This document shows, piece by piece, positions 1 to 64,000 of a DNA stretch of 64,000 nt. The notes beneath the pieces are model-generated. The model had not been told where the DNA came from and did not search any database. It saw only the letters and a list, made by a program, of their open reading frames with translations. Location of the stretch: NCBI GenBank assembly GCA_021297895.1, contig JAJTHN010000019.1, forward strand, positions 62,001-126,000, read 5' to 3'. This DNA comes from Phycisphaeraceae bacterium (GTDB lineage Bacteria > Planctomycetota > Phycisphaerae > Phycisphaerales > UBA1924). Both the position numbers and the translations under genes were made by a program. Within the stretch, counting starts at the first letter, position 1. The number at the start of each line of letters is the position of its first letter.

Positions 1-287
1 GTCGGCGGCGGACTGAACATCACGGGTCGGCACTGCGGTCTCCAGCGGGTCAGCGGCGAGTCGGACTCTAGCGCGGATGCGGGTGGGTTCGGCCGGCGGC
101 TGGCGAGGAGGGACGCGCAGAAACTGCCGAGCCCGCGCGAATAGGGCACTTGCCTGTCGGCCAAAGTTGCTGGAGCGGTGCGAGGTGGGCCGAAAGCACA
201 GACACGTGCGGGGCTTGGCAGGATGCCGGGGCCCGGGCGAGAGTGAACGGACGGAATCTGGTCGGTGTCTCAGTCAGGAGGTGTGCG
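1..287. other. Leading stretch before fliN, not assigned
   Basis: One plus frame is open from the window edge to a stop near position 144, and another closes at 68. Neither translation resembles the FliM tail that often precedes fliN, so the upstream gene cannot be named. A ribosome binding site (AGGAG, 276-280) for fliN lies at the right end. I see nothing else here. Confidence 0.4.
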
Positions 288-830
288 ATGGCCGAGCAGG
301 ATGCGCAGGCCGGCGCGGGGGGCGGGGGCGGAGCAGGTGATGACGCGGCGGCGGCGGCACTTGCGGCTGCCCAGGCGGCGATCGCGGCGGCGAAGGCGAT
401 GAACGCGCCGGGTGGCGCGACGGCCACCGCGGCCCCCGCCGCGATAAGCAACGACGACATCGCCGCGGCGATGGCCGAGGGGCAGGCTCAGGCCGCCGCG
501 GCGACGCCGCCCACGGGCGGTATGGCGACGCGGCCGTTCGATGTTCCCAGTTTCGATGCGGGCTCGGGGGCCAAGGCGCCCGAGGGGCTGGACCTGCTGG
601 GAGATGTGAACCTTCACGTCAAGATCGAGCTCGGGCGCACGCGCATGCTGGTCGAAGATGTTCTTCGCCTTGGCGAGGGCAGCGTGATCGAACTGGACAA
701 ACTCGCCGGCGACCCGGTCGATGTGTTCGTGAACGATCGGCCCGTCGCCCGCGGCGAGGTGCTGGTGCTCAACGACAACTTCTGCGTGCGCATCAACGAA
801 ATTCTGTCCAATACGTCGGATCACGAGTAA
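288..830 (+). CDS. fliN: Flagellar motor switch protein FliN
   Basis: FliN forms the lower part of the flagellar C-ring, which sets rotation direction and docks export cargo. The start is the ATG at 288, behind AGGAG at 276-280; the frame is open further upstream but without a better start. The protein is 180 residues. The last 80 are a classical FliN/SpoA domain ([44 protein letters not shown]). The first 100 are a low-complexity Ala/Gly linker containing [10 protein letters not shown], which loosely resembles the EIDALL motif of FliM and FliY. It is followed by fliO and leads the export-gate genes. The family call is firm; the linker function is inferred. Confidence 0.95.
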
Positions 831-891
831 GCCGGGGTTCACTCGGCGGCATCGGCGGAGCCCGATGTCCACGCTTAGCCAGGATGGCGAC

Positions 892-1692
892 ATGGGCAGG
901 TTGTTGACAATCACGCGTGTGGTGCCGGTGTCGTTGGCGATGCTGTGCGCTTCGGCCGCGATCGCGGAGCCGAACGCTGCCGAGCCGCAAGCCGGCGGCA
1001 CCCCGACATCCGCGGCAGAGATCGTCACGGGTGAGGCCGCGGCGCCTGCTGCCGGGACCGACGCACCGCGGGGTGATGCGGGCCGAGCGCTTGGGCCTCG
1101 AACCCCGACAAGTGCTCCCAGCGCCGGTGCCGCGCCCGCTGAGCCCTCGACGATCATGAGCATGCTCGTGCCGCTCGGCGTCGTGCTCGGCGTGATCATC
1201 GCGTGCGCGGCGATTTTCAAGCGGGTGGTGGTCGGGAACGGCTCGATCGCCGCGGCCTTCGGTGCGGGTGGGCGTGCGCCCTCGGGCGTGCTGGAGGTCC
1301 TCGGACGGTTCCCGATTGCTCGCGGGCAGACGCTCGTGCTGCTCAAGCTCGATCGGCGTGTGCTGCTGGTGGGGCACTGTGCGCCGACCAGAGGCGGGTC
1401 GGGCGGCTTTCAGACGATCTGCGAACTGGCCGATCCGGAAGATGTCGCGTCGATCCTCATGAAGGTCAACGAGGGCTCGGGGGACTCGCTTTCGGCAAAG
1501 TTCAACGAGCTGCTCAATCAGCAGCAGGACCTCGGGATCGAGGACATGACGCGGCGTTCACGCGGCGCGAACCTCGACACGGATGACGAGATGAGCGCGA
1601 CGAGCTTCGACCCTCGCGCCCGCGGCGGCATCGCCGCTCGGGTGGACGTGCTCAAGGCGCACCTCTCGGGCAAGTCCAGGGGGCGAGCATGA
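892..1692 (+). CDS. fliO: Flagellar biosynthesis protein FliO-like
   Basis: FliO assists assembly of the FliP export gate. The preferred start is the ATG at 892, 7 bases after AGGA, because it gives a clean signal-like N-terminus (MGRLLTITRV then a hydrophobic run to AIAEP). An ATG at 865 is possible. After an Ala/Pro-rich segment there is one membrane helix near residues 86-110. The small cytoplasmic FliO domain follows (SGVLEVLGRFPIARGQTLVL, then RVLLVGH) and ends in a charged tail. FliO is poorly conserved, so the call rests on this domain and on the position directly before fliP, with which it overlaps by 4 bases. Confidence 0.85.
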   Translation: MGRLLTITRVVPVSLAMLCASAAIAEPNAAEPQAGGTPTSAAEIVTGEAAAPAAGTDAPRGDAGRALGPRTPTSAPSAGAAPAEPSTIMSMLVPLGVVLGVIIACAAIFKRVVVGNGSIAAAFGAGGRAPSGVLEVLGRFPIARGQTLVLLKLDRRVLLVGHCAPTRGGSGGFQTICELADPEDVASILMKVNEGSGDSLSAKFNELLNQQQDLGIEDMTRRSRGANLDTDDEMSATSFDPRARGGIAARVDVLKAHLSGKSRGRA

Positions 1693-2804
1693 TGCGCGGG
1701 CGAGCGATCGAGATCCTGCGTGGCGCATCGCGAGCGTTCATCGCGATTGTGCTGGTCGCGATGGTGGCGCTCGCATCCACGGGCGCGGCGCGTGGTCAGG
1801 GCCTCGGGCCGATGCTGCCGGACGATGCGCCGGAGGCGGCGACCCCGGTCTCGCCGATCGATGTGCTCACGCCCGGGATGAACCTCAGTGTTCCGCCGAG
1901 TGCGGTTCGCGGGCTGACGACATCGACCAATCCGCTGGAGGTTCTCGCGGACGCGGCGAGGCTCATTCCCGGCGCGGGCGGCTCGCCCGCGTCGATGGTG
2001 AGCACGCCGGATGACGGAAACCTGCGGCCCCGGGGGCTGTCCAGTGCGATCAACATCATCCTGCTGCTGACGGTGATCACGCTTGTGCCGTCGGTGCTGC
2101 TGATGTGCACGAGTTTTCTGCGGATTGTCATCGTGCTGGCGCTGCTCAAGCAGGCGCTGGGAACGGCTCAGATGCCGCCGAGCCAGACGTTGCTGGGGCT
2201 GTCGCTGATCCTGACGCTGCTGGTCATGTCGCCAACGCTCGAGCGGATCAACCGCGAGGCGCTGGTGCCGTACCGCGCGGGCGAGGTGAGCAACTACGAC
2301 GAACTCTGGGAGCGGGTCCGCCAGCCGATGCGCGACTTCATGTTCGACCAGATCGAGGCGACGGGGAACTGGTCGAGCCTGTACAGCATCATGAACTACC
2401 GCGGCATCGACACGAGCGACCCGTCGAAACTCACGCGGGCCGATGTGGACATGATCACGCTGATCCCGGCGTTTGTCATGAGTGAACTGAAGGTCGCGTT
2501 CCTCATGGGCTTCCGGGTGTATCTGCCGTTTCTGGTCATCGATATGGTCATCTCGACGCTGCTGATCAGCATGTCGATGATGATGCTCCCGCCGGTGCTG
2601 ATCTCGCTGCCGTTCAAGTTGCTGCTGTTCGTGCTGGTCGATGGCTGGCAGTTGGTCTGCGGCTCGCTGCTGCAGAGTTTCGTGGTGCACCCCACCGCCA
2701 CGGCCTCGTCGGGTGCCGCGGGGGATGCGGCGCAGGCATCGATCATCTTCATGCCCTTGTACGAGGGCGTGCGCCCCGTGCTGACAGCGATCGGTCTTGC
2801 GTAA
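1689..2804 (+). CDS. fliP: Flagellar export gate protein FliP
   Basis: FliP is the main subunit of the flagellar type III export gate in the inner membrane. The first 37 residues look like a signal peptide (hydrophobic AFIAIVLVAMVALAST, then a small-residue cleavage region). A Pro/Ser-rich linker of about 80 residues follows. The conserved core begins near residue 115 and includes TSFLRIVIVLALLKQALG, ELKVAFLMGFRVYLPF, and the helix SMSMMMLPPVLISLPFKLLL. At 371 residues it is well above the usual length of about 245; the excess lies before the core. It overlaps fliO by 4 bases (ATGA), which indicates translational coupling. Confidence 0.97.
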   Translation: MMRGRAIEILRGASRAFIAIVLVAMVALASTGAARGQGLGPMLPDDAPEAATPVSPIDVLTPGMNLSVPPSAVRGLTTSTNPLEVLADAARLIPGAGGSPASMVSTPDDGNLRPRGLSSAINIILLLTVITLVPSVLLMCTSFLRIVIVLALLKQALGTAQMPPSQTLLGLSLILTLLVMSPTLERINREALVPYRAGEVSNYDELWERVRQPMRDFMFDQIEATGNWSSLYSIMNYRGIDTSDPSKLTRADVDMITLIPAFVMSELKVAFLMGFRVYLPFLVIDMVISTLLISMSMMMLPPVLISLPFKLLLFVLVDGWQLVCGSLLQSFVVHPTATASSGAAGDAAQASIIFMPLYEGVRPVLTAIGLA

Positions 2805-2816
2805 GGAGCCCCACGC

Positions 2817-3074
2817 ATGATGCACGACTTCACCGTGCTGGACATTGTGCGTGACGCACTGCTGATCACGCTGAAGATCTCCATGCCCATCCTCCTGGCC
2901 GGCGTGGTGGTGGGGCTTGTGATCTCGATCTTCCAGAGCGTCACCCAGATCCAGGATCAGGCTCTGACCTTTGTTCCCAAAATCGTCGTGATGATCCTCG
3001 CGGCCATCGTCCTCATCCCGTGGATCGTCGAGCGTCTGGTCCAGTTCACGCAGGAGATGTTCGTGCTGATGTGA
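2817..3074 (+). CDS. fliQ: Flagellar export gate protein FliQ
   Basis: FliQ is a small two-helix subunit of the FliPQR export gate. The 85 residues match the usual length. Helix one spans about residues 14-37 and includes the family pattern SMPILLAGVVVGLVISIFQS. The conserved QIQDQALTFVPKI follows, then helix two (VVMILAAIVLIPWIV). The gene starts 12 bases after fliP and is followed 28 bases later by fliR, the standard order. Confidence 0.97.
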   Translation: MMHDFTVLDIVRDALLITLKISMPILLAGVVVGLVISIFQSVTQIQDQALTFVPKIVVMILAAIVLIPWIVERLVQFTQEMFVLM

Positions 3075-3102
3075 GCGAGGCACGCGCCGCTGGCGGTCGA
3101 TC

Positions 3103-3915
3103 ATGGAACACCTGCTCCCGCATCTTGCGCCCTTTGCCCTGTGCCTGTTCCGGCTCTCGGGCGTGTTCCTCTTCGCGCCGTTGCTGGCCAGCACCGTGAT
3201 CCCCGGCAAGGTCCGCATCCTGCTGTGCGTCATGCTCGCGCTGGGCATCTACCCGACGCTGCCCGACGCGTGGCTCCGGCCCGTGCCCGATGATGCGCTC
3301 TCGCTGGGCATGCTCGTGCTGTCGGAGGTCGCCGTCGGCTGCGTCATCGGCTTTGTGGCGATGCTGCCGATCGTCTCGGTGCAACTGGCCGGCCTGGTCA
3401 TGAGCCAGCAGATGGGCATGTCGCTCTCGCCGGTGTTCAACCCCGCACTGGAGACCGAGAGCGAGCCCTTCGGCGAGTTGCTGCTCTACACGGCGCTGGC
3501 GATCTTCCTGGCCATGGGCGGGCTCGAGGCGCTCTTTCTCGCGACCGCCGGGACGTTCTGGCACATACCTCTGGGCGGCATGGGAATCTCGACGATGCCT
3601 TCGGATCTGGTCATGGGCACGTTCGTCGCCGGCTTCGAGGTGGCCATCCGCGTGACCATGCCGCTCATGGCGCTGCTGCTGATGGAGACCATCGCCTCGG
3701 CGTTCCTGATGAAGACCATGCCGCAGTTGAACATCATGAGCATCGGCTTTGCGATCAAGATCATCGTCGGGCTTCTGGCGATGGTCATGGCGCTGGGCGC
3801 GGTGCACATGGCGATCGAGGGGCACGTGTCGCAGACCGGGCGGGACCTGCTGGCCTGGGCGATGCAGGACCGCGGCCCGGGCAACACCGAACTCGTCCCA
3901 GCCGACGCACGCTGA
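3103..3915 (+). CDS. fliR: Flagellar export gate protein FliR
   Basis: FliR completes the FliPQR export channel in the inner membrane. The 270 residues fit the family length. Several membrane helices are visible, and the family hallmark VQLAGLVMSQQMGMSLSPVFNP lies near residues 95-116 (given here as a position with key residues Q, G and P). The C-terminal part has the typical LNIMSIGFAIKIIVGL helix. It lies between fliQ and flhB and should be co-transcribed with both. Confidence 0.96.
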   Translation: MEHLLPHLAPFALCLFRLSGVFLFAPLLASTVIPGKVRILLCVMLALGIYPTLPDAWLRPVPDDALSLGMLVLSEVAVGCVIGFVAMLPIVSVQLAGLVMSQQMGMSLSPVFNPALETESEPFGELLLYTALAIFLAMGGLEALFLATAGTFWHIPLGGMGISTMPSDLVMGTFVAGFEVAIRVTMPLMALLLMETIASAFLMKTMPQLNIMSIGFAIKIIVGLLAMVMALGAVHMAIEGHVSQTGRDLLAWAMQDRGPGNTELVPADAR

Positions 3916-3936
3916 CTCACCGTTCCGGAGACGACC

Positions 3937-5010
3937 TTGGCCGAAGACATGGGCGAAAAGACCGAAGAGCCGACATCGCAGCGCCTGAGCAAGGCGCGGC
4001 AGTCCGGCAACATCGCCAAGTCCACGGATCTCTCCGCGGCGGTCGATCTCATCGGTGCCTGCATCCTCGTCTACGTCTTCGGCGGATACCTGGTCTCGGG
4101 CATGGCCGACATCATGCGTCGCCTGCTGGGCGACGCTTCGCTCGGGCAGTTCATCGACAAGAACGCCAGCGATTCCGTGCTGGTCTGGGCCTTTACGCGC
4201 GGCGCGCTCATGGCCCTGCCCATCATGCTGCTCATGATGGTCGTGGCTTACGCGGCACAGTTCCAGCAGGTCAAGTTCCTGCTCACGACAGAGCCCCTGC
4301 AGCCAAAGCTCGACAAGCTCAACCCCGTGACCGGATTCCAGCGGCTCTTTGGCGTGCGGAATGTCGTCAAGACGCTCACCAACTCCGCCAAACTCGTCAT
4401 CGTCAGCATCATCGCGGTCATGGTTGTCATGACGCATCTGGACGCCATCGCGGGTCTGCCCATGCTGCCGCTGGTTGCGGCGTTCGGTGTGGTCGCGGAC
4501 ATGGTCTTCCACCTCATCGCCTGGATCCTCGCGACGCTGCTGATCCTGGGCTACGCCGACTACATGTACCAGAAGTTTCAGCACAACCGCGACCTGCGCA
4601 TGACCAAGCAGGAACTCAAGGACGAGCGGCGAAACGACGACGGCGACCCGGAAATCAAGGCTCGGCGGATGCGCCGCGCTCGCGAGATCGCCATGGCCCG
4701 CGCCAAGCAGGCCGTGCCCAAGGCCGACGCGGTCGTGACCAACCCCACGCACTTCGCCGTCGCGCTCAAGTATGACCCCGACACGATGGCCGCGCCGGTG
4801 GTCGTTGCCAAGGGCGAGGACTGGATGGCCTTCCGCATCCGCGAGATCGCGGCGATGCACGGCGTGCCGATCATTGAACGCCCGCCGCTGGCCCGCGCCC
4901 TCTACGCCAATGTGCCGGTCGGGCGCCAGGTCCGTCCGGAGCTTTTCGAGGCCGTTGCCGAGGTGCTGGCGTATGTCTATCGCCTCAAGCAGAAAGCCGC
5001 GGCGGGCTGA
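3937..5010 (+). CDS. flhB: Flagellar export switch protein FlhB
   Basis: FlhB sits next to the FliPQR gate and switches export from rod/hook to filament subunits. The TTG at 3937 is chosen because GGAG lies 6 bases upstream and because it yields MAEDMGEKTEEPT, the normal FlhB N-terminus; the ATG at 3949 would remove part of it. Four membrane helices occupy about residues 30-210. The cytoplasmic domain carries the autocleavage motif N269-P-T-H272, so self-cleavage after the Asn is expected. The length of 357 is normal for the family. Confidence 0.97.
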   Translation: MAEDMGEKTEEPTSQRLSKARQSGNIAKSTDLSAAVDLIGACILVYVFGGYLVSGMADIMRRLLGDASLGQFIDKNASDSVLVWAFTRGALMALPIMLLMMVVAYAAQFQQVKFLLTTEPLQPKLDKLNPVTGFQRLFGVRNVVKTLTNSAKLVIVSIIAVMVVMTHLDAIAGLPMLPLVAAFGVVADMVFHLIAWILATLLILGYADYMYQKFQHNRDLRMTKQELKDERRNDDGDPEIKARRMRRAREIAMARAKQAVPKADAVVTNPTHFAVALKYDPDTMAAPVVVAKGEDWMAFRIREIAAMHGVPIIERPPLARALYANVPVGRQVRPELFEAVAEVLAYVYRLKQKAAAG

Positions 5011-5091
5011 GCCGCCGAAGTCCGACACTCGCGTGAAGCTCCCGATGATCTACGCACATTCATGACGATTCCACGACTCCGCTGAGCCCCT

Positions 5092-7257
5092 ATGTCGACA
5101 CCAACAGATACGAACATGCCAGCGTGGCTGGAGCGGCTGCACAAGTCGCGGGGCATTCTGCTTCCGCTGAGCTTTGTCGCGCTGATGTTCGTGCTTGTGG
5201 TCCCGCTGCCACCGATGGTGCTGGACGTGCTCATCGCGCTGAACATCGCCGTCAGCGTCGTGATCCTGATGACGACGATGTACATGAAGGAAGCGCTGGA
5301 GTTCAGCGTGTTCCCGTCGCTGCTGCTGGCGACGACGCTGTTCCGCCTGGTGCTGAACATCGCCAGCACGAGGCTCATCCTCACGGCCGACGCGAGCAGC
5401 CCCGAGGCGGCGATGGCGGCCGCGGGCGGCGTGATCGCGGCCTTCGGCAGCTTCGTGGCGGGCAACTCGATCGTTGTCGGCGTGATCCTGTTCCTGATTC
5501 TGGTCATCGTGCAGTTCGTCGTCATCACCAAGGGTGCCACTCGCATCAGCGAGGTCGCCGCGAGGTTCACGCTCGACGCCATGCCCGGCAAGCAGATGGC
5601 CATCGATGCGGACCTGAACGCCGGCATTATCGACGAGAAGGAAGCACGCCGTCGCCGCGAGAAGATCTCCAGCGAAGCGGACTTTTACGGTGCGATGGAC
5701 GGTGCGTCCAAGTTCGTCCGTGGCGATGCCATCGCGGGCATCATCATCACCGTGGTGAACGTCATCGGCGGCATCGCCATCGGAATCCTCATCAAGGGCT
5801 GGCCCATCGGCCAGACGATCGAGACCTTCACCAAACTCACCATCGGCGACGGTCTGACCAGCCAGTTGCCCGCGTTCATCATCGCCATCGCCGCGGCCCT
5901 CATCGTCACGCGATCCGGCAGCAAGGACGACCTCGGCTCGCAGTTGACGACGCAGGTCGTCAGCCAGCCCAAGGCGCTGAACATCACCGGTGGGTTCCTC
6001 GTTCTGCTCTCGTTCACGCCCTTGCCGGCCATACCGCTGCTGTCGATCGCCGCGGCACTCTTCGGCATGGCGTGGCTCATGACGGGCAAGGACCGTCAGG
6101 CCGCCAAGGTCGCTCGGAGCGCCTCCGCCGCGCCGCTGACCAAGGCCGAACCTCCGAGCCCCGAGAGCCTGCTGAAGCTCGACACGCTCGAACTCGAAGT
6201 CGGCTACGGACTGGTGGCGCTGGTCGACGCCAATGCCGGTGGCGACCTGCTCGACCGCATCTCCGCCATCCGCCGCCAACTCGCGGCGGACCTCGGGTTC
6301 ATCCTCCCGCCTGTGCGGATTCGCGACAACCTGCAGCTCTCGCCGACCGACTACCGCCTGAAGATCAAGGGTGTGCCCGTCGCAAAGGGCCAGGCGATAC
6401 CCGGCAAACTCATGGCCATCGATTCGGGCGTGACCAGCGGCCCGATCGAGGGCATCCCGGGAAAGGAGCCCGCATTCGGGCTCGATGCATACTGGATCGA
6501 GCCGACGCTCAAGACCCGCGCCGAGACCAGCAACTACACGGTCGTCGCGCCGACGCAGGTCGTGGCCACGCACCTGACCGAGGTCGTCAAGACCTTCGCG
6601 GCGGACCTGCTCACGAGGCAGGAAGTCAACGAACTGCTCGCGCAGCTCAAGGCCCGCGCGCCGAAACTGGTCGAAGAGGTCGTCCCCGCGATGGTCAAGA
6701 CCGGCGATCTGCACCGAATCCTGCAGAATCTGCTCCGCGAGCGCGTGCCGATCCGCGATCTGGAGACCGTGCTCGAAACGCTGGCCGACTGGAGCGGCAA
6801 GACCAAGGACCTCGACGTGCTCACGGAGTACGTCCGCAACGCCCTGCGACGGACGATCAGCCAGCAGTACAGCGTGCCGACCGAGGAGGGCCGGTCGCGC
6901 CTCGTCTGCGTCACGCTCGACCCGACGATGGAGGACCTGATCAACGCGTACATCGACCGCTCCGCCGCGGGAACAAGCGTGACCATGCCCGCGCACGTCG
7001 CATCTGCGGTGACGGCCCAGATCGGACGCGGCATCGCCCAATTGACCAATGCGGGCCACCAGCCGGTGGTGCTCGCCTCGCCGCCGGTGCGGGCGATCGT
7101 GCGGCAACTCCTCGAGCCGACGCATCCGACGGCGGCCGTCCTGGGGTACAACGAAGTGGCCAGCGGGGTGGAGGTCGAATCGCTCGCGCTCATCACCGCG
7201 CCGCCGGTCTCGGGACAGAACGCCGGCCAGGCATCCGGCCAGCCCGCCGCGGCATGA
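5092..7257 (+). CDS. flhA: Flagellar export protein FlhA
   Basis: FlhA is the largest membrane component of the flagellar export apparatus; its cytoplasmic ring binds substrate-chaperone complexes. The 721 residues include a hydrophobic N-terminal half with eight predicted helices and the FHIPEP-family signature around FRLVLNIASTRLIL. The loop near GDAIAGIIITVVNVIGG is typical. The C-terminal half is the cytoplasmic domain (SPTDYRLKIKGV, then ARAPKLVEEVVPAM and LLRERVPIRDLETVLETLA). It starts 81 bases after flhB and is followed by flhF. Confidence 0.97.
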   Translation: MSTPTDTNMPAWLERLHKSRGILLPLSFVALMFVLVVPLPPMVLDVLIALNIAVSVVILMTTMYMKEALEFSVFPSLLLATTLFRLVLNIASTRLILTADASSPEAAMAAAGGVIAAFGSFVAGNSIVVGVILFLILVIVQFVVITKGATRISEVAARFTLDAMPGKQMAIDADLNAGIIDEKEARRRREKISSEADFYGAMDGASKFVRGDAIAGIIITVVNVIGGIAIGILIKGWPIGQTIETFTKLTIGDGLTSQLPAFIIAIAAALIVTRSGSKDDLGSQLTTQVVSQPKALNITGGFLVLLSFTPLPAIPLLSIAAALFGMAWLMTGKDRQAAKVARSASAAPLTKAEPPSPESLLKLDTLELEVGYGLVALVDANAGGDLLDRISAIRRQLAADLGFILPPVRIRDNLQLSPTDYRLKIKGVPVAKGQAIPGKLMAIDSGVTSGPIEGIPGKEPAFGLDAYWIEPTLKTRAETSNYTVVAPTQVVATHLTEVVKTFAADLLTRQEVNELLAQLKARAPKLVEEVVPAMVKTGDLHRILQNLLRERVPIRDLETVLETLADWSGKTKDLDVLTEYVRNALRRTISQQYSVPTEEGRSRLVCVTLDPTMEDLINAYIDRSAAGTSVTMPAHVASAVTAQIGRGIAQLTNAGHQPVVLASPPVRAIVRQLLEPTHPTAAVLGYNEVASGVEVESLALITAPPVSGQNAGQASGQPAAA

Positions 7258-7394
7258 GTCGGCCGAAAGAGTCCACAATTCGCGATTGAGGCGTTCGCCT
7301 CTTGCCATTGAGCGATGAAAAGGCGACAATCCGGCCGACATACAGAACCTCGGGCATGGATGCCCATCGGTTGTCTCGGCCACGGACGGCACAG

Positions 7395-9014
7395 ATGAGA
7401 CTCAAGACCTATCGCGCAAGCACAATGGCGGACGCGTTGGCCGCGGTCAAAAAAGACCTCGGGCGCGATGCCGTCATCCTGCACACGCGGATGTACAAAG
7501 TGGGGGCGATTTTCGGGCTCTTTGGCAAGCCCATGGTCGAGGTCACCGCCTCTGACACCGTTCGCGTTCCGCCGATCACCGGTAAGCAGCCCCGTTCTGC
7601 GGCCCGCCACGCGGCGAGCAACCCCTCAGCCCCGGCCGAGTCGGCAGCCTCCGCGGCTGACGGCGGCGATCGTCACAGAGGCCGTGACGAGAACGGCGTG
7701 ATTGTCGAACTCAGCGGTGCCGCTCGGGCCAAGACGCCGCGCGAGCAAGCAACACCCCGCCCCGACCCTGCCGCCCCGCGGCGAGCCAATGCGGCCGTCG
7801 CCTCGCCCCCGACTGGCTCGCCCGGCTCGTCCACCCAGCTCCCGCCGCAGGTCCGCCCCGCCCCGGCATCGCCCGCACGCGAGGTCGCGCGCATGGCGAT
7901 CCGTCAGTCGACGCGTCCGGTGCCGGCCACGAGCGCCGATCCAGATTCGCACGAGTGCGTCCACACCGAGCGGACCGCGACCCCCGCGACGTCCGATGTG
8001 GAAGCCGGTCCGGCGGTCGTTGAGAGCATCGTCGCGGAGGAACTCGCCGCGATCAAGCGCATGGTCGGGCAGGTGCTCCAGAGCAACGCCCGCGCCGCGG
8101 CCAGCGGCATCGGTCCGATGTCCCCGGGCGTTCGCATGCCCGATGCGCTGCTGCGGCACTATGTCCGGATGATCGAGAACGAGGTCGCACAGGAAGTTGC
8201 CGATGATGTCGTCGGCGCTCTCCGCGATGAACTCACGCCCGCGGAACTTGCCGACGACGACATCGTGCGAGCCGGGGTGCTCCGCCGACTGGCCGGGCTG
8301 ATCCCCGTGGCCGACGAGGCGGCGCTGCCCGCCGCGCCGAGCGATGGTCGGCCGTTGACCATCGCGCTCATCGGTCCGACCGGCGTTGGCAAGACGACGA
8401 CCATCGCCAAGCTCGCCGCGGCGTATCGGCTTCGTCACGGGCGACGGGTCGGGCTCATCACCAGCGACACGTATCGAATCGCGGCGGTCGAGCAGCTCCG
8501 CACGTACGCGGGCATCATCGGCGTGCCGCTGAGGGTCGTGATGACGCCCGAGGAGATGGCCCAGGCCTGCGAAGCGCTGCGCGACTGTGATGTGGTGCTG
8601 ATCGACACCGCCGGTCGGAGCCCCGCCGACAGCGCTCGGCTCGAGGAGCTGCAGCAGTTCCTTGCCGCCGCGCGTCCGCACCAGACGCACCTTGTGCTCT
8701 CGTCGGTGTGCGCCGAGCCGAGCATGGTGCGCACGATCGAGCGTTTCGCGGACTTGCGTCCGAGCAACGTGATCTTCACGAAGCTCGATGAGGCCGCGAA
8801 CCTCGGCGTTCTCGTGAACATCTCCCGCAGAATCAACGGCAGACTTTCGTACGTGACCACGGGCCAGGAAGTTCCCGACGACATCGAGCCCGGGCACCGC
8901 GACCGTCTGGCTCGAATGGTGCTCGACGGGCCGTCCCGCCCCAGCGCGACCCGCCCCGATCCGAGCGAGTCGGAGCCGGACGCACGAGCCGTTCCCGCAG
9001 TTCCCGCGGTCTGA
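7395..9014 (+). CDS. flhF: Flagellar SRP-type GTPase FlhF
   Basis: FlhF is an SRP-family GTPase that positions the flagellum and, with FlhG, controls flagellar number. The ATG at 7395 is chosen because it gives the family start MRLKTYRASTMADALAAVKKDLG; the frame is open upstream to 7302 but those residues are not conserved. The layout is an N-terminal B domain, a long Ala/Pro/Arg-rich linker (about residues 75-210), then the N and G domains. G-domain motifs visible are GPTGVGKTTT (about residues 327-336), SDTYRIAAVEQL, DTAGRSP and FTKLDEA. The linker is lengthened compared with Bacillus FlhF. It lies between flhA and flhG. Confidence 0.95.
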   Translation: MRLKTYRASTMADALAAVKKDLGRDAVILHTRMYKVGAIFGLFGKPMVEVTASDTVRVPPITGKQPRSAARHAASNPSAPAESAASAADGGDRHRGRDENGVIVELSGAARAKTPREQATPRPDPAAPRRANAAVASPPTGSPGSSTQLPPQVRPAPASPAREVARMAIRQSTRPVPATSADPDSHECVHTERTATPATSDVEAGPAVVESIVAEELAAIKRMVGQVLQSNARAAASGIGPMSPGVRMPDALLRHYVRMIENEVAQEVADDVVGALRDELTPAELADDDIVRAGVLRRLAGLIPVADEAALPAAPSDGRPLTIALIGPTGVGKTTTIAKLAAAYRLRHGRRVGLITSDTYRIAAVEQLRTYAGIIGVPLRVVMTPEEMAQACEALRDCDVVLIDTAGRSPADSARLEELQQFLAAARPHQTHLVLSSVCAEPSMVRTIERFADLRPSNVIFTKLDEAANLGVLVNISRRINGRLSYVTTGQEVPDDIEPGHRDRLARMVLDGPSRPSATRPDPSESEPDARAVPAVPAV

Positions 9015-9032
9015 TCCCGCATCGAGCCCCAT

Positions 9033-10097
9033 GTGAGCGTGCCGCTGCTCAACCTGACATCGCCAGCATCGGCCGACCTGAGCGGCGCGGCGATGGCGTC
9101 GCCGGTTGCCCGCGGCGTGCGCCCGGATCAGGCCGAGAGACTGCGTTTGCTCTCGCGAGCATTCGACGATGACTCCGCCGCGCCCGTGTCGGGCCCGCTC
9201 GCCGGTGGGGGGCAGGCACCACAGGCGATGCCGTTCTGCAACGCGCCGGTGCTGGCGATCGCGTCCGGCAAGGGTGGCGTGGGCAAGTCCAACATCGCGC
9301 TGAATCTGGCGATCGCCCTGGCCCGCCGCGGCGTTCGCGTCACGGTGCTCGATGCCGACGTCGGCGTCGCGAACATCGATGTGCTCTGCGGCATCAATCC
9401 GGCTCGCCGACTCGACGCCGCATTCTCGCCCGGGGCCACACGCCTGCAGGATCTGACCATCGATGCGCCGGGCGGATTTCGCCTCGTGCCCGGGTCGGCG
9501 GGACTCTCGCGACTGGCCGAGCTCACCGGTGACCAGCGACAACAGCTCATCGCGCAGATCTGTGAACTGGGCGACCACGCGGACTTGCTCATCGTCGACA
9601 CCGGGGCGGGCGTCGGGGCGCTCGTGACGGCCCTCGTCGCCTGGGCGGATATGTCGCTGATCGTCACGACTCCGGAGCCGACGGCCATCGCCGACGCGTA
9701 CGCCCTCATCAAGATCGCGATGGCCCGCGCGCCGCGACCGGCGCTGCGGCCTGATCTTCACATCGTCGTCAACGCGGCGGATTCTGCGAGCGAAGCCGCG
9801 AGGGTTCACGCAAGGCTCTCGAGCGTGAGCGAGCGATTCCTTGGCCAGGTGTTGCCCATGGCCGGGGCGATCGCCGCGGATCCGCACGTTGTGCGTGCTG
9901 TGCGCATGCGTTGCCCGCTGATGCTGCGCAGCCCGGGTGCTCCCGCGTCGCTCGCGATGATCGCGCTGGCCGATCGTGTGGCCCAATCGCTCGGTCTTTC
10001 TCTCGAATCCGGCGGTGGTTTGGCGGTTTCCCGTGGCATTGTGCGGAGGTTCTTGGACCTTTGCAGGGGTACCGTCGGTCCGGATCTTCGAGCATAA
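9033..10097 (+). CDS. flhG: Flagellar number regulator FlhG (MinD-like ATPase)
   Basis: FlhG is a ParA/MinD-type ATPase that partners FlhF and limits flagellar number. The deviant Walker A motif SGKGGVGKSNIAL begins near residue 78, followed by TVLDADVGVANIDVLCG, DLLIVDTGAGVGALV and TTPEPTAIADAYALIK, all typical of the family. The GTG at 9033 gives 354 residues. The ATG at 9093 would remove 20 poorly conserved residues and is a real alternative. It follows flhF by 18 bases and precedes a small membrane protein and fliA. Confidence 0.93.
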   Translation: MSVPLLNLTSPASADLSGAAMASPVARGVRPDQAERLRLLSRAFDDDSAAPVSGPLAGGGQAPQAMPFCNAPVLAIASGKGGVGKSNIALNLAIALARRGVRVTVLDADVGVANIDVLCGINPARRLDAAFSPGATRLQDLTIDAPGGFRLVPGSAGLSRLAELTGDQRQQLIAQICELGDHADLLIVDTGAGVGALVTALVAWADMSLIVTTPEPTAIADAYALIKIAMARAPRPALRPDLHIVVNAADSASEAARVHARLSSVSERFLGQVLPMAGAIAADPHVVRAVRMRCPLMLRSPGAPASLAMIALADRVAQSLGLSLESGGGLAVSRGIVRRFLDLCRGTVGPDLRA

Positions 10098-10294
10098 AAA
10101 AGATCTTTTGTCGGTCGCGGGCGGATTTCGACTCGGCAACAACTTTGCTCTAGTCAAGAGTGATTCTCGATCGACCGACAATCCTCAAGTCAAGAGGTCA
10201 GCGCGTTCCATGCGCTGCGAGAACGAGAACAGGCCGCTCGGCCTGAGGCCTTCGAAGGACTGGGAGCTTCGAGCACGTGACACCCGGAACACCG

Positions 10295-10582
10295 ATGCGA
10301 GTCATCGCGGCATGCCTGGCCCTGGCTGGCTTTGTCGTCGCGCTGATCGTTGGGCTCTGGGCCGAGAATCCGCTGGACGTGATCCTTTGGCGCGCGGTGC
10401 TCGCGCTGATCGTGATGAACGTGCTCGGCCTGATCATCGGGTATCTCGGTGAGAAGACCGTCACGATGGCGATCGAGGAAAGTCGAACCAAAGCCGAACG
10501 CCAGATCGAGTTGATGATGAAGTCATCCGCAGAAGGACCGGGGAAAACTGGAGGAGAACTCACACCCCAGCAGGTTCTTTAG
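10295..10582 (+). CDS. Small two-helix membrane protein
   Basis: The product is about 95 residues from the ATG at 10295 (a GTG at 10277 would add 6). Two hydrophobic helices (AACLALAGFVVALIVGLWA and a second at about residues 28-50 ending GLIIGYLG) are followed by a charged cytoplasmic tail (EESRTKAERQIELMMKSS). I recognise no family. It lies between flhG and fliA; unnamed small membrane ORFs are often found at this place in flagellar operons. A role in flagellar regulation or placement is a guess based only on position. Confidence 0.7.
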   Translation: MRVIAACLALAGFVVALIVGLWAENPLDVILWRAVLALIVMNVLGLIIGYLGEKTVTMAIEESRTKAERQIELMMKSSAEGPGKTGGELTPQQVL

Positions 10583-10775
10583 GGGATGAGTCTTGCGAAG
10601 CGGGATCGTGCGTGTTAGGATCGTCACGTCTCGCGTTGCCCATGGATGGGCTCGCCGAAACAACGAAGACCGGACAAGTCTGCTCCGGGCTTCGCGTGAA
10701 CGACAGTCGGTGCGCGTCGCGACTCGCGGCGCATGCTGAAGAAACTGATTCGTTGAAGTGGTCAAGGAGCCGACC

Positions 10776-11672
10776 GTGTCCAAACTCAAGAACAGTGTGC
10801 CGTCATCTCCCGCCGCCTCCAACGGCAAGCGGACTTCGAGCAGGTCCGCGGGGCTGCCGGACAAGGGCAGCGTCCCGGCGAACATCACCGCGAAGCTCGA
10901 CGCGACACCGGTCAATGACCTGTGGCGCGAGTACACGCGCTCCCGTTCGGAAACGATCCGCAATTACTTCTGGGAGCGTTACAACCACCTCGTTCGTTTC
11001 ATCGCCGAGCGCACGTACGCGCGGCTGCCCGATGAGGTCGACATCAACGATCTGGTCAGCGCCGGCCAGTTCGGGCTCATGGACGCGATCAACGCCTTCG
11101 ACCTGGCGTACAACGTCAAGTTCGAGACCTACTGCGCCAACCGCATCCGTGGCGCGATCCTCGATGAACTCCGCGCGATGGACTGGGTCCCGCGCCTCGT
11201 CCGCGTCCGCAGCGCGAAGGTCGCGCAGGCCGTGCAGCGCTTCGAGATGCGCACCGGCCGATCGCCGACCGAGGACGAACTGACGATCGAGCTCGGCGTG
11301 GACAACGAGGAGTGGGAGAAGATCCACCGGGATTCCAAGGCCGTTGGCACCACCAGCATCGACCGCAAGCTCTTCCGCAGCGACGGGAACAAGGATGTCA
11401 CCGAGATCGACATCATCAAGGACGACACGCAGAGCAATCCCGTCATCGAGAGTCAGCGCCGCGACCTGAAGGAACTGCTCACCAAGGGCCTCTCGCGGGC
11501 CGAGCGCCTCATCGTCACGCTCTACTACTACGAAGAGCTCACGATGAAGGAGATCGGCATCACACTCGATCTCAGCGAATCGCGTGTCAGCCAGATGCAC
11601 TCCTCGATCCTCGCCCGCCTCAAGACCCACATGCTCAACCGCCGCCGCGAACTCGAGCCCATGCGGGCCTGA
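10776..11672 (+). CDS. fliA: RNA polymerase sigma-28 factor FliA/WhiG family
   Basis: This sigma factor directs late flagellar and motility transcription. The GTG at 10776 is chosen because AAGGAG lies 6 bases upstream; the GTG at 10758 overlaps that site. After about 40 non-conserved residues come region 2 (NHLVRFIAERTYARLP, DLVSAGQFGLMDAINAFD, KFETYCANRIRGAILDELR), a region 3 (RTGRSPTEDELTIEL) and region 4 (LSRAERLIVTLYYYEELTMKEIG then LSESRVSQMHSS). This layout, with RGAILDELR and WVPRLVR, is characteristic of FliA/SigD/WhiG. It ends the first flagellar block; a strong terminator follows 38 bases later. Confidence 0.95.
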   Translation: MSKLKNSVPSSPAASNGKRTSSRSAGLPDKGSVPANITAKLDATPVNDLWREYTRSRSETIRNYFWERYNHLVRFIAERTYARLPDEVDINDLVSAGQFGLMDAINAFDLAYNVKFETYCANRIRGAILDELRAMDWVPRLVRVRSAKVAQAVQRFEMRTGRSPTEDELTIELGVDNEEWEKIHRDSKAVGTTSIDRKLFRSDGNKDVTEIDIIKDDTQSNPVIESQRRDLKELLTKGLSRAERLIVTLYYYEELTMKEIGITLDLSESRVSQMHSSILARLKTHMLNRRRELEPMRA

Positions 11673-11710
11673 GCATTGCGGCACCGGCCGGACCGGTACT
11701 CCAGAAACGC

Positions 11711-11750
11711 AAGCGGAGCCCCGAGTGTCTCGGGGCTCCGCTTGTTTTTG
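11711..11750 (+). terminator. Rho-independent terminator after fliA
   Basis: A perfect 15 bp stem (arms 11711-11725 and 11729-11743) with a TGT loop is followed by GTTTTTG. This is a textbook intrinsic terminator for the fliN-fliA transcript. It may also stop the convergent gene ending at 11777, though the T-run on that side is weaker. Confidence 0.93.
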
Positions 11751-11776
11751 CTCAGCATGATCCGCCAGGACCCGGC

Positions 11777-12049
11777 TCAGGCCACGCGATCGCGGCCGCA
11801 CAGAGCCGGAACGCCGCTCGGACGCACCCACACCGCCAGCCGCCCCCGCGGCACGCTCGCCGCGCGGAGGTGCGAGAGATAGCCCGACAGTTCCTGCGCC
11901 GTAAAGCGCGACAGGAAGCGGCTATCGACCGTCGGGCTCAGTTCACGGATCTGATCGATCAGGCTCATCCGCACAGGATCGGACTCGAACGCCAGGATCG
12001 AGTCACGCGCCTCATCCACAACCTTCGCGCTCAGCAGGCCAAGAAGCAT
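11777..12049 (-). CDS. Small hypothetical protein, 90 residues
   Basis: No family is recognised. The ATG at 12049 has GGGGAA 7 bases upstream, and the product has a natural soluble composition (SLIDQIRELSPTVDSRFLSR, then FTAQELSGYLSHLRAA), unlike the Arg/Pro-rich shadow frames. The gene converges on fliA and is followed by the shared terminator at 11711-11750. It could act in housekeeping or be a local regulator; nothing in the sequence decides. Confidence 0.6.
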   Translation of the reverse strand: MLLGLLSAKVVDEARDSILAFESDPVRMSLIDQIRELSPTVDSRFLSRFTAQELSGYLSHLRAASVPRGRLAVWVRPSGVPALCGRDRVA

Positions 12050-12294
12050 CGTTTGTTCCCCGTTCCATGAGGGTTTCGCTTCCGCGCCGATCCATCGCCG
12101 CGGACGATTCCTCTGGCTATCGGCCGTCGCCCGCTGTTTTCATGCCGTGGGTAACCGGTGGACAACCCAGGAGTTTCGCCCCCGTATTGCCCGCCCACGC
12201 ACGATCCGTCGTGGTGCCTAGGGCCAGACTCCCCAGCCGAAAGTGGTTCGGCGGTCACGACGGCCGCCTCCGCGCCTAATCTCAAAATCTTCAA

Positions 12295-13071
12295 ATGGAG
12301 CATAAGTTGCGCTCAATTCTGCTCATCGAGCCCCCGAGTCCCGCCTGCGCGGGCCTCGCTCGTCCGCTCGCGCCCGCCGCGCCCGCCGCAGACGCCGCGA
12401 TCATCCTCGCCCGCGGCCACGCCCTGGAGCCCGGCTTTCTCGATGATCTTCGCAGCGACCTGGACCGTCTCGCTCGCCAAGCGCGGAGCGTTCACGCGTG
12501 CGTCGTGTGGTCCGGCACGCTGGGCGATGAACTCTTCGACGCCGATCCGCGCACATGGGGCCCTCGCGGCCGTGCCGCGTGGGCCGAGCGCCTCGCCGAG
12601 CTGCTCGCCGTTGCTCGCTCGCACAGGCTGCAGCTCTGGATTCGGCCGCACGCACGCCACGTCGTGAGCGACGCGCCGACAATCGACCGAATGCTCGCCG
12701 ATCACGCTGGCGACATCGCGCACGAACAGGCTCCGCTCCGAATCCTCAGCGACCCGGCATCGATGTTCACACGCTCCATGCTCGCGTATGCCGAGGATCA
12801 CTTGGAGCGCGTGCTCTCCGCGACGCGCCGATGGTCCGCACTCGGCGCGTGCGCCGGTATCGTCCTCGCAAACGTCCGCGATCCTTCGGGCGAGCCCGCC
12901 GCGGAGGCGTCGCCCATCGATGACGGGCCGGCGCTTCAAGGCGCACCGCTCTTTGACGGTCTGATCCCCGCGCCGATCATCCGTTCGCTCACTCCAGCGT
13001 TGCTCCCGAGCACCCTTCCAATTCTCCTGCCATTCGCGGGGGATGAGGGCCAAGTCCGCGCGTTTGCGTGA
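12295..13071 (+). CDS. Hypothetical soluble protein
   Basis: This gene encodes 258 residues from the ATG at 12295; a TTG four codons later is possible. There is no signal peptide or membrane helix. The middle has alternating hydrophobic strands and helices (AIILARGHALEPGFLDDL, HACVVWSGTLGDELFD, HRLQLWIRPHARHVV), suggesting an alpha/beta fold; a TIM-barrel relationship is possible but not shown. It lies 26 bases before hflX on the same strand, so the two may be co-transcribed. I would not assign a function. Confidence 0.65.
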   Translation: MEHKLRSILLIEPPSPACAGLARPLAPAAPAADAAIILARGHALEPGFLDDLRSDLDRLARQARSVHACVVWSGTLGDELFDADPRTWGPRGRAAWAERLAELLAVARSHRLQLWIRPHARHVVSDAPTIDRMLADHAGDIAHEQAPLRILSDPASMFTRSMLAYAEDHLERVLSATRRWSALGACAGIVLANVRDPSGEPAAEASPIDDGPALQGAPLFDGLIPAPIIRSLTPALLPSTLPILLPFAGDEGQVRAFA

Positions 13072-13097
13072 TCGGCTCGACCTACGCTTGATCGTTC

Positions 13098-14612
13098 ATG
13101 CCTGCCCCCAAAGAACGTACAAGCATCAAGGTTCAGAGCGAGCGTGCGGTCCTCGCCGCGGTGCGCCTGCCCACATCGAACTACGACACGCGCGACCCGT
13201 TCGCCGAACTGGCCAGCCTCGCCGAGCAGTCCGGAGCGGTTGTCGTCGGCAAGCTCGAGCAGCACATGGAACGCCCGGTCGCGGGCACCTTCATGGGTTC
13301 GGGCAAGGTCAAAGAACTCCGTGAACTCTGCGACCGCCTGAAGGCCACGCTGGTCATCTTCGACCACGACCTCTCCCCGCGACAGCTCTCGAACATCGAG
13401 GAGGTCGTTGAGCGCAAGATCGTCGACCGATCCGAACTCATCCTGGACATCTTCGCCAGCAGGGCGACGACCACCGAGGCCCGCCTGCAGGTCGAGCTGG
13501 CCCAGCTCGAGTACACCTACCCGCGGCTCCGCGCGATGTGGGACCACCTGGAGCGAATCGTCGGCGCCGGCGGCATGGCGGGCATCGGCACCCGCGGCCC
13601 GGGCGAGCAGCAGCTCGAAATCGACCGGCGATTGGCCCAGAAGAAGCGACTGGCCCTTCGCGACCGCCTCAGCGAGATCGAGGGCCGCAAACGCCGGATG
13701 GTCGCCGCGAGAAACGTCGACCACTTCACCGTCGGCATCGTCGGCTACACCAACGCCGGCAAGAGCACCCTGTTCAACACCCTGACCGCCGGCGGCGCAT
13801 ACGCCGACGACCGGCTCTTTGCCACGCTCGTCACCCGCACGCGAGACTGGGATGTCGGTGGCGGCTCGAAGGTGATGCTCAGCGACACCGTCGGCTTCGT
13901 TCGCGATCTGCCGCACAACCTCATCGCGAGCTTCAAGGCAACGCTCGAAGAGGCGCTCCACGCCAACGTGCTGCTGATCGTTCTCGACGTCTCCGACCCC
14001 GCGGCGGAACTGCAGTACGACACCGTCAACGCGACGCTCGACGAACTTTTCAAGGAGCAGCGAGAGAGCGAGCGACGGGCCGCCCGCGCCGGCGATGAAG
14101 CCGCCGCGACATGGCGAGAGCCCAGGCGTGTCCTGCTTCTGAACAAGGTCGATCGCCTCAGCGACAACGCTCCGCTGCTGGTCTGGGAACGCCGCGTGCC
14201 CGGTTGCATCCCGATCTCCGCGCGCGATGCGGGCAGCCCCGGGCTGCTGCGGCTTCGTGCGATGATCCATGAACTGGCTCAGGGCGGCGAGCGCACGCTC
14301 CGCCTGGTCGTCGGCCTGCGCGACTCCCGCACGATCGACACCCTCGAGAAGCGGGGACAGGTCCACGATCGCGTCTACAACGACGACAACACCGTCACCA
14401 TGCACGTGACGATCGGTCAGCGTGTGCTCGACCAGATCGCGTCCCTCGGCGGGCGTTTCCGCGTGCTCGATCGAGACTCTTCGCGAGCAGTCGAGTTCAC
14501 CACCGGCCCGGCGCCCGCGTGGAAGAAGCCCGCCGCGGACGAGAAGGCTCCCCGCCGGGCGGCAGCGTCCACCACCAACGCATCGCCGCCGGAATCGCGC
14601 AAGCGGCGATGA
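13098..14612 (+). CDS. hflX: GTPase HflX
   Basis: HflX is a ribosome-associated GTPase that splits or rescues stalled ribosomes under stress. The 504 residues contain the N-terminal HflX domain (AGTFMGSGKVKEL, VIFDHDLSPRQLSNIEE, DRSELILDIFASRATTTEAR) and the glycine-rich linker around GGMAGIGTRGPGEQQLEIDRR. In the G domain, G1 is GYTNAGKS at residues 216-223, G3 is DTVGFVRDLPH and G4 is LNKVD. The C-terminal 30 residues are a basic Ala/Lys/Arg tail beyond the normal end. It converges with the CvpA-like gene on the other strand, 51 bases away. Confidence 0.95.
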   Translation: MPAPKERTSIKVQSERAVLAAVRLPTSNYDTRDPFAELASLAEQSGAVVVGKLEQHMERPVAGTFMGSGKVKELRELCDRLKATLVIFDHDLSPRQLSNIEEVVERKIVDRSELILDIFASRATTTEARLQVELAQLEYTYPRLRAMWDHLERIVGAGGMAGIGTRGPGEQQLEIDRRLAQKKRLALRDRLSEIEGRKRRMVAARNVDHFTVGIVGYTNAGKSTLFNTLTAGGAYADDRLFATLVTRTRDWDVGGGSKVMLSDTVGFVRDLPHNLIASFKATLEEALHANVLLIVLDVSDPAAELQYDTVNATLDELFKEQRESERRAARAGDEAAATWREPRRVLLLNKVDRLSDNAPLLVWERRVPGCIPISARDAGSPGLLRLRAMIHELAQGGERTLRLVVGLRDSRTIDTLEKRGQVHDRVYNDDNTVTMHVTIGQRVLDQIASLGGRFRVLDRDSSRAVEFTTGPAPAWKKPAADEKAPRRAAASTTNASPPESRKRR

Positions 14613-14663
14613 GGCGGATCAGACGCTTCGCGCGGCGACCAAGTCAGCGGGCCAGGCTCCAAC

Positions 14664-16490
14664 TCAGCGCTGGACTTCCGTGAGTTTCAGGACCGGCGCG
14701 AACTCCGCAAGAGCGGTGTCGCCGATCGCATAGTGCTTGATGTCGACGTTCATCGACACGCGGAAAACGAGCGTGATCTTCTGGTCCGCGCGGCTGGAAG
14801 AGACGCTCGGCAGGTCGTTCATCGAGTTGATCGGCCGCCCCGGCATGAAGCGCACGTGCACGATCGAGTTGTCCTTATAGACGAAGCCGACGCACTGGTA
14901 GCGAGACCCGTTCGCGTCCACCAGGACCGGAGCGCCGGTGGCATCTCGGGCATCGGGGCCGGTCATGTCCAGCACCGTCCGCGGGCTCACGTCGACCTGA
15001 ATGATGCCGACATCCGACAGCGACAGGAACGAGTCGACGACCAGCGAACGGTCCGTGCCGCGCTGGAGCATCTGCTCGGGCTTGAACTTGGCCTCGCCGT
15101 CGCGGATCTTGTTCTTGTCGTCGACCTCGAGACCGCCCAGCGAGCCTGCACGAAGCATCACGGCCATCGGCAGGCGGTTGCTGATCATCACGGTCTCGCT
15201 GGTCCCCTCGACGCGGATGCGCTGGGCCTTGCTCGTGTTCAGCGTGCCGCCACCGGTGGCGTTGGCCGCCGCACCGACGCCGCCGACGCTCATGATCGCC
15301 GATGAGGCAATCGCGCTGTTGCGATCGGTGACGCTCGCGAAAGCGCGGCCAACCTTCACCGGCTCGCTCGGCGGCTCGGTGGAGTAGTCCAGCAAGTCGA
15401 ACCGGATCCCGCGCACATACAGCGCCACAGCGCGCCACGCCTGCCCCGCCGCCGTCCGCGGCACAGGGAACTCGAACGCCGCGAGCGGGTCGGCGCTCGC
15501 GCCCGGCGAGGCGATGAACACGCCCTTGGAGTCGAAAGTCCAACGGCCCATCTGCGAAGTCGAGCTATCGGCGTTGCTGATCATCGCAATCGGCATGATC
15601 GCGCGAGTCTCCAAGCCGTCGTACGACTCAACAACCAGAGTCGCCGCGCCGTTCCACCACACCACCTGCCCGAACTTCTCGCGAGAGCCCGCGTTGAACT
15701 TCAGGACAAAGCCCTCGAGGTAGAACTGGCCACCGTTCTGAGACTTCAGCGGCTCGCCGTTGAGGTCCAGAACGGGCTTGGCGGTCGTGCCGGCCTGACC
15801 CATCAGCGCGTCAAAGCCGATCGCCTCACTTGCTCCAACGGTGTAGCGACCAAGAATCTCGACATCGCCCTTGCGGAGCGTGTGACGGAGCGGCTTTTCC
15901 TCGTCGAAGCTCTTGCGAAGAAGCGATCCGGCTTCGGCAAGGTGCGGGTAGTACCGTGCCAGGGGAGTGTCGGTCGAGAGCGTTCCACGGGAAACCAGCG
16001 AATAGAACGCGGCGGTCAGATCGTCCGCAGGGAACCACAGGTTGCTGCCGCGGACGATGGAGCCGGCGTTGTCGTAAACGGTGCGTTCATGCCCGAAGAG
16101 CGAGCTGGTGCCTCGGATGTTGCCGATGGTCAGCAGCAGCATGCCCGCGACGATCGTGCCCGAACCGGCCCCGGCGACGGCGCCGCCGATGCCGTTGGCG
16201 ACAACGTTCAACTTCATGTTGGCTCGAAGCGCCACGATCGTCAGCCCCAGCAGCGCCGCCAGCGACACCGCGAAGGTCAGGCCGAGACTCGCGCCCCAGA
16301 CCATGTCGTTGATCCATTCGGCCTGAGTCTGCTCCATGATGAGCATGGCCACAGGCTCCCAGAACGCCAACGCGATCGCCCCCGCGGCGATCGTGCACGC
16401 AAGGTGCATCAACGCCGAGAAGAACCCGTTCGCCACGCCCCAGTACGCGACCGCAAGGGCCACGAGAATCACCGCAATGTTCAGGATCAT
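14664..16490 (-). CDS. CvpA-like membrane protein with long periplasmic domain
   Basis: The protein has 608 residues. The first 130 contain four membrane helices (from MILNIAVILVALAVAYWGV through GIGGAVAGAGSGTIVAGMLL) and resemble the CvpA/colicin V production fold; that resemblance is by pattern only. The remaining 470 residues are hydrophilic with many beta-strand-like stretches and may be extracytoplasmic. GGAG lies 9 bases before the ATG at 16490. It is the last gene of the minus-strand series pilT, PilB-like protein, this gene, with a 110 base gap from the PilB-like gene. The context suggests a role with the membrane PilB-like protein, but no function is known. Confidence 0.7.
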   Translation of the reverse strand: MILNIAVILVALAVAYWGVANGFFSALMHLACTIAAGAIALAFWEPVAMLIMEQTQAEWINDMVWGASLGLTFAVSLAALLGLTIVALRANMKLNVVANGIGGAVAGAGSGTIVAGMLLLTIGNIRGTSSLFGHERTVYDNAGSIVRGSNLWFPADDLTAAFYSLVSRGTLSTDTPLARYYPHLAEAGSLLRKSFDEEKPLRHTLRKGDVEILGRYTVGASEAIGFDALMGQAGTTAKPVLDLNGEPLKSQNGGQFYLEGFVLKFNAGSREKFGQVVWWNGAATLVVESYDGLETRAIMPIAMISNADSSTSQMGRWTFDSKGVFIASPGASADPLAAFEFPVPRTAAGQAWRAVALYVRGIRFDLLDYSTEPPSEPVKVGRAFASVTDRNSAIASSAIMSVGGVGAAANATGGGTLNTSKAQRIRVEGTSETVMISNRLPMAVMLRAGSLGGLEVDDKNKIRDGEAKFKPEQMLQRGTDRSLVVDSFLSLSDVGIIQVDVSPRTVLDMTGPDARDATGAPVLVDANGSRYQCVGFVYKDNSIVHVRFMPGRPINSMNDLPSVSSSRADQKITLVFRVSMNVDIKHYAIGDTALAEFAPVLKLTEVQR

Positions 16491-16600
16491 CGATCAATTC
16501 TCCGGGTCACTCGTCCGGCCAACCTTCAACGTCAATCACGTTCTCGCCACACGCTCGCTGCCGATGCGCCCTTGCCGTCGGGTTCGCGACCAATCGCGCC

Positions 16601-18331
16601 TCAGGCCTTGGCCGGTGCCGCGGCTGCGCCCTGCGCCGCCGGCGCGGGGCCGGTCGTCGCTCGCTGAACTTCTTCAACACTCGTGATGCCCATGAGCGCC
16701 TTGCGGATCGCGGCCTGGGCGATCGACGGCATGCCGCGCTTGCGGAACGCCGCCTTGAGCCCGGGGAAGTTCCCCGCCGCGATCAGCTCGCGCTCTTCAT
16801 CGCCGATGGGGAAGACCTCGAAGATGCCTTCCTGACCGAGGTACCCGCCGCCGCCGCAGGTCGGGCAGACCTCGGGCTTGTTCTTGATCAGGACCTGGCC
16901 GCCCTTCTTGTACAGGCGCTCGACCTTTGCTTCTCCACCGGTGAGCTTCTTGACCAGTTCGGGTGCCGGGGCGTATTCGACCTTGCAGTTGGGGCACAGC
17001 CGACGCAGCAGCCGCCCGGCCACCACACCCCGAAGGCCCTTGGCCGCCAGCGCGTTATCGCCAACCGCCCGGACGTAGCCCTCGACCGCGGCAACCGCGC
17101 TCTCGCTGCGCACGCAGGCGTAGACCCGCGTCCGATCGTTGTCGCTCTTGGCGATTTCCTTGGCCGTGTTCGCGTCGGGAACTTCCGCGACGGCCAGAAC
17201 ATCCGGGTCGCGACGCAGCATCGACCGCACCATCGTGCCGAAGTCCGCGCCTTCCGCCTGTGCGTCGAAAGCCTGGTGACGCACACCTTCCAGCTGCAGT
17301 TGCGGCTCGAACTCGACGGTCTGCACGCTCTGCGTGTACGCGTCGTGCATCGCCGCGATGGTGTACATGGTGGTCGTCCGCCCGCCGTCGGGCAGGCCGG
17401 CCAGCACCACCACGCCGCGCTTCTCGTCGGCGACGATCGCCCGCAGCGTGTCGAGCTGGTTGAGCGGCTCCTTCTCGTTGAGCAGGCCGAGGTCCGTCGC
17501 GGCACGCTTGACGGCGATATCCGGATCGAACAGCATCGTCAGCCGCATGCCGCCGGTCACACCGATGCTCGTCAGCCGCACCTTGTGCTTGGCCCCGTCC
17601 TTCTCAACGACCAGATCGCCGGTGAGCTTGCGTCGCCGGTCGTTCACGTCCAGCTTCGCGCACGACTTCCAGAAGTCCATGATCTTCACGGCCATCGCCG
17701 CGGGAATCGCCTCGCCCTGCGACTTGACACCGTCGACGAGCCAGACCGGCAGATACGTCTGGTCCTTGCCGGGCGTCAGATCCACCTGGCTGGCCCGCGC
17801 CAGCAGGGCCTTGATATAGACATCCTCCGCCGCGGCACGCACCTCGTACTCGGGCGTCTCGGCCTGAGGTGGCTGGACGAGCTGCTTGTCCATGCCGCGG
17901 ATGGCGAGCTTGACGACCGCGAGGGACTTGACGGCCTTCTTGGCCTCGCGCTTCTTCTGCATCTCCGACAGCATCCGCAGGCCGATCTTGAAGTTCTCCG
18001 GCACTCGCTCGTCGCGGTTCGCGGCGATCGCGTACGCCGCGAGGCTGCCGATCAGCAGCAGCGTCATCGCGGGCCACGACACGAAGAAAGCCCAAGGTTC
18101 CGCGATGGGCAGGCCGAAGCCCACGACCACGGCGACCAGACCGACGCACAGGTGCGCCAGGTTCCAGTTCTCGCGCGGGAGGAAGAATCGCGCCGCGTGC
18201 TTGTCGTACACGTTGCTGACGATCCACGCCCATCCGCACAGCGTTGCCAGCAGGACCAGCGGCTTCCAGAAACTCACCAGAATGAGCCCGTCCATCGCCA
18301 GCAGGGTCTGGTTGCTCCACATGCCGATCAT
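16601..18331 (-). CDS. Membrane-anchored, degenerate PilB/GspE-type secretion ATPase
   Basis: The start is the ATG at 18331, which has AGGAG 6 bases upstream; the frame is open to 18475 but that part is GC-rich and signal-free. Three hydrophobic helices fill about residues 8-115, replacing the usual soluble N-domain. The C-terminal half follows the PilB/GspE plan: a P-loop GLPDGGRTTT at 312-321, a DPDVLAVAEVPD segment, and paired zinc cysteines CPNC and CPTC followed by GYLGQEGIFEVFP. The invariant P-loop Lys is Arg318, the Asp-box EDP is EFEP, and the GEIRD and histidine boxes are changed. It may bind nucleotide weakly or act structurally. It lies downstream of pilT and before the CvpA-like gene. 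Confidence 0.8.
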   Translation of the reverse strand: MIGMWSNQTLLAMDGLILVSFWKPLVLLATLCGWAWIVSNVYDKHAARFFLPRENWNLAHLCVGLVAVVVGFGLPIAEPWAFFVSWPAMTLLLIGSLAAYAIAANRDERVPENFKIGLRMLSEMQKKREAKKAVKSLAVVKLAIRGMDKQLVQPPQAETPEYEVRAAAEDVYIKALLARASQVDLTPGKDQTYLPVWLVDGVKSQGEAIPAAMAVKIMDFWKSCAKLDVNDRRRKLTGDLVVEKDGAKHKVRLTSIGVTGGMRLTMLFDPDIAVKRAATDLGLLNEKEPLNQLDTLRAIVADEKRGVVVLAGLPDGGRTTTMYTIAAMHDAYTQSVQTVEFEPQLQLEGVRHQAFDAQAEGADFGTMVRSMLRRDPDVLAVAEVPDANTAKEIAKSDNDRTRVYACVRSESAVAAVEGYVRAVGDNALAAKGLRGVVAGRLLRRLCPNCKVEYAPAPELVKKLTGGEAKVERLYKKGGQVLIKNKPEVCPTCGGGGYLGQEGIFEVFPIGDEERELIAAGNFPGLKAAFRKRGMPSIAQAAIRKALMGITSVEEVQRATTGPAPAAQGAAAAPAKA

Positions 18332-18621
18332 GCCGACTCCTGCGAAAGAGATCCTGCTGGAGCGTCCGGCTCTGCCGGACGGTCCGGTCCCGCGATCGCC
18401 CGGCCCGCCCCGGGCCCATCGCATCGCGGGCTCCAAGCATACCGACCTTGTGCCCCCGACGCGATGCCGGGGCACCCATCATCATTCCCGTCCGACAGCC
18501 GCCTGCCGCCGCACGGTCGCCCGTGGCCCGCTTCCGGCCCATTGGCACGCCGCCCCGGCACGGGGCCGGGGCGAGGCGTGAGAGAGAGCGATCGTCCGTT
18601 CCGGAGTTCGTGCCGCGAACC
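18332..18621. other. Intergenic spacer between pilT and the PilB-like gene
   Basis: This 290 base stretch is GC-rich and holds only incidental open frames. The ribosome binding site of the PilB-like gene (minus strand, AGGAG) sits at the left edge. No hairpin with a T-run is seen, so transcription may run through from pilT. Confidence 0.5.
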
Positions 18622-19812
18622 TCAACGGTTAGCGCCGCCGAGCTTCTTCAGCCGCATGCGGAACTCGTCGGTGTTCGGGCTGGCATCCTCGGCCACGCGC
18701 AGATGGATGAACTCCTTCTCCACCAGCTCGACCAGCGAGCCGTTGAAGTCGATCATGCCGCTCTGCCGGGCCTCGACACTCTTGAGATACTCGCGAAGCT
18801 CGCCCTCGCGAGCCTCGAGGATGAACTTGCGGACCAGCGGGTTGTTGATCAGGATCTCCAGCCCGGGGATGCGCGGAATCTCCGGCTTGAGCGTCGGCAG
18901 CAGCTTCTGGTACACGAACGCACGCATCTGGTACGCCAGAATGCGACGCACCTGCTCGACTTCCTCCTGCTCGAACAGGCCGTAGATTCGGCTGAAGGTC
19001 TGCGTCGTGCTCGAGGCGTGAATGGTCCCGTACACCAGGTGGCCCGTTTCGGCGGCGTGCAGCGCGGCCTCGAAGGTCTCGTTGTCGCGCATTTCGCCGA
19101 CCAGCACGATGTCCGGGTTCTCGCGGACCAGCGCTCGAAGCGCGATCTTGAAGTCCAGGCAGTCGATGCCGATCTCACGCTGATTGATCGTGGCCTTCTT
19201 GTCCGTGAAGATGTACTCGATCGGGTCCTCGATCGTCACGATGTGCACGGGCTTGCGCTCGTTGACGTAGTCGAGCATCGCCGCGATCGTCGTGGACTTA
19301 CCCGAGCCGGTCACGCCGCTGAGCAGCACGATGCCCTGCGGCTGCATGGCGATCTCGGCCATCGAGTCGGGCAGGTACAGGTCGGTGAACTTCCGGATCT
19401 TGCTCGTGATCAGACGGGCGGCCACGCTCAGCTTGCCGCGGGCCTGGAAGAGGTTCACGCGGAAGCGGTTATGGTCGTCGTAGTCGTAGGCGAAGTCGAC
19501 CGAGCCGAACTTGCTCAGATCGCTCAACTGCTCTTCATCGAGGATGTGCCGCGCGATGTTCAGGAACTCTTCGGCCGTCACCGGCGCGGTGTCAAGGCTC
19601 TTCAGCGCGCCGCGGAGACGCACCACCGGCGCCTTGCCGGACTTGAGCAGAAGGTCGCTGGCCTCGAGCTTGATCGCGGCCTTGAGAAAGTCGCCGAAGC
19701 GCGTCGCGTGCGGGTCGTGCTTCTTGTCGGGGTCCAGATGGACATGACCATGTGGCACCTCGTGACGCTTGCTGTGCTTTGACGAATGGTCGATGACGCT
19801 GTGCTCGCTCAT
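18622..19812 (-). CDS. pilT: Twitching motility ATPase PilT
   Basis: PilT powers retraction of type IV pili. The 396 residues contain every hallmark: Walker A GVTGSGKSTT (about residues 165-174), the Asp box IEDPIEY, Walker B DIVLVGEMRD, and the His box TGHLVYGTIHASS. The first 40 residues are an unusual His/Lys/Asp-rich extension (HSSKHSKRHEVPHGHVHLD) that could bind metal. The family also uses close relatives (PilU), which the sequence cannot exclude. It precedes the degenerate PilB-like gene; no pilin or other pilus gene lies in the window. Confidence 0.95.
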   Translation of the reverse strand: MSEHSVIDHSSKHSKRHEVPHGHVHLDPDKKHDPHATRFGDFLKAAIKLEASDLLLKSGKAPVVRLRGALKSLDTAPVTAEEFLNIARHILDEEQLSDLSKFGSVDFAYDYDDHNRFRVNLFQARGKLSVAARLITSKIRKFTDLYLPDSMAEIAMQPQGIVLLSGVTGSGKSTTIAAMLDYVNERKPVHIVTIEDPIEYIFTDKKATINQREIGIDCLDFKIALRALVRENPDIVLVGEMRDNETFEAALHAAETGHLVYGTIHASSTTQTFSRIYGLFEQEEVEQVRRILAYQMRAFVYQKLLPTLKPEIPRIPGLEILINNPLVRKFILEAREGELREYLKSVEARQSGMIDFNGSLVELVEKEFIHLRVAEDASPNTDEFRMRLKKLGGANR

Positions 19813-19980
19813 GCTGCTCTCGACTGTGCAAGGGGTGAAGTGCCACGGGTTCCGCTGGCTCGCGATAAACCGGAAACAACCGACGGCACCGGCGTGAGTC
19901 CGACTGTAGCCCTCGCGCCCGCGAGGTTGACATTTTGCCGTTTCGCACGAAGCACACCATGGTTCCGATACGCCGACGCA

Positions 19981-20016
19981 AAAATGAAAAGCGCCCCGGC
20001 TCTCGCCGGGGCGCTT
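19981..20016 (-). terminator. Rho-independent terminator after the sigma factor gene
   Basis: On the minus strand a 12 bp GC-rich stem (arms 19989-20000 and 20005-20016, loop of 4) is followed by TTTTCATTTT. It lies 100 bases after the sigma factor stop at 20117 and separates it from pilT. The rest of the 304 base gap to pilT shows no gene. Confidence 0.88.
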
Positions 20017-20116
20017 GGGGATTCGCAGTGGGGGCTCTTCGAAAACTCTGACGCGGAGATCACGTCCTCGGAGTCAGGGATACCGCCGTCAATCTGGGCG
20101 GCGGTCCCGTCGGTCG

Positions 20117-21253
20117 TCAGTTCAGCGACATCAACTGCTCGAAGGTGGGCTGCACGCCCTCCTCCTGTGCCCGCTGGGCCTCGGCGGCCTCCTTCAGGGC
20201 ACGGTTGCCGAGGAAGTTCGCTTCAAGTTCGACGCGGATCTTCTCCATCGCCTTGTTCTGGATCTGACGCACACGCTCCTTGGTCACGCCGATGATCTGG
20301 CCAACCTGCTCCAGCGTCATGGGCTTGTCCAGCTCGCCGCTCTCGAGGCCGAAGCGGTGCTCGATCACCGTCCGCTCGACCTCCGTCAGCTCCGCACGAT
20401 TCTCGAGCACGATCCGCTTGACCTCGTCCGCGGCGTCCTTCTCGAACGTCGCTCGCTTGGTCTCCAGGAAGTTGCTCCGCTCCAGCTTGGGGTCAAAGTC
20501 CGTCGGGAACCGCTGGCGATACTTGCTCAGCTTCATCCCCTGGCGGCTGAAGGCCTTGAGGATCGCACGACAGGCGTACGTGCTGAACTTGTACCCGCGG
20601 CCGGCGTCGAACTTGTCCACCGCACGCAGCAGCGCCATGTTGCCCTCGCTGACCAGGTCAGCAAAGTCAACCTCGCTCATGCGCGTGCGCTTGGCCATCG
20701 CCAGCACCAGCGCCAGGTTCGTGTTGGCGATCTGCGTCCGCACCAGGTCCGCCCTGCGATACCAGCGCAGAACATCCTCCGCCTGCTCGCTCGTGGGCTT
20801 GCGGCTGGTGGTGGCCCAGACCTCCTGCTGAATCTTCCAGATCCGGTATCGCGCGAAGTTGTACTGGTGGAACAGCACCTTCTCCTGCGCACCGGTCAGG
20901 ATGACCTGCTGGGCGGTCTTGATCGTCCGCGTGCGGCCCGAAAGATCGTCCATCACGGGGTGATACCACGTGGTGTCCGGCTTCGGAATCGCCGGGGCCT
21001 CGTCGTAAATCTTCAACTCCGCCGACTCCTCGTAGAACGCCGGAGAGTCGATGAAGTCCTGCTCCTGCTCAAGGATCGCCGCCAGGAGCTTCTCGTCCTC
21101 CCGGCTCAGCGTCCGCTTGACCTTGCGCGGCGCATCGGTCTTGCCCATCTTCACGGGCTTGACCTCCGCAAGATCCACGCGATTGCGACGCCGATGCTGC
21201 TGCAAAGGCGAAACGCTCGCGGGTGTCGTGGGCATCAGTGGGGTGCTTTCCAT
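20117..21253 (-). CDS. Sigma-70 family RNA polymerase sigma factor (RpoD/SigA type)
   Basis: The start is the ATG at 21253 with GAGAGG just upstream, giving 378 residues; the 110 further open codons are not credible. After a basic N-terminal part, region 1.2-2 is visible (TNLALVLAMAKR, DLVSEGNMALLRAVDKFD, YKFSTYACRAILKAFSRQ). Region 4 is complete (LTEVERTVIEHRFGLE, MTLEQVGQIIGVTKERVRQIQNKAMEKIR). An insertion of about 60 residues precedes region 2 (residues near 60-120, with WYHPVMDD). It may be the housekeeping factor or a close planctomycete paralogue. An 840 base empty region lies upstream. Confidence 0.9.
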   Translation of the reverse strand: MESTPLMPTTPASVSPLQQHRRRNRVDLAEVKPVKMGKTDAPRKVKRTLSREDEKLLAAILEQEQDFIDSPAFYEESAELKIYDEAPAIPKPDTTWYHPVMDDLSGRTRTIKTAQQVILTGAQEKVLFHQYNFARYRIWKIQQEVWATTSRKPTSEQAEDVLRWYRRADLVRTQIANTNLALVLAMAKRTRMSEVDFADLVSEGNMALLRAVDKFDAGRGYKFSTYACRAILKAFSRQGMKLSKYRQRFPTDFDPKLERSNFLETKRATFEKDAADEVKRIVLENRAELTEVERTVIEHRFGLESGELDKPMTLEQVGQIIGVTKERVRQIQNKAMEKIRVELEANFLGNRALKEAAEAQRAQEEGVQPTFEQLMSLN

Positions 21254-22093
21254 GGGCCTCTCGTGATCAGTGTCCTGTCCTGCGTGGTTCACTCTGCTCG
21301 TTCGTTCCGCCTTCGCGGCGGCTTGGTTCTTGACTTCTCTCATCGCCGCGGCGGCATCCGCCCTGACCCCCCGATTCAACCCGGCCTTCGTTCTGGAGTT
21401 CCTCGCAGCGATGACTGCGCCTCCAATGCTCTTCTCGCAAACGTCGTCCGCGGCCATCAGCCACATGCCAACAGGCCGTCCAAGGAACGAACTCCCAACA
21501 ATCCACTCGTCCGGGGTTCCCCCAGGCGAGAAGGCCTCAACCGAACACAGCTCCCGGCCGGTCATCATCCCACGCTCGAGCATCCAACTTCAACCTCTCA
21601 CCGCACTCGTCAACAGGTCGCCCGCATTCTTTCACCATTCGGCCTCTCGCCTGCCGTTCACGCTTGCGGCCTCGCCTCCATATACGTCGCCGAGTCGCGA
21701 TCGTTTCGATTCTACCCAACGTTTCCTACACTTTTCCTTCACTCTATCTTGACTGAAAGTCCGCTTTTCGCAGGTGCCAAAACTCCAAAACCTCCCCAAT
21801 TCACCAATTTGAGGGAGTCGAAATCACTTTGTGCCCTCTCGCTTTCCAGTCGGCCGCCCGTGTTCCTATCAAAAACCGATCAAGAGTCTGCTTTATTCCG
21901 AAGGGCCCTAACCATACCACACACATCTTCTAGAACAAGCGTACAGCAGGCAAAGTGCCCTCAGTCCTTGGCGGCGATTCAATCCTTTGCGATTCCGCGC
22001 GCTTTCCGGTCTATCCTCGTAAAGCCCAAACCGGCCGCCTCGGCTGGTTTGGGCACGTTTTCGGACCCAAACCCAACTTGGGAGTGACGACTC
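21254..22093. other. Long divergent intergenic region
   Basis: This 840 base gap separates the sigma factor (minus) from sodA (plus). It is noticeably more A/T-rich than its surroundings between about 21700 and 21950, fitting promoters for both genes. I find no convincing protein: open frames here have no start signals or natural composition. A hairpin occurs near the sodA end (separate entry). A small RNA or long 5' leader is possible. Confidence 0.5.
22024..22054 (+). promoter_or_regulatory. Hairpin in the sodA leader
   Basis: A 13 bp imperfect stem (arms 22024-22036 and 22042-22054, GCCCAAACC pairing with GGTTTGGGC) with a 5-base loop is followed by ACGTTTTCGG, 40 bases before sodA. It could be an attenuator, an mRNA-stabilising hairpin, or a weak terminator of an upstream leader transcript. 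Confidence 0.5.
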
Positions 22094-22735
22094 GTGCCAT
22101 ACACCCTGCCCGCGCTTCCGTATGCCCTCAATGCTCTTGAGCCCCACATCGACGCCAAGACGATGGAGATCCATAGCCAGAAGCATCACGCGGCGTACGT
22201 GACCAACGCCAACAAAGCCCTTGAGGGCACGGCGTTCGCCGATGTTCAGGCGGAGGTCATGATCACGCGCCTGGCGGAGCTGCCGGAGGACAAGCGGGCG
22301 GTGGTGCGCAATAACGCCGGCGGGCACGTGAACCACTCGCACTTCTGGCGCATCCTCGCGCCGGCGGGCAACGGCGGCGGAGGCACTCCTTCGGGCGACT
22401 TGCTCGAGGCGATCAACGCCGCGTTCGGCTCGTTCGACCAGTTCAAGGCTCAGTTCGCGGACGCGGCGACGAAGCGCTTCGGTTCAGGCTGGGCGTGGCT
22501 CTGCTGGCACAAGGGCGACAAGAAGCTCAAGGTCTGCTCCACGGCCAATCAGGACAATCCGCTCATGGGCGGCGCTTTGGCGGGGTGCGAGGGAACGCCG
22601 ATTCTCGGGCTGGATGTCTGGGAGCACGCGTACTACCTCAACTATCAGAATCGCCGCCCGGACTACATCAGCGCGTTCTGGAACGTCGTCAACTGGGCCG
22701 AGGTTGCTCGCAACCTGGCCGCAGCGAAAGCCTAA
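22094..22735 (+). CDS. sodA: Superoxide dismutase, manganese type
   Basis: The enzyme converts superoxide to hydrogen peroxide and oxygen. The GTG at 22094 is 9 bases after GGGAG and gives the normal start [16 protein letters not shown]. Metal ligands are visible: His27 in MEIHSQKHH, the His of NHSHFW, and the Asp and His of DVWEHAYY. The GGHVNHS pattern is that of Mn enzymes rather than the Ala-Gln type of Fe enzymes, although cambialistic use cannot be excluded. Length 213 is slightly above the usual 200. No signal peptide is present, so it is cytoplasmic. A putative manganese-handling ATPase lies 2 kb downstream. Confidence 0.96.
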
Positions 22736-22809
22736 GTTTTGTCGTTCGGTTTCGGTGTGTCAGACCCCCTGTCGGCCGATTGGCTGCCCAAGCCTGAAAG
22801 GTATGTGTG

Positions 22810-24198
22810 ATGAGCAAGAACGTCTTTCTGACGCTGTGGCTGCTTACTCCGTTGGCGATTGTCGTGGCACTCGGCTTGGCGGTTGATCGCGAGGCCGCGA
22901 AGAAGAGCCGGGAGCGCGTTGCGCAGGCGCGGACGGCCGCGCTGCTCGCGTCGGCCTCGGGTCAGCCCGCCGCGGAGGCAGCAAAGGCGGCCGATGCCGC
23001 ACCCGCCGCGAAGATGGTCCGTCCGGAGTCGCTGGAGCAGGGCTTCGTTCTCGTCGTCAAGGACGCGGCGGGTCTGGCCAGCGCCAACAGCCCGATCTAC
23101 CTCGCGGGCAGCCACAACGGCTGGGACCCGAGCGACAGGACGCAGATTCTCACGCCGCGATCCGACCTTCGTTGGCAGATCGTCGTGCCGAAGCTCAAGA
23201 GCGACGCAGGGCTCGCGTTCAAGTTCACGCGCGGCAATTGGGACACGTGCGAGGTGAGTGAGACGCTCGCGGACATCGACAACCGCTCGCTGCCGATGGT
23301 CGACGCGAGCAAGCTCGCGCCGGGCGAGAAGCCGATCTTCGAATTTGTCGTGCCCAAGTGGGCCGATCAGCGGCCCAACTCCGCCGCCCGTCCGGATCTT
23401 GATCCGTACTACACCATCAGCGCGACGGGCACGGTCCGCCGCGTGCAGGTTGCCGGCGGCGGCGTCCCGGCGCTGCGCGATGTTCTGGTCTGGCTCCCGC
23501 CGGGGTATGAGGATGAGGCGAACAAGGACCGCCGCTATCCGGTTCTGTACCTGCAGGACGGGCAGAACATCTTCATGAAGATGCCGACGGCTCCCGGCGA
23601 GTGGGGCGCGGATGAAACGGCGACCAAGCTCATCGAGGCGGGCAAGGTTGAGCCCATGATCATCGTCGCGATGCCGAACAGCGGGCGCGGTCGCATGAGC
23701 GAGTACTCGCCGTTCCCGATCGTCAACGACGCCGCGCCGCGCGGGCGCGAGTATGTGCAGTGGCTCACCAGCGAGGTCATGCCCCGCATTGATCGCGCCT
23801 TCCGCACCAAGACCGGCCCGGCCAACACCGCCATCGGCGGCTCGAGCCTGGGCGCGGTGATCGCGTTGTACGCGGCGCAGAGCCGCTCGGATGTCTTCGG
23901 GAGTGTTCTTGCCGAGAGCCTTCCGCTGACCAACGCCGATGGCGCGGTCGCGACGTACTTCAGCACGCAGAGCGCCTGGCCCTCGCGTCTCTTCCTTGGC
24001 GTGGGCGGCAAGGAGTTCGACACGCCCGAGGCCAGCAAGCGTCTGGTCATCGCGACGCAGGCGCTGGAGGCGGCGATCAAGTCCAAGTCCGCATCGACGA
24101 AGGTGACGCTGGCCGTCGACCCCGCCGCGGAGCACAACGAGCTGGCTTGGAGCGAGCGTTTCGGGCGTGCACTCGAGTTCCTGTTCGCCAAGCCCTGA
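22810..24198 (+). CDS. Secreted esterase with N-terminal carbohydrate-binding-like domain
   Basis: The ATG at 22810 is preceded by AAAGG; a GTG one codon earlier is the alternative. The first 26 residues are a signal or membrane anchor. A CBM20/CBM48-like beta domain follows (IYLAGSHNGWDPSDRTQI at about residues 96-115). A second part is an alpha/beta hydrolase of the esterase D/Fes type: VLVWLPPGY, YPVLYLQDGQNIF, nucleophile elbow GGSSLGAVIAL, and a closing His in AAEHNELAW. These enzymes hydrolyse carbohydrate or siderophore esters in the periplasm or outside; the substrate cannot be read from sequence. It starts 74 bases after sodA, possibly in the same transcript. Confidence 0.87.
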   Translation: MSKNVFLTLWLLTPLAIVVALGLAVDREAAKKSRERVAQARTAALLASASGQPAAEAAKAADAAPAAKMVRPESLEQGFVLVVKDAAGLASANSPIYLAGSHNGWDPSDRTQILTPRSDLRWQIVVPKLKSDAGLAFKFTRGNWDTCEVSETLADIDNRSLPMVDASKLAPGEKPIFEFVVPKWADQRPNSAARPDLDPYYTISATGTVRRVQVAGGGVPALRDVLVWLPPGYEDEANKDRRYPVLYLQDGQNIFMKMPTAPGEWGADETATKLIEAGKVEPMIIVAMPNSGRGRMSEYSPFPIVNDAAPRGREYVQWLTSEVMPRIDRAFRTKTGPANTAIGGSSLGAVIALYAAQSRSDVFGSVLAESLPLTNADGAVATYFSTQSAWPSRLFLGVGGKEFDTPEASKRLVIATQALEAAIKSKSASTKVTLAVDPAAEHNELAWSERFGRALEFLFAKP

Positions 24199-24334
24199 GC
24201 GAGCGGGTGGCTCGGTTGAGTGTTCGCGGTCTTCGCGGACTCTGCGCGCTGGCAGTTTGGGAGGTTTGTGCGGGCTGCGGATCCTCCGGGCTCCTTGTCC
24301 CGCCCGAACTTGGTGAGTATCCTCAGAACTGACA

Positions 24335-24480
24335 CTTCCTGTGGGGAGTAGCCTCCCGCTGATGCGGGGCTCGGTTCGTCAATACGGCAGGGTTTTCCTT
24401 GCCCGGACCGATGCGGACGCCAACGGCGTCTGGTGCCAGACCACGGATCGACCCCTGGCGATCGGCGGTAGCCGACTGCC
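24335..24480 (+). promoter_or_regulatory. yybP-ykoY family (Mn2+) riboswitch candidate
   Basis: The leader of the P-type ATPase contains GGGGAGTAGCC (24343-24353), the most conserved sequence of this riboswitch class. It is followed by a short hairpin, then CGTCAATACGGC and a GGG-CCC helix leading into GGACCGATG, the expected second half of the Mn2+ pocket. A further hairpin sits just before the ribosome binding site GGAG (24484-24487). The class is known to bind manganese and to control MntP, TerC/YkoY-type and P-type ATPase exporters. Boundaries are approximate; the match was made by eye. Confidence 0.75.
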
Positions 24481-24495
24481 CCTGGAGCGCTTCCG

Positions 24496-27381
24496 ATGGT
24501 CACTGCGCCCCCTTCGCAGACATCAACCACCCGTCCTGCTGCGTCGTCCAACGGCGAGGCTGGCTCATGGCACATGCTCGAAGTCGCCGCGGCGATGTCT
24601 CGCGTGGATGTCGGCAGCGCGGGCTTGAGCGATGACGCGGTTGCGCAGCGCCGGGCGAAGTTCGGTCGGAACGAACTGACCGAACGCGGCGGTCGCACGA
24701 TCGGGCAGATCATCTTCGAGCAGGTTCGGGGAGTGATGATCCTCATGCTCGTTGGTGCCGCGATCCTCGCGCTGGCGCTGGGCAAGGCGGTTGACGGTGT
24801 GGCGATTCTCGCGATCGTCGTGCTGTTCGTGGTGCTTGGCGTCGTGCAGGAGTACCGGGCGCAGAAGGCGATCGCGGCGTTGAAGCAGATGTCCTCGCCC
24901 ACGGTCCGCGTTCGCCGTTCGGGGCAGGTGATCGAACTGCCCGCGGCGGACCTCGTCCCCGGCGACATCGTGCAGATCGAGAACGGCAACGTCGTGCCGG
25001 CGGACCTGCGGGTGATCGAGAGCGTGAACCTGCGGATTCAGGAAGCGCCGCTGACCGGCGAGAGCGAGCCGGTGGAGAAGGTCACGCACGCGTTGAGCGA
25101 TCCGGAGATGCCGCTGGGCGACCGCGTGAACATGGCGTACATGGGCACGTTCTGCTCGTTCGGCCGCGGGGTTGGTGTGGTTGTGCAGACGGGCATGACC
25201 ACGGAACTGGGCAAGGTCGCGACGATGATCCAGAACGTGGCCCATCAGGCCACGCCGCTGCAGAAGCGGCTGGACAAGCTCGCGAAGATGCTCGCGGTGG
25301 TCGCGGTCGTGATCGCGGTGCTGGTGCTCATCAGCGATGTGGTCCGTGGCGTGCCGATCACCGATGGTCTGCTGATCGCGGTTGCGGTCGCGGTGGCGAT
25401 CGTGCCCGAGGGCCTGCCCGCGGTGCTGACCTTCACGCTGGCGCTGGGCGCGCAGCGGATGCTCAAGCGCAAGGCGCTGATTCGCAAGCTGCCGGCGGTC
25501 GAGACGCTCGGCAGCGTGACGGTGATCTGTTCGGACAAGACGGGCACGCTGACGCAGAATCGCATGACGGTCACGTCGCTGGACGTCGCCGGGACCAAGA
25601 TCGACGTGGCCGAACTCGGTCGCGCATCGGGCAAGACGGCGACGGTGGCGTCGTCGCTGGCGCTGCCGCGATCGTCCCCCGGCGCGACGCTGCTGCTGGC
25701 GGCGGGGCAGTTGTGCAACGACGCGACGCTGGAGGTTGCTCAGGGTTCGGGCGAGATGACCAGCGTGGGCGATCCGACGGAGTCGGCTCTGGTCTTTGCC
25801 GCGGCGAGGTTCGGGCTGCTCAAGCGCGACCTTGAGCGTGCCCTGCCTCGTGTTGCGGAGCTGCCGTTTGATTCGGATCGCAAGCGGATGACGACCGTGC
25901 ACCGACTGGGCGAACCGGTGCGGATTGACGGCTTGACGCTGCCCGCGGAAACCAGCGGCGCGCCGCTGCTGGCGCTGGTCAAGGGCGCGGTCGATGGACT
26001 GATGCCGCTCATCACGAACATTCTCACGCCCGAGGGCGTGCGGCCGATGAACGAAGACTTCCGCCGGCGCGTGATGGCCAGCAACGACGCGATGGGGGCG
26101 GGTGGTATGCGTGTGCTCGCGGTGGCGTATCGCACGCTGAGCGTGGCGCCCCGGCCGGGCGAGCAGGATGTCGTCGAGCAGGATCTGACGCTCGTGGGGC
26201 TGGTCGGCATGATCGACCCGCCGCGGCCGGAAGTTCGCGACGCGGTGGCGACGTGCAAGCGAGCGGGCATCCGCCCGATCATGATCACCGGCGACCACCC
26301 GCTGACCGCCCGCGCGATCGCGGCGGAACTGGGCATCACCACCAACGACGGCCGGGCCGTCACCGGTGTCGAGCTGGAGCGAATGAACAGCGAGCAGTTC
26401 CGCGAGGTTGTCCGCACGACCAATGTGTTCGCCCGCGTGAGCCCGGAGCACAAGCTCAAGCTCGTCGAGGCCCTGCAGGCCAACGGGGAGATCGTCGCGA
26501 TGACCGGCGACGGCGTGAACGATGCGCCGGCACTGAAGAAGGCCGACATCGGCGTGGCGATGGGCATCACCGGTACCGACGTGGCCAAGGAAGCCGCGGA
26601 CATGGTGCTGCTGGATGACAACTTCGCGACGATCGTCGCGGCGGTCGAGGAAGGCCGCATCGTTTACGACAACCTCAAGCGCTTCGTGCTGTTCTCGATC
26701 GCCGGAAACATCGGCAAGGTGGCGATCGTCGCGTTCCCACCGTTGATCGGTTTGCCCAAGCTGCTCGTGGCGTTCCAGGTGCTCTTCAGCAATCTGCTGA
26801 CCGACGGTCTGCTCGGTCTGGGCATGGGCGTTGAGCGGGGCGAGAGCAACGTGATGAAGCGTCCGCCGTATCGCCCCGATGAGAGCATCTTCAGCCGCGG
26901 CGGTGGCTGGCACGTCGCATGGCTGGGTTCGCTCATCGCGGTCATCGTCATCGGTGTCGCCTGGTGGTACCACAACGAGCTGCTCAAGACCGCGCGGGGA
27001 GGCGTGTTCCAGGAGTATGCGCCAGATGCCGAGGGCAAGGCGACGATCATGCCCTCGACGATGTACCTGCAGTTGCTGACCATGGTGTTCATGGTGCTGG
27101 CGATCATCCAGATGATGCGCGTGCTGGGCATCCGCAGTTTCGTGGACCCGATCTGGAAGTCGGCCCTGTCGGGCAACCGCACGCTGGTGGCGATGCTGGG
27201 CGTGGCGGCGACGCTGCAGGCGCTGGCGGTGTTCTTCCCGCCGACGCAGCAGTACTTCTCGACAACCAGCGCGGGCAACGCGGGCCTGATGGCCGTGGGC
27301 CTTGGCCTTGTGTCGGGCGTGATCGTGCTGGTGGCGATGGAGATCGAGAAGATCATCCGCCGCCGCGGCATTCAGGCCTGA
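24496..27381 (+). CDS. P-type cation-transporting ATPase, probable Mn2+/Ca2+ exporter
   Basis: The gene encodes 961 residues of a type II P-type ATPase. Landmarks in order: N-terminal cation domain ([14 protein letters not shown]), actuator loop [11 protein letters not shown]4 ion-binding helix [12 protein letters not shown], phosphorylation site Asp347 in SDKTGTLTQ, nucleotide loop KGAVDGL, and hinge [22 protein letters not shown] is typical of calcium/manganese pumps. The ATG at 24496 has GGAG 8 bases upstream. The riboswitch-like leader suggests that manganese excess induces it; assignment to Mn rather than Ca is an inference from that. A bidirectional terminator follows. Confidence 0.93.
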
Positions 27382-27414
27382 GGTCCGGGCGGAAGGTAGC
27401 AACGGACAAACACA

Positions 27415-27450
27415 AACGCCGAGCGGTGATGAGCCGCTCGGCGTTGTGCT
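27415..27450. terminator. Bidirectional terminator between ATPase and VIT/VWA genes
   Basis: A perfect 12 bp stem (arms 27415-27426 and 27434-27445, loop of 7) separates two convergent genes. On the plus side GTGCTTTGG follows; on the minus side the stem is followed by TGTTTGT. Both T-runs are modest. Confidence 0.75.
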
Positions 27451-27507
27451 TTGGAGTTGGCCCGCGCGGGCCGGAGTCGGTGGGTGCGTTGTCGGACCGC
27501 CTCTGCC

Positions 27508-30123
27508 TCAGCGACCCACGGCGGTATCGTGATTCACACCTTCGGGTGTTGGCACAGCGACGGGGACGGTGCGGGCGGGCCCTGAGCCGGTCTGCGAGAG
27601 CGAGTCAACAGCGATGAAACTGGTGTACGCGCTGACGAGGTTGTGCTCCAGTGCGACGCTCTTGATCATGCCCGGCAGTTCGCCGAAGACATCGGGCGGT
27701 GAGGTGTCGGCCATGTCGGCGATGAGGTGCCTGGCCCAGAGCGTGCGGAGTACCGGGCGCGTGGTGCCGCTCAGAGCCCTGAGGCTCGGCGAAACGGGGA
27801 TGAGCACGCGGCCGCCGGCGCGCATGCCGTGGACCTCGATGGTGCTGGGCGGCTCGCCGGCGTATCGGCCCATGATGACGACGGGGCGGCCGACGAACAC
27901 ATCCGGCAGGCGCGACGGGAAGATCGCAGAGAGTGTGCCGCTCGTCGACGAGACCGAGAGGTCCGTCATCGCGGGCTGAGCGACGCGATCGAAGAACGCG
28001 TCGATGATGGCCTCCGGCTGGTCGCCCGAGGCGATGTGTGCCACGGCGCCGCGGCCGGCCTTGGCCATCTGGTCCAGCAGGTAGCGGTTGGTCGCGGAGC
28101 CGACACCGAAGGAGAAGATTCGCGCTGCACCCAGGCGGGCGCGGATGGCCGAGAGAATGTCGGCTTCGTTGCCGATGTAGCCGTCGGTGAGGAAGAGCAC
28201 GGTGCGGAGCCGGCCCGGCTCCTGGGGGAAGTTGAGGGCGGCGTTGATGCCGGTGAGCATTTCGGTCCCGCCCTGAGCGCGGAGGGCCTTGAGGTAGGCG
28301 ATGCCGCGTTCGATGTTTCGGGGGGTCGCGGCGATCGGCGTTGGGCCGAGGCTGCTGCTGCTGGAGGCGAAGTTGATGATCTGGAACGTGTCGCTGGGCG
28401 AGAGCCGGCGCAGCGCGCGGGTGATGGCGGTCGTGGCCTGCTCCAGCGGGCGGCCGTTCATCGAGCCCGAGGTATCGAGCACGAAGATGAGCTCCTGATC
28501 CTGCCGCGGCAGAAAGTTCGTCGACTTCGGGGGCACGACCGTGAGCATGAACGTGCCGCCGGGCTGGGTCTTGTCCGTGTCGGGCTGGATGTGCAGCGAT
28601 GAGCGCATCGTGTCGCCCGCGACGGCGATCCGCAGCACGAAGTCGCGGTTGGGAATCGAGTCCGACGCGGCGAGCGTGACCTCGGCGCGGCCGGGCACGC
28701 CGAACACCTTCGTGTTGATCACGTGCGACCGGCTGTCGATCGACTCAACATGCACGCCCATCTCCAGACGGACGTGGACGCTGATGTCGTGCCCGCTGCG
28801 AGCCTCGGGTGGCAGGTAGGTGATCTCGGTCGGCTGGCCGCTGATGCCCTCCTTGCCGAGGGTCGTTGCGCCGATGCCGGTGTATGTCGCATCGGGGTTG
28901 TAGCGCGGGCCGACGACCATGGGGAAGACGAACTCGTACGCGTTGTCCACATACGCGAGCGTGTGGAAGTACGTGATCGCGACATCGATCTGGCGGCCGG
29001 GCTCGATGTTCGCGACGCGCTGGGTGAAGATGTTCGGACGGTCCTGCTCCAGCAGCGCGGCGTGGCGACCCTGGGCCTTGGCGGCTTCGTAGATCTGGCG
29101 AGCCTCATCGCGATCGCGGATGATGCCGCGGATTGTGCGGTCGCCGATGGTCATGACAAAGTCGTTGATCGCGGCCGACTCGGGCAGCGGAAAGACGTAC
29201 ACCGCCTCGATCTTCTCGCTGAAGGGGTTGTGGAACTGCTGAAGCACCGTCACGCTCGAGAGCGAGCCGGTGATGTCCGCCGTTACGGCGGTGTGCTTGA
29301 GCGGAACGGGGATCGTGCGCTGCTCTCCCGCGGCGGGAGTGCCCTTGGTGGGGGGCGCGACGATCATGCACCCGCTGCCGGGAAGGTCGACGCCGGGCTT
29401 GGCGCCGGATTGATCGGCGCGGTACCGCTGAATGACCCAGACTTCCTCGTTCAGTGCCGGGCGCTGGCCGGGGACATCGGGCAGTCGCAGCGGCATGACG
29501 CGTGCGTTGGCGCCGGCTTCGCCAGCGTTTCGCTTCGCCGACGCGTCGGCGCTGTCGATCGCGCCGTAGCGAGGCCTTCGACCGAAGTCCTCGGTGCGGC
29601 CTCCGATCTCGCGGCTGGTGGCCATGTTGGGCGCGTCCGCGTCCTGGGCCGCCGGCAGCTGCGGCGCGGCGGGTGCCGAGCGCGGCGAAGGTGCTCGGGT
29701 TGCCGCGGGCGCGGATTCGACCGTCTGTCGTGCGGGTTTGCTGGCGATCGAGTACGGGCTTGCGCCGCCGGGGGAGCCCGGGGCGGCGGACGGATCGGCC
29801 ATCGGTCCGGAACTCTTGAGGAGCGCGGCATCCGTACTGGGTGATGGGGGCAGTGATGCCGTGCCGCTCCACGGCTCCGATGCCCCGCCCCCGGTACCGA
29901 TGGCCACGCCCGAACTGCCAGCAGGCGCGGCGGCGGTGGGAGGGGTGCTGTGTTGTGCGGCACAGCCCTTGAGCACGAGCAGGCTCGCGGCGGAAAGTGC
30001 GCCGAGGGCTGCGCACGCCGCGAGCACCATCGCCGAGAGCGCTCGAGTGCGTGATAGGGGGGGTCGCCCGGACGGGCGATCTGGCGAGCGATGGGTGTGG
30101 CGTGTGTTGTCGGGGTTGCTCAC
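27508..30123 (-). CDS. VIT and von Willebrand factor A domain protein
   Basis: The 871-residue protein has an N-terminal membrane anchor (about residues 25-52), then a low-complexity Ala/Pro/Ser region to about 240. A VIT domain follows (AVTADITGSLSSVTVLQQF, AVYVFPLPESAAINDF, ITYFHTLAYVDNAYEF). Next is a VWA domain with the MIDAS motif DTSGSMNG, DTFQIINFAS and the LTDGYIGNE region. The tail carries further beta structure. The architecture is that of inter-alpha-trypsin inhibitor-like bacterial proteins, thought to act in adhesion or protein binding outside the membrane. It overlaps the preceding gene by 4 bases and is the last gene of the ECF sigma operon. Confidence 0.9.
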   Translation of the reverse strand: MSNPDNTRHTHRSPDRPSGRPPLSRTRALSAMVLAACAALGALSAASLLVLKGCAAQHSTPPTAAAPAGSSGVAIGTGGGASEPWSGTASLPPSPSTDAALLKSSGPMADPSAAPGSPGGASPYSIASKPARQTVESAPAATRAPSPRSAPAAPQLPAAQDADAPNMATSREIGGRTEDFGRRPRYGAIDSADASAKRNAGEAGANARVMPLRLPDVPGQRPALNEEVWVIQRYRADQSGAKPGVDLPGSGCMIVAPPTKGTPAAGEQRTIPVPLKHTAVTADITGSLSSVTVLQQFHNPFSEKIEAVYVFPLPESAAINDFVMTIGDRTIRGIIRDRDEARQIYEAAKAQGRHAALLEQDRPNIFTQRVANIEPGRQIDVAITYFHTLAYVDNAYEFVFPMVVGPRYNPDATYTGIGATTLGKEGISGQPTEITYLPPEARSGHDISVHVRLEMGVHVESIDSRSHVINTKVFGVPGRAEVTLAASDSIPNRDFVLRIAVAGDTMRSSLHIQPDTDKTQPGGTFMLTVVPPKSTNFLPRQDQELIFVLDTSGSMNGRPLEQATTAITRALRRLSPSDTFQIINFASSSSSLGPTPIAATPRNIERGIAYLKALRAQGGTEMLTGINAALNFPQEPGRLRTVLFLTDGYIGNEADILSAIRARLGAARIFSFGVGSATNRYLLDQMAKAGRGAVAHIASGDQPEAIIDAFFDRVAQPAMTDLSVSSTSGTLSAIFPSRLPDVFVGRPVVIMGRYAGEPPSTIEVHGMRAGGRVLIPVSPSLRALSGTTRPVLRTLWARHLIADMADTSPPDVFGELPGMIKSVALEHNLVSAYTSFIAVDSLSQTGSGPARTVPVAVPTPEGVNHDTAVGR

Positions 30124-30722
30124 TTGGCGTCTCCAATCTCAAGAGAAAGCGTCGCTGGCACCGGGGCCGCCGCGGCGTCAACGCTCGCGACGACGCGCGA
30201 GCGGAGTGTGTCAAGACCTTGGGCCTGGCCGGTCCAGGCGACATGAAGCCGCGCGATGCGCTGGCGACCGGTCTGGCCGCGCGGCGCTTCGGGCTCGCGC
30301 GGTTGCTGGCCGGGTGCAGCCTCGGCGTCTCGCAAGCCCTGCGCGATGCCCGCGAGGATGATGCGGTTGTTCTTCAGGGCCGCGGGGTCGTAGAACGGTG
30401 TGGGCGAGAACGCGGAGCCGGCGGCCCCGCCCTCGACACCGACCAGCGCCAGCGCGGGCGGGCCGAGCACCTCGACCTGATACGCCGAGAGCGGGCGATC
30501 GCCGGAATCGACGTAGATGTCGATCGCTTGAAACGTCGTGGTTGTCGGAGCGGGCTGCACGGCGCGTGCCGCGGGGGCGACGGGGTGTCCGGGGGCCATG
30601 GCGCTCAGCGGCGCGAGCGAGCAGGCCAGCGCGAGCGAGATGAGCCGCGCGGCGGTGCGGCGCGATGAGCGATGGAGCGGCCGCGTGCGGGTGTCGGCGG
30701 TATCGGTCGGGGTGGTGTTCAT
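30120..30722 (-). CDS. Secreted hypothetical protein in the ECF-VIT operon
   Basis: The product is 200 residues from the ATG at 30722. A basic n-region (HRSSRRTAAR) followed by LISLALACSLAPLSAMA is a signal peptide. The mature part has a short beta-rich domain (FQAIDIYVDSGDRPLSAYQVEVLG) and a later segment (RIARLHVAWTGQ). No family is recognised. It overlaps both neighbours by 4 bases (ATGA), so translation of the three genes is probably coupled; it likely works together with the VIT/VWA protein at the cell surface. Confidence 0.78.
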   Translation of the reverse strand: MNTTPTDTADTRTRPLHRSSRRTAARLISLALACSLAPLSAMAPGHPVAPAARAVQPAPTTTTFQAIDIYVDSGDRPLSAYQVEVLGPPALALVGVEGGAAGSAFSPTPFYDPAALKNNRIILAGIAQGLRDAEAAPGQQPREPEAPRGQTGRQRIARLHVAWTGQAQGLDTLRSRVVASVDAAAAPVPATLSLEIGDAK

Positions 30723-31432
30723 CGCGGTGCTCCGGTCTGGGCGAGGATCATCAAGTGCGGCAGCGACGGGGCTTCGGGCTGCTGCAGCGCGAGCGTGAAG
30801 TTCGAAAGACTCACCGCTCGGCGCGCCAGTGCGTCGACATCCGCGGATGTGATCACACCGTCGGCGTCGCTGTCCAGCGATGGGTCGAGCCCGGCGGCGT
30901 CGAACGTGCGGGTTCCTGCTTGCAGCGCCGCCGAGAGCCGCACCGCGTCGGCGATAGTCGGCGAGGGCGCGGTCCTGGCGCGGGCGAGCATCGGCGTGCT
31001 TGCGGCGGTTGTCTGCACCGTCGCCGGGTCTGCACTCGCGGCACCCGCTGCATCGGCGGTGGTGCCGGCGGTGAGGCTCTCGGTCGTCGCGAGTGTGCCG
31101 GCGATGGGTGACGTTGGCGTGCGCGCGGGCCAGAGGGTCCAGAGCGCGACGCCCAGCACCAGTGACGCGGCCATCGCTGCACCGACCGTCGCGAAGTTCC
31201 GACGCGATCGGGAGCCGCCGCCGATGCGCCCGATGATCCCGCCGCGTTCGCCGAAGTTCGTGCGGGCAATGACGTCGATGCGGGCGTCCAGGCGTGCGCT
31301 TGGCCGACGGCCCGCGCCGTCGATCAGTGTCGCGACATCGCGTCCGAATCGGGGCGAGGGCTCGCCGCCGGGTTCGTGCGTCAGCGGCGTCGGGTTGGTC
31401 TGGTCGGGGCCCATGGTCTTCTCCATGTTCAT
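30719..31432 (-). CDS. One-TM protein, possible anti-sigma or structural partner
   Basis: The protein has 237 residues: a soluble N-terminal part of about 85, a membrane helix (AAMAASLVLGVALWTL), then an Ala/Thr-rich outer part. The outer part ends in a calcium-loop-like DSDADGVITSADVDALAR, similar to dockerin/EF-hand loops. Membrane proteins just downstream of ECF sigma genes are often anti-sigma factors, but no zinc motif or known anti-sigma domain is seen, so this is only a context-based suggestion. It overlaps the next gene by 4 bases. Confidence 0.72.
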   Translation of the reverse strand: MNMEKTMGPDQTNPTPLTHEPGGEPSPRFGRDVATLIDGAGRRPSARLDARIDVIARTNFGERGGIIGRIGGGSRSRRNFATVGAAMAASLVLGVALWTLWPARTPTSPIAGTLATTESLTAGTTADAAGAASADPATVQTTAASTPMLARARTAPSPTIADAVRLSAALQAGTRTFDAAGLDPSLDSDADGVITSADVDALARRAVSLSNFTLALQQPEAPSLPHLMILAQTGAPR

Positions 31433-31585
31433 GCTCTTCGCGCAGGCGAAGGTTCACGAATCTCTGAAAGTGCGAATCGAATTGGTGCGGCGTTCCCGGA
31501 CGGTCGGTCCATGCCCCGAGCATCGCTGCGACGGGACGGTGGTGGGGGAGCGGGGTGGATCGGCGAGGCTGGGGTGCAGCGATGT

Positions 31586-32248
31586 TCACCCGCCGTTTGG
31601 GCCGGGCCGCGGCTCGGTGATGCCGAAGTACCGTCGGGTGCCGGGGTCGCTTCGCAGCGTCGTCAGCGCGTTGAAGAGCCTGCTCTTGACCGTGCCCAGG
31701 GGGATCTCCAGCGCGAGCGAGACCTCTTCGAGGCTCATGCCGTCGACGAAGCGCAGCACGACGACCTCTCGCTGCGTCGCGGGAAGGACCATCAGCACCT
31801 TTCGGAGCGCCTCGAGCTGGTCGGCATCGTGTTCGGAACCTGTGGCGATCGCGCCCTCGCCCCGAGCGCCGAGGCAGCCCGCAAGCGCATCATCATCGGT
31901 GCTGGCGTGGCGGAGCCGCGAGCGGCGCAGGCGCAGGGCGTGGTGGCGGATGATCGGGAACAGGAACGTTGTCAGGCGCGAGGTGAGCACGAATCCGGGG
32001 AACTTCCCGGCGAAGGTCTCGAAGGCCATCGCGACGGCGTCCTCGGCGTCGTTCTCATCAAGGCTGTAGCGCATAGCCACGCGCATCGCGAAGGCGCGGC
32101 AACGGACGTAGACCTCGGCGAAAGCCGTTCGTGCCGAGGCGCCGCCCGCGTTCATGCGCTCGACGAGTGTGAAGTCTTCGTCAAGGCCGCCTCGGGAAAG
32201 CGAATCATCCGCGGCGAACCACCCGAACTGTGCGAAAAACCAGAACAC
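31586..32248 (-). CDS. ECF-family RNA polymerase sigma factor
   Basis: The 220 residues contain sigma region 2 (AFAMRVAMRYSLDENDAEDAVAMAF, with TTFLFPIIRHHALRLRR) and region 4 (LPATQREVVVLRFVDG, LEIPLGTVKSRLFNALTTLR) separated by about 45 residues. The GTG at 32248 gives a somewhat hydrophobic start; an ATG at residue 32 (MNAGGAS) is a fair alternative. It heads the minus-strand operon leading to the VIT/VWA gene and probably controls it. The thioredoxin-like gene runs away on the other strand, 94 bases off. Confidence 0.9.
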   Translation of the reverse strand: MFWFFAQFGWFAADDSLSRGGLDEDFTLVERMNAGGASARTAFAEVYVRCRAFAMRVAMRYSLDENDAEDAVAMAFETFAGKFPGFVLTSRLTTFLFPIIRHHALRLRRSRLRHASTDDDALAGCLGARGEGAIATGSEHDADQLEALRKVLMVLPATQREVVVLRFVDGMSLEEVSLALEIPLGTVKSRLFNALTTLRSDPGTRRYFGITEPRPGPNGG

Positions 32249-32342
32249 GAGAGCACGCCCTCATAAAGTTCCGCCACGAGCGCTGGCAGCGTACACGATC
32301 ATCGGATCGGGCGCAACGGCCGAGCGCTCGCGGGAGATCCGC

Positions 32343-33581
32343 ATGACAGTTCGAACCGCCTCGTTCGCCGATCCGTCTCGCCTCGCCGCTGTCGCCGTCG
32401 CTGTAGTCTCCGTTGCGGCGCTGGCGATTGCCCCGGCCGCGACCGCGCAGCCGATGCCCGTGCCGCCGTCCCCGCCCGCCGCGGTGCCCGATGTCGCGGC
32501 GGATGCCCCGGCTGTTCCTGCAGCCCCCGCCGCGGATGCGCCGCGTCCGGTGACGCTGAAGGTCGGCGACGCCGCGCCGGAGTTGAAGATCGAGACGTGG
32601 ATCAAGGGCGAGCCGGTCAAGGCCTTCGAGCCCGGGTCGACGTATGTCGTGCAGTTCTTCGCGACCTGGTGCGGGCCGAGCCGGCAGGCGATCCCGCGGC
32701 TGACGCGGCTGTCGCGTCAGTTCCGCGAGAAGGGGCTGGTCGTGCTGGCCATCAGCAGCAGCGACACCCGCGGCGAGCGTGATGTGCGTCCGTTCGTCGA
32801 GCGCATGGGCGATCGGATGGACTACCGCGTCGCGGTCGACAACGCCCGCTCGACCGATGCGCTGTGGATGCAGGCGGCGGGAATGCCGGCGATCCCGGTC
32901 GCTTTTGTGGTCAACGCCGCGGGCAAGATCGTCTGGATCGGCCATCCGCTGGCGGGGCTTGACGCGGTGGTGGAGCAGGTGGTCGCGGGCGTGTTCGACG
33001 CCGACGCGTTCGCCCGGCGCGAGCGCGAGCTCGAGGCGATGTACGTGCAGTTCACCGATGCGGTCATGGGCGGCAAGTTCGAGGAAGCGCTGAAGGTGCT
33101 CGATCGGTGCAAGGCGCTGGCGCCGGGGATGTCGGCGCAGTTCGACTATCAGCGGCTTGGGCTGATGTTCCAGGAGATGGGCGATATCGAGGGCGCGCTG
33201 AAGCTCGGCGAGGCGCTGGTCGCCGGCGACTTTCGCGATGATGAGGTGATGCTCGTGCAACTGGCCCAGGCGCTGACGAGCGATCCGCGCAAGGCGCGCG
33301 CGGGGGCGGCGCTCGGGCTCAAGGCCGCGGTGCGGGCCGCGGAGCTTTCGCAGGGCAAGGACCCCGGCGTGCTGCTGGTCAAGGCCGAGATGCAGTTCCT
33401 CACGCGCGATGTCGACGGCGCGATCGCCACCGCCGAGGGCGTGCTGGCGACGGCAACGACGCAGCAGGACCGCGAGTTCATCGACGGCGTGCTCGCGCGG
33501 TACCGCACCGCGCGGAGCCTGACGCGGCCCGCTCAGGCACCGGCTCCATCGCCGGAGGGGGCGGGCGCGGGCGGGAAGTGA
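32343..33581 (+). CDS. Secreted thioredoxin-like (TlpA family) protein with repeats
   Basis: The ATG at 32343 is 6 bases after GGGAG and gives a signal peptide (SRLAAVAVAVVSVAALAIAPAATA). An Ala/Pro linker precedes a TlpA/AhpC-type thioredoxin domain (about residues 80-220; VVQFFATWCGPS, then GLVVLAISSSDTRGE and MPAIPVAFVVNAAGKI). The active site reads Cys110-Gly-Pro-Ser113, so the second redox Cys is missing. A C-terminal helical part with TPR-like spacing follows (KVLDRCKALAPGMSAQFDYQ, EMGDIEGALKLGEALVAG). It likely acts in the periplasm, but not as an ordinary dithiol reductase. Confidence 0.86.
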   Translation: MTVRTASFADPSRLAAVAVAVVSVAALAIAPAATAQPMPVPPSPPAAVPDVAADAPAVPAAPAADAPRPVTLKVGDAAPELKIETWIKGEPVKAFEPGSTYVVQFFATWCGPSRQAIPRLTRLSRQFREKGLVVLAISSSDTRGERDVRPFVERMGDRMDYRVAVDNARSTDALWMQAAGMPAIPVAFVVNAAGKIVWIGHPLAGLDAVVEQVVAGVFDADAFARRERELEAMYVQFTDAVMGGKFEEALKVLDRCKALAPGMSAQFDYQRLGLMFQEMGDIEGALKLGEALVAGDFRDDEVMLVQLAQALTSDPRKARAGAALGLKAAVRAAELSQGKDPGVLLVKAEMQFLTRDVDGAIATAEGVLATATTQQDREFIDGVLARYRTARSLTRPAQAPAPSPEGAGAGGK

Positions 33582-33634
33582 GCGGCCGGGGGCGCACCGC
33601 GGGCCGCCACGGGCGTCGGCGAGCGCCCCGAGCG

Positions 33635-35122
33635 CTACTTCAGGCCGTACTCCTTCAGTTTCCGGTAGAGCGTGCGCTCGCCGATGCCCAGGAGTTTCGC
33701 GGCCTGCTCGCGGTTTCCGGCAGTCAGGCGGAGCGTCTCGCGGATGGCGCGCTTCTCGAGCTGTTCCAGCGGCGCGCCGGCCAGTGATCCCGGCGCGGCA
33801 TCGCCGGAGTCGTTTTCCTCCGGCGCATCGCCGGTGCGGATCTCATCGGGGATGTGCCGCAGGTCCAGCTGGATCGGGTCGTTGATGCCGACGACATCCG
33901 CCGCGGCCGTGACCACCATGTTCTGCACGACATTGAGCAGCTGCCTGACGTTGCCCGGCCAGTCGTAGGCCGTAAGCCGCATCATCGCGGCGTCGGTGAT
34001 CGAGGGCACGGGCCTTCCCGGCAGGAGCTTCTGCCCGGTGCGGGCCAGCGCGTTCATGACGATGCGCGGGATGTCGTCGCGCCGGTCGCGCAGCGGCGGG
34101 AGTGTGACCTGCGCGCCCTTGATCCGGAAGTACAGGTCCTCGCGGAACTCGCCGCGGGCGATCATCGCCTGCAGGTCCTTGTTTGTCGCGCTGACCAATC
34201 GCACATCGGTCTGCCTCGGCTCGTTGCTGCCGACGCGCACCACCGTGCCGGTCTCCAGCACGCGCAGGAGTTTGGCCTGCATCTTCAGCGGCATGTCGCC
34301 GATCTCATCCAGGAACAGCGTGCCGTGGTTGGCGTACTCGAAGACGCCCTCACGGTCCTTCTCCGCGCCGGTGAACGCCCCGCGGATGTGGCCGAAGAGC
34401 TGGTCCTCCAGCAGTGTTTCGGTCTCCGCGGCGCAATTGAGCGCCACGAAGCGGGCCTTGGCCCGGGGCGAGTTCTTGTGCACGGCCTGGGCGATGAGTT
34501 CCTTGCCGGTCCCGCTCTGACCGGTGATGAGCACGGGCAGAGTGCTGGCGGCCACGCCCTTGACGGTGCGGAGGATCCGACGCATCGCCTCGGACCCGGC
34601 GATGATTCCCTCGAAGCCCTCGTGAGAGACCAGCTCGCCGAGCCCCGCCCCGGCGGCCTCGTGACGAAGCAGCACCTTCTCGGCCGCACGGTTGACAAGC
34701 GTTCGGAAGACCTCAAGGTCCAGGGGCTTTTCGATGAAGTCGAAGACGCCTTCCTTGAACGCGGCGCGCGCGGTGGGCACATCGCCGTGCGCCGTGACCA
34801 TGAGCGTTTCGGCGGCGGGCTGGAGCTTGCGCGCACTTCGCAGGACGACCATCCCCGCGTCGCCGCCGTCGGCCGATACGCCGTGCACGCCGCCGCTTGC
34901 GGGCATCCGCAGGTCCGTGACGATGACATCGAACGTGCCGTGGCGGAGCTCGTCCATCGCGCGTTCGACGCCGCCGACGATCGTGCAGACGTGGCCCGGG
35001 CGGCGCAGGGCCTCGCTCATGACCTCGGCGTGGTCCGGTTCATCCTCGACGATCAGCACCTGCGCGCGGGGCGGGGGATGAAGCGGATCGGCGTGGTGCG
35101 TGGTGTCCGGCGTGATGCTCAC
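33635..35122 (-). CDS. Sigma-54-dependent response regulator, NtrC family
   Basis: The 495-residue protein has a receiver domain (VLIVEDEPDH, phospho-acceptor Asp in VTDLRMP, VTAHGD, IEKPLD). The AAA+ activator domain carries Walker A GQSGTGKE, the sigma-54 contact motif GAFTGA, and LFLDEIGDMP. A Fis-type DNA-binding helix (NREQAAKLLGIGERTLYRKL) ends the protein. It should therefore activate sigma-54 promoters when phosphorylated. Between TDLRMP and the next strand there is an insertion of about 13 residues (ASGGVHGVSADGGD). The GTG start is not supported by a strong binding site. It follows ruvC by 9 bases; no kinase is adjacent. Confidence 0.94.
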   Translation of the reverse strand: MSITPDTTHHADPLHPPPRAQVLIVEDEPDHAEVMSEALRRPGHVCTIVGGVERAMDELRHGTFDVIVTDLRMPASGGVHGVSADGGDAGMVVLRSARKLQPAAETLMVTAHGDVPTARAAFKEGVFDFIEKPLDLEVFRTLVNRAAEKVLLRHEAAGAGLGELVSHEGFEGIIAGSEAMRRILRTVKGVAASTLPVLITGQSGTGKELIAQAVHKNSPRAKARFVALNCAAETETLLEDQLFGHIRGAFTGAEKDREGVFEYANHGTLFLDEIGDMPLKMQAKLLRVLETGTVVRVGSNEPRQTDVRLVSATNKDLQAMIARGEFREDLYFRIKGAQVTLPPLRDRRDDIPRIVMNALARTGQKLLPGRPVPSITDAAMMRLTAYDWPGNVRQLLNVVQNMVVTAAADVVGINDPIQLDLRHIPDEIRTGDAPEENDSGDAAPGSLAGAPLEQLEKRAIRETLRLTAGNREQAAKLLGIGERTLYRKLKEYGLK

Positions 35123-35131
35123 GCGGGGAGT

Positions 35132-35674
35132 TTATCCGCGAAGTTTCGCGTTTCCCGCCGGCCGCGGCGGCCGGGCGAGCATCGCGGTCGCGCGGCGGCG
35201 GGCGGCGCAGAGCGCGATGGCCAGCGCATCGGTCGCATCCATCGGCCTGAGCGGTGATGACAGGCCCAGTTCACGCATCACGCTCCGCTGGACCTGCTGC
35301 TTGCCGGCCTGACCGTTCCCGGTGATGGCCTTCTTGACCTCCGCGGGCCGCACCTCGATGACCGGCACGCCCGACTGCGCGCACGCCAGCAGGATCACGC
35401 CCCGGGCGTGGCCCATGATGATGACCGAGGCGGGGCGCTCGGCGTGGGTGAAGATCGCTTCCAGAGCGATCAGCGCGGGGGTGTGCCGCGCGATGAGCGC
35501 GGCGACATCGGCGTGCAGCTCGACCAGCCGCGCCGCCAGCGTGGCCGATGCGGGCAGGCGGATGACCCCGGCCTCGATGAGCGAGAGGCCGCGCGGGCCG
35601 ATCCCGCCGCCATGATCGTTCACGCAGCCGAAGCCGGTGATGCGCGAGCCGGGATCGATGCCCAGGATGATCAT
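35132..35674 (-). CDS. ruvC: Crossover junction endodeoxyribonuclease RuvC
   Basis: RuvC cuts Holliday junctions during recombinational repair. The ATG at 35674 gives MIILGIDPGSRITGFG, with catalytic Asp7; LEAIFTH and DATDALAIALC supply the other acidic residues. At 180 residues the length is right. It overlaps ribE by 4 bases and is followed 9 bases later by the NtrC-type regulator, so it is the middle gene of a three-gene operon. ruvA and ruvB are not in the window. Confidence 0.95.
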   Translation of the reverse strand: MIILGIDPGSRITGFGCVNDHGGGIGPRGLSLIEAGVIRLPASATLAARLVELHADVAALIARHTPALIALEAIFTHAERPASVIIMGHARGVILLACAQSGVPVIEVRPAEVKKAITGNGQAGKQQVQRSVMRELGLSSPLRPMDATDALAIALCAARRRATAMLARPPRPAGNAKLRG

Positions 35675-36393
35675 GCTTTCCCGGCCCGTGGGCCATCGGC
35701 CCCCGCGTCCGCCGGCTCTCCGGCCGCGGGGTTGATCAGCCCCGCGAGCGTCTGTGCCGGGAGCGTGCGCAGCGTCTGCACGATGGCCTTGATGAGCATG
35801 TCGCCCTCGATGTTCACCGCATGACCGGGCTGCAATTCGCGCAGGGTCGTGCGCTCGAGCGTCTGGGGGATCAGCGCGATCGAGAACGTCCTGGCCGCGT
35901 GGTTCACTTCGGCGATCGTCAGCGACACACCGTCGACGCACACCGAACCCTTGGGCGTCAGAGAGGGCGCGACGGCCGCGGGAACGCGGATGGCCACGCG
36001 CCAATCGGCCTTGGCCTGCACGGCGATGACCTCACCGGTCGCATCGATGTGACCCTGCACGAAGTGTCCGCCCATGAGCGTGGCGGCCGTGACGGCGTGC
36101 TCGAGGTTCACGCGCGCGCCGATGGTCAGTCTGCCGAGCGTCGTTCGGCTCAGCGTCTCGGGGATGACATCGAACCCCCAGCACCCCTGCCGGGAGAGAT
36201 CCGCGACGGTCAGACACACGCCGCTGACGGCGATCGAGTCGCCAAGGGCCGGCGGCGGCAGCGGATGATCCCAGTTTGTCGGCTCGATGACCATCCGCAA
36301 GATCCTGGGCGCATCCGGTCGTGCCGGATCGGGCGTGCCCCGTGGACGAACCTCTCTGAGCCTGCCAGTCGCTTGCACAAGTCCGGTGAACAT
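35671..36393 (-). CDS. ribE: Riboflavin synthase alpha subunit
   Basis: The enzyme joins two molecules of dimethylribityllumazine into riboflavin. The ATG at 36393 gives MFTGLVQATG, the family start. Two tandem lumazine-binding domains follow, each with an SxxVxGVxLTV-type core (IAVSGVCLTVADL and VCVDGVSLTIAEV), and GGHFVQGHID lies between them. The tail from about residue 205 is a short Ala/Gly extension. No FMN riboswitch was seen upstream. It is the first gene of a small operon with ruvC. Confidence 0.95.
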   Translation of the reverse strand: MFTGLVQATGRLREVRPRGTPDPARPDAPRILRMVIEPTNWDHPLPPPALGDSIAVSGVCLTVADLSRQGCWGFDVIPETLSRTTLGRLTIGARVNLEHAVTAATLMGGHFVQGHIDATGEVIAVQAKADWRVAIRVPAAVAPSLTPKGSVCVDGVSLTIAEVNHAARTFSIALIPQTLERTTLRELQPGHAVNIEGDMLIKAIVQTLRTLPAQTLAGLINPAAGEPADAGADGPRAGKA

Positions 36394-36432
36394 TGCCGCG
36401 AGGGTAGGGTGCGGGAGGGGGCGCGGGGGAAA

Positions 36433-36540
36433 AGCCACAAAGCAGCGGAGGTTCAAAGCAGCAAATCAGAAAGATCGTGCCCCGAGTTCTATCGGGGGAG
36501 GTGGCGGGTCTTCGAGCCGAAGAGTGCGCGCGGTGGGGGG
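36433..36540 (-). repeat. Hairpin element copy 1, left of array 1
   Basis: Core CCCCGAGTTCTATCGGGG hairpin followed by GAGGTGGCGGGTCTTCGAGCC; the left arm reads TTCAAAGCAGCAAATCAGA. It matches the reverse complement of the copy at 37246-37345 over about 95 bases, including the outer arm. Confidence 0.8.
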
Positions 36541-36749
36541 CCGGGGGCGGTTCGGCACGCCGCCGCGGGGTGATCGTTCCGGCGGGTGGGGCCGGGGGTG
36601 GCCGGAGCGCCGATCGGGGATGGTCGCAGCGCGGGATGCATGGGGCGGTTCCCGGCTGCGCAGCGGAGCCGCCGCGCTGATGACACGGGCCGCGCGCTCG
36701 GCATCGCGGGGCAGCCGTGCGGCCAAGTGCGGGGCTCGTTTGGGGAAAC

Positions 36750-37040
36750 GAGGCCCTCGTGATCGCAGATGAGCACCTCACGTGCGCAGATGGGCTCCTC
36801 GTGGTCGCAAACGAGCTCCTCATCTGCGCAGATGGGCTCCTTGTTGTCGAGAACGAGCTCCTCACTTGCGCAGATGAACTCCTTGTTGTCGATAATGAGC
36901 TCCTCACTTGCGCAGATGAGCTCCTCGTTGTCGCAAACGAGCTCCTCACTTGCGCAGATGAGCTCCTCGTTATCGCAAACGAGCTCCTCACTTGCGCAGA
37001 TGAGCTCCTCGTTGTCGCAAACGAGCTCCTCACTTGCGCG
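36750..37040. repeat. Tandem array 1, 21 bp unit in 42 bp pairs
   Basis: About 13 full units of 21 bp follow each other from 36771 without gaps, alternating between two types, GAGCTCCTCACTTGCGCAGAT and GAGCTCCTCGTTGTCGCAAA(C); together they form a 42 bp higher-order repeat. The right-hand units are almost identical while the left-hand ones are diverged, which fits recent amplification from one end. The 7-codon unit gives heptad-like peptides in several frames (ELLTCAD/ELLVVAN plus strand; EELICAS/EELVCDN minus strand). No start or binding site supports expression. Confidence 0.92.
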
Positions 37041-37147
37041 CTCGCGGAGCCCATCGGCGGATGTGCCCCCCGCCGCTGCGATCACGCCGCCGCTTTTTTC
37101 GGACCTCCGCACAGGACCCGGACAGTTGGGAGGCCGCACCTCTCAAG

Positions 37148-37201
37148 GTCCTCCCCCGGTTGCCACCGGGGGAGGTGCCGCATCCTCGCGGCGGAGGGGG
37201 T
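37148..37201 (-). repeat. Hairpin element copy 2
   Basis: CTCCCCCGGTTGCCACCGGGGGAG hairpin (given in part), followed by GTGCCGCATCCTCGCGGCGG. In reverse complement it matches the copy at 51853-51909 closely. Confidence 0.8.
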
Positions 37202-37245
37202 GTGGGGGGTGGATGTTCGCAGATCAGCGTGCTGACGGGGCGTTT

Positions 37246-37345
37246 TCCCCCTCCGGCTCGAAGACTCGCCACCTCCCCCGTTCGGAAACGGGGGAGGAGC
37301 TGTCTGATTTGCTGATTTGAGCCTTTGCTGCTTTGAGCTTTCGCC
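37246..37345 (+). repeat. Hairpin element copy 3, right of array 1
   Basis: CCCCCTCCGGCTCGAAGACT leads into a CCTCCCCCGTT/AACGGGGGAGG hairpin, then the outer arm TCTGATTTGCTGATTTGAGC and TTTGCTGCTTTGAGC. It is inverted relative to copy 1. Confidence 0.82.
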
Positions 37346-37483
37346 CCGCTCCCCCCGCCGGTTCGACCTGTGATGCGACCCCCGATACACTGCCCCCCGC
37401 TCCGAACCGAACTTTGACGATCCGATCCACGGTCCCTCCGGCCACTTTGCCCGCTGCGGGCCTGCCGACCTCATGAGCCCACC

Positions 37484-37942
37484 ATGAACCTTCTGGACAT
37501 CCTCAACCCCGCTTGCATCAAGGCTCCGATGGCCGCGACCGACAAACGCGGGGTGATCGAAGAACTCGTCGATGTGCTCGTCGCCGGAGGGCGGATCAGC
37601 GATCCGGCGACGCTCAAGGAAGCGGTGTGGAGCCGCGAGCAGACCCGCACAACGGGCATCGGTCACGGGCTGGCGATCCCTCACGGCAAGTGTTCGGGCG
37701 TGAGCGACCTGTCGATGGCCATCGGCAAGCCCGCGACGCCGATCGACTTCGCCGCGATCGACCGCAAGCCCGTGCAGTTGGTGATTCTTCTGGCCAGTCC
37801 GCCCGATCGTGCCAGCGATCACATCCAGGCCCTCGCACGCGTGAGCAGGCTCATGACCATGAGCGACTTCCGCGAGCAGATCTACGCCGCCGGTTCGGCC
37901 GCGGAGATCTACGAACTGTTCAAGTCCCACGAAACGCCGTGA
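37484..37942 (+). CDS. PTS sugar transporter subunit IIA (PtsN/fructose type)
   Basis: The 152-residue protein is a PTS EIIA domain of the mannitol/fructose class. The phosphoryl-accepting His67 is seen in GHGLAIPHGK, and the family features REQTRTTGIG and LLASPPDRASDHIQALARVS are present. It has no EIIB or EIIC partner nearby, so a regulatory role like PtsN is more likely than sugar uptake. The polyprenyl synthase begins about 200 bases downstream on the same strand. Confidence 0.9.
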   Translation: MNLLDILNPACIKAPMAATDKRGVIEELVDVLVAGGRISDPATLKEAVWSREQTRTTGIGHGLAIPHGKCSGVSDLSMAIGKPATPIDFAAIDRKPVQLVILLASPPDRASDHIQALARVSRLMTMSDFREQIYAAGSAAEIYELFKSHETP

Positions 37943-38142
37943 TGATGCCCCGCGGCCGGGGCGTGCCCGGGAACGCGCTCCCGCGGTCGGGCGTCCGGGG
38001 GCAGATCAAGGGGTCGCCGGGTGACCATCTTTTCGCCGATTTGCGTCAATCCCGGCTACGCTCTGTCAACTTCCTCCCTCGGGCACGCGGGGCCGGCGAC
38101 CGCCGGTCGGGCTTGACCGGATCATCAGCGTTCGGATGCACC

Positions 38143-39138
38143 ATGCCGAGCCACCCAGTTTCCTCAACCACGATGAACCAGGCCGAATCGCTCATGGAGC
38201 CCAAGCCCTCTGCCCTGCCCCCCGGCGAACTTCCCGCCGCGATCGTCGCGCCGCTGGCCGACATCGACGCGTATCTGGCCGCGTTCTGCGCCACACTGCC
38301 CGCGCCGGACACCCTTCGCGATGCGGTGACCTACGCGGCGATGGGCCCGGGCAAGCGTCTGCGCCCGCTGCTGGCGTGGTGGTGCTGCAAGGCCATCTGT
38401 GGCGATGGCCGCCCCAGCCTTGTCGCCGGAGCTTCCGTGGAACTGGTCCACGCCTTCTCGCTTGTGCACGATGATCTGCCGGCCATGGACGATGACGATC
38501 TGCGTCGCGGCCGCCCGACCCTGCACAAGCACACCAGCGAGGCCATGGCGATCCTCGCCGGCGACGCCATGCTCACGCTCGCCTTCGCGCTCATCGCCGA
38601 ACGCGCCGGAACGCTCGGCGGCACGGCGCTTGTCTCGAGGCTGGTCGCCGAACTGGCCGCGGGGACCACGGGCATGATCGCGGGGCAGGTTTATGACTCC
38701 CTGGGCGGCTTCCCCGGGGGCCTGAGCGATGAAGAACGCCTGCGGCTGGTGCACACGAACAAGACGGGGGCCCTGCTTCGTGCCGCCTGCCGCATGGGTG
38801 GCTGGTCGGCGCTGGCGAGTATCGGCATGCCCGATCTGGCCGGGCGCGAGCCGGCCGCGATGGAGGCCCTGACCAAGTACGCGGACGCCACGGGGCTGAT
38901 GTTCCAGGTCGTCGACGACATTCTCGATGAGACGCAGTCGACCGCTCACCTCGGCAAGGCCGCAAAGAAGGACGCGGAGGCCGGGAAACTCACCTATCCC
39001 CAGGTCCTTGGGCTGGAGGGTTCCCGGGCTGAGGTTCGGCGTCTGGAAGCTGTCGCGCTGGAGGCCCTGCGTCCGCTGGGGTCATCCGCCGAGCCGCTGG
39101 CGGTGTTGGCAACATACATGGCGGTTCGGACCCGCTAA
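38143..39138 (+). CDS. ispA: Polyprenyl synthetase (farnesyl/geranylgeranyl diphosphate synthase)
   Basis: The enzyme condenses isopentenyl diphosphate with allylic diphosphates to make C15-C20 prenyl chains. Both Asp-rich motifs are present: DDLPAMDDDDLRRG near residues 110-123 and DDILDETQS near the end, along with GKRLRPLL and the KTGALLRAA region. Start choice is uncertain: ATGs at 38143, 38173 and 38194 are possible, and the last fits the usual family N-terminus best. It precedes dxs, giving two steps of the same pathway. Product chain length is inferred only from family position. Confidence 0.9.
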   Translation: MPSHPVSSTTMNQAESLMEPKPSALPPGELPAAIVAPLADIDAYLAAFCATLPAPDTLRDAVTYAAMGPGKRLRPLLAWWCCKAICGDGRPSLVAGASVELVHAFSLVHDDLPAMDDDDLRRGRPTLHKHTSEAMAILAGDAMLTLAFALIAERAGTLGGTALVSRLVAELAAGTTGMIAGQVYDSLGGFPGGLSDEERLRLVHTNKTGALLRAACRMGGWSALASIGMPDLAGREPAAMEALTKYADATGLMFQVVDDILDETQSTAHLGKAAKKDAEAGKLTYPQVLGLEGSRAEVRRLEAVALEALRPLGSSAEPLAVLATYMAVRTR

Positions 39139-39309
39139 ACTTCACCCGACGTTTTCCGGATCACCGGATGAATACCTCAGGACCCGCACCCGTTGTGGGC
39201 CCGGGGGCCTTGCTGAACGTTGATCACCCGCACCGGCCCAAGGGTTCGATGCGACCAAGAAGGCTACAGTCGTTTCAGGATTCTCTGAAAGCTGATCGAG
39301 ACTCACACA

Positions 39310-41385
39310 ATGACCATCCTCCCCACGCTCAAGTCCCCCGCCGATCTCCGCAAGCTGCCGATCGAACGGCTCCCGGAGGTCGCGACCGAGATCCGTCAGG
39401 CGATCGTCGAGCAGGTCTCCAAGTCCGGCGGCCACCTCGCGCCGAACCTGGGCGTCGTGGAACTGTCGATCGCGCTGCACTACGTCTTCGACTTCGCGTG
39501 GGACCGCCTGCTGTTCGATGTGGGCCACCAGTGCTACCCCCACAAGCTCTTGACCGGGCGCTTGTCGGGCCTGCCCGGGCTGCGCACCAGCGCGGGTTTC
39601 GCCGGCTTCCCCGAGCCGCGTGAGAGCGCGTACGACCTGTTCAGCGTCGGCCACGCCGGCACGGCGATTTCCACCGCGGTGGGCATGGCCCGCGGCGACA
39701 CGCTCAACCGCGAGGGCTTCGACCCCGCGACCAAGGCCGACGGCCGGCGCGTGGTGAGCATCATCGGCGATGCGTCGATCGTCAACGGTCTGGCGATGGA
39801 GGGCCTCAACGGCGCCGGCACGCTCAAGCGGCAGTTCCTGGTGATCCTCAACGACAACGGCATGTCGATCGCCAAGCCGCAGGGCGCGATCGCCGGGTAC
39901 TTCGACAAGCTGCGCCTGTCGCAGACCTACGGCGGCTTCAAGCAGGCCGCCAAGGAAGTGCTCAAGACCGTCCCCGGCGGCGCGGCGCTGCGCGAGGCGT
40001 ATCACAAGATGGGCGAGGGGATGAAGGCCGTGCTCAACGAGGGCGCGTGGACCGAGCACTTCGGGCTGGTGACCGTCGGCCCGGTCGATGGTCACGACCT
40101 GCCCTCGCTGATCGCGCACCTGCGCGAGGCGCGGGACTTTGACCGCCCGATGGTGCTGCACGTCAAGACGATCAAGGGCAAGGGCCTGGCGTACGCCGAG
40201 AGCGACGCGACGACGTTCCACTCCCCCGCGGCGTTCAACGTCATCAATCCCGATGGCGCGACGCTCGAGCGCGCGGGCCTGGAGAACGAGGGCTGCCGCG
40301 TCGAGATCAAGAAGGACGGCCGCTCGTTCACGACGGCCATCGGCGACATCATGGTCGACGCGATGACGCGGGACGCCAAGATCGTCGCCGCCACGGCGGC
40401 GATGCCCGATGGCACGGGCGTGAGCAAGCTGCTGCCCCGGTTCCCGGAGCGCACGTTCGACACGGGCATCTGCGAGAGCCACGCGCTGGACATGATGGCC
40501 GGTCTGGCCAAGACGGGGTGGAAGCCGTTCTTCGCGGTCTACAGCACGTTCCTGCAGCGCGCGTTCGACCAGTGCTTCCAGGAAGTCTCGCTGCAGGGCC
40601 TGGCCGTGCGCCTGCTGCTGGACCGTGCCGGTCTGGTCGGCGGCGACGGCGCGGTGCACCACGGCTTCTGCGATATCGCGATCCTTCGCGTGCTGCCCAA
40701 GGCGGCGATCATGGGCGCGATGGATGAGGCGAGCCTGGCCGCGGCGGTCGAGTTCATGCGGAACTATGACGACGGCCTGAGCAGCGTGCGCTACCCGCGC
40801 GACAACGTCAGCGCCAAGTTCGCCGAGCAGTCCTGCCCGGCGTTCGAGCTTGGCAAGGCCCGCTGCCTGACGCCGCAGTTGGCCATCGGCGCGCCGGGGA
40901 ACAACGGCGTGGGCGTGCCGGACGTGGCGGTGCTGGCCTTTGGCACCTGCGCGATCGACGCGATGAGCGCGTGCGAGTCGCTGGCCGCGGCGACCGGCAG
41001 CGAGCCGAACGCCGACCTGCGCGTGGCCGTGTACGACGCCCGCTTTGCCAAGCCGGTAGACTCGGCGCTGATCCGCGAGTTGCTGAGCAACAACGTGCCG
41101 ATCGTCACGGTCGAGGACCACTCGGTCATCGGCGGCTTTGGCGCTGCGGTGCTGGAGGCCGCGGCGGCGATGGGCCTGGATGCGAGCAGCGTGCACATCA
41201 TCGGCCTGCCCGATTCATGGATCTATCAGGACTCGCGCTCCAAGCAGCTCGCCCAGGCGGGCATCGACGCGGCGGGCATCGCGCGGACGATCCGCAAGGT
41301 CGTCCAGAGCACCGGCCGGGCCGAGCAGCGCGCGGGCCAGGCGGAAGTCCAGATCAAGACGGCGACGCCGGCGCGGAGCAGGTGA
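39310..41385 (+). CDS. dxs: 1-deoxy-D-xylulose-5-phosphate synthase
   Basis: Dxs makes DXP from pyruvate and glyceraldehyde phosphate, the first step of the MEP isoprenoid pathway. Family features are SGGHLAPNLGVVELSIALHY, DVGHQCYPHKLLTGR, SVGHAGTAISTAVGMA, NDNGMSI, the general-base Glu in CESHALD, and STFLQRAFDQ then DRAGLVGGDGAVHHG. At 691 residues it is longer than the usual 620, with an insertion around residues 535-545 and an extended tail. The ThDP motif reads GDA instead of GDG. The gene follows the polyprenyl synthase by 171 bases. Confidence 0.92.
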   Translation: MTILPTLKSPADLRKLPIERLPEVATEIRQAIVEQVSKSGGHLAPNLGVVELSIALHYVFDFAWDRLLFDVGHQCYPHKLLTGRLSGLPGLRTSAGFAGFPEPRESAYDLFSVGHAGTAISTAVGMARGDTLNREGFDPATKADGRRVVSIIGDASIVNGLAMEGLNGAGTLKRQFLVILNDNGMSIAKPQGAIAGYFDKLRLSQTYGGFKQAAKEVLKTVPGGAALREAYHKMGEGMKAVLNEGAWTEHFGLVTVGPVDGHDLPSLIAHLREARDFDRPMVLHVKTIKGKGLAYAESDATTFHSPAAFNVINPDGATLERAGLENEGCRVEIKKDGRSFTTAIGDIMVDAMTRDAKIVAATAAMPDGTGVSKLLPRFPERTFDTGICESHALDMMAGLAKTGWKPFFAVYSTFLQRAFDQCFQEVSLQGLAVRLLLDRAGLVGGDGAVHHGFCDIAILRVLPKAAIMGAMDEASLAAAVEFMRNYDDGLSSVRYPRDNVSAKFAEQSCPAFELGKARCLTPQLAIGAPGNNGVGVPDVAVLAFGTCAIDAMSACESLAAATGSEPNADLRVAVYDARFAKPVDSALIRELLSNNVPIVTVEDHSVIGGFGAAVLEAAAAMGLDASSVHIIGLPDSWIYQDSRSKQLAQAGIDAAGIARTIRKVVQSTGRAEQRAGQAEVQIKTATPARSR

Positions 41386-41950
41386 GCAGGCGAGCGACGG
41401 TTGGGGGCCATCGGCCATCGGCGTTGGGCCATGGGCCATCGGCTGCGGGGGATCGGTGCGCGTGAGTGGCACCGGGGTTCTGCGTGGTGCGGGCTGCGTC
41501 GTTCGCGCGAACCACTAAAGTGGACCCGAGGGTGCGGCCAAGACACCCCGCAGGCCGAAGGCCTGCCCGCCAGTAGCCGGGGCGTGTCGCGAGTCATCGA
41601 GCGGCACCCCCGGAAGCCCGCGCCGTCGCGTGCCCGCCGCCGTTTGTCCCGCAGCCTGAAAGGCTGCTCGCAGCCCCCGCCCCCCGCATCTTCGACGACC
41701 CTTTCAGGGTCGAATCGGAGACGCGTCTCATCCGGGGGTCGCGCTCGCGGACTCGCTTGACCCCCGGCTACGAACGGTGCAGCCCTCCGGGCTGAACATC
41801 CGCACCGCGCGGGGTGCGCGGCATCGTCGTGTCCATCGAGGTGCTTGCTTGCCTCGGGGTTCGATCAACGCGGAGCCGGGTCTTTCATCGCCGGTCCAGC
41901 GGCACCGACTCCCCGTCAATGCTCGGGCAATCGATGGCACGTTCCCGGCA
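41386..41950. repeat. Palindrome-rich spacer, possible decayed repeat mosaic
   Basis: This 565 base gap has no credible gene. It contains several short palindromes in a row: CAGCCTGAAAGGCTG, CCCTTTCAGGGTC, CCGGGGGTC paired with GACCCCCGG, CAGCCCTCCGGGCTG and CGCACC paired with GGTGCG. The left end has GGGCCATCGGCCATCGG-type direct repeats. Such mosaics are known in planctomycete intergenic DNA. Confidence 0.55.
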
Positions 41951-42403
41951 CTACTGCATCCCGGGCGAAGAAGCTCGCCCGCGAACGGCGAGCGTCTTGA
42001 GATCATCGGGAACCATCTCGAACGGGAACGTCGTGAGAATGACGGATTGCTCCAGCTTGGGATGGCGTGCATCATCGCACAGAATCCGCACCCGTGTACG
42101 AGCCGAGTTCTTGGCCAGGAGCGTTCGCGCTTCGTCCCATGAGCGAAAGAAGGCCGCGGTCCGCAGCATCACGCCGTCTCCGCCGCTCGTGTCATTCCCG
42201 TCCATGATGAACACGCCGGCCGTTCCTCGGTCTTGACCGCGCAGTCTGGCGATGTGCCAGCCCTTCGGCGCGTGCATGCCGTTTGCCGGCGGGATCATGG
42301 CGTCGTCCGGCTCATCATCCTCGTGCTGCGCCTGCGCGCAGCCGCTGGAAGCGAGCAAGGCCACCATGAGTCCAACGAACAGAAGTGTCGCATGATGCTT
42401 CAT
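41951..42403 (-). CDS. Hypothetical lipoprotein
   Basis: The ATG at 42403 gives a lipoprotein signal (ATLLFVGLMVALLASSGCAQAQ) with the lipobox Cys after ASSG. The mature part of about 125 residues has no known domain; it holds GWHIARLRGQD, AAFFRSWDEARTLL and FEMVPDDLKTLA. The degraded gene at 42542-42822 carries a clear copy of its C-terminal part. It is the left-most gene of a minus-strand cluster of lipoproteins and membrane proteins. Confidence 0.75.
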   Translation of the reverse strand: MKHHATLLFVGLMVALLASSGCAQAQHEDDEPDDAMIPPANGMHAPKGWHIARLRGQDRGTAGVFIMDGNDTSGGDGVMLRTAAFFRSWDEARTLLAKNSARTRVRILCDDARHPKLEQSVILTTFPFEMVPDDLKTLAVRGRASSPGMQ

Positions 42404-42541
42404 CGCAATGCTCCGATGCACATCGCGGACGCGGGGGGAGTGTATCGGCACGTTCGCATCGAGTGCCCGGTCGAGCCGAACGGTGGATTCGTCGGCGCAT
42501 GCTGTGCCAACGGGTCGCGCGGGGTTCGGAGGCGTTCTCCG

Positions 42542-42822
42542 TCATCGCGCCAGGTCCCGAAGATCCTCGGGAATCTCATCGATCGAGTATCCGACGAACA
42601 CGGTCGCATCCATCGCTGGCGGGTCGTAGGGCCAGCCGACAAGGATGCTCAGGCGGGATCGATCGGGGTACTCGGCGATGATCGCGCGGGCGTCGCCCCA
42701 GTGGCGGAAGAACACGGCGGCGCGGCGGCGGGAGCGGGAGGGCGCGGTGTCGCGCGATTGTTGCAACCGGCGAGGTTCATGGTGGTGATCGCGGCGAGCG
42801 TGAGCAAGGTCGGTGTTCGCAT
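42542..42822 (-). pseudogene. Frameshifted copy of the neighbouring lipoprotein
   Basis: The start (ATG 42822) gives a lipoprotein signal, LTLAAITTMNLAGCNNRATP. The downstream half is in another frame: AAVFFRHWGDARAIIAEYPD and YSIDEIPEDLRDLAR correspond to AAFFRSWDEARTLLAKNS and FEMVPDDLKTLAVR of the gene at 41951-42403. The total length is not divisible by three, and the segment between signal and copy is mostly missing. The shift falls in a run of CG triplets. A sequencing error could explain the shift but not the missing middle. Confidence 0.7.
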
Positions 42823-42899
42823 GGGCGGTCTCTTCGATGATGCGCGGAGGCGGGGGGCTGGGAGGCGGGGGGGAGGGGGGGAGGGGGGCAGTCGGTGCG

Positions 42900-43055
42900 G
42901 GATGGCTTGCGGGCTCGAGCGGCACGGACTTGGATCGTTGGCCGGAGCCCAAGCGGCCCCGTCTCCTGGTTTGACCGTCAAAGCCCGTGGAGTCGGCGTC
43001 ACGGGACCGGTGGGGAGCTCGCGGCAAATCAGAAGTTCCGTGCTTGGAAGTTCGG
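42900..43055. repeat. Dispersed ~150 bp repeat, copy D1 (diverged)
   Basis: The right end (GGAGTCGGCGTCACGGGACC, then GGTGGGGA) matches the conserved end of the other copies. The left end is only loosely similar. It lies upstream of the decayed lipoprotein. Confidence 0.5.
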
Positions 43056-43120
43056 GCGACACGAAGGTGGTTCCTTGCTCACGCTTCCGGCCGCACCGGC
43101 TGCGCGCCCGCAGCTTGACG

Positions 43121-44611
43121 TCACCGCCGGTCGAGAGCAAGCTGCGGATCGCCGGTTCCGACAAGCACCAGCCGCACGCCCAGGGGGCGGGGAAGCGACG
43201 CCGGATCATCAAAGTGCTTGGCGGCAAAGCTCGCCGCGCGGCAATCGCAGTAGTGCGACGGATCGCCGTAATACCCACCGCGATAAGAGCGCTGCGACAA
43301 CGCAAACACTGAGGGCTCGCGTACAACCGGATCGAGACCGGTGGGCATTTTTCGCGCCCAGTAATCAAGGCACCATTCGGCGACCGAGCCGTTCATGTCG
43401 TGGAGGCCGGCCCAGTTGGCCTTCCGAGTGGCGACCGGGTGGAGTTTGTCGCCCGAGTTCTCGAACGTCCATGCCTGCTCATTGAATGTTGGCGATCGCC
43501 AGTTGCCCGCTGTCAGGCTCGGTCCGCCGCACGCGAGCATCCATTGCGCCACGCTCGGGAGCGTGAATCCCTCGGTTTCCCGCTCAAGCGGAACGCCATC
43601 ATCAGGCCTTCGCCCGCTGACCGCGTCGGCGATCCGCGCCGCCCTGGCCCATGTGGCTTCGGCGATCGGCAACTGTCGACGGTCATCGGCAACCGCCAGG
43701 GCTCCATCGACGCCGCCTTCAATGAGCGCCCCCTGTGCCTCGGTCAGCTCCGTCACCGCGATCCAAAAGCCCTTGCTCGCCGTCACGCGGTCGTACTGGG
43801 TGTCGGGAAGGCTCTCGTCCTTCGCGATGGCCATCGTCGCGGGACGGATCCACCGCATCCGCATGCCGAACCAGGTGGTCAGCACCGGATGCTCGCGTCG
43901 GTCAACAACCACTCGCCCGCTCCCGACCACGCGAAGGTTCTCGTGCCGCACGCCGATGAGCGTGTCATCGAACGGCAGGTGCGTGCCCGCCGCGCGACCC
44001 TGCTCACGGGCCGCGCGACGATCGAGCAGTTCGCGGATCGCCGGATCGACTTCTCTCTCGGGCAGGGCCGGCAGCCCGTCGGAGCCATCGATGCCGAAGC
44101 GACTCAGTCCGTCGATGATGCTCGGCGGCAATGTCCAGGCCCCGGCCAGCTCCGAGCTCCAGATGACCCGTTCGCCGGGCCCGACGGCGGTCGCCGCGAG
44201 CACGACATCGTGGCTCTCCGACGAGACGCGACCGGCGAACGCGATCACCCGGTTGCCCGCCGCATCGAGCGGCACAAGGTCCGCCGCATCGAGCGAAGAC
44301 CGCGGCGGCAACACGATGATGCGGCCGCTCGGCAGCAGGATCATCGCATCCATCGCGGGCGAGCCGTTGACGATCGTCGTCGCGCCCGCATCGCCCGATT
44401 GCTGCACGCCGCCGCTCCGCTCCGGGACGGACGACTGCGCACCCGTGGCGTCCGGACTAGGTTCACCCGCCCACACGCCGCGAATGGTAAAGAGCGAGAG
44501 CAACAGGACGGCGGCGTGGCGCCGCCTCCATACCTTGACGTGCCACCGGCTCGCCGGGCCTTTGGGGTGGCGCCGAATCGGTGCGGTCTTTCTTGAGGAT
44601 TTGATCAGCAT
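43121..44611 (-). CDS. Secreted FGE/SUMF1-domain protein lacking one catalytic Cys
   Basis: The C-terminal 230 residues are a formylglycine-generating-enzyme-like domain: ASKGFWIAVTELTEAQ, FTLPSVAQWMLACGG, GLHDMNGSVAEWCLDYW and RGGYYGDPSHYCDCRAAS, ending in GVRLVLVG. In true FGE the final segment holds two Cys; here the second is present and the first position reads Asp, so catalysis of formylglycine formation is unlikely. A signal peptide (HAAVLLLSLFTIRGVWAG) lies about 30 residues into the frame; those first residues are encoded inside repeat D2, so the start at 44611 is doubtful. Confidence 0.78.
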   Translation of the reverse strand: MLIKSSRKTAPIRRHPKGPASRWHVKVWRRRHAAVLLLSLFTIRGVWAGEPSPDATGAQSSVPERSGGVQQSGDAGATTIVNGSPAMDAMILLPSGRIIVLPPRSSLDAADLVPLDAAGNRVIAFAGRVSSESHDVVLAATAVGPGERVIWSSELAGAWTLPPSIIDGLSRFGIDGSDGLPALPEREVDPAIRELLDRRAAREQGRAAGTHLPFDDTLIGVRHENLRVVGSGRVVVDRREHPVLTTWFGMRMRWIRPATMAIAKDESLPDTQYDRVTASKGFWIAVTELTEAQGALIEGGVDGALAVADDRRQLPIAEATWARAARIADAVSGRRPDDGVPLERETEGFTLPSVAQWMLACGGPSLTAGNWRSPTFNEQAWTFENSGDKLHPVATRKANWAGLHDMNGSVAEWCLDYWARKMPTGLDPVVREPSVFALSQRSYRGGYYGDPSHYCDCRAASFAAKHFDDPASLPRPLGVRLVLVGTGDPQLALDRR

Positions 44612-44697
44612 CGGCTCGATTCCTTGCTCGGATGGCCAGCGACACAGACTTTACGCCATACCCCGTGGCGTTGATGGCTCGGGGCCGGTGTCACGCG
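44540..44697. repeat. Dispersed ~150 bp repeat, copy D2
   Basis: Plus strand: starts GTGCCACCGGCTCG, contains TTTGATCAGCATCGGCTCGA and TTCCTTGCTCGGATGG, and ends CGGGGCCGGTGTCACGC. It covers the start codon region of the FGE-like gene. Confidence 0.85.
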
Positions 44698-44700
44698 CTC

Positions 44701-45984
44701 TTACTGTCCCGGACCAAACGCGGGTGCCCGAAGCGTTGTAAAGAGTCCTATACCGTCGGATCGCGACAGCCCCAGAGCCTGAAGACGACGCTCGATCGCC
44801 TCATCGAGTTCGGGCACCGCCGACTCGCCGTTGCCGGGAAAGACCTCTGTTGCGGGAGCCTGCACAAGCCATGACGCCAGCGTGCTCCAGTCGCCGATCC
44901 ATTCGGCCGCGGCGTCGGAGGGCATGGCGTTGGCGACGGTGGCGAGTCGGCCATCCCAGACCGCCCAGCGCGGACCCTCGTCGGTGCGCAGGACGACTCC
45001 GTGCTCATCGACACCCCCGGGACTCAGGACCAGGCCCCCAGCCGCGAGCACGCGCGAGTCGGTCGCGAGATGAATGATGCGTTGAACATCGCCCGGGCCG
45101 ATGCGACCGGAGTAAAACCGACGCTCGCCACCAGCCGCGGCGAAGCGGCTCAGAAGGCCGTCGGACCAGAGCACGACCACATTCGGCGATAGCGACTCCT
45201 TCTCGCCCGGGTGCGCAGTCGCGCTGACGAGCGCGAGCACCATCGCGGGTTCCGCAGGGGGCATCCCGCCGCCGATGCGCGGTGAAGCATCGGTGGCCGC
45301 GCTGTCGGCGACCTCGATCGCCCAGCGAACAACCCGCAGCCAGTCGGCGTCCGGGTGAGTCGCCAATCGCTCGCGCGCTGAGCGAGCCAACGAGGAATCT
45401 GCGTGATCCGCCCGCAGCCCTGCGCCCGCGATCATCAGTTCGGCCTCGATCGTGCTCCACGCGCGCCGGATCTCCGTATCGGCATCCGTCTCGGCGCTCT
45501 GCGATCCGATGGCGTCGCCAGCGGCCGCGGCCTCATCCGGAGCCGGCACCGCGCGCGAGGCCTTTGCGGTGAGCATGACGGATCGACCCTGCCCGACGAT
45601 CGCGAGCGCACTGATTGCTCCAAGACTTGACGATTTGTGTCCACTGTTCGCAAGCTGCGTAAGCCACGGCGTCCGAGACACCCGCCTCGCCAGGGCGATC
45701 GTCTCATGGCTGCGGCCCGCGAGCACACCGCCGGAGAGCGGGCCGAAACCGATGCGCATGCATAAGCCGTCCCGCCAGAGAACGACGAGAGGGCGGCGCG
45801 CCGCCGAGTCGCTTGCGAGATGGTCCGGATCGCTGACGATTACCGACCACTCGTCCGCAAGTTGTGCTGCGTCTGCCGACATGACGCGGGCGACAGCCGC
45901 GCCTTGGGTGGCGGCTGGCGATGCACACCCCGCCGCGATCGACGAGAAGGCCAGTGTTGTCGCAGCGACTACATACCTTCGCAT
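44701..45984 (-). CDS. Two-lobed hypothetical lipoprotein A
   Basis: The ATG at 45984 has GGAG 6 bases upstream and gives a lipoprotein signal (VVAATTLAFSSIAAGCASPA). The mature protein of about 405 residues has two related lobes. Each opens with a strand like PLVVLWRDGLCMR or VVVLWSDGLLSRF and continues into a helix-strand segment (ETIALARRVSRTPWL; VQRIIHLATDSRVLAAGG). The gene at 47166-48509 shares the same design. No family is recognised. It is preceded by repeat D3. Confidence 0.76.
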   Translation of the reverse strand: MRRYVVAATTLAFSSIAAGCASPAATQGAAVARVMSADAAQLADEWSVIVSDPDHLASDSAARRPLVVLWRDGLCMRIGFGPLSGGVLAGRSHETIALARRVSRTPWLTQLANSGHKSSSLGAISALAIVGQGRSVMLTAKASRAVPAPDEAAAAGDAIGSQSAETDADTEIRRAWSTIEAELMIAGAGLRADHADSSLARSARERLATHPDADWLRVVRWAIEVADSAATDASPRIGGGMPPAEPAMVLALVSATAHPGEKESLSPNVVVLWSDGLLSRFAAAGGERRFYSGRIGPGDVQRIIHLATDSRVLAAGGLVLSPGGVDEHGVVLRTDEGPRWAVWDGRLATVANAMPSDAAAEWIGDWSTLASWLVQAPATEVFPGNGESAVPELDEAIERRLQALGLSRSDGIGLFTTLRAPAFGPGQ

Positions 45985-46049
45985 GGCTTCTCCACCACCT
46001 GAGTGCTCGTCGGAAACTCGGGAGTCTGGCGCCGCGTGAATCTCGTGTC

Positions 46050-46204
46050 GTGCCACCGGTTCGTGGCTTGGGGGGTGGCGACGAAGCGGTGCGTTCTATC
46101 CTGGCGGGTTCGATCAGCTTGGGCTCGAATGCATGCTCGGTTGTCCAGCGGAGTGGACTCTACCCCGTTCCCCGTGGCGTCGGTGGCACGGGACCGGTGC
46201 CGCT
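46050..46204. repeat. Dispersed ~150 bp repeat, copy D3
   Basis: Starts GTGCCACCGGTTCG, contains GGGTTCGATCAGCTTGGGCT and TTGTCC, ends GTGGCACGGGACCGGTGCCG. The two ends form imperfect terminal inverted repeats. It lies between two minus-strand genes. Confidence 0.88.
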
Positions 46205-46213
46205 CGCTCCCGA

Positions 46214-46930
46214 TCACTTGCCCTTGGGTGGATCGGCTCGGGCCGGACTGATGATCACCGGGAGCGACAGTCGCAGAATCATCCGCCCCCGACCGCCGTC
46301 AACGACCGCAACTGGATCAATATCAGTGCGAGACGTGATGGTCTCGCGAGGTAGGCGATAAATATCAAACTGCACTACATCGCCCGCTGAGACGGAGTCT
46401 AGTGCATAATGTGCTAGACTGGGATTGTCGTCGGGGCCGTTCGGCGTGACCATAATCCCCATAAATTGCCACATGACCCACGGTCCGCTCGCGCGGAATG
46501 CGGTCCCGTCGGGCCGCTCTGCCGAAACGACGCCAACATACCAGAACTGATCGTCTCCATAATCCCACGATAAACGCAGCGAGATCTTGTCTGCGCTTTC
46601 GACGAACAGCGTCCCGGCAGCGGCTTCTTGGAGAAGCCGACCGGCGAGCACGGACGGAAAACCGTCTTGTCTGAGCGTGCCCCCTCCGGCGGCAATGGCG
46701 CTGCGTTGAGCCACCAGTTCTCTAATGGCGGCGTCATTGGCTCGCTTCTGGAAGAGCTCTCTGAGAGCGTCTTGCGTGAGCTTGGCGGCCCAGGCTTGAT
46801 TCGCCGCGGGATCCTTGAGTGGCCGATTCATCGCAAGCGTCAAGCCTGCACCCGAATATGCGAGCAGGAAGCAAAGCGCCATCCAGCCGAGCGAGCGAAA
46901 CCTGCGATCTACAAGCTGTTTGTCGAGCAC
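46214..46930 (-). CDS. Hypothetical membrane-anchored protein
   Basis: The GTG at 46930 is 7 bases after GGAG and gives 238 residues with one N-terminal helix (GWMALCFLLAYSGAGLTLA). The remaining part is extracytoplasmic and mixed alpha/beta (DALRELFQKRANDAAIREL, FWYVGVVSAERPDGTAF, GRMILRLSLPVIISP). The long upstream open frame is rejected because it runs through repeat D4. It has somewhat lower GC than its neighbours. No family is recognised. Confidence 0.7.
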   Translation of the reverse strand: MLDKQLVDRRFRSLGWMALCFLLAYSGAGLTLAMNRPLKDPAANQAWAAKLTQDALRELFQKRANDAAIRELVAQRSAIAAGGGTLRQDGFPSVLAGRLLQEAAAGTLFVESADKISLRLSWDYGDDQFWYVGVVSAERPDGTAFRASGPWVMWQFMGIMVTPNGPDDNPSLAHYALDSVSAGDVVQFDIYRLPRETITSRTDIDPVAVVDGGRGRMILRLSLPVIISPARADPPKGK

Positions 46931-46975
46931 GGTTGAACTCCATGAGCGGACGGGTGCGAGTTGCCGGTTTCGTAC

Positions 46976-47130
46976 CTGAATGTCCCGCCGACTCGTCGGG
47001 CGTGCCGGGCGGTGTAGATGAGTCAGTGCGGTTCGGTTGCGGGGTCGATCAGCACGGGCTCGGGTCCTTGGTCGTGGGTCCGGTGGCCTGCAGTCCACGG
47101 CAGAGTCCCCGAGGGCGATGTGATGGTTCC
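46976..47130. repeat. Dispersed ~150 bp repeat, copy D4
   Basis: Matches the family at GACTCGTCGGG, GGGGTCGATCAGCACGGGCT, TCCTTGGTCG and the end GGTTCCGGTGC, but is more diverged than D3 and D5. Confidence 0.72.
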
Positions 47131-47165
47131 GGTGCAACACTCCCGAGACGCAGAGTTCGACGCTC

Positions 47166-48509
47166 TCATCGCCCGTGTTGTTCCATCAGCCACTCGAAAG
47201 CGTCTTCAGGCATCGCGCCTGCCTCGTTGAGCCCTTCTGCGCGGAGCCTCTGCTGGACCTTCTCCAGCAGCGGTGGCGGGGTGTTGGCGTAGAGCATCTC
47301 ATCGGTGAATGGCACAAGCGGCGCTTCCTGCAGGAACAGGCTCAGCACGTCCCATTCGCCGCTCCACACGCCCAGGTCGATGCCGGCGATGCTCGTCCGC
47401 GGCGCGAGCCGGTCCTCGTCCCAAAGCGCCACGCGCGTTTCCCCGGCTTCGCGTAACGCCATGAGTGCCGGTCTGCGGCCGTTATCAACGGCGAACACCG
47501 CAGATCGGGCGAATATCGGCGAGCGACGTGCCTTCGCGAAGATGCGGGCCGTGACCGTCGCTGAAAGAACCCCATAGCCCTGCTTCAACGATCCGCCGCG
47601 AGCGGGTGCGTCGTCCCGAGAGTTCACCCAAACCCGCTGATCCGTTGCCGAGATCAGGCCGTCTTCCCAAAGCAGCACCGCGACCGCCCGGTCCCAACTC
47701 GCGTTGTCATCGAGCGTGCGCACAAACGCGAGCACCGCAGGATTCGGATTCCCGGGGCGCCGATCGACCGCGTGGCGCTGAGGCTCATCAAGGCGAGCTC
47801 TGGCCTCGGCCAGCAGGGCCGCATCGCTCGGCCCGGAGCGGACCGCCGTATAGGCGTGCGCGAAGATCGACCGCACCTGGTTCCAGTCACGAACGAACTG
47901 GTCCGCGTCATCGGATGGTCCGTCGGGGCTGAGCCACGCACCCCACAGCAGGCCAGCCGGCTGGTCACGATACTGGCCGTCCGAGACGATAGATCGGATG
48001 CTCCCGTCCCAGCCGACTTTGCGCATCGTGCCGCCCATCGAGACTCGGAGAAAGGCGGTGCTGCCGACATGCGACTGATTCACCGGCGGACCCTTCAGCA
48101 ACCGTGAGAGAGCAGGGCTGGACGCCAATCGCTCGGCCAATGCCATGGTCTCGGCAGAACGATCGACGAACATCATTCGGCAGGCACGCGACCCGCAAAG
48201 GTCGATCTCTGCTACGCAAAGCCCGTCGGCCCAGATATACATGGTCGGTGGATAGTCGCGATTCGCCCCGCCACCGCGGCCGCCACCGCCGCCCAGATGG
48301 AACTCCGCGTGTTCGAACTCGCCCAGTGATTTATTGCCATCACGCCCGGCAACTTCAGCCGCGGCCCCCGGGGCTGTCTGAACAGCGGACGGCTCCTCTG
48401 CCGGCGCGGTTGCGACGAGCGCATGCTGCCCGCAGCCGCCCATCAGAAGGCACGCCAGAAGCAGCGAGGTGAATGGAGGATTACGACGGTGGATCCGATT
48501 CGCCATCAT
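47166..48509 (-). CDS. Two-lobed hypothetical lipoprotein B
   Basis: The ATG at 48509 (or the adjacent one at 48506, 7 bases after GGAG) gives a lipoprotein signal ending LLLACLLMGGCGQ. The mature protein is about 425 residues and parallels lipoprotein A: lobe one opens MYIWADGLCVAEIDL with ETMALAERLASSPAL; lobe two opens VAVLLWEDGLISAT and later has ETRVALWDEDRL and GEWDVLSLFLQEAPLVPF. An Ala/Gly-rich segment (GGGGGRGGG) precedes lobe one. Function unknown. It lies between repeats D4 and D5. Confidence 0.76.
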   Translation of the reverse strand: MMANRIHRRNPPFTSLLLACLLMGGCGQHALVATAPAEEPSAVQTAPGAAAEVAGRDGNKSLGEFEHAEFHLGGGGGRGGGANRDYPPTMYIWADGLCVAEIDLCGSRACRMMFVDRSAETMALAERLASSPALSRLLKGPPVNQSHVGSTAFLRVSMGGTMRKVGWDGSIRSIVSDGQYRDQPAGLLWGAWLSPDGPSDDADQFVRDWNQVRSIFAHAYTAVRSGPSDAALLAEARARLDEPQRHAVDRRPGNPNPAVLAFVRTLDDNASWDRAVAVLLWEDGLISATDQRVWVNSRDDAPARGGSLKQGYGVLSATVTARIFAKARRSPIFARSAVFAVDNGRRPALMALREAGETRVALWDEDRLAPRTSIAGIDLGVWSGEWDVLSLFLQEAPLVPFTDEMLYANTPPPLLEKVQQRLRAEGLNEAGAMPEDAFEWLMEQHGR

Positions 48510-48865
48510 GCATCTCCAGCAGCGAAGGAGCTTGGGGCCGCAAGTCCGCTCAGGGGGCGTGGCCCGGGTTCCCCTCTTTGGCGTGCCACCGGTTTGTCGG
48601 GCTTGGGGGGTGGCGATGAACCGGCGCATTCTTGCTTTGGGTCGATCAAGGTGGGCTCGAGTCCTTGTTCGCTTGTGTGCCGACATCAACTTTACGCCAG
48701 AGACCGTGGAGTCGGTGGCTCGGGGCCGGTGCCGTGCCCGCGACATGATGGCCGAGCTCATGCGATCTCGCCCTGCCCCTGCATCAACACGGGGCTGATT
48801 CGTTGTTCGCAGGCCAAGCGGCACGGAGTCGGCGACAACCCGTGCGATCGGCGTCGCATCCCAAG
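48510..48865. other. Intergenic gap with repeat D5 and a possible partial copy
   Basis: No gene is seen. Repeat D5 takes up the centre. At 48780-48840 a shorter stretch (CAACACGGGGCTGATTCGTT, then GGAGTCGGCGACA) looks like an incomplete second copy. Confidence 0.5.
48582..48740. repeat. Dispersed ~150 bp repeat, copy D5
   Basis: Starts GTGCCACCGGTTTGTCGGGC, contains GGTCGATCAAGGTGGGCTCG and AGTCCTTGTTCG, ends GTGGCTCGGGGCCGGTGCCG. It is one of the best-preserved copies. Confidence 0.88.
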
Positions 48866-49579
48866 TCACACGGCTCTGCCGCTTGAGAGATGAAAGACAC
48901 GCTTCGGCGACAAGCGGAGAATTGCACATCCGGCTACCGCGAGTGCGATGCTCAAGGGCACGAACACAAACTCCGGCCCCCTGGAAAAGACGACGTCTGC
49001 ATTCTCGCCAGCGAGGATCATTCGCGCGAGTGGTTCAGCCGTCATGTCTGCGTTGCCCCATCCAGGATAGTCTTCCGAATATCGGATCACCGATCTCGCG
49101 GCGAAATCATGAATGTCACTCCACAGAGCACCGTCGGTGTACAACGCCAAGCACCCGCTCGACGGCGGGCTCTCCCGAGAAAGCCGCAGTCTATAAAAGA
49201 CGCCACGAACCAAGTGCTCTCCAAATGGAGTCGCTCCCATATAAACCCGGAACACACAGCTACCATCTGCGGCCGATGTTGAATCAAACCCGATTTCTGC
49301 AGAGATGAACTTCATGCCGCTTGAGTCAATACACACAGTGCCAAGATCGCGGTCTGGCCCCGGTCGAAGATAGTTCGGTCTTCCAAGAACCAAGTTCTCG
49401 AGCCCGCTCAGCCGGAGTGCAAGCGGTACACGCTGTCCCGCACTTAAACCCAGAACAAAACCAAGAGCACAAAGCAGCAAACATAAAGAGACAGTTATCC
49501 CAAGCACCTTTCGCACAGCCGACAATCGGGGCAGCACTCCGGTCACATCGCAACGTATTGGGTTGTTCTTGTTGAGCAT
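48866..49579 (-). CDS. Hypothetical membrane protein with helices at both ends
   Basis: The ATG at 49579 gives 237 residues; GGGAG lies 10 bases upstream and a TTG two codons earlier is the alternative. Helix one (VLGITVSLCLLLCALGFVLG) is near the N-terminus and helix two (FVFVPLSIALAVAGCAIL) near the C-terminus, with about 150 residues between that are probably outside the membrane. No domain is recognised. The DNA is less GC-rich than the surrounding genes. It lies between repeats D5 and D6. Confidence 0.7.
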   Translation of the reverse strand: MLNKNNPIRCDVTGVLPRLSAVRKVLGITVSLCLLLCALGFVLGLSAGQRVPLALRLSGLENLVLGRPNYLRPGPDRDLGTVCIDSSGMKFISAEIGFDSTSAADGSCVFRVYMGATPFGEHLVRGVFYRLRLSRESPPSSGCLALYTDGALWSDIHDFAARSVIRYSEDYPGWGNADMTAEPLARMILAGENADVVFSRGPEFVFVPLSIALAVAGCAILRLSPKRVFHLSSGRAV

Positions 49580-49602
49580 ACACAATCAACTCCCTCGGGG
49601 CG

Positions 49603-49770
49603 TGGCACCGGTATCCGTCATCGATGCGTTACCGGTTCGTCGAGCTTGGGGGTGGTGGTGGGGTGGGGGGGCGAACCGGTGCGTTCATGCTTGCGGGTTC
49701 GGTCAGCATGGGCTCGATTCCTTGGTCCGTTGTCCGGTGGTACCGGCTCCGTGCCGTCGAGTCGGTGCCG
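49603..49770. repeat. Dispersed ~150 bp repeat, copy D6
   Basis: Contains TTACCGGTTCGTCGAGCTTG, GAACCGGTGCGTTCATGCTT, GTCAGCATGGGCTCGATTCC and GTTGTCCGG. A G-rich tract (GGTGGTGGTGGGGTGGGGGG) is expanded near its left end. Confidence 0.85.
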
Positions 49771-49800
49771 CGAGAGCGGAGTCATGTCGCCCTTGGTCCT

Positions 49801-50814
49801 TTAGAAACCGAACCCACACTCGGGACATCGTGCGGCTGTCACCCCAGAAGAGTCGAGCGTCTTTGAACGAGCCCATCGGGCAATCCGAAGTCCGCATCGC
49901 AAGACTGGGGAACTCAACAGTGCTCGCATCAGGATCGCCAGCGCGAGCGAGACGGCGACTGATGGAGCCCGGAACACTGGCGCCTCGCGATACTCAGAAC
50001 TGAACTGTCGGTGCCCAAAGTTGGGTACAAAGGCTTCAATTGCAAAGTAAATACTTCGCTTGCGACCCCGGTCCTCACTCCGAACAAGTCGAATCTCGGA
50101 CTCCGAAATGAGCAACGCCCAAGCGGGCGATGAGCCGGGCTCAGGCGGCGTTTTGAAGCACAGGTCAAGCTGCGCGGACCCAAGTCCGAAGACGCCGACT
50201 TCGACAAGAAGCCACACGATCGCGATGACCGTCGTTCGAGCAGCCCTCCAGCCCCAGGTGTGGGTCCATCGATTCTTCGCGGCACCTTGATGAAGGTTCG
50301 GGCTCGGCGATTTCACATGTGCTGGCTCCGCCTGAATCAGCAGCGGATACCCGCATCGCACGCAGCATCCACGAGAACGATTGCGTCGGTGCGTCCGGAG
50401 CAACCACAGCGAGCACACAACAACCCCAAAGGCGAATACCAAAGGCCCAATCCCGACTCTTGCACGAACGTCAATCGGCCCACCCTCGCCATGGTCAAGC
50501 CGATTCAGTTCAACGCTGTACCACTTCCAATCTTCATCTGGTCGGTCTTCAGGTCGAGACGACTTCACCGATACATACGCCCAGGATCCCGACGGCTCGC
50601 GACCAGTCGCGGCCAAAGGCACAGAGACGATCAGGCTGCCGCGCCCGCCGCTAAGAGTCACAGACATGTCGAAGTCACCGACGGCAACGAGCGACTGGAA
50701 CCAAAACAACCGCGCAATCGCGTGGCCGCAAAGACCGAGGACGATGCAGACAAGGAGTGCTCCAAGCACTTTGCTCGGCAATCCCCGCGGACGAGCTGGG
50801 AGTCGGTTTGTCAT
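49801..50814 (-). CDS. Membrane protein with split CxxCGY ... CPECG zinc motif
   Basis: The ATG at 50814 gives 337 residues. The N-terminal half has a membrane helix (VLGALLVCIVLGLCGHAIA), a small beta domain and a second helix (PLVFAFGVVVCSLWLL), then CCVRCGYPL. The C-terminal half repeats the plan: helices VIAIVWLLVEVGVFGLG and APSVAVSLALAILMRAL, ending in RCPECGFGF. Planctomycete proteins often end in a compact CxxCGYxL...CPECG motif; here its two halves are about 150 residues apart, with one at the end of each half. This may be a fusion of two related units or a deletion product. Confidence 0.72.
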   Translation of the reverse strand: MTNRLPARPRGLPSKVLGALLVCIVLGLCGHAIARLFWFQSLVAVGDFDMSVTLSGGRGSLIVSVPLAATGREPSGSWAYVSVKSSRPEDRPDEDWKWYSVELNRLDHGEGGPIDVRARVGIGPLVFAFGVVVCSLWLLRTHRRNRSRGCCVRCGYPLLIQAEPAHVKSPSPNLHQGAAKNRWTHTWGWRAARTTVIAIVWLLVEVGVFGLGSAQLDLCFKTPPEPGSSPAWALLISESEIRLVRSEDRGRKRSIYFAIEAFVPNFGHRQFSSEYREAPVFRAPSVAVSLALAILMRALLSSPVLRCGLRIARWARSKTLDSSGVTAARCPECGFGF

Positions 50815-50883
50815 GAGCTCCAACACAGGATGAACTCTTCCGCAACTGGTCCGCTCGATCGTTCTTTGATTCAATAACGGTGT

Positions 50884-51010
50884 GGCGCCGGCATCCCCTT
50901 TCGGTGGGCTACCGGTCCGTCGAGATTGAGGAGTGGGGACGAACCGGTGCGTTCTTGCTTGGGGGTTCGATCACCACGACGACTGGTCCTTGTTCGCGGG
51001 ATTGGGTTCG
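50884..51010. repeat. Dispersed ~150 bp repeat, copy D7
   Basis: Contains GGGCTACCGGTCCGTCGAGA, GAACCGGTGCGTTCTTGCTT, GGGTTCGATCACC and GGTCCTTGTTCGCGG; the right terminal part is missing. Confidence 0.8.
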
Positions 51011-51039
51011 CCGTGGGGTTCAACGCGTCCCCCCCAAGA

Positions 51040-51100
51040 CCCCCTCCGCCTCGAAGACTCGCCCCCCGCACCTCACTCGCTGAGCGGGGGGAGGATCTCG
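51040..51100 (+). repeat. Hairpin element copy 4, left of array 2
   Basis: CCCCCTCCGCCTCGAAGACT precedes a stem CCCCCCGC/GCGGGGGG, then AGGATCTCGG. It shares the left half with copies 3 and 5; the hairpin loop is enlarged. Confidence 0.75.
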
Positions 51101-51333
51101 GAGGGTCTTCGAGGAGAGTCTACAGGATTCCGGCGGCTTGGCGGCGGTGGAGCGGGTGGATTGGCAGTCGTTTCGCGGCGAGCGCTGGCGGGCGGGTGTC
51201 GGGGGGTGCGGGGCGGCGTGCGCGGGGCCGCGCGGGGGCTTCGCCGATGCGGCTTGGAGGGGTTCCGGGCCGCGCGCGCGGGCGTCCGATGGGCTTCGGA
51301 GGGTCTCCGATGAGGCTCGGAAGGGTTCCGAGC

Positions 51334-51660
51334 AGCGCGCGCGGAGCGGAAACGTGCATCTGCGGTCTTCCGAGCAGCGCGCGCGGAGGAAAAATGATCG
51401 TTTTTCGTCTCCAGAGCCTCATCGGAAGGCTTCAGGGCAGCGCGTGCGAAGCACATTCGTGCATTTTTAGTCCTCAGGACAGCGCGCGCGGAGCAAAGTG
51501 ATACGTTTTTACTCTCCAGAGCAGCGCGCGCGGAGTAAAAGCGATCATTTGTGCTCTCCAGAGCAGCGCGCGCGGAGTAAAAACGTGCATTTTTACTCCT
51601 CAGGGCAGCGCGCGCGGAGCACATTCGTGCATTTTTAGTCCTCAGGACCGCGCGCGCGAG
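51334..51660. repeat. Tandem array 2, 42 bp period (one 63 bp step)
   Basis: The core AGCGCGCGCGGAG recurs at 51334, 51376, 51439 (variant), 51481, 51523, 51564, 51607 and about 51648. The steps are 42 bases within one base, except for a single step of 63, so the basic period is 21. Between cores lie A/T-rich pieces such as TAAAAACGTGCATTTTTACT, themselves partly palindromic. On the minus strand the frame gives a basic 14-residue repeat (ARAALRTKNARMCS). More diverged units extend left to about 51240. Confidence 0.9.
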
Positions 51661-51852
51661 GCTCAGATGGGTGAATCGGGCTTCGTTTGGGGCTTCGGAA
51701 CGCCCCGCGCGGGGGCGAAATTGCGGCTGAACTGGCCGCGGATTCGACGCGGGCGCGGCGGCTGAGGGGAAACGACGAAGAGAACGGCGGGTGGACGTGG
51801 GGCGGAACGGGGGCGGGGAGGGGGTAAGACGGGGCGCGGCGGGGTCGGAAGA

Positions 51853-51909
51853 ACCCCCTCCGCCTCGAGGACTCGGCACCTCCCCCGTTGGGAAACGGGG
51901 GAGGAGCTT
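51853..51909 (+). repeat. Hairpin element copy 5, right of array 2
   Basis: CCCCCTCCGCCTCGAGGACT, CGGCACCTCCCCCGTT and GGGAAACGGGGGAGGAGCTT. It is the best match to copies 2 (inverted) and 3 (direct). A further GGGGGAGGAACTTGAGG lies just to the right. Confidence 0.83.
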
Positions 51910-51961
51910 GAGGCAACGGGGGAGGAACTTGAGGAAATGGGTGAGCAGCTTTCTGGCTCCG

Positions 51962-52036
51962 CCACTCTGCCACTGCGTCACTCTGCCACTGCGCCACTCC
52001 GCCACTGCGCCACCCTGCCACTGCGCCACTCCGCCG
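51962..52036. repeat. 8/16 bp tandem repeat
   Basis: About nine copies of an 8-base unit, alternating CCACTCYG and CCACTGCG, forming 16-base pairs. It lies about 95 bases before the start codon of the secreted protein at 52130. Confidence 0.9.
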
Positions 52037-52129
52037 TGCCGCGGACAGATCTGCGGCGGGATTCCGCTTGCAATTGGTCGGAGTGTGTGCGAGACTTGGC
52101 GACCGTCCACTCACCTCAGGAGTTCCCGC

Positions 52130-52639
52130 ATGCGTCCCATGGCTTCCGGATTGTTCGCTCTGGCGGCTCTTTCCCTGGCGAGCTCCGGCGCGATGGCGCA
52201 GAGCGGCGGCGGGTTTGACCTGTCGTGGAACACCATCGACGGCGGCGGAGGCACCTCCGTCGGCGGGATCTTCACGCTCTCGGGGACCATCGGCCAGCCC
52301 GATGCCGGCACCCCGATGACCGGCGGGATCTTCACCCTTTCCGGCGGCTTCTGGCCGGGGGCCGCGACCGCGCAGCCGACCGGCTGCTCGCCCGCGGATG
52401 TGACCAACACCGACGGCGACAACCCCGGCGTGCCCGATGGGGCCGTGGACAACGGCGACTTCAACGCCTTCTTCACCGCCTTCTTCCTGGCCGAGACCGA
52501 TCCGGCCCGGCTGCTGGCCGACATCGCCAACACCGATGGCGAGACGTACCTCGAAGGGGCCGGCGGGGATGGGACGATCGACAACGGCGACTTCAACGCG
52601 TTCTTCGCGTACTTCTTCCAGGGCTGCCCGCTGCCGTGA
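52130..52639 (+). CDS. Secreted protein with paired NGDFNAFF repeats
   Basis: AGGAG lies 7 bases before the ATG at 52130. The 169 residues start with a signal peptide (SGLFALAALSLASSGAMAQ). Two similar strand-rich pieces (GGTSVGGIFTLSGTIGQPDAG and GGIFTLSGGFWPG) follow. The C-terminal part holds two acidic repeats, TNTDGDN...DNGDFNAFFTAFF and TDGE...DNGDFNAFFAYFF, resembling the calcium-loop, dockerin-like tails common on planctomycete exported proteins. These are thought to mark sorting or anchoring. It has no operon partner; a possible promoter lies in the repeat-rich DNA upstream. Confidence 0.82.
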   Translation: MRPMASGLFALAALSLASSGAMAQSGGGFDLSWNTIDGGGGTSVGGIFTLSGTIGQPDAGTPMTGGIFTLSGGFWPGAATAQPTGCSPADVTNTDGDNPGVPDGAVDNGDFNAFFTAFFLAETDPARLLADIANTDGETYLEGAGGDGTIDNGDFNAFFAYFFQGCPLP

Positions 52640-52999
52640 GTCGGCGGTGAGTGGCGGCGCGGGGCGGGGTGGCACATGTAAGGGGTTGCGCATCGGGTGC
52701 TTGGGATCATCCCAAGGGTTGTGTTGCGCGCGGACGGTCGGGCGGGCCGGTGGGGCGGGGGCCGGGGGGCGTGGGGGGGTGGGGCCGTGGGGGCGGGCGC
52801 TGGGGTCATTTCCTGCGCGGTATTTGGGCGTTGATTGCGCAGGTTCCTCAAGCCGGGGCGCGGGAATGGCCGACGAACGGAATGCGGGGATGGTCCCGCA
52901 GGGCTCGGAGAGCCCGAGGCACCCCTGACGGGTCGTCGCATCGCCCTTGCCGGCGGCGGCGTGAGTTGCGATGGGCCGCGTCAAGGAGGACGCGAACGC
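52640..52999. promoter_or_regulatory. Leader region of the second flagellar operon
   Basis: This 360 base gap contains CTTGGGATCATCCCAAG (52700-52716), a 17-base near-perfect palindrome, and a CCTGCGC/GCGCAGG inverted repeat (52812-52843). Either could be an operator; the first could also be a weak terminator for the secreted protein gene. A strong binding site, AAGGAGG, at 52983-52989 serves fliF. No sigma-28 or sigma-54 promoter could be identified by eye. Confidence 0.5.
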
Positions 53000-54733
53000 A
53001 TGGAACGGCTGCGACAGGTCTTCGCGACAATCACGGCGGCGATGGGGCGGCTGACGCTGACCCATCGGATGCTCATCGCCGCGATCATGCTCATCGGCGT
53101 GATGGGGCTGGTGCTCGTCGGCAGTTACGCCGGGCGCACGAGCATGGTCGAACTGCTGCCCGGCGCCAGCGCCGAGGATCAGGCCCAGGCCCTGGAGTAC
53201 GTCCAGAGCGCGGGAATCACCTTCCGCAGCGAGGGCGGCCGCGTGTTCGTGCCCGCCGACCAGCGGCGGCAGGTGCAGGCGATGATGTACGAGGCGGGCG
53301 TCTCGCCGCAGAGCAGCCAGGTGGTTTTCGCGAGCCTGGCCTCCAGCCAGAGCTGGATGAACAGCAGGGCGCAGAATGATCAGAACTTCATCCTGGCGCT
53401 GCAGAACGAGCTGGCCGGGGTGATCTCGAACTTCAAGGGCGTCAAGTCGGCGACGGTGCTGATCGATGCGCCCGAGCCGGTGGGCATGGGCATGGCGTTC
53501 CGTCGGCCCACCGCCAGCGTGAGCGTGACGATGCAGTCGGGGCGATCGCTGGACCGGAACATGGTCGACGCGATCGCGGCGATGGTGGCCGGGGCGCGGG
53601 CGGGGATGCAGGCGACGGACGTCAAGGTGATCGACGCGACCAGCGGCCGCCAGTTCACGGCACGCTCGCCAGAGGACTTCCGCGCGGGCGACTACATGGA
53701 GCAGGTGGCCCAGTACGAGGAGCGGATGCAGTCGAAGATCGCCGAGGCGCTCTCGTACATCCCGGGCGTGATCGTGGCCGTGTCGGCGCAGATCGACAAC
53801 CGCAAGGTCGTCTCGACGAGCACGACGATGATGCCCACGGGCCAGGGCTCGGTGGCGATCGTCTCCAGCGAGACGGAAAAGAGCGAGAACAACAGCACCG
53901 GCGGCGGCCCGGCCGAGCCCGGCCTGCGCAGCAACGTCGGCGACGACATCAACCGCGGCACGCAGGGCGGCGGGAACCGCAATTCCCGTACGGACACGGA
54001 CACCAAGTTCACCGTTGGGCTGGGCAGCAAGAAGGAAGACACCGTTGACCCGCGCGGGCAGCCGACGAAGGTCAGCGTCATGATCAGCCTTTCGCGCGAG
54101 TACATCGAGCGGCTGATCCGACAGGCCGCGCCCGCCGATCAGGCCGAGGCGGATCTGACGCAGCAGCAGATCGATGACCAGTTCGCCCGGGAGAAGACGC
54201 GGCTGGAGAAGGACCTGGCCCCGCTGCTGGCCGCGGCGGCGCAGGACCGCTCGGGCACCGTCAACGCCGGGCCGGCGGTGCCGTCGGTCACCGTCTCGAT
54301 GATCCCCGTGCCGCTGGGGCTGCGGCTGTCGGGCGATGGCGGCGGTGGTCTGCTGGTGGCGGGTGCTGGCGGCGCGGCGGGCGGCGGGCTGAACATCGTC
54401 AACGAGATCATCGGCGGCTCGCTGGGCCGGACGATCGTCGTGGGCGTGCTGGCGCTGGTGGCCCTGGGCATGATGATGATGCTCGTGCGCCGCAGCGGCA
54501 AGCCGCTGGACCTGCCGACGGCCGAGAGCATCGTGGGCCTGCCGCCGGCGCTGGAGCCCAACAACGACGTGGTGGGCGAGGCCGACGAGAGCCAGACGGC
54601 GATGGAAGGCATCGAGCTGGATGAGGGCGAACTCAAGACCAAGAAGATGCTCGAGCAGGTTGGCGAGTTCGTGAAGAAGAGCCCGACCGACGCGTCGGCG
54701 CTGCTGAACCGGTGGATCGCGATCGAGCAATGA
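53000..54733 (+). CDS. fliF: Flagellar MS-ring protein FliF
   Basis: FliF forms the MS ring, the membrane base of the flagellum. The start is the ATG at 53000 behind AAGGAGG. The 577 residues have a first membrane helix (MLIAAIMLIGVMGLVLVGSY), the YscJ-like ring domain (LLPGASAEDQAQALEYVQ, VFASLASSQSWMNS, QNFILALQNELAGVI), a glycine-rich central part, and a second helix (IVVGVLALVALGMMMMLV). The tail ends in SALLNRWIAIEQ, the FliG-binding peptide. It leads the structural flagellar operon. Confidence 0.96.
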   Translation: MERLRQVFATITAAMGRLTLTHRMLIAAIMLIGVMGLVLVGSYAGRTSMVELLPGASAEDQAQALEYVQSAGITFRSEGGRVFVPADQRRQVQAMMYEAGVSPQSSQVVFASLASSQSWMNSRAQNDQNFILALQNELAGVISNFKGVKSATVLIDAPEPVGMGMAFRRPTASVSVTMQSGRSLDRNMVDAIAAMVAGARAGMQATDVKVIDATSGRQFTARSPEDFRAGDYMEQVAQYEERMQSKIAEALSYIPGVIVAVSAQIDNRKVVSTSTTMMPTGQGSVAIVSSETEKSENNSTGGGPAEPGLRSNVGDDINRGTQGGGNRNSRTDTDTKFTVGLGSKKEDTVDPRGQPTKVSVMISLSREYIERLIRQAAPADQAEADLTQQQIDDQFAREKTRLEKDLAPLLAAAAQDRSGTVNAGPAVPSVTVSMIPVPLGLRLSGDGGGGLLVAGAGGAAGGGLNIVNEIIGGSLGRTIVVGVLALVALGMMMMLVRRSGKPLDLPTAESIVGLPPALEPNNDVVGEADESQTAMEGIELDEGELKTKKMLEQVGEFVKKSPTDASALLNRWIAIEQ

Positions 54734-54766
54734 CCGCCCCGCACACGGGCCACGGAGTGATGGCGA

Positions 54767-55807
54767 ATGCCGCGGAAGCCAGGCGAGAAACTCCCGGAGG
54801 ATCCTTCGCAGCTCGAGGGCCTGACCAAGGCCGCGATCCTGCTGCTGACGCTCGACTCGGACACCGCGGCGGAGCTGCTCAAGAGCATGCCGAGCGAAGC
54901 GGTCGAGGAGGTCACGCGCGAGCTGGCCGGGCTGGGGCGCGTGCCGGACCGGCTGCGCAACGCGGTGATCGAGGAGTACTACAACCTCAGCGTGGCCAGC
55001 CAGTTCGCCAACGAGGGCGGGCTGGAGTACGCCAAGGTGCTGCTCAAGCAGTCCATGGACCCGGAGAAGGCCAATCGGGTTCTGCAGCAGATCCAGACGC
55101 AGGTGCAGAAGACGCCGTTCGCGTTCCTGCAGAAGGCCGAGAGCGAGAACCTGCTGACGTTCATCCAGGATGAGCACCCGCAGACCATCGCGCTGATCGT
55201 CTGCCACCTGCCGCACCACAAAGGCGCGGAGATCCTCGGCGGCCTGCCGCAGGCCAAGCAGATCGAGGTGATCAAGCGCGTGGCGAACATGGAGCAGACC
55301 AACCCCGAGGTGATCAAGGAGGTCGAGCGCGGGCTCGAGAGCCGGCTGAGCAGCCTGCTGACCCAGAGCATGGAGAAGGCCGGCGGCATCCCGACCGTGG
55401 CGGAGATCCTGAATCTGGCGGACCGATCGACCGAGAAAGCGATCATGGAAGGCCTGGAGGCGGAGGATCCCGATCTCGTTGAACAGATCCGCAGGCTGAT
55501 GTTCGTCTTCGAGGACATCAAGATGGTCGATGACAAGGGCATCCAGACGATCCTCAAGGAACTGGACAACGACGACCTGACGCTCGCGCTCAAGACCGCC
55601 AGCGAGGAACTCAAGAGCAAGATCTTCAAGAACATGTCCGAGCGTGCGGCGGCGATGATCGCCGAGAACATGCAGTACATGGGCCCGGTTCGCGTGAGCG
55701 ATGTGGAGGCCGCCCAGCAGCGGATCGTGGACATCGTGCGTCGTCTGGAGGACAGCGGCGACATCATCATCAGCGGCCGCGGCGGAGATTCGGAGTTGCT
55801 GGTCTGA
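54767..55807 (+). CDS. fliG: Flagellar motor switch protein FliG
   Basis: FliG is the torque-generating C-ring protein that contacts the stator and FliF. The 346 residues include the N-domain (LTKAAILLLTLDSDTAAELLK), the middle domain hallmark EHPQTIALIVCHL, and the C-domain with the charged torque helix (MFVFEDIKMVDDKGIQTILKEL and FKNMSERAAAMIAENM). Position right after fliF and before fliH is canonical. Confidence 0.96.
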   Translation: MPRKPGEKLPEDPSQLEGLTKAAILLLTLDSDTAAELLKSMPSEAVEEVTRELAGLGRVPDRLRNAVIEEYYNLSVASQFANEGGLEYAKVLLKQSMDPEKANRVLQQIQTQVQKTPFAFLQKAESENLLTFIQDEHPQTIALIVCHLPHHKGAEILGGLPQAKQIEVIKRVANMEQTNPEVIKEVERGLESRLSSLLTQSMEKAGGIPTVAEILNLADRSTEKAIMEGLEAEDPDLVEQIRRLMFVFEDIKMVDDKGIQTILKELDNDDLTLALKTASEELKSKIFKNMSERAAAMIAENMQYMGPVRVSDVEAAQQRIVDIVRRLEDSGDIIISGRGGDSELLV

Positions 55808-55861
55808 CCCTGATGCAACCGTGCGGCACCCGCCGCGCCCCGCACACTTCCGAGAGCATGC

Positions 55862-56797
55862 ATGCCCATCGTCCGTGGACAGACCGCAGTCGAGCTCGCC
55901 CGTGGGGCGGTGGTTCTGGACCTGGGCGACCTGCGGAGCCAGGGCGATCGCATCATCGCGCAGGCGCGTGAGCGGGCCGCGAAGATCATCGACGATGCGC
56001 ACCGTGAGCGTGAGCGGATCGTGGCCGATGCGGCGACGATCGGCCGGACCGAGGGCCTCGCCGAGGGCCTTGCGCAGGGGCATCGCGAGGGCGTGCAGCG
56101 AGGCGAGGAAGCGGGGCTGAATGAGCGCCGCGAGAATCTGGCGAAGCTCGAGGCGTCGTGGACCGAGGCGATGGAGCAGTTCACCAGCAGGCGCGAGCGC
56201 ATGCTCGCCGACGCCCGCCGCGATGTGCTCCGCCTGGCGATCCGCATCGCCGAGAAGGTGACCAAGCGTGTCGTCGTGGTCGATTCCGGCGTGGTGTCGG
56301 CGCAACTCGACGCGGTGCTGTCGCTGGTCATGCGGCCGACGCGGCTGCTGGTGACGATCAATCCCCAGGATCGCGAGCTGGCGATGGCGGCGCTGCCGAG
56401 TGTGCTGGCGCGGCACGCCGGCAGCGAGCACGTCGAGTTTCTCGATGACGCCCGGCTCGGTCGCGGCTCGGTGGTGGTCAAGCTCGTCGACACCGCCGAT
56501 GGCGCCGGAGCCGCGGCGGTGGGAGGCGAGATCGACGCGTCGATCGATGTTCAACTGTCGCGGATCGCCGATGCGCTCCTGCCCGGCAGACCCGGCGATG
56601 ACGTGGTCGTTCCCGCTCCGAGGAACCAAGCGGCCGACCAGCCCGGCGACGCGGACGATCTCGACAACCCCGATGATGCCGACGGCGCCGATGATGACGG
56701 CGGGCCGAACGGCGGGAACGGCGGCGGCGATCACGGCGGCGAGCCGCCGCGAAGCGGTTCGAGCGATTCCACACCGCCGAGCGGGGGTGTGTCATGA
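55862..56797 (+). CDS. fliH: Flagellar export ATPase regulator FliH
   Basis: FliH links the export ATPase FliI to the C-ring. The 311 residues contain a helical N-half (IIAQARERAAKIIDDAHRER) with GLAEGLAQGHREGVQRGEEAG glycine-repeat helix, and a C-domain (DVLRLAIRIAEKVTKRVV). The last 60 residues are a Asp/Gly-rich tail (NPDDADGADDDGG) not usual for FliH. The gene overlaps fliI by 4 bases. Confidence 0.9.
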   Translation: MPIVRGQTAVELARGAVVLDLGDLRSQGDRIIAQARERAAKIIDDAHRERERIVADAATIGRTEGLAEGLAQGHREGVQRGEEAGLNERRENLAKLEASWTEAMEQFTSRRERMLADARRDVLRLAIRIAEKVTKRVVVVDSGVVSAQLDAVLSLVMRPTRLLVTINPQDRELAMAALPSVLARHAGSEHVEFLDDARLGRGSVVVKLVDTADGAGAAAVGGEIDASIDVQLSRIADALLPGRPGDDVVVPAPRNQAADQPGDADDLDNPDDADGADDDGGPNGGNGGGDHGGEPPRSGSSDSTPPSGGVS

Positions 56798-58215
56798 GTC
56801 TGCTCACCGGCGCGGTTCGGGCGGTCTCGGGCGTGCAGTCCATGCAGGTGACGGGGCGTGTGGTCGGGCTCCGCGGCATGATGGTGCTGGTGCAGGATCT
56901 GCCGTTGCCGGTTGGCTCTCTGGTGTCGCTGCCGCGGGTCTCGCCGGGGGATGTGCACGGGATCGAGGGGTGGGTCGACCGTCGCGGCGAGGCGCGGGCG
57001 CTCCCGGGCGAGGTGGTGGGGTTTCAGGGGCAGATGACCATGGTGATGATGCTCGGTCAGACGACGGGCATCCGTGTGGGCGACCGGGTCATCGGCATGC
57101 AGGCCTCGCAGACGGTGCACGTCGGGCCGGGCATGCTCGGGCGAGTGATCGACGGGCTTGGGCGGCCCATCGACGGCAAGGGCCCGATGCTCGATCTGGT
57201 GCCGAGGGAACTTGACCCGCGTCCGGTCTGGGCGATGCGACGCGTGCCGATCACGCGGCCGATGCACACGGGCGTGCGGGCGATCGACCTGATGACGACG
57301 CTCGGGCGCGGGCAGCGCATGGGCATTTTCGCCGGGCCCGGCGTCGGAAAGAGCACGCTGCTGGGCTCCATCGCGCGGAACTGCTCGAGCGATGTGAACG
57401 TGCTGGCGCTGATCGGCGAACGCGGCCGCGAGGTGAAAGACTTCATCGAGGGCGTGCTGGGGCCTGAGGGGCTGGCGCGATCGGTGGTGGTGGTGAGCAC
57501 GGGCGACGAAACGCCGCTGATGCGGATCCGCGCGGCGATGGCCGCGTGCACCGTCGCCGAGTTCTTCCGCGAGCAGGGCCAGCACGTGATGCTGCTGCTG
57601 GACTCGGTCACACGGTTCGCGCACGCGCACCGGCAGATCGGCCTGGCGGTCGGCGAACCGCCCGCCAGCAAGGGCTACACGCCCGGGGTGTTCGCGGCGC
57701 TGGCGAGGCTGCTCGAGCGCGCCGGACAGATCGCGCCCCGCGGCGACCGCAAGGGGACCGAGCCCGGGAGCATCACCGGCCTCTACACCGTGCTGGTCGA
57801 GGGCGACGACATGACCGAGCCCATCGCCGACGCGGCCCGCGGCATTCTCGACGGGCACCTGATCCTCTCCCGCGCGCTGGCGCAGCGGGCCCACTTCCCG
57901 GCGATCGATGTGCTCGACAGTGTCTCGCGTGTCGCCGATGAAGTCACCGACGAGGAGCACCAGGTCGCCCGCCGCACGCTCGTCCGCACGTTGGCGATGT
58001 ATCGAGATGTCGAGGACCTCGTGCAGATCGGTGCGTATGCCAAGGGCGCCAACGCCGAGAACGATGTCGCCATCGAGTTCCAAGGGCGCATCAACGAGCT
58101 GCTGCGGCAGAGCTCACGCACGCGCGAGGCGTTCGCGCAGAGCAGGACCAGAGCGTTGCGGATCGCCAACGAGATCCTCGCGGCGTTGCAGTCGCGTGGA
58201 CGGAGGGCCGGCTGA
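56794..58215 (+). CDS. fliI: Flagellum-specific ATPase FliI
   Basis: FliI is the hexameric ATPase of flagellar export. The 473 residues carry Walker A GPGVGKST at 182-189, LIGERGREVKDFIEG, Walker B VMLLLDSVTRFAHA, and GDRKGTEPGSITGLYTVLVE. The C-terminal part ends normally. Its start overlaps fliH and its stop overlaps the start of fliJ by one base, so the three proteins are probably made in coupled fashion. Confidence 0.97.
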   Translation: MSLLTGAVRAVSGVQSMQVTGRVVGLRGMMVLVQDLPLPVGSLVSLPRVSPGDVHGIEGWVDRRGEARALPGEVVGFQGQMTMVMMLGQTTGIRVGDRVIGMQASQTVHVGPGMLGRVIDGLGRPIDGKGPMLDLVPRELDPRPVWAMRRVPITRPMHTGVRAIDLMTTLGRGQRMGIFAGPGVGKSTLLGSIARNCSSDVNVLALIGERGREVKDFIEGVLGPEGLARSVVVVSTGDETPLMRIRAAMAACTVAEFFREQGQHVMLLLDSVTRFAHAHRQIGLAVGEPPASKGYTPGVFAALARLLERAGQIAPRGDRKGTEPGSITGLYTVLVEGDDMTEPIADAARGILDGHLILSRALAQRAHFPAIDVLDSVSRVADEVTDEEHQVARRTLVRTLAMYRDVEDLVQIGAYAKGANAENDVAIEFQGRINELLRQSSRTREAFAQSRTRALRIANEILAALQSRGRRAG

Positions 58216-58895
58216 TGCCGCGGGTCTTCGTCTTTGAACTTGATCCGGTGATCGAGGTGCGCAGGCGCGCCGAGCGTGAGCACATGGCCCGCGTCGCCAA
58301 GCTCGAGCGCGAGCGGGTGGTTCTTCTCGAGCGCGTGCGCGAGGTGCAGGAGAACATGGCCGGGGCGCGGGCGTCGCTGGGCGAGTTGCTGGGTGGCCAG
58401 GGCACGGGCGATGGCGCGGCGCCGACCCGCGTTTCGGCCGTGAACATGCACGCGGTGAAGATGCAGGCGAACGCGTCGCTCCACGGCGTGATCGCGCTTC
58501 AGCGCGCGGCGCTGGAACTGGCCGGACTTTCCCGCCGCGTGGAGGCCGCGCGTGCAGAACTGCTCAAGGCAGCCGTGGCGCGAAAGGCCGTCGAAGAGCT
58601 GCGCGAGCGACGATTCGCGATGTGGAAGCGCGAGCAGACGATGAAGGAAGCCATGGAGATGGACGATCTGACGGTGATGCGAGGCGCGAGCGTCGGTCGT
58701 GAGGTTGAGTCTGGCGGGTCGGTTTCCTCGACGGGTTCTCGGACGTCCGGCGCGTATGGCGCATCGCCCGTGTCGCGACGCGGGCCGATGGAACTTGCAT
58801 CGATGTCGCTTTCGTCTGCAGGCGAGTCCGGCGATGCGCTCGATGGGGGGCTTGACGAGGCTGGTGGCGACCGTGAAGGTGGAGCGAGCGAATGA
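58215..58895 (+). CDS. fliJ: Flagellar export chaperone FliJ
   Basis: FliJ is a coiled-coil protein in the centre of the FliI ring. The 226 residues show a long charged helix (VIEVRRRAEREHMARVAKLE then VVLLERVREVQENMAGARAS) and a second (VEAARAELLKAAVARKAVEEL) as expected. The last 60 residues are a Ser/Gly-rich extension beyond the usual length of about 150. Identification rests on helix pattern and position after fliI. Confidence 0.85.
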   Translation: MPRVFVFELDPVIEVRRRAEREHMARVAKLERERVVLLERVREVQENMAGARASLGELLGGQGTGDGAAPTRVSAVNMHAVKMQANASLHGVIALQRAALELAGLSRRVEAARAELLKAAVARKAVEELRERRFAMWKREQTMKEAMEMDDLTVMRGASVGREVESGGSVSSTGSRTSGAYGASPVSRRGPMELASMSLSSAGESGDALDGGLDEAGGDREGGASE

Positions 58896-59620
58896 AGTCA
58901 ATCTGGATCATCATCTCGACCCTCGCGATCATCAATCTGCTCGGCATCGTGGGCTTTGTCGGTTGGCTGGTCAACAGCGGACGGCTCGATCAGGATCGCA
59001 TCGATCGCATCCGCGAAGTGCTCACGGAGCCGATCGCGATGGAGAAGGCACGCCTTGCCGAGCAGGCGGCCAAGGACGAAGCCAAGGCCAAGGAGGACGC
59101 GGAGGCAAAGCGTCGATCGGGCACCCCGGAGTCCGCCGCGGAGGCGATCCGCCGGCATCGTGACGAGCTCGAGGCCAAAGAAGCTCTCGTCGCGCGGCTT
59201 CGGCAAGAAGTCGCGCAGCTCCAGGCGCAACTGGCGACACAGCGGAGCAAGGTCGACGCGGACCGAGTCGCACTGGATGAGCGGGCCAAGGCGCTGGCCG
59301 ATCGCGAGATGGAGCTCAACAGCAGCCTGCAGAGCGAGCAGTTCAAGACGGCTCTGTCGGCGCTCGAAGCGCAGAAACCGCCCGCGGCCAAGCAGATCTT
59401 GCAGACGCTCATCGACGATCAGCGCAAAGATCAGGCCGTCAGCTACCTTGCCGCGATGGGTGAACGAGCCAGGACGCGGATCATCGCGGAGTTCATCAAG
59501 AGCGACGAGAAGCTGGCAGCGGACTTGCTGGAGAGGCTGCGGACCCGCGGTGTTGACGCCGGGTCTGCCGCCACCACCGCCAGCGCGGGCGACGGTGGCG
59601 GCACGCCGACCGCACCCTGA
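58892..59620 (+). CDS. MotE-like protein with MgtE N-terminal-type domain
   Basis: The 242 residues start with a membrane helix (IWIIISTLAIINLLGIVGFVGWL), then a long charged coiled coil (about residues 40-155), then a small helical domain (ALSALEAQKPPAAKQILQTL, AVSYLAAMGERARTRIIAEF) similar to the MgtE N domain. This is the layout of MotE, a stator-associated chaperone found in flagellar operons between fliJ and fliK. It overlaps fliJ by 4 bases. Confidence 0.83.
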   Translation: MKSIWIIISTLAIINLLGIVGFVGWLVNSGRLDQDRIDRIREVLTEPIAMEKARLAEQAAKDEAKAKEDAEAKRRSGTPESAAEAIRRHRDELEAKEALVARLRQEVAQLQAQLATQRSKVDADRVALDERAKALADREMELNSSLQSEQFKTALSALEAQKPPAAKQILQTLIDDQRKDQAVSYLAAMGERARTRIIAEFIKSDEKLAADLLERLRTRGVDAGSAATTASAGDGGGTPTAP

Positions 59621-59629
59621 GCCCGAGCC

Positions 59630-61594
59630 ATGGCGGGCGATGCGGCGGTAGTAACTGCTCACGCCGCGAGCCGTGGTGCCATGAAGGTCCAGCCAGTTCT
59701 TTCCAACCTGGTGCTGCAAGTTGCGGGTGCCTCGCGGCCGGTCTCGACGAACGCCGGACCCAGCACCAAGTCGCCGCGTCCAAGCCCCGATCCGCTCTCC
59801 GAGCGAAGCGAACAAGCGAAGATCAGGCCGCGAGAGAACACGAAGCGGGCACCTCGCGCTGCCGATGACCCTGTCGGTTTCGCCGCGTCGCTCAGGCGAA
59901 CGCAGGATCAGGCAGACGGTGCATCTCAAGATTCGGATCCATCTTCATCGTCCGAGCGATCGGCCGCTGAGGCGACCGCCCGCGGGGGAGATGCAAAGAC
60001 ATACGGGCGCGATGGCGAGTCCGCGAAGCCCCAAACGAAAGCGGGAGTGCCGAAGTCGCTGACCAGCGGCGCGGGCCACGTCGCAGCGAACAGCGATACG
60101 ACCGGTGCCGAATCACTGGCTACAGACAGCGCACAAGCTGGCGGAGATGTGCCCCAAGTCCGGCTCGATCCTGAGGCGCCGCTGGCGCAGATCTTCGGGA
60201 TGCCTGCAGCGCCGAACGCAAGTGTGGCGATCGATCAGGCGAGTGAGTCGGCGTTGATGCCCACAGCCGATGGAATGCCTTCCGCGGCCGTCCCTGGCGG
60301 ACCGTTCGTGGACAGTGCCCGCAATTCGGTCGTCGAAGCCCGTTCCGCCCAAGCCGGCGTGCAGCCGATGCAGGCCGCCGTGGCTTCCGATCCGGCTTCA
60401 ACTGTCAGCGTCGAGCGCGTGGTGTACGAGCGACCGTTGACGATCACCGCGCTGAACGAACTTCTGGCTCGGCTTGATCCGACGCTCGCGCGAGCGGGAA
60501 TTGCAGCGTCGGTTTCCCAAGGTGCCCCCGCCACCGGCCGCGCCGACGCTCGGAGCTTTGCCACGCTTCGCGAAGCACGTTCGGCGGGTGCGGGCGTTGA
60601 CTCGCGCGAGGTCGCCGCGGGCGCAACGACCCTGCCCGGAGGCCAGGGGGCCGCGGCTCCGGTCGCCGGCGATGGCATCGCGGGTGACCTGCCGCGATCG
60701 ACCTCGGGCGACGCGAGCGGCCCGGTTCGCGGCCGCGCATCGGTCGGCAACTCCGACGCGGAGCAAGACGCAATGCCCTCGAGCGAACGCCTCGCGATCT
60801 CCGCAAGGGCACGCGAGAGCGCAACTCACGGAACCCCAGCTTCGATCAACCCATCCGGTTCCAACGCGGTCGCGCCATCAGTTTCATCAAGCGGTGACCG
60901 AACGGATCCCGGCGTGCGTGCGGTGCCGACGGTCGGCCTAGTCGGGGCCCGAGTCGCTGCCGGCACCCGCGCTTCGTCCAGCTCGCCAGCAGGCCCCGCG
61001 CTCCCCGCGACGCTCGATGCGCAGGTCACGCGCGGCGTGAGCGCACTGCTTGCCCAGGGACCCGGCAGCATCACGCTGCGCATGGTCCCGGAGGATCTTG
61101 GGCAACTTCGCGTTCACATGACCATGAAGGAAGGCTCGCTCAGCCTCCGGTTCGAGACCGGTAACGGGGCGGCACGGGAGTTGCTTGACTCTGCCGTCGC
61201 GGACCTCCGCTCCACGCTGGAGGCTCGCGGACTGAGTGTCGAAAGGCTCAGCGTGACGATCGATCCATCGCTGGCTGAGCCGGCGAGCGCCCGGACCCAT
61301 ATGGGCACCGATCGTACGAATGACGCTGATACTCGCGAACGCCTCGGCTCGCAGGATGCGGGCGGGCAGGATCTCGCGGGCGGAGGCTCGGATCGTGGCG
61401 GAGCCGGGCAGGATGCCCGCGACTTCGCCGGGGCATTCCGGGGCAACTCGGCAGGCCCGATCGCCGCGGCGGGCACGGATGCCCGAAGCGACGAAGTCCC
61501 GACGCGGAGCGTCGGAAACGGACAGGTGACAATCGAGTTCGAGCCCGGTGGAACCGGAGGCATCGGACGAGCGCGGATCGACGGCGTGCTGTAG
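59630..61594 (+). CDS. fliK: Flagellar hook-length control protein FliK
   Basis: FliK measures hook length and triggers the FlhB export switch. The protein has 654 residues. The first 450 are low-complexity and rich in Ala/Ser/Gly/Asp, as expected for the ruler part. The conserved C-terminal domain is clear: GPGSITLRMVPEDLGQLRVH, LRFETGNGAARELLDSAV, LRSTLEARGLSVERLSVTID. A disordered Gly/Asp tail follows. It starts 10 bases after the MotE-like gene and is followed by flgD. Confidence 0.92.
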   Translation: MAGDAAVVTAHAASRGAMKVQPVLSNLVLQVAGASRPVSTNAGPSTKSPRPSPDPLSERSEQAKIRPRENTKRAPRAADDPVGFAASLRRTQDQADGASQDSDPSSSSERSAAEATARGGDAKTYGRDGESAKPQTKAGVPKSLTSGAGHVAANSDTTGAESLATDSAQAGGDVPQVRLDPEAPLAQIFGMPAAPNASVAIDQASESALMPTADGMPSAAVPGGPFVDSARNSVVEARSAQAGVQPMQAAVASDPASTVSVERVVYERPLTITALNELLARLDPTLARAGIAASVSQGAPATGRADARSFATLREARSAGAGVDSREVAAGATTLPGGQGAAAPVAGDGIAGDLPRSTSGDASGPVRGRASVGNSDAEQDAMPSSERLAISARARESATHGTPASINPSGSNAVAPSVSSSGDRTDPGVRAVPTVGLVGARVAAGTRASSSSPAGPALPATLDAQVTRGVSALLAQGPGSITLRMVPEDLGQLRVHMTMKEGSLSLRFETGNGAARELLDSAVADLRSTLEARGLSVERLSVTIDPSLAEPASARTHMGTDRTNDADTRERLGSQDAGGQDLAGGGSDRGGAGQDARDFAGAFRGNSAGPIAAAGTDARSDEVPTRSVGNGQVTIEFEPGGTGGIGRARIDGVL

Positions 61595-61670
61595 CCCGCC
61601 CGCCGGCCGGCGCAGTGAGTCCGCACGTGCTTGAGTTGCGGCGTGCTTGCACGCCGGGATCGGAGTGTCC

Positions 61671-62303
61671 ATGTCCACGGTTGCCCAGACAGGTTCGACC
61701 GCACCAGCGACAACCCAGCCGCGGAACGCCTTCTCCACGCTCTCAAGCGAGGAGTTCGTGCGCATCATGTTCTCCGAACTGGCCAACCAGGATCCGCTCA
61801 AGCCCAACGACTCATCGCAGGTTCTCGAGCAGATGTCACAGATCCGCTCGATCGAATCCGACATGCAGCTGCAGGAGAATCTCAAGTCGCTGGTCTCACA
61901 GAATCAGTTCGCCAGCGCGGGCAGCATGCTCGGTGCGTACATCTCGGGTCTGTCGGACGCGAATCGGCGAGTCGAAGGCCAGGTGCTGAGCATCAGCCGC
62001 ACCAAGGACGGACCGGTGCTGAACCTGACGACCGGCGCGCGCGTTCCGTTCGCACAGGTTGACGAGGTGATCGACCCGCGCGACCTTGCGCCCAATCCGG
62101 GCGGCGGCACAGGAACACCGCCGAATCCGAACGGCGGTCTGCCGACGGTCCCGCCGCCGCAGGCGACCACTGAGCCGGCGCCGACGCCGAATCCCGCGAA
62201 TGCCGCGACGGACCCCGCGAGCCTGATCGGGTCCGCGACGCAGCAGGCTACGAGCAAACTGAACTCGGTGATCACGCAGTCTCTTAACGCTCTTGCAAAC
62301 TGA
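61671..62303 (+). CDS. flgD: Flagellar hook assembly protein FlgD
   Basis: FlgD is the scaffold that caps the growing hook. The ATG at 61671 has GGAG 5 bases upstream. The 210 residues hold the conserved N-part (FSTLSSEEFVRIMFSELANQ with DPLKPNDSSQVLEQM) and the hydrophobic region SAGSMLGAYISGLS, followed by a beta segment (VLNLTTGARVPFAQVDEVID). The usual C-terminal Tudor/FnIII-like part is replaced by a Pro/Asn-rich stretch (NPGGGTGTPPNPNGG). Confidence 0.92.
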   Translation: MSTVAQTGSTAPATTQPRNAFSTLSSEEFVRIMFSELANQDPLKPNDSSQVLEQMSQIRSIESDMQLQENLKSLVSQNQFASAGSMLGAYISGLSDANRRVEGQVLSISRTKDGPVLNLTTGARVPFAQVDEVIDPRDLAPNPGGGTGTPPNPNGGLPTVPPPQATTEPAPTPNPANAATDPASLIGSATQQATSKLNSVITQSLNALAN

Positions 62304-62349
62304 CGCTCCGTCCGGTCCGAATCTCTCCGTCTTTCTGCGGGTGCGCACC

Positions 62350-62880
62350 ATGACCATCAACGCTTCGGACATGCTCCGCAAACTCGGCTCGGGCGTCACC
62401 CCCGCGGGCACGACGCGGCCGGCTGGTGATGTCTCTGGCGAGTTCGCCAGACTGCTCGACTCCGCCCGCAAGGGTGAACTGAGCACCAGGGAGCCGGTGA
62501 CGATTTCGCCGAGGGTCGAAGTGGAACTCTCGCAGGATCAACTCACGCGACTCGCCGATGCCGCCGACCGCGCCCGCGCTTCGGGACTCAAGAACGCGCT
62601 TGTACTCATCGACGGTCAGGCGCTGACGATGGACGTCGCGCAGCGCACGATCACCGGCGTCTTTGATGCCTCACGCGGCCAGGCCGCGGCGATCGACGGG
62701 GTCGTCGGTGCCTCCGCTCCCGGCGAGGGCGCCGGCAGCGCGGCGATCCCAGTGCCCGGCGGAGGTCTGATCGGCAACTCGTCGCTCACCGCCCTTCTGG
62801 AGGGCCTTGCGCAGGTCAGCAAGAGCGCCGACGAAACCCAGCGAGATCAGGCTGACACCCGCGGCTCCAGCGCCGCCTGA
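62350..62880 (+). CDS. Flagellar operon protein, TIGR02530-like
   Basis: The 176-residue product has a central segment matching the small flagellar operon protein family found between flgD and flgE: FARLLDSARKGE, LSQDQLTRLADAADRARASG, KNALVLIDGQALTMDVA and RTITGVFD. The N-terminal 30 and C-terminal 55 residues are additional and low in complexity. The ATG at 62350 is preferred because upstream codons are not conserved. The function of the family is not established; position suggests hook assembly. Confidence 0.85.
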   Translation: MTINASDMLRKLGSGVTPAGTTRPAGDVSGEFARLLDSARKGELSTREPVTISPRVEVELSQDQLTRLADAADRARASGLKNALVLIDGQALTMDVAQRTITGVFDASRGQAAAIDGVVGASAPGEGAGSAAIPVPGGGLIGNSSLTALLEGLAQVSKSADETQRDQADTRGSSAA

Positions 62881-62952
62881 CGACCGCACCGCGACGACCA
62901 ACCGCCACAGACGACGGCTCCACGACGATCTCCGTACACAGGGAACTGATCC

Positions 62953-64000
62953 ATGGCTTCAACGATCGCAATGTTCACCGGGCTCTCCGGCCTGAACGCC
63001 AACGCCCGCAACCTCGACGTCATCGGCAACAACATCGCCAACGTCAACACGACCGCGTACAAGAGCAACCGCATGCTCTTTGCCAGCCAGTTCTCGCGCA
63101 ACCTGTCCCTGGGAACGGAGCCCAGCGAGAACACGGGCGGCTCGAACCCGGCCCAGATCGGCCTGGGCGTCACCATCGCCGGCACACAGCGGAACTTCAA
63201 CACCGGCTCGCTCGCCGCGACCGGCGACCAGCGCGACCTGGCGATCGAGGGTGATGGGTTCTTCGTCGTCCAGCGCGGCGATCAGCGGTTCTTCACCCGC
63301 GCCGGTGCATTCAGGCAGAATGCGGTCAACGACGTCGTCACCGTCACGGGCGAGCGGCTCTACGGATACGGCGTTGACGAGAACTTCTCGCTCATCTCCG
63401 GCACCCTTGTGCCGTTGAACATCCCCGTGGGCCAGATGCGACTGGCCGAGCCGACACGCGAAGTCCGCTTCACCGGGAACCTCAACGCCGGCGGCCTGCT
63501 GCCGACCCGCTCGACAAACATCGCGACCGCCGCGCTCACGGAGGTCTCCGCCGGCAACCCCGCGATCACCGCGGCGACGCTGATGACCGACATCGATAAC
63601 CCCGCCATCGCCGGCTCCCAGTCGCTCTTCAGCGTCGGTCAGTTCATCGAGATCAACGGCGCGCAGAAGGGCGGCAAGGTGCTCCCGACGTCGCGCTTTG
63701 AGATCACCGCGACGACAACCGTTGCAGACTATCTGACGTTCCTCAATCGCGTCCTAGGGATCGAGAATACCGCGTCGACGAACCCCGACGGCTCCACGCC
63801 CGGCGCTCAGGTCAGCGCAGGCGGCGCGATCGTGATCCGCTCGAACATCGGCACGCAGAACGATATCGTGCTCGAACAGGCCAACATCCGGCAACTCACC
63901 AGCACCGGCGCGCTTGTCGGTTCGCCCCTGACGACGACCAAGTCTCAGGCCGCCGACGGCGAGAGCGTGCGCACCACCTTCGTCGTTTACGACTCCCTCG
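62953..64000 (+). CDS. flgE: Flagellar hook protein FlgE (partial)
   Basis: FlgE subunits build the flagellar hook. The ATG at 62953 gives STIAMFTGLSGLNANARNLD and VIGNNIANVNTTAYKSNRM, the rod/hook-family N-terminus. FNTGSLAATGDQRDLAIEG, DGFFVVQRGDQRFFTRAGAF and the variable outer domain follow. The frame is open to the window end, so the C-terminus is missing. FlgG or FlgF would share the N-terminus, but the position after flgD and the large middle domain favour FlgE. Confidence 0.92.
   Translation, partial: MASTIAMFTGLSGLNANARNLDVIGNNIANVNTTAYKSNRMLFASQFSRNLSLGTEPSENTGGSNPAQIGLGVTIAGTQRNFNTGSLAATGDQRDLAIEGDGFFVVQRGDQRFFTRAGAFRQNAVNDVVTVTGERLYGYGVDENFSLISGTLVPLNIPVGQMRLAEPTREVRFTGNLNAGGLLPTRSTNIATAALTEVSAGNPAITAATLMTDIDNPAIAGSQSLFSVGQFIEINGAQKGGKVLPTSRFEITATTTVADYLTFLNRVLGIENTASTNPDGSTPGAQVSAGGAIVIRSNIGTQNDIVLEQANIRQLTSTGALVGSPLTTTKSQAADGESVRTTFVVYDSL

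Follow-up and report, generated by a model that had tools for sequence, protein, structure and literature searches.

The window, by which we mean the whole 64,000-nt stretch of DNA analysed, carries a tandem array at 36755-37039, listed, like the other tandem repeats of the window given below, without a strand. The array lies between two divergently oriented genes outside the element, as the left neighbour, encoding riboflavin synthase (Lum_binding; 35671-36390, putative start codon), is on the minus strand and the right neighbour, encoding a PTS EIIA-type protein (37484-37942), on the plus strand. TRF described the array with a period of 42 nt, made of two 21-bp half-units with dyad symmetry, and with 6.8 copies, 90% match, 0% indels and a score of 430, the highest of the 18 TRF rows in the window. 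Its length corresponds to 13.6 units of 21 bp, and degenerate units stretch it to about 36739-37050. The array is flanked by two 109-nt arms, a left one at 36414-36522 (minus strand) and a right one at 37251-37359 (plus strand), which form an imperfect inverted repeat with 77% complementarity. The right arm carries a hairpin element of about 55 nt, hereafter H, on the leader side of the array; the copy used for the searches was at 37247-37304 (plus strand). A diverged copy is contained in the left arm (36469-36522), an additional one lies between the array and the right arm (37146-37200, minus strand), and a short 16-bp tandem repeat of TTTGCTGATTTGAGCC (37308-37338, 1.9 copies in TRF) stands beside H.

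Self-identity of the array was 0.63 at lag 21, 0.84 at lag 42 and 0.79 at lag 84; it was 0.21 at lags 20 and 22, with a mean of 0.24 over all lags that are not multiples of 21. Identity of each unit to the next copy, by thirds counted from the right, was 0.90, 0.87 and 0.63. The first-pass annotation had reported about 13 or more uninterrupted 21-bp units, more alike on the right than on the left, within inverted arms and with an extra hairpin; all of this agreed with our measurements, and its coordinates for array, arms and hairpin were correct to about 20 bases. Elsewhere in the genome the array matched one other place, at 79%, besides its own reverse strand.

The position of the array was compared with the gene order of relatives, in which the PTS gene stands in a different order. 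We considered the best 80 of the 247 named relatives of the PTS protein, which reached up to 74% identity and most of which had titles of Phycisphaerales or Planctomycetota, in a collection that may lack the own record; the source is accordingly taken to be a planctomycete of the order Phycisphaerales. The gene rsmB was at most 4 kb from the PTS gene in 64 of these 80 named loci, whereas in the genome studied here it is on a separate contig, away from the PTS gene; hence the array is at a gene-order breakpoint, as a single case.

The window contains a second array of the same class at 51244-51658, for which TRF gave periods of 42, 63 and 105. It belongs to an element (51040-52035) composed of a partial, 27-nt H copy on the distal side (51040-51066, plus strand, in direct orientation), the array, whose period is 21n (a multiple of 21), an H copy on the leader side (51854-51908, plus strand) and 8/16-bp repeats of the GCCACTCTGCCACTGC type at the outer edge (51957-52035). 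The ends of this element resemble those of the elements at L046, L049 and L054. A codon-based caller gave few genes at about 41.4-52.2 kb of the window, where there was one FGE-sulfatase match (43121-44407).

A 141-base query around H gave 63 matches with E <= 0.01 in the 3.48-Mb genome, many of them close to contig ends. A search for relatives of these sequences had been suggested from the outset, and for H it returned matches in 14 of 41 genomes (25 of the family, 16 from other families of the order, with the own genome counted). All 14 belong to the family, and in four of them (G003, G006, G014, G020) the weak matches shown miss the H core. Similarly, in a draw of 118 genomes across the phylum four matched H at 1e-4, every one in the family. 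Six arrays of the own genome were bracketed by H, and the outer copies were inverted only at the window array and direct in the other five, one of which was counted on the 27-nt partial copy. Since H is dispersed and its outer copies are direct in five of six cases, the arms are members of a dispersed repeat and not the ends of a transposon, so the inverted arms were discarded both as transposon ends and as MITE terminal inverted repeats. An inspection by eye of the aligned outer ends of one element family did not reveal common inverted ends. We found no match to window positions 36400-37400 in plasmid and phage records, and none to the 24-base H core in viral contigs.

No transposase was tied to the element. 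The genome has one clear Y1_Tnp gene (C71:143723-144067) and one partial match at C16. The clear gene, which is IS200-like (L339:900-2300, that is G000:C71 near 143.7 kb), is flanked by palindromic repeats of its own, which centre on CCACGGGT/ACCCGTGG and are unlike H; it lies among these non-H repeats about 4 kb from the array of L035. A stretch of about 200 bp on the distal side of two related arrays recurs several times around this transposase locus, with copies at L035:3907-4113, L035:6526-6723, L059:4061-4256 and in L339. In the relative G002 the H core itself is in tandem with a 48-bp period, which is not a multiple of 21 (L097:2823-3054 and L094:2546-2791).

Members found through the hairpin search share a layout in which 8-bp repeats and H are followed by a leader (about 200 bp), the array, a distal spacer and sometimes a second H. 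Repeats of 8 and 16 bp are also present beside many H copies, and about twenty loci near H copies hold arrays, with periods of 21, 42, 63, 84, 105 or 126. Non-coding units of about 0.7-1 kb recur at several loci with 81-94% identity, precisely 88.6% over 961 columns for L046/L049, 93.7% over 712 columns for L054/L065 and 80.9% over 901 columns for L035/L059. Several copies touch contig ends, the weakest parts of the assembly. Both L035 and L059 are internal to their contigs and differ from each other, so these are two distinct loci. The genes examined next to arrays were a mixed set, encoding glutamine synthetase III, an AI-2E transporter, beta-propeller proteins, a DNA methylase and a sigma factor. 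In 14 of 16 arrays the units were more alike in the half next to the leader than in the distal one, a count that depends on the bounds chosen and includes related arrays. The window array had been taken for a non-autonomous mobile or amplifying element: the recurring non-coding units and the change of copy number by whole units speak for this, and the part of the claim that rested on inverted ends has to be given up.

To survey the periods we counted non-coding arrays with a period >= 17 and a TRF score >= 110. In the samples of the family, 23 of 26 had a period that was a multiple of 21, mostly with sequences unrelated to each other, where about 1 in 21 would be expected by chance. By genome these were 13 of 16 in this genome (864 kb), 5/5 in G023 (200 kb), 3/3 in G108 (200 kb), and a single array each, again a multiple of 21, in G064 (200 kb) and G024 (400 kb); 200 kb of G015 held no non-coding array of any period. 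One of the 23, with a period of 126, is the spacing between H copies, and without this case the count becomes 22/25; two others are from a single locus (contig C73). The three exceptions in the family were a G run (29) and periods of 33 and 40. Outside the family, 200 kb of G039 gave no array, 200 kb of G130 gave one multiple of 21 out of two (period 63), which may be coding as it showed heptads on translation by eye, and 648 kb around a gene in 80 named records gave two out of three (L216, L244). The sampled stretches were non-random, several being on contigs or regions already known for H; in the samples not centred on H (the second sample of the own genome, G108 and G064) the arrays were multiples of 21 in 7/7 cases. 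With a TRF score >= 70, over L138-L197, L279-L328 and the window, the multiples of 21 were 33 of 45 non-coding arrays vs 11 of 45 coding ones. Arrays were also present at L140, L149 and L297 with no H match within the same 20-kb stretch, which indicates that H is not required. Some arrays are purine-rich (GAAGAGG type) with periods of 21 or 63 bp, at L149:18248-18358, L297:3827-3955 and L297:6735-6963. We consider a period-locked class of arrays in this family as well supported. The list of 30 arrays used below for drift, dyads and coding was chosen for being 21n, and the period bias rests on the separate surveys just described.

Loci whose leaders are 90-95% identical can hold different arrays and still keep the step. 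The common leader of L041 and L044 spans 315 columns with 14 substitutions and 5 indels, and their arrays do not align; L060, L063 and L064, whose leaders are shared (about 10% substitutions), differ in the sequence of their units; L057 and L062, with 28 substitutions in 249 columns of leader, have arrays that align only at 72% with gaps. The distances between anchors in the leader and in the trailer were 221 for L057, 200 for L062, 179 for L060 and 221/242/284 for L063, which are 11 modulo 21 in all four loci. The copy number of the arrays thus changes by whole units. In the higher-order arrays the identity at lag 21 goes down to about 0.38 and at lag 63 is still 0.79-0.85.

By local alignment, six pairs of related arrays had 121 substitutions, two +1/-1 pairs and one net +21, whereas the flanks of five of these six pairs had 175 substitutions and 42 indels; in this contrast some pairs share members, and the flanks, whose composition is unlike that of the arrays, are not a clean control. 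With wider bounds, small gaps appeared inside or at the edge of the arrays in L054/L065, L047/L046 and L043/window array, and also in the hardly alignable arrays of L057/L062 and L060/L063. In 31 arrays, a banded self-alignment resulted in 124 gaps vs 1172 substitutions, the gaps being unsorted and many of them in compensating pairs or at array ends; as this procedure is prone to placing gaps in pairs where units have diverged, it was excluded from the indel contrast. A deficit of indels in arrays relative to flanks is therefore likely, short of proved. The following arrays are not independent of each other: the window array and L043; L035 and L059; L046, L047 and L049; L054, L058 and L065.

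Dyad symmetry was compared with 300 column-permutation controls, each made by one permutation of the 21 columns applied identically to all units, and with related arrays counted separately. It was above 95% of the controls in 19 of 30 arrays and significant in 3 of 8 further ones, for a total of 22/38. The symmetry was not significant in the other 16 of the 38, including two purine-rich arrays with almost none, which leaves no binding motif that could be named for all arrays. Five arrays that share a leader have the dyad centre at one register and different stems, and pairing left with right arms of the same array (0.655) was the best of the 120 possible assignments. With an odd period of 21, every dyad centre is necessarily accompanied by another at a distance of 10.5 bp, and this second centre is not independent evidence.

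The 21-bp period had been read at first as either two turns of DNA or one protein heptad. The former fits better, and a coiled-coil peptide is disfavoured on the evidence given below. The helical period of DNA is described as near 10.5 bp (PMC3372288). Our main reading, to which we assign a probability of roughly 0.4, is that these are MITE-like intergenic elements carrying a DNA satellite that is kept in helical phase and grows by whole units. They would represent bacterial minisatellites of a class that keeps the length of its unit (21 bp, two turns of B-DNA) and lets the sequence change freely. The arrays would function as DNA, forming a lattice in phase with the helix whose dyads, spaced by 10.5 bp, all point to one side, and the lattice would most likely be occupied by a hypothetical symmetric DNA-binding or nucleoid protein. 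Slippage by units or unequal exchange would supply variants, and those that break the step would be removed by selection for helical phase. Directly observed among the elements of this reading are the period bias, the length change by whole units, the near-constant leaders before different arrays, the frequent dyads with co-varying arms and the few indels in arrays.

A neutral satellite with a mutational ruler would account for much of the same data and is a possibility to be taken seriously, if somewhat less probable. Here growth by slippage or unequal exchange would proceed in 21-bp steps set by helix geometry or by the footprint of an enzyme, template switching would perfect the quasi-palindromes, and the element would persist without function as a dispersed repeat. 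Template switching that extends identity between the arms of quasi-palindromes is described in PMC3820800. Such a ruler, of which we know no example, explains one step in unrelated sequences, including the purine-rich arrays that have no dyads, as well as the length changes by whole units, the homogeneous middle with decayed edges and the intergenic position. Alone, it leaves unexplained why arrays have fewer indels than flanks at comparable substitutions and why higher-order arrays keep the step when neighbouring units have so little in common. Phase selection and mutational ruler fit nearly equally, and we lean slightly to phase selection because of the indel contrast and the co-variation of the arms.

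If the arrays were transcribed and their units folded as hairpins, they could be a structured non-coding RNA, a reading that we consider improbable. The dyad-symmetric units agree with it, and the window array folded as RNA beats all 200 shuffles on both strands (z -6.8 plus, -5.3 minus). However, any self-complementary array folds well, so these folds do not decide for RNA; in fact, a single strand of the same array folded as DNA is also better than shuffles (z -3.7). Mispairs in 16 leader-oriented arrays were 263 G-T vs 234 A-C, with 48 of the G-T from L044 alone, hence there is no RNA-like excess. Rfam gave no family in the window at gathering score, and no sigma-70-like promoter match was found in 36380-37500, which says little for a planctomycete.

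The case for coding was examined on the same list of 30 arrays. If 21 bp stood for seven codons, the arrays would encode heptad (coiled-coil) peptides. A stop-free frame with a positive codon score was present in 7 of 30 arrays, among them L037 (+0.36 per codon) and the window array, whose open frame has fairly gene-like codons (+0.26 per codon) and over which a gene caller gave a weak ORF (36489-37085, score 12). The array at L064:4083-4328 (21-bp period, 11.7 copies), with an open frame and gene-like codons (+0.50), is probably a coding heptad repeat. Furthermore, the coding arrays of the own genome are often 21n too (9/23), and in 6 of 30 arrays the mismatches were uneven by position modulo 3 (P < 0.05). 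Against this, 23 of 30 arrays had no stop-free frame of positive score, Pfam gave no family in two ORFs over the window array, and coding arrays also use other multiples of three, being 21n in 11 of 45 cases, and non-coding ones in 33 of 45, in the survey at the lower TRF score. The pairs rich in substitutions showed no codon-position bias (9/8/5, 6/7/4 and 7/6/2, and 22/17/20 for the window array against L043); the four substitutions of the L035/L059 pair are all in one codon-position class. Stops, codon scores and codon-position counts thus disfavour coding as a general account, and a coding role is unlikely for the arrays as a class, though single ones may code, with heptad peptides the least probable of the readings considered here.

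More broadly, and as a rather doubtful proposal, these may be satellites whose defining trait is their length instead of their sequence. Some agent in these Phycisphaerales, either a lattice of protein or a ruler of enzymatic nature, would write and maintain intergenic arrays with almost any sequence in exact steps of 21 bp, and the inherited character would be the helical phase. Repeat families are usually identified by a common sequence, and similarity searches miss one whose members have only the period in common. A step held by selection would point to a protein able to recognise helical phase in DNA, and a step held by mutation would reveal a ruler at work in tandem duplication. The near-identical leaders followed by different arrays are a natural experiment on selection vs mutation.

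In the open-access literature searched, we found no recognisable description of such arrays, and we compared them with four known systems. CRISPR arrays have a leader on one side and repeats separated by unique spacers. The arrays described here likewise have a one-sided leader with more uniform units on its side; unlike CRISPR, their units run head to tail with no spacers, no repeat is conserved across loci, and the adjacent genes examined were not cas. Eukaryotic satellite DNA has higher-order repeats in multiples of a base unit, a homogenised centre and decayed edges. Here too the base unit occurs in multiples of two, three and more, and the centre is homogenised and the edges decayed, but the arrays are short (about 100-490 bp), stand between bacterial genes and keep one period across unrelated sequences. 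As for REP elements, which carry a GTAG/CGTC tag (PMC3733652), H resembles them in being a short, dispersed, intergenic palindrome with many copies, often in pairs or clusters; it differs from them, as described there, in that inspection of 21 aligned H copies found neither GTAG nor CGTC at the foot of the stem and that no RAYT gene was tied to it.

The closest known system is BrickBuilt of Porphyromonas gingivalis (PMC4596501), a minisatellite inside a MITE, reported with 19 copies in one strain. The elements studied here share with MITEs that they are short, non-coding and dispersed between genes in many copies, and with BrickBuilt, as that paper describes it, the dispersed intergenic position, the leader and tail around an uninterrupted, spacerless tandem array, the variable copy number and a comparable number of loci. 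BrickBuilt itself is described with one 23-nt repeat across loci and small inverted-repeat ends, whereas the arrays of this family have a 21-bp unit, a sequence that is specific to each locus even behind similar leaders, and flanking hairpins that are mostly direct.
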